Source: a virus
Length of the DNA: 20,499 nt
Strand: one strand, 5' to 3'
IMG/VR virus record: IMGVR_UViG_3300012936_000242
Location: 1 to 20,499 of that record
Shown: piece after piece, positions 1 through 20,499 of the stretch
Numbering within the stretch: the stretch's first letter is position 1
How the letters are laid out: each line of letters begins with the position of its first letter
The notes under the pieces: model-generated
The model's input: the letters and a program-made list of their open reading frames with translations, nothing else
What the model was told of the DNA's origin: nothing
Databases searched by the model: none
Program-made: the position numbers and the translations under genes

Positions 1-39
1 ACTCTTTCCGAATTTTGAGAAGTCTTCTTTTTCTTTCAT
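1..39 (-). CDS. 5' end of an unidentified gene, cut by the window edge
   Basis: An ATG at 39-37 overlaps the TGA stop of the upstream exonuclease gene in an ATGA arrangement, which suggests translational coupling. An AAGG-type ribosome site lies just upstream. Thirteen codons are visible before the window ends, reading MKEKEDFSKFGKS. The short lysine/glutamate-rich start fits a phage replication-module gene, and a replicative helicase would be a natural neighbour here, but thirteen residues cannot establish that. Confidence 0.5.
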   Translation of the reverse strand, partial: MKEKEDFSKFGKS

Positions 40-1016
40 TGACCTTCTTCTGTCTTACTTTCTAAGATTATTGTATTGAACTTGCGATATAGGCAATCCA
101 AATTCACATCGCCAAATCCGTCCTGGAACATCATCATTCTAAGTTCTGTTTTGTTAAACTCAGGCACCCACTCATTGAGAGTGTGTGTGATTCTTCTTGT
201 CATTTGGACAGACATATTTGGATTACTTAATTGCATTATTTTATAATTTTGCCTTATTAGGTCCAAATTGTCAAGTACTTTCTCGTATGTTTTAATCTTA
301 GAGTCCAGATTGCTTTGAGAATACTCTTCCAAGTCAGATATTAAATAGTCTGCATCTTCAGATAAAAACGGAAATGCCTTAGCAACCTTTTTAAGTCCCA
401 ATCCCATGACACCTGGAAGGTTGTCGGATTTATCCCCTACGATAGAACGAACTAAAGCAAAGTTTCTGGGGTGTAATTCTGTGGTCTCAAGGATCCTGTT
501 TACATTTAGGACCTCGTCTTGTACTGGTCTAAAGAGAAGAGTTTCTTCGTTTAGTAATTGTATAAAATCTTTATCACTAGAAACGATCACCTTTTGCCAA
601 CCGTTATATACAGGAGACTGACTTATAAAAGAAATAACGTCATCTGCTTCCACACCATCTTCTCTAAACTGGATCATCGGTGTGCAGTTGATATATTCTA
701 TTGTTCTTGCTTGTTGCCAAATCTTATTTTGCTCTGTCTCTGCAAAAGAAAGATTGTTTGCAAATCGATTAAGTTTAGGAGGTTTTCTTCCTTCTTTATA
801 GTTCTTGTTAATCGCTCTCCTCTTTTGAGAACCACCAGCACCGTCCCACACAATCACAAACTCATCTGGTTGAACTTGTCTGCATAACTTGTTCATGATC
901 TTCATAAAACCGGTCACACCGCCCACGGGGTCTCCGTTTGGAGTCAACGAGGGGTTTACTATATAAGACCTCATAAACTGGTTTTGAGCGTCAACTATCA
1001 TAAGTCTTTTGTTCAT
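36..1016 (-). CDS. 5'-3' exonuclease, T4 RNase H / FEN-1 family
   Basis: This 326-aa protein is a flap/5'-nuclease that would remove RNA primers and 5' flaps from lagging-strand fragments. The metal-binding acidic residues are in family order: D9 (IVDAQN), D58 (VWDG), E123/D125/D126 (GVEADD), D148/D150 (SSDKD) and D195/D198 (GDKSDN). The last pair opens the helix-hairpin-helix DNA-binding segment GDKSDNLPGVMGLGLKKV at about 194-211. T4 RNase H is 305 aa, so the length fits. No separate 3'-5' exonuclease or polymerase domain is present. The start at 1016 has a good AAGGAGAG site. The gene directly follows a strong terminator after uvsX and has no promoter in the short gap, so it probably depends on read-through. 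Family assignment is firm; substrate preference is inferred. Confidence 0.92.
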   Translation of the reverse strand: MNKRLMIVDAQNQFMRSYIVNPSLTPNGDPVGGVTGFMKIMNKLCRQVQPDEFVIVWDGAGGSQKRRAINKNYKEGRKPPKLNRFANNLSFAETEQNKIWQQARTIEYINCTPMIQFREDGVEADDVISFISQSPVYNGWQKVIVSSDKDFIQLLNEETLLFRPVQDEVLNVNRILETTELHPRNFALVRSIVGDKSDNLPGVMGLGLKKVAKAFPFLSEDADYLISDLEEYSQSNLDSKIKTYEKVLDNLDLIRQNYKIMQLSNPNMSVQMTRRITHTLNEWVPEFNKTELRMMMFQDGFGDVNLDCLYRKFNTIILESKTEEGQ

Positions 1017-1031
1017 TTTCTCTCCTTAGTT

Positions 1032-1070
1032 AAAAAAACCCCCACAAGTTGTTTTTTTCTTGTGGGGGTT
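1032..1070 (-). terminator. Intrinsic terminator after uvsX
   Basis: On the minus strand, AACCCCCACAAG pairs perfectly with CTTGTGGGGGTT (12 bp, 10-nt A-rich loop) and runs into a stretch of about seven T. It lies about 25 nt past the uvsX stop and only 16 nt before the exonuclease start, so it must either cut down or delay expression of that downstream gene. Confidence 0.88.
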
Positions 1071-1094
1071 GGTGCTGAAAACGAGGTGTGAATT

Positions 1095-2240
1095 TCAGTC
1101 TTCAGCGGGAGGGTCGCTATTGTCTTGATCATAAAAATCTGATGCCTTACCTGTTCTTTCACTGAACTTCATAATAACATCATCATCCATAATTGTCAAG
1201 ACTCTTTTCTTAAATCTTTCATCTTCTAACTTTCGCAACCAATGCGCTCTTTGAAACTTTTCTTCAGTTCCATCTTCATGAACTAAAGAGTACCATGCGC
1301 CTGACTGTTTTAGATTTTCTGATATTTGAATTGCGTCAAACCAACTTTCTTTGTCTTGAACACCAACTGTATCAGTATCACCCCAAAGAATCTTAAAGTT
1401 GCACATTCTACCTGTGGAACCGAAGCGGGACTTTTCAATCTTGCACTTCACCTCAGACCCAATCCTAAAACCATTTTCATCTAAAACAAAAGATGCCTTT
1501 GCCTTTCTTCCTGTCAACCAAACCCTCAAAGAATAAGAGTAAGGAAGAGTCTTGCCACCAGGTGTCATATATGGTGTGGTCAATGCTTCTGATGGAGACC
1601 TTGTGATGTTAGTCTTTAACTGATTTAATACTAACAAAGTTGCACCAGCATTTGCAATTGGTTGTACCAATTTTGGCATACCCTTTGATAAAACTCTTGC
1701 CTTCATTGCCATTGAAGACTGAGGGTTGTAATCCGACTCTAGGTCATGCTCAGAAGGAGTAAGAGCAAGAGAGTCCCAAATGAATAACCATTTTTCTGGC
1801 ATTTTCAAAAGATTCTCTATCGTCTCCATCACCATCTCTACTGAAGTTGCCTGGACATAGATTAAACCCTTGTCTTCATCATCAACATCACAACCCGCTC
1901 TCCTAAGAAAGTCAGGGTCAATAGCAGACTCGGAGTCAAAATACGCAACCCTGCATCCCATCTTTTGAGCATTGGCAGCGACTTGTGCTGCCATGAAAGA
2001 CTTTCCTGTTGCCTCTAATCCAGCAATTTCAGAAATCTTTCCTACAGGGATTCCAGCGTACCTACCCTTGCAGATAATAGAGTCCAACCATCGGGATCCA
2101 GTAGGTATCCACTCTTTCACCTCAGTTGGATTCTCTTCTCCAAGGTTGTAAGCAACAACACCTCCAACAGACTTGTTCAAAGAAGAAATAATATCCTTGG
2201 TTGATAAGTTACCTGTTTTTAATTTAGTTACCTTTTTCAT
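1095..2240 (-). CDS. uvsX: UvsX/RecA-like recombinase
   Basis: A 381-aa strand-exchange ATPase for recombination-dependent replication and repair, expected to work with the gp32-like protein encoded just upstream. The Walker A motif is GLEATGKS (74-81). The RecA-type catalytic glutamate lies in FDSESAIDP (E104). Walker B is WLFIWDS (D156). The L2/NQ segment is LVLNQLKTNI (N206-Q207), followed by TPGGKTLPYSYSLRVWL (226-242), which matches the RecA core. Length is close to T4 UvsX (about 390 aa). The start lies 5 nt past the gp32 stop with TTAGGA as a short-spaced ribosome site, so the two genes share an mRNA. A promoter-like sequence sits inside the gene at 1171-1199 and a strong terminator follows at 1032-1070. 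Confidence 0.95.
   Translation of the reverse strand: MKKVTKLKTGNLSTKDIISSLNKSVGGVVAYNLGEENPTEVKEWIPTGSRWLDSIICKGRYAGIPVGKISEIAGLEATGKSFMAAQVAANAQKMGCRVAYFDSESAIDPDFLRRAGCDVDDEDKGLIYVQATSVEMVMETIENLLKMPEKWLFIWDSLALTPSEHDLESDYNPQSSMAMKARVLSKGMPKLVQPIANAGATLLVLNQLKTNITRSPSEALTTPYMTPGGKTLPYSYSLRVWLTGRKAKASFVLDENGFRIGSEVKCKIEKSRFGSTGRMCNFKILWGDTDTVGVQDKESWFDAIQISENLKQSGAWYSLVHEDGTEEKFQRAHWLRKLEDERFKKRVLTIMDDDVIMKFSERTGKASDFYDQDNSDPPAED
1171..1199 (-). promoter_or_regulatory. Possible internal sigma70-type promoter within uvsX
   Basis: TTGACA (1199-1194), a 17-bp spacer and TATTAT (1176-1171) match the spacing of the four intergenic promoters in this window. It lies in coding sequence, about 155 nt before the exonuclease gene but upstream of the terminator at 1032-1070. 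The hexamer match is good, but coding constraint could explain it. Confidence 0.35.
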
Positions 2241-2245
2241 CTATC

Positions 2246-3016
2246 CTAACTCAATAACTCGTTAAATGCCTGCTCTACAGCAGACGCTTCAGTTGTAGCG
2301 GTTGTAGTTGTAGTGGTGTTTGTGCCACCATACTTTTCAACCTCATTGTTCCCGGTTTCTCCAGAGAGATGTTGGTCCAACAACACTTGGACTTCCTCGG
2401 TTGTCTTTCTCTCAAAGACTGTATCGATGTCTGGAACTGTCTCTAGTAGTTCCGCACAACGTTCGTCGCCACCGATTGCATCATCACAAAGCACGGACTT
2501 ACGAGGACGGGGGCGAATATCGGTTGTTGGGAAAGAAGCACCAGGTGCCTTTCCGTAAAGCAACTTTAAATCATTTCCGTCTTCTGGATCCGTGATGTCA
2601 CCATAGTCAGGGTCTAGCACGATACCTAGCAACTTTTGATATGCCAACTTTCCATAACCCCACACTCGTACGCCTTCACCCTCTTCGCCCCGTACAAGTA
2701 CCGGTGAAAAGAATCGCTGCTTGGCAAACATATCCTTTGCCATCTTTTTACTGTCCTCTGTGCCCTCATCCCACAACTGACTTGCGAAACTGCACACAGG
2801 GCATTCATCTCCGAAGTTTCGTTTTGGACATAAGAAACTTTGATTTCCTACTCCGTAGTGAAAAAACTTCTCCTTAAAGGGGTCTCCATCTGGAGTTGGG
2901 AGAATACGAATATTGTTTTCTCCTTCTGATGGACGCCAGAAAGCGTTGTTTTTCTTGTCACCCTTGCCGTTAAGGGTATCTAACTTTTGGCGCATCTTAT
3001 CTAAATTTAGTGCCAT
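2246..3016 (-). CDS. Single-stranded DNA-binding protein, T4 gp32-like
   Basis: A 256-aa protein that would coat ssDNA and organise replication and recombination proteins. The T4 gp32 zinc-site layout is visible: H53, C63, C72 and C75 in FFHYGVGN...FLCPKRNFGDECPVC, giving H-x9-C-x8-C-x2-C against H-x12-C-x9-C-x2-C in T4. The N-terminus (LNLDKMRQKLDTL) is basic/helical, as expected for the cooperativity domain. A Thr-rich linker (about 228-240) is followed by a terminal peptide, VEQAFNELLS, in the position of the partner-binding tail. It is shorter than T4 gp32 (301 aa). The start has a perfect AGGAGGT site 9 nt upstream. The gene is first in a transcript from the promoter at 3099-3127 and is followed by uvsX. 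Confidence 0.9.
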   Translation of the reverse strand: MALNLDKMRQKLDTLNGKGDKKNNAFWRPSEGENNIRILPTPDGDPFKEKFFHYGVGNQSFLCPKRNFGDECPVCSFASQLWDEGTEDSKKMAKDMFAKQRFFSPVLVRGEEGEGVRVWGYGKLAYQKLLGIVLDPDYGDITDPEDGNDLKLLYGKAPGASFPTTDIRPRPRKSVLCDDAIGGDERCAELLETVPDIDTVFERKTTEEVQVLLDQHLSGETGNNEVEKYGGTNTTTTTTATTEASAVEQAFNELLS

Positions 3017-3068
3017 TATATATTACCTCCTATGGTAGTTGTTATTTTTTTGCACTTTCGCTAAAGCG

Positions 3069-3088
3069 GGTCGGCAAATCTCCCGACC
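3069..3088 (-). promoter_or_regulatory. 5'-leader hairpin of the gp32-like mRNA
   Basis: GGTCGG and CCGACC form a 6-bp stem with an 8-nt loop, starting a few nt after the predicted transcription start. A smaller CGC-TTTA-GCG stem follows. T4 gp32 represses its own translation through a leader pseudoknot and an unstructured tract, so a similar role is possible here. The A-rich stretch before AGGAGGT is also present. This is inference from position only. Confidence 0.45.
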
Positions 3089-3098
3089 AACTATTAAT

Positions 3099-3127
3099 AC
3101 TATACTATATGTTTATTTGTTTGTCAA
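3099..3127 (-). promoter_or_regulatory. Sigma70-type promoter for gp32-like/uvsX
   Basis: The -35 TTGACA (3127-3122, perfect) is separated by 17 bp from the -10 TATAGT (3104-3099). The predicted start near 3092 gives a leader of about 75 nt. The promoter sits directly after the terminator at 3130-3156, so it resets transcription for the gp32/uvsX unit. The ParB-like gene promoter at 4378-4406 has identical hexamers. Confidence 0.85.
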
Positions 3128-3129
3128 GG

Positions 3130-3156
3130 AAAAACCCCGATTTTTTCAATCGGGGT
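3130..3156 (-). terminator. Intrinsic terminator after the ParB-like gene
   Basis: ACCCCGATT pairs with AATCGGGGT (9 bp, 5-nt loop), followed on the minus strand by a run of five T. It begins about 12 nt past the stop of the ParB-like gene and ends three bases before the -35 of the next promoter. Confidence 0.88.
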
Positions 3157-3167
3157 CTTGTCGAACA

Positions 3168-4301
3168 CTACTTTTCAGTATTCCAACCATCCTTGGGGAT
3201 TCTGGTTGAAAACTTACCAGCACGACCCTTCTTCACTTCGTAGAAACCTCGCTCCAGTGGAACGCGACCATTGGACACGTCCAACTTTTGAGGACCCAGA
3301 AAAATACGATCAATCAAATGGGTGTTTCGCTTCAAGAGCGGTGATGAATTCGCAAGATTAATCTCCTCTATCATCTTCTTTCGCGACGCATCCAGGTCTG
3401 AAAAATCCTTACCAATGGTATCATTAGACCATATGATTAGTACAGAAGAGTCTTGCTCATTCTGGGTCTTCACCCTGAATGCATTTCCTGTCGTATTTGG
3501 AAACACATGCTTCTGATGACCTAACTTCAAAATATTAGTTTCAGGAAAAGTCACCTTGAACTTCCCATTGACCTTTTCCCACTTCACCGACATGTTATCA
3601 GGAATGTTTTTGTTGGCGAAATCCGAAAACTTATCCACAATCTCATCTGAGTTATAGTTCTCCAATTTGCCCGGAAGTTTTACTAGAAACGTTTTCACAA
3701 CACGTTTTGCCTCGGATTTAGTCCACCCATAGGTTTCCGCAGTAAAATTATTTAACCTCTCCTCAACAAACTTTGGATTAGTTTGATAAAGTTTATCGAA
3801 GTCCTCTCCATCAAAATCGGGAACAAGACCTGGGAGACTACCCCTCCTGATTCCATCTAGTACCAGTGCCGCATCATACTTGTTGTTTCCCTTCGAAGGA
3901 AGGGGTTCATGGTTGTTGCACTCGATCTGGTATCTTATTCTCTCGGCAGCGTTCTCGAATTGCACAACCTCTACGTCAACAAATTTAAATTCGTTTTTAC
4001 TAGGGTACTTTTTTGCCAAATTTTTGATTGCTGCAAGACGGTGCAATCCATCGATGGGTTTGTAGACTGTTTGACCAAACTGATTTTCTCCATCCACTTC
4101 TACGCTGATGGGGATTCGCTGACCTTGCTCAAAGATAGACTCCTGTATCGCAGGGACGTGCGAAGTTACTTTGCCTCCTTGACGAATTTGTGATCTTACC
4201 TTGTTGCCAAAGTCAATTTGATCCGTTGTGATTTGCTTGACGTTTTTCTTGCGCCATTGTGAGTCTCCCAAGAGACGTTTAAAATACTGTTCCTTATTCA
4301 T
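3168..4301 (-). CDS. ParB/sulfiredoxin-fold N-terminal domain protein with unknown C-terminus
   Basis: A 377-aa protein. Residues about 25-150 look like a ParB-type domain: IPISVEV, then KPIDGLHRLAAIKNL (81-95) in the position of the ParB D/E-G-x-x-R motif, then VDVEVVQFENAAERIRYQIECNN and PLPSKGNNKYDAALVL, which resemble the ParB 'eNlqR..ls..E.A' region. The C-terminal 220 residues are not recognised. Such domains occur in partition proteins, nucleases and phage proteins paired with methyltransferases. I chose the ATG at 4301 over the one at 4337: an AAAGGAAAAG ribosome site precedes it, and the upstream ATG has no such site and is followed by a hairpin. The gene has its own promoter overlapping the methyltransferase 3' end. 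Enzymatic activity is not established. Confidence 0.72.
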   Translation of the reverse strand: MNKEQYFKRLLGDSQWRKKNVKQITTDQIDFGNKVRSQIRQGGKVTSHVPAIQESIFEQGQRIPISVEVDGENQFGQTVYKPIDGLHRLAAIKNLAKKYPSKNEFKFVDVEVVQFENAAERIRYQIECNNHEPLPSKGNNKYDAALVLDGIRRGSLPGLVPDFDGEDFDKLYQTNPKFVEERLNNFTAETYGWTKSEAKRVVKTFLVKLPGKLENYNSDEIVDKFSDFANKNIPDNMSVKWEKVNGKFKVTFPETNILKLGHQKHVFPNTTGNAFRVKTQNEQDSSVLIIWSNDTIGKDFSDLDASRKKMIEEINLANSSPLLKRNTHLIDRIFLGPQKLDVSNGRVPLERGFYEVKKGRAGKFSTRIPKDGWNTEK

Positions 4302-4321
4302 AATAAGTAACTTTTCCTTTC

Positions 4322-4364
4322 GCGACCTGGGTCGCATGTTAGTGAGACTACTTTGTGTAGTCTC
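4322..4364 (-). promoter_or_regulatory. Two inverted repeats in the leader of the ParB-like gene
   Basis: GAGACTAC and GTAGTCTC (4344-4364) form an 8-bp stem with a 5-nt loop. It starts about 7 nt after the predicted transcription start and has no U-run after it. GCGAC and GTCGC (4322-4335, CTGG loop) form a second stem that separates the ATG at 4337 from the better-placed ATG at 4301. They could act as DNA operators for a repressor, including the ParB-like protein itself, or as mRNA structure controlling translation. Confidence 0.5.
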
Positions 4365-4377
4365 GAAATATGTTATT

Positions 4378-4406
4378 ACTATATCAGAAGTTTTTCATTC
4401 TGTCAA
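4378..4406 (-). promoter_or_regulatory. Sigma70-type promoter for the ParB-like gene
   Basis: TTGACA (4406-4401), a 17-bp spacer and TATAGT (4383-4378), with a TG one base before the -10 (extended -10). Hexamers and spacing match the gp32 promoter exactly. It overlaps the last codons of the methyltransferase gene and predicts a start near 4371 and a leader of about 70 nt with two hairpins. Confidence 0.8.
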
Positions 4407-5256
4407 TGGTTTTTTTATAAAAATCTTCATCCACCTCGCAACCAAGGAAATTACGTCCAGTGTTGCGTGATGCAAGTGCAGTGGTGCCAGACCCAAGAAA
4501 GGGATCTAGAACAACTTCACCCTCGCTTGAATGCTTCTTTATTAGGTCTTCAAACAATAACAAACTTTTTTGCGTTGGGTGAAACCTGTCCTTGCCCGAA
4601 TAAACAGGATATTCATAAATCCCATTGTCATACTTGCTATTGAATGTTGGTTTGCCACCCTTGACTGCGGAGATGGCAATCTCTCGGGCATTAGTAAGAT
4701 AGTTTACATTACTGTTCCTTGGTTGTGGATTCGTCTTTATCCACTCGATAAACCTCAGTTGCTTGAATTTGGCAGACTCATATATTGTTTTTAAGTCTGA
4801 AATCTTCCAAAGGTCAAAAAAGATTATTGCAGTGCCGCCTTTTCTGAGGACCCTATAGAATTCCTGCACAAATTCACTTAACATATCAATAGTGAAATCA
4901 GTGTCCCAGTCACCAAAATCAGTTTGGACGGCATACTTTGTACCATAAATCGAACCATATTTTAGATAGTCGTGCCTCATTTTAGACATCGCTTTCGGGC
5001 GGTCTGAGATCTCACTATTACCAAAAAATCTATCCCAATCCTTCTTGTCTCTGTAAGACACCCACTGTGCTTCGGTCTTCATTGGAACTGCGCCTGGAGT
5101 GTTTTGTCTCTCCACCAACTTAACCCATCGGTCCATGCCACTGTCCTGCGATGTAATATATGGAGGATCTGTCAATATCAAATCTATAGAGTTTGACTCT
5201 ATTCCCTTTAGATACCGGAGTCCTTCTTCGTTTTCTATCTTTTGCTCAGTGTTCAT
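4384..5256 (-). CDS. Beta-class DNA methyltransferase (adenine-N6 or cytosine-N4)
   Basis: A 290-aa SAM-dependent DNA amino-methyltransferase. Catalytic motif IV is TDPPYI (29-34). The HPTQKS element (about 226-231) and the SAM-binding motif I, LDPFLGSGTTALA (about 250-262), lie near the C-terminus. The order IV, target recognition region, X, I defines the beta class. A DPPY motif occurs in both N6-adenine and N4-cytosine enzymes, so the base cannot be called. Residues about 35-105 form an inserted region that probably contributes to sequence recognition. The gene has its own promoter at 5290-5318 with only a weak AAGG ribosome site. It is followed by the ParB-like gene, a pairing familiar in phages. 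No restriction nuclease is recognised nearby, so self-protection against host restriction or DNA marking is the likely role. Confidence 0.93.
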   Translation of the reverse strand: MNTEQKIENEEGLRYLKGIESNSIDLILTDPPYITSQDSGMDRWVKLVERQNTPGAVPMKTEAQWVSYRDKKDWDRFFGNSEISDRPKAMSKMRHDYLKYGSIYGTKYAVQTDFGDWDTDFTIDMLSEFVQEFYRVLRKGGTAIIFFDLWKISDLKTIYESAKFKQLRFIEWIKTNPQPRNSNVNYLTNAREIAISAVKGGKPTFNSKYDNGIYEYPVYSGKDRFHPTQKSLLLFEDLIKKHSSEGEVVLDPFLGSGTTALASRNTGRNFLGCEVDEDFYKKTIDRMKNF

Positions 5257-5266
5257 CTACAACCTT

Positions 5267-5276
5267 ATGCTAGCAT
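5267..5276. repeat. 10-bp palindrome in the methyltransferase leader
   Basis: ATGCTAGCAT is a perfect palindrome lying between the predicted transcription start and the methyltransferase start codon. It could be a protein-binding site, but a 10-bp palindrome may arise by chance. Confidence 0.3.
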
Positions 5277-5289
5277 TAATTACCCATAT

Positions 5290-5318
5290 ATAGTATCAGA
5301 ACGATACCGGTTTGTAAA
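5290..5318 (-). promoter_or_regulatory. Sigma70-type promoter for the methyltransferase, with a dyad in the spacer
   Basis: TTTACA (5318-5313), a 17-bp spacer and TACTAT (5295-5290), with TG one base before the -10. The spacer holds an inverted repeat, GTATC-gttct-GATAC (5293-5307), that runs into the -10, as expected for an operator where a repressor would block polymerase. The predicted start near 5283 gives a leader of about 27 nt. Confidence 0.72.
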
Positions 5319-5326
5319 GGATTATT

Positions 5327-6160
5327 TTAACTTTTTTCTTGAATCTGAGAAGAGTAATAAATTCCATATGTTATAATCTCTTCGTATGAAGTTTCATAGA
5401 TTCCATAACTTGCCCTGAGTTTTCCTGAGATCTTAGACTTCACCATATTTACAATGTCTCTATACAGCGTGCTCTGGTTTTCCAACACCTCTTTGGGAAC
5501 TCCAAAGTAGTATCTTATCTCTCTTACTTCATCCAGAGGATAAAAGAGAGTCTCACTTTTTTGATCAATTATTGTCCCGAAGGTACATATCCTGGCAGTA
5601 TCAGACTGAGAAGAGAAGGTATCTGTGACTGATTCTGAATTTTCAAAAACATTCAAAAGATGAATCGTGCTCACCAAGAATTGATTCAAACTTTGGAAAT
5701 ATTTTAAAATTGGGACATCACCTAACATCTTTTCAATGGATTGGTTTTGAACCATGAACATCTTCTTGAAGAGACCAGATCTAGCATATTGCTGTAAGAC
5801 ATTTCTTACCACCCTTTCTTGCAACTGTTTCTTCTCACTCAACAGTTCAATCTCTGGTTCAATATATAGTATGGTTGTTGGGATGTTCTTGTTGTGTATT
5901 TGTTGCAACAACCTAAGAGAAGCACCAGACACAATGCTCGCACCACTCAAGATAAATAAGACCTCACCCTTCAGACCCTTAAAGAAGTTTCCGGTCTTTG
6001 GGTTAAACTCTTCGTACTCTTCCGGTTCTTGCAGGTCTGGCAAAGAATAGCATCTTTTGCCCTCAATGTTACGATCAATTTTATAGATATTGTACTGAGG
6101 GTAGTTTCCGAAATGATCTGCTATATTGCATCCCACTTTTCCTAATCCAATTATATTCAT
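5327..6160 (-). CDS. Divergent FtsZ/tubulin-fold protein
   Basis: A 277-aa protein that I align by eye to FtsZ along most of its length. MNIIGLGKVGCNIADHF (1-17) matches the FtsZ T1 loop pattern G-x-G-x-x-G-x-N. LFILSGASIVSGASLRLLQQI (68-88) stands where FtsZ has the GGGTGTG signature, but the glycines and threonine are mostly replaced. PTTILYIEPE, then KKQLQERVVRNVLQQY, SIEKMLGDVPILKYFQSLNQFL and a final strand-rich segment (ASYGIYETSYEEIITYGIYYS) follow FtsZ strand S5, helix H5, helix H7 and C-terminal strands. FtsZ is about 380 aa, so this is a compact version. The T7 catalytic loop is not evident, so GTP hydrolysis is doubtful. It overlaps polA by ATGA, implying coupled translation. It could form or cap filaments, interfere with host FtsZ, or serve replication. 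A plain NAD-binding Rossmann protein is the alternative. Confidence 0.6.
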   Translation of the reverse strand: MNIIGLGKVGCNIADHFGNYPQYNIYKIDRNIEGKRCYSLPDLQEPEEYEEFNPKTGNFFKGLKGEVLFILSGASIVSGASLRLLQQIHNKNIPTTILYIEPEIELLSEKKQLQERVVRNVLQQYARSGLFKKMFMVQNQSIEKMLGDVPILKYFQSLNQFLVSTIHLLNVFENSESVTDTFSSQSDTARICTFGTIIDQKSETLFYPLDEVREIRYYFGVPKEVLENQSTLYRDIVNMVKSKISGKLRASYGIYETSYEEIITYGIYYSSQIQEKS

Positions 6161-7350
6161 GCTACTTTAATATCCCTCATATCTCCGAAGTCTTTTCCTA
6201 TCTTAATATTTGTCTTGAAGATTCCTAGTCTAGTTTTCTCAAACATCTTCATCATTGGTACCAACAAGTGTTTGTCATCCTTATCAAAGTCTACAATTAC
6301 TGAGTCATGCAATGTGAATGCAATGTTTGACCTCTTTCCTTTTAACATTTCTCTTATCTTAAAAGTATTTTCAAGCACTATATCATTTGTTGTAGATTGA
6401 ATCAAGTAATTTATGCAATGTTTTTCATCTGACTGAACAACCCTGCCAAAAGGATTCTTAATTAGGTGTCCATTCCAAAACTTGTTTTTAAGTTCCTTTC
6501 TGTTATACAACCTCTCAAGGTCCGGATCATTTGATTCTGGATTGTACAACCAGGCGAAGAACTTTTCTTTCATCTGTTCCCTTGTTAGACTACCCTTTGC
6601 AACGTGGGTGACATTCCATTCGTGAATATCTTCCTTAATATCCCTTTTGCCCAATAGTGCAAGAAAGGTTCTTATCTCCGCAGAATTGAAATCCAATTCT
6701 ACAAACACATCATTGTTTGGTTTAAGCACACTCCTGTATTCTTTGTTAAGGTTTAAGACCGGGAATGTTCCCTTCTTTGTTGTTAGTCTGCCTGTCCTTG
6801 ACCCAAACACATTCAAATCTACTCTTTTCTCAACCCTCTCTAGTCTTGAAAGAAACTCCCTCACTCTGGTCTTGTGTCGTAACGGATAAAGACTGGTTGG
6901 GTCTAGATTCAATTCTTGATTTGAAACCTCTTCCAACATCACATGAACATTCTTTAAAAGTTCATAGTTCTCTGGTTTTGCTTGTCGAAAGACTGACTTA
7001 CAGATCTCTTCTTTGACCAAGAAGTATTCTCTCATAAGATTTTCAGGAATCAAATCAAAAAAACAATTTGTATCAAGACACACTCGTGCTGCCTTGATCG
7101 ACCGCATGTGCGCTCTTAGTTTTTGATTCATGATCTCGAACTGGTCTTTAAGGTTTTCAGGACAGCACTCCTCTAGAGTCTTGCCCCCTGACCAGACCCA
7201 GGCATACTCACACTCAAGGTCTGATAATAAAGAAGAGTGTTTCCAGGTGCCATATTTTATTGAAGTGTCTATTTCTGACATGCTGGTCAGGTCTTTGTTG
7301 ATGAAAACAGACTCACATCCGGTCTTCTCATCGACTACTTGTAATATCAT
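6157..7350 (-). CDS. polA: Short family-A DNA polymerase without a proofreading domain
   Basis: A 397-aa Pol I-type polymerase core. FGSRTGRLT (182-190) matches the Pol I TGRLSS region. Motif A is LDFNSAEIRTF with catalytic D220. Motif B is R257-x3-K261-x3-F265-x3-Y269, the spacing of E. coli R754, K758, F762 and Y766. NYLIQSTTNDIV (314-325) is the conserved helix before motif C, which is FTLHDSV with D349; HDS replaces the usual HDE, as in various phage enzymes. Residues 1-150 look like thumb and linker. No 3'-5' exonuclease motifs are seen, so proofreading must come from another protein or be absent. The 37 residues between motif A D220 and R257 are fewer than in Pol I. A strong promoter and AGGA site precede the gene, and it overlaps the FtsZ-like gene by 4 nt. 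Confidence 0.9.
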   Translation of the reverse strand: MILQVVDEKTGCESVFINKDLTSMSEIDTSIKYGTWKHSSLLSDLECEYAWVWSGGKTLEECCPENLKDQFEIMNQKLRAHMRSIKAARVCLDTNCFFDLIPENLMREYFLVKEEICKSVFRQAKPENYELLKNVHVMLEEVSNQELNLDPTSLYPLRHKTRVREFLSRLERVEKRVDLNVFGSRTGRLTTKKGTFPVLNLNKEYRSVLKPNNDVFVELDFNSAEIRTFLALLGKRDIKEDIHEWNVTHVAKGSLTREQMKEKFFAWLYNPESNDPDLERLYNRKELKNKFWNGHLIKNPFGRVVQSDEKHCINYLIQSTTNDIVLENTFKIREMLKGKRSNIAFTLHDSVIVDFDKDDKHLLVPMMKMFEKTRLGIFKTNIKIGKDFGDMRDIKVA

Positions 7351-7357
7351 GAAGATC

Positions 7358-8575
7358 CTATTTTTTGTGTATAGTTAGTATTATATGATTTAATTTCTGC
7401 GGTGTAAAGAGATTTCTCATGTTTTTTGCAAAAATGTTTAAATCATAGTTGACATTCTTGAGTGCTTCATTTAGATGATTTAAGGCGACTTCCAACCCAT
7501 ATCTGCTTTCCATCTTCATACACTTGCTTATTATATTATCGAAACTTTTTTGATTTACTTCGTTCATCAAATTAGTCTCCATCAACCTTATTTTTAGCAA
7601 AACTTCCATCCAAAATTGAGTGTCATACCCGTCTGATGGGTCTACAAGAGGTTGGCGACGATAGGACCATTCCTCTATTTGCCCTGATTCTGTGGTCTTT
7701 GTTTTTCTAAAGAAAGGTCTGTAGGATACAAACTGATTATAAATATAAGGCAAGACATTTCTTAGGAGATCCATATCTTCCAAGTGGGTCTTCATAAAAA
7801 ACTTTTCAAAAAAGTTGCCGCCACTGGGGGAGAGACTAATCCCAGACGGTGCGCCATAGGGAGATAAATTACTAGAATTCAAATTTGCCACCAAAGTCCA
7901 TGGGGCGTTCCTATCTAAACGAAAACCAAACTGTGCACACTTATGTGCAAATACCCTAAACTGTGGTGAAGAGAGCATATCAATTTTTAACTTTTCTTCA
8001 TTCTTCAGGTTCCTCTTTAAGGTCAAAACAAGACCCGAAACATTACTAGGAGTCTTTTTTGACAACAAAAGACCCGTCTTTGTCATCACAATCTTTTCCT
8101 GAGATTCTTTTAATACCTGGAAAAACACTTTCACAAAATCACCAAAGTCCCTAATGCTACCACCGAACCTCTCAATACAAGCGTTCAGGATCTTAAATTT
8201 TGCGTTCTCAACATAGGACGCATGATGTCCAGAGAAGTCCGTCCATCCTGATGTGGGATTCAAACTTTCCATACCAAGCACAGGTTGCAACGCTCTCTTG
8301 GCAATCAAAGTTTCATAATCTCTTTTCAGATCCCTAAACGCTCTTGCAACAAAGTTGATAACATACACGTTCGTACTACCTCTAATGTGGGTAAGAGTGC
8401 CGGCATCATCGATCATAAGTCTCGCAGCGTTGGACAATCTATCGACCTTGCCGTACATTTGATGTTCACCAGAAAGATCAAGCGGCGAAGGGACACTATC
8501 TGGGAAACCTTGTTGTTCCACCGCTCGCTTGATATCATACTGGTCTTTTAGTTTAAAATCTCTGAAGTCCCTCAT
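7358..8575 (-). CDS. Unidentified 405-aa protein, probable virion or tail-associated
   Basis: I do not recognise the family. The 405-aa sequence is mixed alpha/beta with no signal peptide or membrane segment. It starts with a charged MRDFRDFKLKDQYDIKRAV, carries a Gly/Ser/Pro-rich stretch near 240-255, and ends with amphipathic helices (about 330-400). It starts 4 nt after the end of the 1137-aa hub-like gene, with AGGAGG 10 nt upstream of its ATG, so it is the last gene of the tail cluster. The polA promoter lies inside its 3' end, which supports grouping it with the late genes rather than with polA. A structural or assembly role is inferred from position alone. Confidence 0.6.
   Translation of the reverse strand: MRDFRDFKLKDQYDIKRAVEQQGFPDSVPSPLDLSGEHQMYGKVDRLSNAARLMIDDAGTLTHIRGSTNVYVINFVARAFRDLKRDYETLIAKRALQPVLGMESLNPTSGWTDFSGHHASYVENAKFKILNACIERFGGSIRDFGDFVKVFFQVLKESQEKIVMTKTGLLLSKKTPSNVSGLVLTLKRNLKNEEKLKIDMLSSPQFRVFAHKCAQFGFRLDRNAPWTLVANLNSSNLSPYGAPSGISLSPSGGNFFEKFFMKTHLEDMDLLRNVLPYIYNQFVSYRPFFRKTKTTESGQIEEWSYRRQPLVDPSDGYDTQFWMEVLLKIRLMETNLMNEVNQKSFDNIISKCMKMESRYGLEVALNHLNEALKNVNYDLNIFAKNMRNLFTPQKLNHIILTIHKK
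7380..7408 (-). promoter_or_regulatory. Strong sigma70-type promoter for polA and the FtsZ-like gene
   Basis: TTTACA (7408-7403), a 17-bp spacer and a perfect TATAAT (7385-7380). It overlaps the 3' end of the 405-aa gene and predicts a start near 7373 with a leader of about 22 nt holding AGGA before the polA ATG. It marks the boundary between the tail genes and the replication genes. Confidence 0.85.
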
Positions 8576-8578
8576 CAG

Positions 8579-11500
8579 TTAATTACCTCCTGGGATAATC
8601 GAGTCTATCATGTTTGTGACTCCCGCTTTCGCCGAATCGAGTGCGTCACTTGCAACATCCTTCACCACGCCTGCTGCCTCAGATGCCTGTGATGCCACTT
8701 GACTAATCTGCCTTGATGCAACTGCCCGTATAGTCACCATCTCTTCCTTGTTGTCTCTAGCGGTTGGGTCGTTTGGTACTGAATTGTAAACACACCTCAA
8801 TGAAGTTTCAAACATAGTACCTCTTACATAATGAGAAGCACCCAAAATAGTATAATATCCCCCTATTTCCAACTTTCTTGCAATAGAGTTAGAGTTTGCA
8901 ACTGATCCAAATCCAGATATCAAAGGGTCTACAAATATCGTCATACCTGGTTTAAACATGGTATTGCCAATCATCTTAATATCGCAATTATATGGTGCGG
9001 TTGCAAACACGTTGTCCTTGTTCTCGACTGACTTTAGTGTCTGCGACTCTCTCCAACCCTGAATGTTTGCCTTCGCAAAATTAACTTCCTTCAGGACACC
9101 CTTATCACGACCGACAGAAAGATGATAGATCCCATTTGCTGCATCCTCCTTTTTCTTTCCTGACATATACCCAACACTACCAAGAGTTGGCAATGCATAT
9201 ATGAAAAATACTTCTCTCAAATTTCCAGTACTATGATCTGAAGGAAACATTTTTCCTTTTTTAAGATCTTGTTCTGTAACAATTCTATTAAATTTCTTAA
9301 ATACCTTGGATTCATCATTTAGAGCAAAGTTGTTGATCGACAACTTGCTAACTGGTGGTTTCATTCTCTCTGTTTGCGAAAAATAGTTGCCTCCCAAGAC
9401 CTTAAAGATCAAGTCATTGCATACATCTTTTATAAAATCAAAGAAAGCATAATTTATCCTGCCTTTCTCATCAACATTTTTCTTAAACCACTCCATATAA
9501 GTTGAAACGGTTATGGGCATAAGTGCCAAATTATGAAGGGTCTTTTTTTCTGCACCAGCGCCTTGGACACCAGGGGAAACGGTCGGAACCATACCTAACA
9601 TAAATTCATACTTTTTGTTCTTTTGAACACTTGGTTGATTTGTATTAGTCTTGGTGTCGTGCATTGCATCGATTGCAACGTCTAGAAAATCTCCAAAATA
9701 AAAAAAGTTTATCAAATGATATCCTGGATTTGGACTAGGCATCGAATCACTTTGTGTTATTACGACGTTATCATTTGTCCTAATCACCGGTTTGCTACCG
9801 TTTTCCAAAACGGATAGTTGGCAGTAATCCCTAAACCTTTCTTGAGCAACTGATGAAACATAAGTCTGATATATCAACCCCCTATTCAACAAGGTGTCCA
9901 TAATTGATTCATATCTAGATCTCAATATCTCTTTTCTTTGATTGTTTATTTGGGTTATCTTTTTCTTTCTTTCGGCAACCTGGGCAGATGATGCCTGTGC
10001 CCCTAGATCTTCCGGTGAAATATCCACCCCTTCTTCGACGACTTCTTCGAACCCTTTCTTAAATGATTCGATAAAATTTTCACTTTCCACCTCTACTTTT
10101 TGCCTGTAAAGATCGGCAAGAGACTTTGAATCTTCTACTGGGAAAATATCTGCGTCCCTAGATGAGAACAGGTTTTCAAGGCGACCAACGTACTCAACCT
10201 TTAAGTTAAGAGTTCCGTCAGGATTAACAGTGAATGTATGATCTTTCAAACCCATCAAGAGAGATATTTTGTTTGATTCCACCTCTCTCCTCATCGCTCT
10301 TGTAAAAAGGTTGCCACTAGAATCATCCACTGACCAACCAATCTCTAATCTAAGTTCTTCGTCATGACTCTTCTTTTCGCTTTTGACTTTATATTCTATA
10401 AGTCTCAAAAAGTGTGTATCCAAATTTGATTTGGTTATTTTTTCTGCGTCTTGTATAAAGAGGGTCAAATCAACACTAAAAAGTCGATCTACGGAAACTA
10501 AGTCGGTCCCCTGAAAGTTTATCTGAACCTCTTGAAGTCCCACTCCTCCTCCTCTTTTACCGTCAAATATATTTGAAATGTCTTTTCTCGTCAAATGAGT
10601 ATCAAATTTAATCTGACTTTCCTTCACCTTTCCGTTCTTAAACCGCTTAACAGAAAAAATCTTAACCTTTGGCAATATATGAGAAGCTTGCACCGTGGTT
10701 AAGTCTAGCATTTTCTTCTCGTTTGCAGCAGCAAAAAGGTTGTTAACTATAGAGGGTCGAACTTCTGCCAATCTTATGTTCTTAAAATGACTTCTATTGC
10801 CTTGAAATGGTTGCAACAATCTTTGACTGGATACTGTAGATATTTGATAATAAAGATACGCTTGAGGATCAAACCTCCAATTATCTTCAAGATCCTTGAT
10901 TGCAACCGGTTTTTCTGCGGTGGCGGCGTCGGTGTCAATTCTTTCATACACATTACTGAAAGACTCTTCAATAACACCTTGAAGTTCAGGGTCAGCGTCT
11001 GCAACTAGTCCAGTCGCAAGTTCTTGAAGGATTTTATAAACCTCTTTTCTATCATTTGTTGTAATCGCGTCAGAGTTTGGTCCATGATCGGTACTCACCA
11101 CGTTCTTCAAAAACAAGTCAAATATCTCACCAATTATGGCGCGCTGATTGCCGGTGGAATAAATTGAAGTCCGGTCAATGCCAGGAGCGTATACGTTGGA
11201 ATCGGTGATCCCTGATTTTTCCAAACTTTGTAGCGTGGCGTTGTCAGGGAGTCCTGGAATTTTCGTGTCGAGAAGACGCACGACCTCGCCTGGTAGTCTT
11301 CCAAGTTGTGCTCCAATACCTGCTCTTTTAATAAGACTACTTTCTACTGGGATTCTAAGTCCATAGATGCTGTTGATGGCATCCGTATACGGGTCTCGAT
11401 TTATCTTTATTCTTTTCTGTGCCTCATTATCAAAGTCGGTATGTTTTAGATCAATTTTTGTTTCAGAAACTACAGATTCATTTACAAATTCTTTAAACTG

Positions 11501-11992
11501 ACTTACCAAATCCTTTGCCACGATGAGTGCTTCATCGGGTTTTGATGGAATCGACACTTTCATAAATTCAGGGAAATTGTAGTACTGAACTCCACCACTG
11601 ACATAATTAAGTGGATTTTGCACGTCTGCGACCATGCTTTGGCGCGACGTGGTGAGGTTGGGGAGACCCCTTATTACTTCTTGCTTTTCGACGTGAAAAG
11701 CGGTGCCATCGGGATCCGGTATTATGTAGTTAGCAACGACGGAACTCCCCTCGGGTCCACCGAACAATTTGTCTGCAAACTCTTTGCGCATCTCAGCACG
11801 CTTGCTTTCACTTACGGCAACAGGGTCTAGCGATATACCGAAGCGCAAAACTGTCAAGTTGGCGATGTTGTTCAAGTACCTGTCTACCTCATCCTGCAAG
11901 GTGTTTAAATTTCTAGTTAAATTTGCTTCTGCTGCGGCAAGTTCGCCGGCGCGAAGTGCAGTCTGGTTTGCCGTTGGTTTTGCCTCTGCCAT
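8579..11992 (-). CDS. Large tail/baseplate protein with hub-like C-terminal domain
   Basis: A 1137-aa protein starting directly after the gp53-like stop (TAA-ATG) with GGAGGG upstream. The C-terminal segment (about 1010-1075: NTMFKPGMTIFVDP, then KLEIGGYYTILGASHYVRG, then FETSLRCVYN) follows the pattern of contractile-tail hub proteins (gp27/gpD type): a 'P-G-hydrophobic strand', then 'GxYxVxxxxH' and a final strand. The rest is not recognised. The N-terminus (1-45) is Ala-rich and helical, a charged helical stretch lies near 650-720, and the far C-terminus is Ala-rich. No lysozyme motif was found. Neighbours on both sides are tail proteins, so a baseplate hub or spike-base role is likely. 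It is far larger than T4 gp27 (391 aa), which suggests a fusion of several baseplate functions. Confidence 0.65.
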   Translation of the reverse strand: MAEAKPTANQTALRAGELAAAEANLTRNLNTLQDEVDRYLNNIANLTVLRFGISLDPVAVSESKRAEMRKEFADKLFGGPEGSSVVANYIIPDPDGTAFHVEKQEVIRGLPNLTTSRQSMVADVQNPLNYVSGGVQYYNFPEFMKVSIPSKPDEALIVAKDLVSQFKEFVNESVVSETKIDLKHTDFDNEAQKRIKINRDPYTDAINSIYGLRIPVESSLIKRAGIGAQLGRLPGEVVRLLDTKIPGLPDNATLQSLEKSGITDSNVYAPGIDRTSIYSTGNQRAIIGEIFDLFLKNVVSTDHGPNSDAITTNDRKEVYKILQELATGLVADADPELQGVIEESFSNVYERIDTDAATAEKPVAIKDLEDNWRFDPQAYLYYQISTVSSQRLLQPFQGNRSHFKNIRLAEVRPSIVNNLFAAANEKKMLDLTTVQASHILPKVKIFSVKRFKNGKVKESQIKFDTHLTRKDISNIFDGKRGGGVGLQEVQINFQGTDLVSVDRLFSVDLTLFIQDAEKITKSNLDTHFLRLIEYKVKSEKKSHDEELRLEIGWSVDDSSGNLFTRAMRREVESNKISLLMGLKDHTFTVNPDGTLNLKVEYVGRLENLFSSRDADIFPVEDSKSLADLYRQKVEVESENFIESFKKGFEEVVEEGVDISPEDLGAQASSAQVAERKKKITQINNQRKEILRSRYESIMDTLLNRGLIYQTYVSSVAQERFRDYCQLSVLENGSKPVIRTNDNVVITQSDSMPSPNPGYHLINFFYFGDFLDVAIDAMHDTKTNTNQPSVQKNKKYEFMLGMVPTVSPGVQGAGAEKKTLHNLALMPITVSTYMEWFKKNVDEKGRINYAFFDFIKDVCNDLIFKVLGGNYFSQTERMKPPVSKLSINNFALNDESKVFKKFNRIVTEQDLKKGKMFPSDHSTGNLREVFFIYALPTLGSVGYMSGKKKEDAANGIYHLSVGRDKGVLKEVNFAKANIQGWRESQTLKSVENKDNVFATAPYNCDIKMIGNTMFKPGMTIFVDPLISGFGSVANSNSIARKLEIGGYYTILGASHYVRGTMFETSLRCVYNSVPNDPTARDNKEEMVTIRAVASRQISQVASQASEAAGVVKDVASDALDSAKAGVTNMIDSIIPGGN

Positions 11993-12337
11993 TTAAGAAC
12001 CCTCCATGAAGAGTCCAATCACACGCTCTATGGGGAAAGGTACGATTATTGGATCGCCAGGACTAAAGTGTGCATCTGTTGGTTTCTCATTAAACCAAGC
12101 AATAACCCACCATAGTTCTGAATCGCCATAATACCTATGAGCATATTTGTACAACTTGTCTCCTGGATGCCAGAGCAACTCTAGGGTTTCAATTTCCTGC
12201 ATGTCCTCTGCTGTAATGTTTCTAAATCTAGGCGTGGTAAATTGCCTAAAAGAAGGCAGACCACGATCTTTTAACTTCTTCTTATAAAGACTGTGCCTGT
12301 TGGTCACAACTAACCTATTGTCATATCTGGTCGTCAT
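11993..12337 (-). CDS. LysM-like baseplate wedge protein, T4 gp53 type
   Basis: A 114-aa protein. The C-terminal half shows the tail-type LysM pattern: LLWHPGDKLYKYAHRYYGDSELWWVIAWFNEKP followed by FSPGDPIIVPFP (about 54-102), i.e. a 'G-D-L/aromatic-A-x-x-Y-Y-G' helix, a WWxIAxxN helix and a PGDxIxVP strand. In T4, gp53 has this fold and joins the baseplate wedges around the hub. It is shorter than T4 gp53 (196 aa). It starts 2 nt past the end of the 254-aa gene and its stop directly abuts the hub-like gene, so the three are translated as a tight unit. The fold assignment is good; equivalence to gp53 rests on context. Confidence 0.78.
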   Translation of the reverse strand: MTTRYDNRLVVTNRHSLYKKKLKDRGLPSFRQFTTPRFRNITAEDMQEIETLELLWHPGDKLYKYAHRYYGDSELWWVIAWFNEKPTDAHFSPGDPIIVPFPIERVIGLFMEGS

Positions 12338-12338
12338 T

Positions 12339-13103
12339 TTAATCTAAAATTCCTCTCGCCTTTGATCTCCTGACATGCTCTGGGACATTACTATTGGACG
12401 GATTAAACTCTCCTACTCCGATCTTAGTCCCCTTTTTACAACTAGACTGAGATCCAAATGCACCGTCAGGACTGGTAACATAAGGAAAAGAATACTTATT
12501 ATTTCTCCACTTTCCACCCTTCTTAAAACCCAAAGGATGATCATGAAGAACTGTAAAATTTGTCTCTACCCTAAAAAGTTTTGGAATCAAGACTCCAGCA
12601 GAAGGTATAAAAAATCCTGCCCCTAAGTCTGGTGCAAAACTTAAACCTTGAAACGCTCCGACCAACCCTCCGTCTTTTGCATCAGGACTGGCATGTCCAG
12701 CAGTGGCAGACTTGACCAAATTTGCAAACTTAACCCTCATCAAGGGAGACCCCGCAAGAACATCACCTTCATAAGTTGGATACAACTGAGATATCAAGTG
12801 CTCGATGGCATGTAAATTCCTTGTTGCTTCCTCGATATTTACCGAAGGGACGTCGAAACTCAAGGTCATGTACCTCGCATTCCCCTGGAATGTCATAATT
12901 GGATCCATCCTACCGTACACATCCTGGGAAGACCATTTAGAATCATACTGGTCTAAAAATGAGGTTATAAACGCTTTAAACTTTACGCAATAACCAGTGG
13001 CGATATGATAAAAATCAATATACATATCCCTGTTTGCCACTAGTGCTTGATCGCCAACTGATCCATACTTTGATAAATTCGCATGTGTTGAAGAATCTGA
13101 CAT
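12339..13103 (-). CDS. Tail/baseplate structural protein
   Basis: A 254-aa protein located between the tape measure (stop TAA directly abutting its ATG) and the gp53-like wedge protein. The central part reads as a beta-sheet domain: ITSFLDQY, PIMTFQGNARYMTLSFDVPSV, then a helix IEEATRNLHAIEHLISQLYP and SPLMRVKFANLV. The 'strand, NIEEA helix, SPLMRVKFANL' pattern is one I associate with tail tube-initiator and baseplate proteins of myoviruses near LysM genes, but I cannot name a family. A second half (about 150-254) is Gly- and Lys-rich. No enzymatic motif is seen. Role inferred: joining the tail tube or tape measure to the baseplate. Confidence 0.6.
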   Translation of the reverse strand: MSDSSTHANLSKYGSVGDQALVANRDMYIDFYHIATGYCVKFKAFITSFLDQYDSKWSSQDVYGRMDPIMTFQGNARYMTLSFDVPSVNIEEATRNLHAIEHLISQLYPTYEGDVLAGSPLMRVKFANLVKSATAGHASPDAKDGGLVGAFQGLSFAPDLGAGFFIPSAGVLIPKLFRVETNFTVLHDHPLGFKKGGKWRNNKYSFPYVTSPDGAFGSQSSCKKGTKIGVGEFNPSNSNVPEHVRRSKARGILD

Positions 13104-15185
13104 TTATCTTAGTCTCCCGCTAGAAGGTATGTTGTAAGAGTAATTAGATTGAATTCTGTTTTCTACCAAACGTCCAACCTCTCTACCATCCATTTCAATG
13201 ACGGTATTTCCGCCACCGTTTTCTGCCAGACGATTTATTGCCTTTGTTAGCTCGTCCATCTTTCGACTCATCTCCTTAGAAGATTTGTCAAAATGACCAT
13301 TAGGTTTTACACCCATAAACTGGTCTCTGGAGTCTATTGGATACATACTACCTCCAGTAAACACAAAGTCGTTCATCTTGGTCATGGCACGACCTTCAGC
13401 AATGTCTTCGCCTCCGCGATACTTTGCTGCCGAAATATTCATCCTTCTCTGAAAGGATCGTCCTTGTTGTCTAAATTTTTCTATACTTTCGTCTTTTATA
13501 AGTCCCAATACAGCATAGTCTATGGTATGAAGAAGGTCAGATACAAACCCCATAACTGCTGCGCCCATGCTACCAATAGACCTTATAATTGTTGGCACAA
13601 ACCCATGAAGTGCCTTCATGATTCCCTGCATATTCTCCATGGCACTTCCACCAGCATCCATTCCAGGGATAAAGGTTTGTACTAATGCCATCGCTATTTC
13701 CTTAAAAGCAGTCTTCAAGGTTTCCATGAAAGGCATTGTAGACTTAACTCTTGCTTCTAGATTTGTGTTAAACTCTTCTGCCTTTTTTAACTCTTCATTC
13801 ATTTTCGCCACTTCAGCAGATGACATTGAAAAAGTCCTTCTTGCCTGGTCCACTGACATTCCCAACTGCTTTGCGATTCCCTTTTGGGCAAACCTATCTA
13901 AATCTTTAAACTCTGTTCCTGCTTGTGCAAATGAGTCTCGAAGCAGGTCCACTCTTTCTGATTCTGTCGCAGTCAACATCTCTATGGTGTTCAGGTAAGG
14001 ACCACCAAGAAATGCATTCAAAGACTGGGCGGCACCTGCTGCTCCCTCAAAAGTATCGAACTGACCGACGACATCCAGTAATTCCCTTACTGACATGCCT
14101 GTTGCCTTTGATTGTGCTACAATCTTTTGGAACTCACCTGTCATTTTACTTCCGTACACGCTTAAGGTTGGTAATGCTGCCTCGAATGAAGAAAACATCT
14201 CTTGAGGTGCCATTCTTGCCGCTGATGCTAAGTCAAACAGGTCCTTGCTATATGATGCTGCGTCTTGTGCTGACATGCCCATGACACGATTCAAGGAATC
14301 CATAACTTGAATTTGCGTTTGTGAGGCAACGCCCAATTCTTCCATAAGAGCAACTTGAGTGCCCATCTGCTCTCCAACTGCCTTAGAGACGTTCCTAAAA
14401 CCAGAAAACCCTTGTATCAAAGAAGCGAAAGATTTTGCAACTTGTTTTGAATTTATACCCACAGCATAGGTTGTATCCAAAATTGAACCCAAAGAACTGT
14501 TCCACCTGTCACCAGATCCAGTCGCTCTAGCAAATGCAACGCCTGCCTCATCAACAGCAACAAGGGCATCAGTAAGAACTGAAATAACTCCTGATATTGA
14601 TTGAGCGATGATGCCGCCGACCATTTTCGCCATCTTTATTGCCATCGGACCAAACTTTGAACCGGACATCTTGCCCATGGCAGAAGAACCTTTTTCCGAC
14701 ATTGAGATGGCACTTACAGCGGCGTTCTTAAATCCGCTACCCATATTCTTTAAGATCCCCGTAACACCGGCAGAGGCACCTGTGATCTGCTGGAATCCCG
14801 CTGAAATAGGAGTAAACGCACCTTTCGCCGCTTTCTTAAAGTCATCCATGGACTGGTTAAGGTTACGCTGTGCTGCGATCTTTCTCTCAAGAGCGTCGAG
14901 TTCTTCTCTTGCGGTTTGTAAGCGTTCAGGGTTTTGTACTTCTTTGGCGATCTTTAACTCAAGTTCGAGTTCTTCTCGTTTCAGTGCGTTAATCCGGTCT
15001 TTGTCTTTTATCTTTTGCTTCTCAGCTTCTCGAATCTGACTCATGACCTCCAATTGGCGCTCAGATAAATCAGCAAGTGTTGATCCTGAACCACTACCAC
15101 CTTCGGGATCAATAGCGTCTGCGGCACTCTTGAGGTTTTCAGAGAGTTGTGCGATTATTGCTTTTAACTGTTCAAGATCTGCCAT
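13104..15185 (-). CDS. Tail tape measure protein
   Basis: A 693-aa protein that would sit in the tail tube, set tail length and assist DNA entry. Features typical of tape measures are present: a long charged coiled coil (about 38-110, rich in E/K/R/L), a Gly/Ala/Ser/Met-rich middle with hydrophobic stretches (for example GGIIAQSISGVISVLTDALV near 190-210 and another near 530-550), and a C-terminal charged domain with TKAINRLAENGGGNTVIEMDG. It lies between tail tube/chaperone genes and baseplate genes, the standard place. AGGAG 10 nt before the ATG fixes the start. At roughly 1.5 angstroms per residue the length suggests a tail near 100 nm, if no processing occurs. No lysozyme or peptidase domain is visible. 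Confidence 0.85.
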   Translation of the reverse strand: MADLEQLKAIIAQLSENLKSAADAIDPEGGSGSGSTLADLSERQLEVMSQIREAEKQKIKDKDRINALKREELELELKIAKEVQNPERLQTAREELDALERKIAAQRNLNQSMDDFKKAAKGAFTPISAGFQQITGASAGVTGILKNMGSGFKNAAVSAISMSEKGSSAMGKMSGSKFGPMAIKMAKMVGGIIAQSISGVISVLTDALVAVDEAGVAFARATGSGDRWNSSLGSILDTTYAVGINSKQVAKSFASLIQGFSGFRNVSKAVGEQMGTQVALMEELGVASQTQIQVMDSLNRVMGMSAQDAASYSKDLFDLASAARMAPQEMFSSFEAALPTLSVYGSKMTGEFQKIVAQSKATGMSVRELLDVVGQFDTFEGAAGAAQSLNAFLGGPYLNTIEMLTATESERVDLLRDSFAQAGTEFKDLDRFAQKGIAKQLGMSVDQARRTFSMSSAEVAKMNEELKKAEEFNTNLEARVKSTMPFMETLKTAFKEIAMALVQTFIPGMDAGGSAMENMQGIMKALHGFVPTIIRSIGSMGAAVMGFVSDLLHTIDYAVLGLIKDESIEKFRQQGRSFQRRMNISAAKYRGGEDIAEGRAMTKMNDFVFTGGSMYPIDSRDQFMGVKPNGHFDKSSKEMSRKMDELTKAINRLAENGGGNTVIEMDGREVGRLVENRIQSNYSYNIPSSGRLR

Positions 15186-15198
15186 CTAAATAGATCTC

Positions 15199-15528
15199 CT
15201 ACTTGAAGGGCCACACAATCCCTGTATCTCTTTCAAAGTTAGAAATTGCTCTGGTTAGACTTGTCTTGTTATTTTGGATGATTGGATTGTTTAGACCATG
15301 CTTTTGGATTGCCTGCATATACTTCCCCTCTGCGGCGAGTGCAGCAGCGAATGCGGCGACCTGCTCCTTGGTCCCCTTAACCTTCACAGAAGAAGACGCC
15401 AAGGGGGAGTTCGAACCAAACATTGCCCAAAGTGTATATTTAATTTTTCCTGCTAAAGAACCTAACTGGTATAGACTTTCATCTACAGAACCAACCGTTA
15501 AGTCTATAAAAATCTCTTGCTCTTTCAT
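15199..15528 (-). CDS. Small unidentified tail-module protein
   Basis: A 109-aa protein with no recognised family. It opens with a beta-like MKEQEIFIDLTVGSVDESLYQLGSL, carries an Ala-rich helix (KEQVAAFAAALAAEGKYMQAI, about 54-74), and ends IVWPFK. I chose the ATG at 15528 over a TTG one codon earlier because GAGAGGG lies at a workable distance from it. It is the first gene after the terminator at 15562-15593 and sits 13 nt before the tape measure. That place is often taken by small tail assembly or chaperone proteins, but nothing in the sequence proves such a role. Confidence 0.6.
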   Translation of the reverse strand: MKEQEIFIDLTVGSVDESLYQLGSLAGKIKYTLWAMFGSNSPLASSSVKVKGTKEQVAAFAAALAAEGKYMQAIQKHGLNNPIIQNNKTSLTRAISNFERDTGIVWPFK

Positions 15529-15540
15529 CAAAAATTACCC

Positions 15541-15555
15541 TCTCTTGTAAATAGT
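15541..15555 (-). promoter_or_regulatory. Candidate late-promoter motif before the 109-aa/tape measure genes
   Basis: The minus strand reads ACTATTTACAAGAGA, which shares 13 of 15 bases with the sequence at 20116-20130 upstream of the sheath gene. It lies 7 nt after the terminator at 15562-15593, where transcription of the downstream tail genes needs a new start. No TTGACA/TATAAT pair is present. It may be a phage late-sigma site, analogous to but different from the T4 TATAAATA box. Confidence 0.45.
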
Positions 15556-15561
15556 AGACTA

Positions 15562-15593
15562 ACAAAAAGAATAACCGGCACTTGCCGGTTATT
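15562..15593 (-). terminator. Intrinsic terminator overlapping the chaperone ORF stop
   Basis: AATAACCGGC and GCCGGTTATT form a perfect 10-bp stem with a 4-nt loop (AAGT on the minus strand), followed by CTTTTTG. The stem includes the stop codon of the 67-aa ORF. It separates the sheath/tube/chaperone unit from the tape measure unit. Confidence 0.85.
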
Positions 15594-15792
15594 TAATTGA
15601 TCTCATTTGACGCTCATGTTCTTTGTTTTGTTCTTCATAGAATTTGGACAGTTTCTGAGCAAACCATATTCTCATTTTGACTGGTAGGTTGTATGCTTCC
15701 CAGAAACTCCAATTTCCATGTTGCTTCAAATAAAAGAATTGTTCATAAACGTTATGTATATATTCATTCGTCAGGCCAAAAAAACCCGGCAT
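15589..15792 (-). CDS. Small overlapping tail-chaperone ORF (67 aa)
   Basis: The ORF overlaps the last 29 nt of the gp26-like gene in the +1 frame. It encodes MPGFFGLTNEYIHNVYEQ, then WSFWEAYNLPVKMRIWFAQKL and a charged helical end. Small 'Y/H...W...YNLPV.xR.xY..xL' proteins commonly follow the gp26-like chaperone in T4-type tail clusters, so I take the ORF as real. Two routes of translation are possible. One is initiation at ATG 15792, with AGGAGG 18 nt upstream and a small GGG-ATTT-CCC stem (plus strand) between them. The other is a +1 or -2 slip on the run of seven T (15778-15784), producing a fusion with the gp26-like protein, as in other tail chaperone pairs. The frame is open further upstream to 15897, but that part lies inside the gp26-like gene and looks non-coding. 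Confidence 0.6.
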   Translation of the reverse strand: MPGFFGLTNEYIHNVYEQFFYLKQHGNWSFWEAYNLPVKMRIWFAQKLSKFYEEQNKEHERQMRSIK

Positions 15793-16636
15793 CAATTGGG
15801 ATTTCCCTGACCTCCTCTGCTGCACAATCTGGACAGTCAATTTCCATCGAAAGATCCAGATCTGGATTAAGACTCTTATATGCCTTTCTAATGGCACGCG
15901 AGTCTCTTGCTGGTAAAACCTCTATTAGATTCGAGATTTCTGCTTTGTCCTCCACTCCTGCGGCAGAAACTATGATAGTCCTTAAAAGATCTGTAAGAAC
16001 AGTATCTTCTAGTTTATGCTTCTTTCTACTAGCAGCAATCTGCTCCATTCTTTTCTCTTCTGCCACTGTAATTGGTTTGATCCCAACTTCAATCTTGGCA
16101 ACTGGTAGGGTGATATACCCCACACCATCCCTGATTGACACTTCACTGTTCTCTTGCAGTACCTTGTGCTTGACTTCGTCTAGGTTGAAATCATACTCAT
16201 TTTTAGAACCGCAGGCACCGCACTGGATTACAGAACTATAATCATTGCCGTACCCGGTGATTCTTGCTGCCATCAAGAGAGCGTTGCGATCACCAATCAA
16301 AAGATCAGACAAGTTAATAGACTTATCTATCACCAAAGATTGCAGCAACCTATCAACAGTTATACCCTTCTTGGCATAACTAACTGAGGTTAGGATGTCC
16401 TCTTCCTTTGCTGTCATGTATTTGATTTCAATCTCTGTCTTTCCGTGAAGTGTGCTATTGCTTGGATAGAAAGCACCCTTTGAAGGAAGTTCAACAATCT
16501 CGGTGGGCAAAGGAAAAGAAAAAGTTCCAATGCTACCACCTTCTTGTTGATTTGTATTGTTTGTCTCTGTGTTGTTATTAACGGGGGGTTCAGGAGCACT
16601 CGTCTGAGTGGTCCTGTTTTTATTATTTCTCGCCAT
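15764..16636 (-). CDS. gp26-like tail/baseplate assembly protein (T4_baseplate type)
   Basis: A 290-aa protein. After a low-complexity Asn/Thr/Gln-rich leader (1-35) comes VELPSKGAFYPSN (48-60), then IKYMTAKEEDIL (71-82), DRLLQSLVIDKSINLSDLLIGDRNALLMAARITGYG (95-130), and LPARDSRAIRKAYKSLNPDLDL with a final FFWPDE. These are hallmarks of the T4 gp26-like baseplate/chaperone family. Two CxxC pairs, C139/C142 and C268/C271, probably bind zinc. The gene sits between tail tube and tape measure, the usual position of tail assembly chaperones in contractile phages. AGAGGATTAA precedes the ATG. Its last codons cross GGG followed by seven T, and the 67-aa ORF overlaps there, suggesting frameshift or coupled expression. 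Family call by pattern recall, not by search. Confidence 0.78.
   Translation of the reverse strand: MARNNKNRTTQTSAPEPPVNNNTETNNTNQQEGGSIGTFSFPLPTEIVELPSKGAFYPSNSTLHGKTEIEIKYMTAKEEDILTSVSYAKKGITVDRLLQSLVIDKSINLSDLLIGDRNALLMAARITGYGNDYSSVIQCGACGSKNEYDFNLDEVKHKVLQENSEVSIRDGVGYITLPVAKIEVGIKPITVAEEKRMEQIAASRKKHKLEDTVLTDLLRTIIVSAAGVEDKAEISNLIEVLPARDSRAIRKAYKSLNPDLDLSMEIDCPDCAAEEVREIPIDAGFFWPDE
15778..15784 (-). promoter_or_regulatory. Possible slippery site (seven U) in the tail chaperone overlap
   Basis: The gp26-like frame reads GGG TTT TTT TGG CCT, ending at TGA four codons after the T run. A Phe-tRNA on TTT can re-pair with TTT after a one-base forward or two-base backward slip, and the new frame enters the 67-aa ORF without a stop. 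A -1 slip would meet TGA at once, so the usual -1 mechanism does not apply. Confidence 0.4.
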
Positions 16637-16648
16637 TTAATCCTCTCT

Positions 16649-17236
16649 TTATGATCTTCTTCTTGGCATTGGTCCGCGAGCACCTTGAGCAATCTTTCCT
16701 GGTCCGACGTTGAGGCAACGTGCCCAATCGTAACGGATTTCCATTGTGATTTCTACAAGATCATCTGCGGAGTAGTCTAGGTCTCCAAAGGAAACAGACT
16801 TGATCCATGGGTTATTGAGTTCCCACTGTTCAATAGGACCTCTACCATCTGGGTCTACCTGCTTAATGTAAATTTTGTTACCCAATGCTTGAATCGCCTT
16901 TTCTTTGGAAATCGTAATTGGGTTGCCAGACTCAACATTGACATCACTTGGTTCCACATAACCACTATCATTTAGCAACTTTTGAATGGTCTTGGAGGCA
17001 TCAGGTTGCACTGGATCAACCAAAGTAACTGTAATTGAATTCCAAGTTACTCGACCTGGAAAGTAAAACTTATAATTCAAAAAATCATGCTCAGACTCTG
17101 AGACGTCAAAAGAAGGTTTGTTAACGTTCTTGATGATCCATTGATCAATGCCTCTAAAGTTGAGAAGAAATCGATATTTTCTCTTTGGTTCAGTGTAGGC
17201 ATCTGCCCAGAACCCGCTGCCTTGTTGTGTTGCCAT
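16649..17236 (-). CDS. Tail tube protein, T4 gp19-like
   Basis: A 195-aa protein that would polymerise into the inner tube beneath the sheath. Family features: a start rich in Gly/Ala/Trp (GSGFWADAYTEPKRKYRFLLNF), VNKPSFDVSESEHDFLNYKFYFPGRVTWNSITVTLVDP (about 39-76) and PWIKSVSFGDLDYSADDLVEITMEIRYDWA near the C-terminus. These match tube proteins of T4-type phages, including the length (T4 gp19 is 163 aa). I prefer the ATG at 17236 to a TTG two codons earlier because AGGAG lies 9 nt before the ATG but only 3 nt before the TTG. It follows the sheath gene after an AT-rich gap and precedes the gp26-like chaperone by 12 nt. Confidence 0.9.
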   Translation of the reverse strand: MATQQGSGFWADAYTEPKRKYRFLLNFRGIDQWIIKNVNKPSFDVSESEHDFLNYKFYFPGRVTWNSITVTLVDPVQPDASKTIQKLLNDSGYVEPSDVNVESGNPITISKEKAIQALGNKIYIKQVDPDGRGPIEQWELNNPWIKSVSFGDLDYSADDLVEITMEIRYDWARCLNVGPGKIAQGARGPMPRRRS

Positions 17237-17289
17237 GTGCAATGTCTCCTATAAAATATATCTTATAATATAAGTAGTATTTTTTTAAA
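17237..17289 (-). promoter_or_regulatory. AT-rich leader between sheath and tube genes
   Basis: The 53-nt gap is almost entirely A/T. It holds a palindrome, CTTATA-A-TATAAG (17262-17274), and the tube ribosome site AGGAGAC. Tube protein is needed in large amounts, so a promoter or RNA-processing site here would make sense, but no clear -35/-10 pair was found. Confidence 0.3.
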
Positions 17290-20064
17290 TTAATCTTCGA
17301 ATGCTGCGCCTGTATTTGTGACAATAAAGTCTACAGCAATGAATTCAACTGCCTTCGCTGGTTTCAAGAAGATCTTAGCATAGATAATGTTTCTATCTAC
17401 CAAATCTGGAGTTGTTGTTGTTTCGTCCAACACTACCTTAAAATCGGACAAACCAAAACCGATCTTTACGCTTTCCAAGAATGGAGTCACCTGTGAGGTG
17501 AATCTATCCCAAGTGATGGAAACGTTTGGATCGAAAAGCAATCCAGAAGCAATTCTGGAAACTTCCTTCTTAACGTAAATCAAAAGTCTTCTAACGTTGA
17601 TTCTATCAAGAGCAGAAGGAGTTACCTGAAGTGTCTTCTGTCCGAAGATCACGATACCTTCTGCTGGGAATGAAGCAATTGGGTTGATGTTAGCATCATA
17701 AAGAACATCTCTTTCCTTGCTTGTCAACTTCTCACTGACTCCGATAACTGGAATACCAGCGGAACCTTCTGTCAACCCACCTCTGTTAAAACCGGCAGGA
17801 GCAAACCAAAGTGCTGCTCTCTCTTCCGTATTCGCCATAACACCGAGTGCTGCGACGGAAGGTGGGCACCAAACCTGTCGATCACTTCCTTCGTCGTAGA
17901 TTTTAATCCAAGGAAAATAAGCGCAACCATAACTTGAGTTCAATCCTCTTAACTGGAATGCTCTTGCAATTGCCTCGGCACCGGCAGAAACTCTCTGACC
18001 ATGACGATCATACTTTGCCTCTGCTGGTGGAGTGTACGCATCCTTGATGTCAATAACAGCAAGTGCGTCTGCTCGTGCTTCGCAGGTCTCAATGACCTTT
18101 TGAGTCACACCGTCAACATCAACACCTGGAATAGACATCAGGTTCATTTCTACAACCTCTGGATCCCTGACGGAGTCAATTGCTCTGTCGATAGATGCTC
18201 TTGCGTAATTTGCTCTAGGATCTCCAGATTGTGCAGAGACTGCTGTGCTGTTAAATGGGTCCATCTCTTTAATATCAACACCGTCTGAACCATTTGTAAA
18301 CGGCATGGTAAACCTTGCTGTGTCTCCTCTTGAGTCTTCCAAGAGAGTTCTGTAAGTCCCTGTTCCAGCAGTAGCAGTGATTGACTCACCAGCAACTCTT
18401 GATCCCGATACGTGCTGAAAAACATTATTTGTGCCATCATACTTAATGTCATCTAAGGTAAACACAAAGGAGTGGTCCAAGTTAGTGGAGGCGACGGCAC
18501 CAGCAGCATTCTTAAGTGCTGAAACCTGCGGCAACAAGTAGTCGCCATAACTTTCGTCATGCCTGTTGCTTGTAGAACTTCTAGAAGTTCGAACTCCCCA
18601 ATATGCCTCTGGAATGGTATTACCCATGTCTGACGAATTTACTCTCAATGGCAACTTGGGATAATCGACACGACCTTCGCCACTGAAAGCAACAGGTGCC
18701 GTTACGTCAACCGCAGTGACAGCAGCATGTTCTTGGGCACCATTAAGTCCGTCATAAACATTTGCTTTGCCTGCTGCTTTCATTGGTCTTGGGATTAGTG
18801 GTCCGAAGAAACCGAAAGGCAACAATTGAGGATCCACTGTACCAGCGTCAACTTCTGGATCCATCACGACCCTGATCAAGGAAGACATGTTAGGATATTC
18901 TCCATACGTCTTATACCTTCTCTCAACGCCATCCCATTCTTGATAAACATCACCAATCTTTCTTGCAATGTAGTCAGAAGAGTTTGGATTCAAGTTACAA
19001 TTAGAAAATCTCTCAACAACTCTTGGAGATGTGTCGTTGTCGCTTGCCAATCTAACCTCTACTGTAAAAGTGCCATATCTTCTAGCGCCATCTTTACTTG
19101 CTGGTCGAATGTCTCTGATTGAAACTTTATATTTCTTTTGGAAATCTTCACCAGAATCCAACCCTTCAAGTCTAAAAAGTTTCTGCATGTTTTCTGCCTT
19201 GTATTGTGCCCTATTATCTGATAAATCCTGGGCAAACACATGACCAGTAGATGCTGGTGCCGCTGGATGAGTCCAAGTGTCTTGGTCATAATCCCCGGCA
19301 GCGAGTAACTTTGTGTATACAACCGGGAGACTTCCTGCGCCATCGACACTGTTTAAAACGTTTTCATTGATAAATGTCTCAAAAGACTGACCTAACCAAT
19401 AAGTCTCCGTGGTTTTGGAAATAGTTGCATTTGTTTTTGTTGGATTTGTATTAAGAACCTTTCTAATAAACTTGTCATCATCTCTGCTAAAGTTAATTGT
19501 AAACTTTTCTGAACCAATTTCTAACAGAAATTGATTAGTCGCTGATCCAACTTTCGCTTTGTTTGCCTCGTAAACTGTGGCACCGTCCGCTGAAACCTTG
19601 ACAGTAGTAGCGCCATCAGCACAATACACGACTGCCGCTAAACTAGATGAAAGCGCATTGTTACTTGCTGTATGACCAACGAAAATACCATGTGCTGCTC
19701 CAGCAGTCCAACCCGCTACACCGTTAGTTGTCTTATCAGCGTCTTCAATACCTAGTAATCGGATAAAATTTACAGGACCACTGTTTCTTAGATATGCCTG
19801 AGCGGCATATGCACCGTATGTAGGAGCAAGAAGTCCATTACCTTCTCGCCACACGTCTTCACCAACGCCACCTGGGATTGGATTTCCGAAGATCTCTACA
19901 AATTCAGAAAAGGATTCTACACGCACTGGTCTAAGTGCTGGACCTCTCAACGCTCGACCAATAATAACTGGTCCTACAGCATCTTCTTCTTTTGGTAATT
20001 GAGAGTTATCGATCTCATTGAGGAACACACCTGGTGATACGAATTTAAACTTTTTGGCAGACAT
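17290..20064 (-). CDS. Tail sheath protein, T4 gp18-like
   Basis: A 924-aa contractile sheath subunit. The N-terminus (KFVSPGVFLNEIDNSQLP, then GPVIIGRALRGPALRP and ESFSEFVEIFG, residues about 8-60) is the standard sheath handshake region. The C-terminal domain contains NVRRLLIYVKKEVSRIASGLLFDPN, TPFLESVKIGFGLSDFKVV and VDRNIIYAKIFLKPAKAVEFIAVDFIVT, the conserved sheath core. Between them (about 110-620) is a long variable, Thr/Asp/Ala-rich part that would face outward; this makes the protein longer than T4 gp18 (659 aa). AAGGAGAAGTCATAATG fixes the start. The gene follows two terminators and a candidate late-promoter motif. Assignment is firm. Confidence 0.94.
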   Translation of the reverse strand: MSAKKFKFVSPGVFLNEIDNSQLPKEEDAVGPVIIGRALRGPALRPVRVESFSEFVEIFGNPIPGGVGEDVWREGNGLLAPTYGAYAAQAYLRNSGPVNFIRLLGIEDADKTTNGVAGWTAGAAHGIFVGHTASNNALSSSLAAVVYCADGATTVKVSADGATVYEANKAKVGSATNQFLLEIGSEKFTINFSRDDDKFIRKVLNTNPTKTNATISKTTETYWLGQSFETFINENVLNSVDGAGSLPVVYTKLLAAGDYDQDTWTHPAAPASTGHVFAQDLSDNRAQYKAENMQKLFRLEGLDSGEDFQKKYKVSIRDIRPASKDGARRYGTFTVEVRLASDNDTSPRVVERFSNCNLNPNSSDYIARKIGDVYQEWDGVERRYKTYGEYPNMSSLIRVVMDPEVDAGTVDPQLLPFGFFGPLIPRPMKAAGKANVYDGLNGAQEHAAVTAVDVTAPVAFSGEGRVDYPKLPLRVNSSDMGNTIPEAYWGVRTSRSSTSNRHDESYGDYLLPQVSALKNAAGAVASTNLDHSFVFTLDDIKYDGTNNVFQHVSGSRVAGESITATAGTGTYRTLLEDSRGDTARFTMPFTNGSDGVDIKEMDPFNSTAVSAQSGDPRANYARASIDRAIDSVRDPEVVEMNLMSIPGVDVDGVTQKVIETCEARADALAVIDIKDAYTPPAEAKYDRHGQRVSAGAEAIARAFQLRGLNSSYGCAYFPWIKIYDEGSDRQVWCPPSVAALGVMANTEERAALWFAPAGFNRGGLTEGSAGIPVIGVSEKLTSKERDVLYDANINPIASFPAEGIVIFGQKTLQVTPSALDRINVRRLLIYVKKEVSRIASGLLFDPNVSITWDRFTSQVTPFLESVKIGFGLSDFKVVLDETTTTPDLVDRNIIYAKIFLKPAKAVEFIAVDFIVTNTGAAFED
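18575..18595. repeat. Two overlapping palindromes within the sheath gene
   Basis: GAACTTCTAGAAGTTC (18575-18590) is a perfect 16-bp palindrome. AGTTCGAACT (18586-18595) is a 10-bp palindrome overlapping it. They encode the Arg/Ser/Thr-rich stretch RTSRSST in the variable part of the sheath, so codon choice may explain them. Confidence 0.3.
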
Positions 20065-20115
20065 TATGACTTCTCCTTAAATACTTTGTGAAAAACAGTC
20101 TTTAAAACACTTTGT

Positions 20116-20130
20116 TCTCTAATAAATAGT
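20116..20130 (-). promoter_or_regulatory. Candidate late-promoter motif upstream of the sheath gene
   Basis: The minus strand reads ACTATTTATTAGAGA, matching the copy at 15541-15555 at 13 of 15 positions. It lies about 30 nt after the terminator pair and about 50 nt before the sheath start codon. No convincing sigma70 promoter is present in this 153-nt gap. Confidence 0.45.
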
Positions 20131-20160
20131 TATTTCCTTTCTCAAATGACGTTTTAGATA

Positions 20161-20190
20161 TAAAAAAAGAGCGGGACTAAATAGTCCCGC
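20161..20190 (-). terminator. Intrinsic terminator before the sheath gene
   Basis: GCGGGACT and AGTCCCGC form an 8-bp GC-rich stem with a 4-nt loop, followed on the minus strand by TCTTTTTTTA. It is the second of two tandem hairpins after the fibre-like gene and the better formed. Confidence 0.88.
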
Positions 20191-20194
20191 CCTT

Positions 20195-20213
20195 AAAAAC
20201 CTTAGAGGTTTTT
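20195..20213 (-). terminator. First hairpin after the fibre-like gene
   Basis: AAAAACCT and AGGTTTTT pair around a 3-nt loop; the stem can be extended with CTTA/TAAG and one bulged T. It starts 5 nt after the stop codon. It is weaker than the neighbouring terminator and, being A/T-flanked on both sides, could act on either strand. Confidence 0.6.
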
Positions 20214-20217
20214 TAAG

Positions 20218-20499
20218 TTATTGCTTGATGTACTGAGCGACGAGAACGTCATCAGAATCAAGTGCCGCTACCATGGTAATAACCTTGCCACTCAAAGAGT
20301 AGTCGAAGGTATCTCCAGCAGAACCAGAAATGGTCTGGAGGATACCGTTCAGATAAACCATGACAGAGTCCGCTTCAACTGGATCCGATGGCAGTGTTGC
20401 CACTGTGGCACCGGTTGTCATTGAAGAAGAAAGGAACGTGCTCTTCTGCACGTCTACAGTAAGGACGCCAGCAGATGCCTGGAGACCATTACCGGCGAC
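20218..20499 (-). CDS. C-terminal part of a fibre-like structural protein, cut by the window edge
   Basis: The frame is open to the window edge, giving 93 visible codons that begin VAGNGLQASAGVLTVDVQKS. An in-frame GTG at 20451 is probably not the start, because coding-like sequence continues upstream of it. The visible end (MVYLNGILQTISG, GDTFDYSLSGKVITMV, DDVLVAQYIKQ) has the 'YLNG-xxQ / Y-x-x-x-G / I-x-x / A-x-x-D-x-V-x-x-x-Y' pattern that recurs at the ends of phage fibre and other virion proteins. Two terminators follow directly. A tail fibre or head-decoration role is possible; the main body lies outside the window. Confidence 0.65.
   Translation of the reverse strand, partial: VAGNGLQASAGVLTVDVQKSTFLSSSMTTGATVATLPSDPVEADSVMVYLNGILQTISGSAGDTFDYSLSGKVITMVAALDSDDVLVAQYIKQ

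Follow-up and report, generated by a model that had tools for sequence, protein, structure and literature searches.

A compact protein of the tubulin/FtsZ superfamily encoded beside a divergent DNA polymerase in a phage replication block

The window, by which we mean the whole stretch of DNA analyzed (a virus contig of 20,499 bases), encodes a protein whose membership in the tubulin/FtsZ superfamily we regard as settled, and the family it represents is a new, divergent branch of that superfamily. Its gene adjoins that of a divergent family A DNA polymerase (PolA), and we propose with moderate confidence that the product serves the PolA/SSB recombination-replication module as an accessory or scaffold, with a tubulin fold that binds guanine nucleotide but forms no filaments. 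The minus strand of the window carries T4-like tail genes (sheath, tube and baseplate), followed by genes for a 405-residue protein, PolA, the FtsZ-like protein, a methyltransferase, a ParB-like protein, the single-strand DNA binding protein (SSB), UvsX and an exonuclease, as follows.

7358..8575, minus strand: 405-aa protein (u405) at the end of the tail gene block (AF2 model, pLDDT 89)
6157..7350, minus strand: divergent family A DNA polymerase, 397 aa, divPolA1-like (Pfam DNA_pol_A, E 8e-8; phrog_17)
6157..6160, minus strand: ATGA, in which the polA stop overlaps the FtsZ-like start (read from the sequence)
5327..6160, minus strand: FtsZ/tubulin-fold protein, ORF of 277 aa (AF2 model, pLDDT 95.9; CetZ, TubZ, FtsZ and tubulin matches across residues 1-277)
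4384..5256, minus strand: N6/N4 DNA methyltransferase, an insertion separating the FtsZ-like and SSB genes (PF01555, E 2e-33)
3168..4337, minus strand: ParB-like protein, inserted (phrog_1033, E 3e-5)
2246..3016, minus strand: single-strand DNA binding protein, gp32-like (phrog_1192, E 6e-27)
1095..2240, minus strand: UvsX-like recombinase (phrog_97, E 7e-58)
36..1016, minus strand: 5'-3' exonuclease (PF02739, E 3e-26)

A first-pass annotation of this DNA had described the 277-residue ORF, reading from 6160 to 5327 with its ATG overlapping the polA TGA, and the ORF is present as described. The FtsZ-like segments picked out at that stage are also real, the T1 segment GLGKVGCN corresponding to residues 5-12 and the C-terminal strands being found in the model; helix H5 terminates in YARSG, and the segment SIEKMLG...FQSLNQFL comprises H6 and the beginning of H7. 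Within the protein we distinguish the following features, for which residue statistics were taken over 194 distinct complete family members.

6122..6154, minus strand: T1 phosphate loop, residues 3-13, IIGLGKVGCNI (family version GLGxAGCNI)
5921..5947, minus strand: T4 position, residues 72-80, SGASIVSGA (family version G[SA]GxISG; shorter than the GGGTGTG of FtsZ)
5777..5797, minus strand: LQxYARS, invariant motif at the end of H5, residues 122-128 (residue statistics, 194 members)
5744..5746, minus strand: N139, after strand S6 (equivalent of FtsZ N165 by hhalign; Asn in 94%)
5642..5710, minus strand: core helix H7, residues 151-173 (AF2 secondary structure; F155 and N159 at base-contact positions; invariant H167)
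5591..5641, minus strand: loop replacing the T7 catalytic loop and helix H8, residues 174-190 (AF2 model without a helix; N.D..D in 0 of 194 members)
5330..5590, minus strand: C-terminal beta-alpha domain, residues 191-277 (AF2 model)

The structure of the FtsZ-like protein was predicted with AlphaFold2 (AF2) from an alignment of 85 family members, giving a mean pLDDT of 95.9 and an order of elements (S1-H1-S2-...-S6-H6-H7-C-terminal sheet) as expected for tubulins. A Foldseek search with this model returned 636 PDB matches at E<=0.001, the top ones being FtsZ and TubZ at E of about 1e-10 (5e-11 for FtsZ). Structural alignment with our in-house program VIA-align gave Z scores of 24.7 for CetZ, 23.6 for TubZ, 22.7 for FtsZ and about 22 for tubulins, these matches extending across 255-274 residues. 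At the level of the fold, the N-terminal Rossmann GTPase domain, the core helix H7 and the C-terminal beta-alpha domain are all present. The first-pass annotation had proposed an FtsZ/tubulin fold and had suggested a structure comparison, naming a model that lacked the Rossmann domain plus H7 as evidence to the contrary; the model and its matches contain both. A sequence signal to FtsZ is weak but present, and lies beyond chance. The family profile aligned to nine FtsZ sequences with an hhalign score of 23.7, whereas 40 column-shuffled controls scored at most 21.6 and the reversed profile 14.0; the alignment was centered on S6-H6-H7 rather than on the generic T1 loop. The curated cut-offs of Pfam PF00091 and NCBIfam TIGR00065 were not reached, the window protein itself having no match to either; weak matches were found for PF00091 in 5 of 27 members (best E 0.03) and for TIGR00065 in 8 of 85 (best E 0.009).

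A potential concern with this assignment is that a plain NAD-binding Rossmann enzyme could imitate the T1 loop with its GxGxxG motif, and single members do show weak matches to TrkA_N and to saccharopine dehydrogenase. Such an origin is extremely improbable, and we consider it refuted. No NAD-binding family is matched with confidence, the commonest NCBIfam match across members is FtsZ, all 733 chains in the structural alignment have Z>=8, and the 50 best rows consist only of tubulin-superfamily chains or complexes, aligned at full length with H7 and the C-terminal domain included.

Relatives of the protein are encoded at more than 500 loci in IMG/VR (at least 545-570 of 600 scanned stretches). 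The window ORF alone has no match in Pfam or PHROGs, and no Pfam, PHROG or NCBIfam model exists for the family. Searching 50,697 phage records by tblastn gave no match for the window ORF or for a second member, no relative was confirmed among GTDB species genomes, and no solved structure was found by sequence profile. Nor did we find literature on an FtsZ-like family beside phage polA, within an incomplete open-access coverage. These results bear out the earlier suggestion that the family is an undescribed one.

The comparison with known members of the superfamily brings out both what has been kept and what has been lost. The full two-domain fold (Z 22.7-24.7) and the T1 loop are shared with FtsZ and CetZ, as are the Asn after S6 and the aromatic residue and Asn of H7 at guanine-contact positions. 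In contrast to FtsZ and CetZ, the phage protein has only 277 residues, is 10-14% identical to them, carries a T3/H3 segment about 15 residues shorter and a shortened T4 without Thr, and lacks T7/H8 and a disordered tail. TubZ, a protein of about 400 residues that hydrolyzes GTP and treadmills, shares the fold (Z 23.6) and is likewise encoded by a mobile element; the phage family differs from it in lacking T7 and in gene context. PhuZ of phage phiKZ, which builds a spindle, is also a phage-encoded tubulin fold, but the FtsZ-like family lacks T7 and adjoins polA, and no sequence relation to PhuZ was detectable beyond T1 (hhalign P 0.11, 28 columns only). The T4 of PhuZ is itself non-standard, reading GGASGSTIG, so that the earlier statement that known phage tubulins keep the signature was too strong. 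The best viral match among predicted structures was A0A6J5RW92 (E 2.4e-12), annotated as 'FtsZ cell division GTPase' of an uncultured Caudovirales phage; it differs in having 452 residues and shows 14% identity.

The residue statistics are consistent with a guanine-nucleotide site of altered form. Residues G5, G7 and G10 of T1 are conserved in 98-100% of the 194 members. The replacement of GGGTGTG by SGASIVSGA noted previously is seen at residues 72-80, the T4 position; GGGTG occurs in none of the 194 members, nor is the T4 signature [SAG]GGTG[SAT]G found, and the GASIVSG of the window is among the poorer versions of the family motif G[SA]GxISG. By hhalign, N139, F155 and N159 align with FtsZ N165, F182 and N/D186, the positions at which FtsZ and tubulin structures make contact with guanine and stack on it. 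The window protein has the full set expected for guanine contact, namely an Asn following S6 and, on H7, an aromatic residue and an Asn or Asp. N159 is present in 94% of members, N139 and N159 are both Asn in 182 of 194, and position 155 is aromatic or His in 91%. The stretch from S2 to S4 that holds T3/H3 has 42 residues as compared to about 57 in E. coli FtsZ. The AF2 model lacks the H8 helix and has a loop of 16-17 residues in place of T7/H8. The absence of a T7 loop, reported at the outset for the window protein, extends to the family, with N-x-D-x-x-D missing from the window protein and from 194 distinct relatives. GTP hydrolysis by FtsZ and tubulin requires the T7 of the neighboring subunit, and because this is absent here, T7-type GTPase activity is unlikely, as judged from the sequences.

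Both Asn residues are lost in 11 members. At T4 position 75, ten of these 11 pocket-less members have E or D, as compared to 2 of the 183 others, and D29 at the T2 position is kept in 27% of them versus 96% elsewhere. A maximum-likelihood tree requires about four changes to account for the loss, at least two of them forced by well-supported branches, indicating that the loss of the pocket has recurred. The pocket residues thus act as a unit, as would be expected if most members bind guanine nucleotide. Q123, Y125, R127 and S128 are kept in 100% of the pocket-less members and H167 in 10 of 11, and the PolA beside these members retains its catalytic motifs where complete. Because the pocket is lost as a unit while Q123, R127 and S128 stay invariant, nucleotide binding is not indispensable, and the indispensable part of the protein is not the nucleotide site. 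The earlier description of the GTPase signature as degenerate holds in part. Although the T4 signature is absent from 194 of 194 members, plain degeneration of the protein is improbable, given that most members retain both guanine-contact Asn residues and that the two are lost only together. The most conserved feature of the family is LQxYARS at the end of H5 together with H167 near the end of H7 (Q123 and R127 in 100%, and S128 and H167 in 99%, of the 194 members). From topology we place these residues at the bottom of the N-terminal domain, at the former T7/H8 site.

The gene is embedded in a block of fixed order, tail genes - u405 - polA - FtsZ-like - SSB - UvsX - exonuclease, at about 105 loci. 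When loci were fetched by PolA alone, the FtsZ-like gene lay downstream in all 75 new loci that included the relevant stretch; these loci came from the 80 top-scoring matches out of at least 595 and, at 38-64% identity, cover the closer PolA relatives. The coupling to DNA polymerase described in the first-pass annotation is thus found at all 75 of these PolA-selected loci. The start codon of the FtsZ-like gene overlaps the polA stop at 92 of 171 loci; at others, a small gene separates the two. SSB is the next family downstream in nearly all loci; a methyltransferase insert at the FtsZ-like/SSB site is found in 5 of 107 loci, and the ParB-like gene is found in none of the other loci compared. 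In the long relatives, which are 11 contigs of 147-204 kb, the FtsZ-like gene is single copy in all 11.

Several additional observations were made on genes of this block. Often, an ORF of about 103 residues (about 310 bases; KLVRDxIPEII...), by eye like an all-alpha NTP pyrophosphatase, separates polA from the FtsZ-like gene, as in L004, L040, L007 and others; it is inserted in 50 of 182 measured loci, and 6 of 9 measured pocket-less members have an insert of this size. At locus L003 (6380-8001) the gap of 1.6 kb between the two genes holds an ORF of 381 residues that is nucleotidyltransferase-like by eye. The u405 gene is conserved in 84 loci just before polA, and its AF2 model has no PDB fold match at E<=0.001. 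The possibility that u405 supplies the exonuclease half that PolA lacks was rejected, no known fold being found and the gene coming after the tail genes.

The polymerase of the window lacks an active exonuclease domain, and the HMM of its family matches divPolA1 of Flavobacterium phage immuto (E 2e-15); the family profile also matches Microcystis phage Mel-JY01 and a 484-kb uncultured phage. In immuto, divPolA1 is a PolA with a dead exonuclease that is accompanied by a regular polymerase (PMC11348598). The long relatives encode a DnaB-type helicase; no match to the gp45 clamp, no PolB and no second PolA were found in the 11 contigs, nor a separate PolA exonuclease above the cut-off. The absence of PolB and of a second PolA suggested that PolA was the only polymerase of these phages, but a PolC/DnaE-type polymerase is also present in 10 of the 11. 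Together, the divPolA1-like enzyme of the window and the PolC/DnaE-type polymerase of the long relatives extend the divPolA1 phages (PMC11348598) to a large uncultivated group.

The block of immuto, Mel-JY01 and the 484-kb phage has the order polA - X - SSB - UvsX - exonuclease - DnaB. It shares with the window phages a divergent PolA with a dead exonuclease, followed by SSB, UvsX, the 5'-3' exonuclease and DnaB, and a second, regular polymerase elsewhere in the genome. The FtsZ-like gene was absent from the stretches of immuto, Mel-JY01 and LR756508 that were read; in contrast to the window phages, their slot X is occupied by an unrelated family of 129-151 residues. As slot X differs in this way, only one side of the phage group has the FtsZ-like gene, which may have come to occupy the polA/SSB slot by non-homologous replacement. 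The slot gene was considered as a truncated FtsZ-like protein and rejected, there being no similarity. Members of the slot family (L418:11866-12252, L414:1346-1798 and L417:10224-10610) share the motif HRKKxxNTxYTINxLN and have no Pfam match over the cut-off, the L418 member being checked against PHROGs only; this family is itself a candidate polymerase accessory. A relation to Rhodothermus phage RM378 (split PolA, Far-T4) was rejected, the first 50 kb having no match to the FtsZ-like or PolA family and a weak one to the 5'-3' exonuclease as its sole family match.

Other roles for a protein of this fold have to be weighed against that of a replication accessory. An antagonist of host division, an idea that goes back to the first-pass annotation, would act as a dead subunit on host FtsZ, capping or poisoning protofilaments and stopping the Z ring. 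The FtsZ fold and the absence of T7, as a cap would require, fit such a role, but the phage inhibitors of FtsZ known to us are small proteins that are not known to have an FtsZ fold. FtsZ is often a phage target, as for lambda Kil, T7 gp0.4, P1 Icd and T5 Hdi (PMC3961180, PMC13423816, PMC11897509, PMC10714956). The gene lies in the replication block at every locus, however, and not among early host-takeover genes, and host FtsZ is conserved, yet the conserved surface of the family differs from an FtsZ-like end. The shortened T3/H3 and the missing T7/H8 argue against canonical end-to-end docking. We consider this role unlikely, and slightly more so a guanine-nucleotide enzyme or sensor (for GTP, dGTP or a modified form) that would adjust DNA synthesis with catalytic residues of its own, E47, [ED]50, R127 and H167. 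The acid at position 50, R127 and H167 are invariant, E47 stands at the T3 position, and the ORF resembling an NTP pyrophosphatase by eye often lies between polA and the FtsZ-like gene. That R127 and H167 persist where the pocket has been lost nonetheless argues against an essential nucleotide reaction, and we know of no tubulin-fold enzyme that catalyzes with its own residues in such a way.

A phage cytoskeleton similar to PhuZ or TubZ, in which filaments joined by a non-canonical interface would position or segregate replicating phage DNA, is a shade less probable again. It would agree with superfamily membership, with the high ranking of TubZ and of phage FtsZ-like proteins in the structure matches, with the location in the replication block and with the ParB-like neighbor in the window. 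That neighbor is found at no other locus, however, the T7 catalytic motif is missing in 194 of 194 members, and the loss of the pocket about four times with the gene kept is hard to reconcile with GTP-driven dynamics.

For the role that we favor, as an accessory or scaffold of the replication module, we suggest the following. A phage lineage with T4-like tails would have taken a compact tubulin/FtsZ relative into its replication-recombination module. Most members would bind GTP, GDP or another guanine nucleotide, as judged from their residues, and would neither hydrolyze it through T7 in trans nor assemble into protofilaments of the tubulin type. An interface would be formed, on the former T7/H8 side, by the invariant residues at the C-terminal ends of H5 (LQxYARS) and H7 (H167); the partner bound there would most likely be SSB or the co-translated PolA, and the nucleotide would stabilize or tune the protein and be dispensable in some lineages. 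Note that small phage operon partners need not work together. In a distance-correlation test, the partial correlation of the FtsZ-like protein was 0.14 with PolA, 0.16 with SSB and 0.26 with UvsX, so that co-evolution with PolA shows no excess over SSB or UvsX; our confidence in the mechanism is moderate because this test gave no support to PolA as the direct partner. We advance only tentatively the more specific reading that a tubulin-superfamily protein became an obligate accessory subunit or scaffold of a divergent phage polymerase, keeping guanine binding at first and later losing it in several lineages, with the fold used without filaments.

To our knowledge, the phage tubulins of described function (TubZ and PhuZ) are all filament-forming GTPases. 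The family described here would represent a widespread branch among phages in which the fold persists without its catalytic and filament-forming parts, at a fixed place in the replication block of many uncultivated viruses. The loss of the filament-making catalytic loop, with the nucleotide pocket retained, suggests recruitment for viral DNA replication rather than for filament building. The FtsZ-like protein may help explain how divPolA1 is controlled, and the natural occurrence of pocket-intact and pocket-less members makes it testable how a tubulin fold functions without GTP hydrolysis or polymerization.
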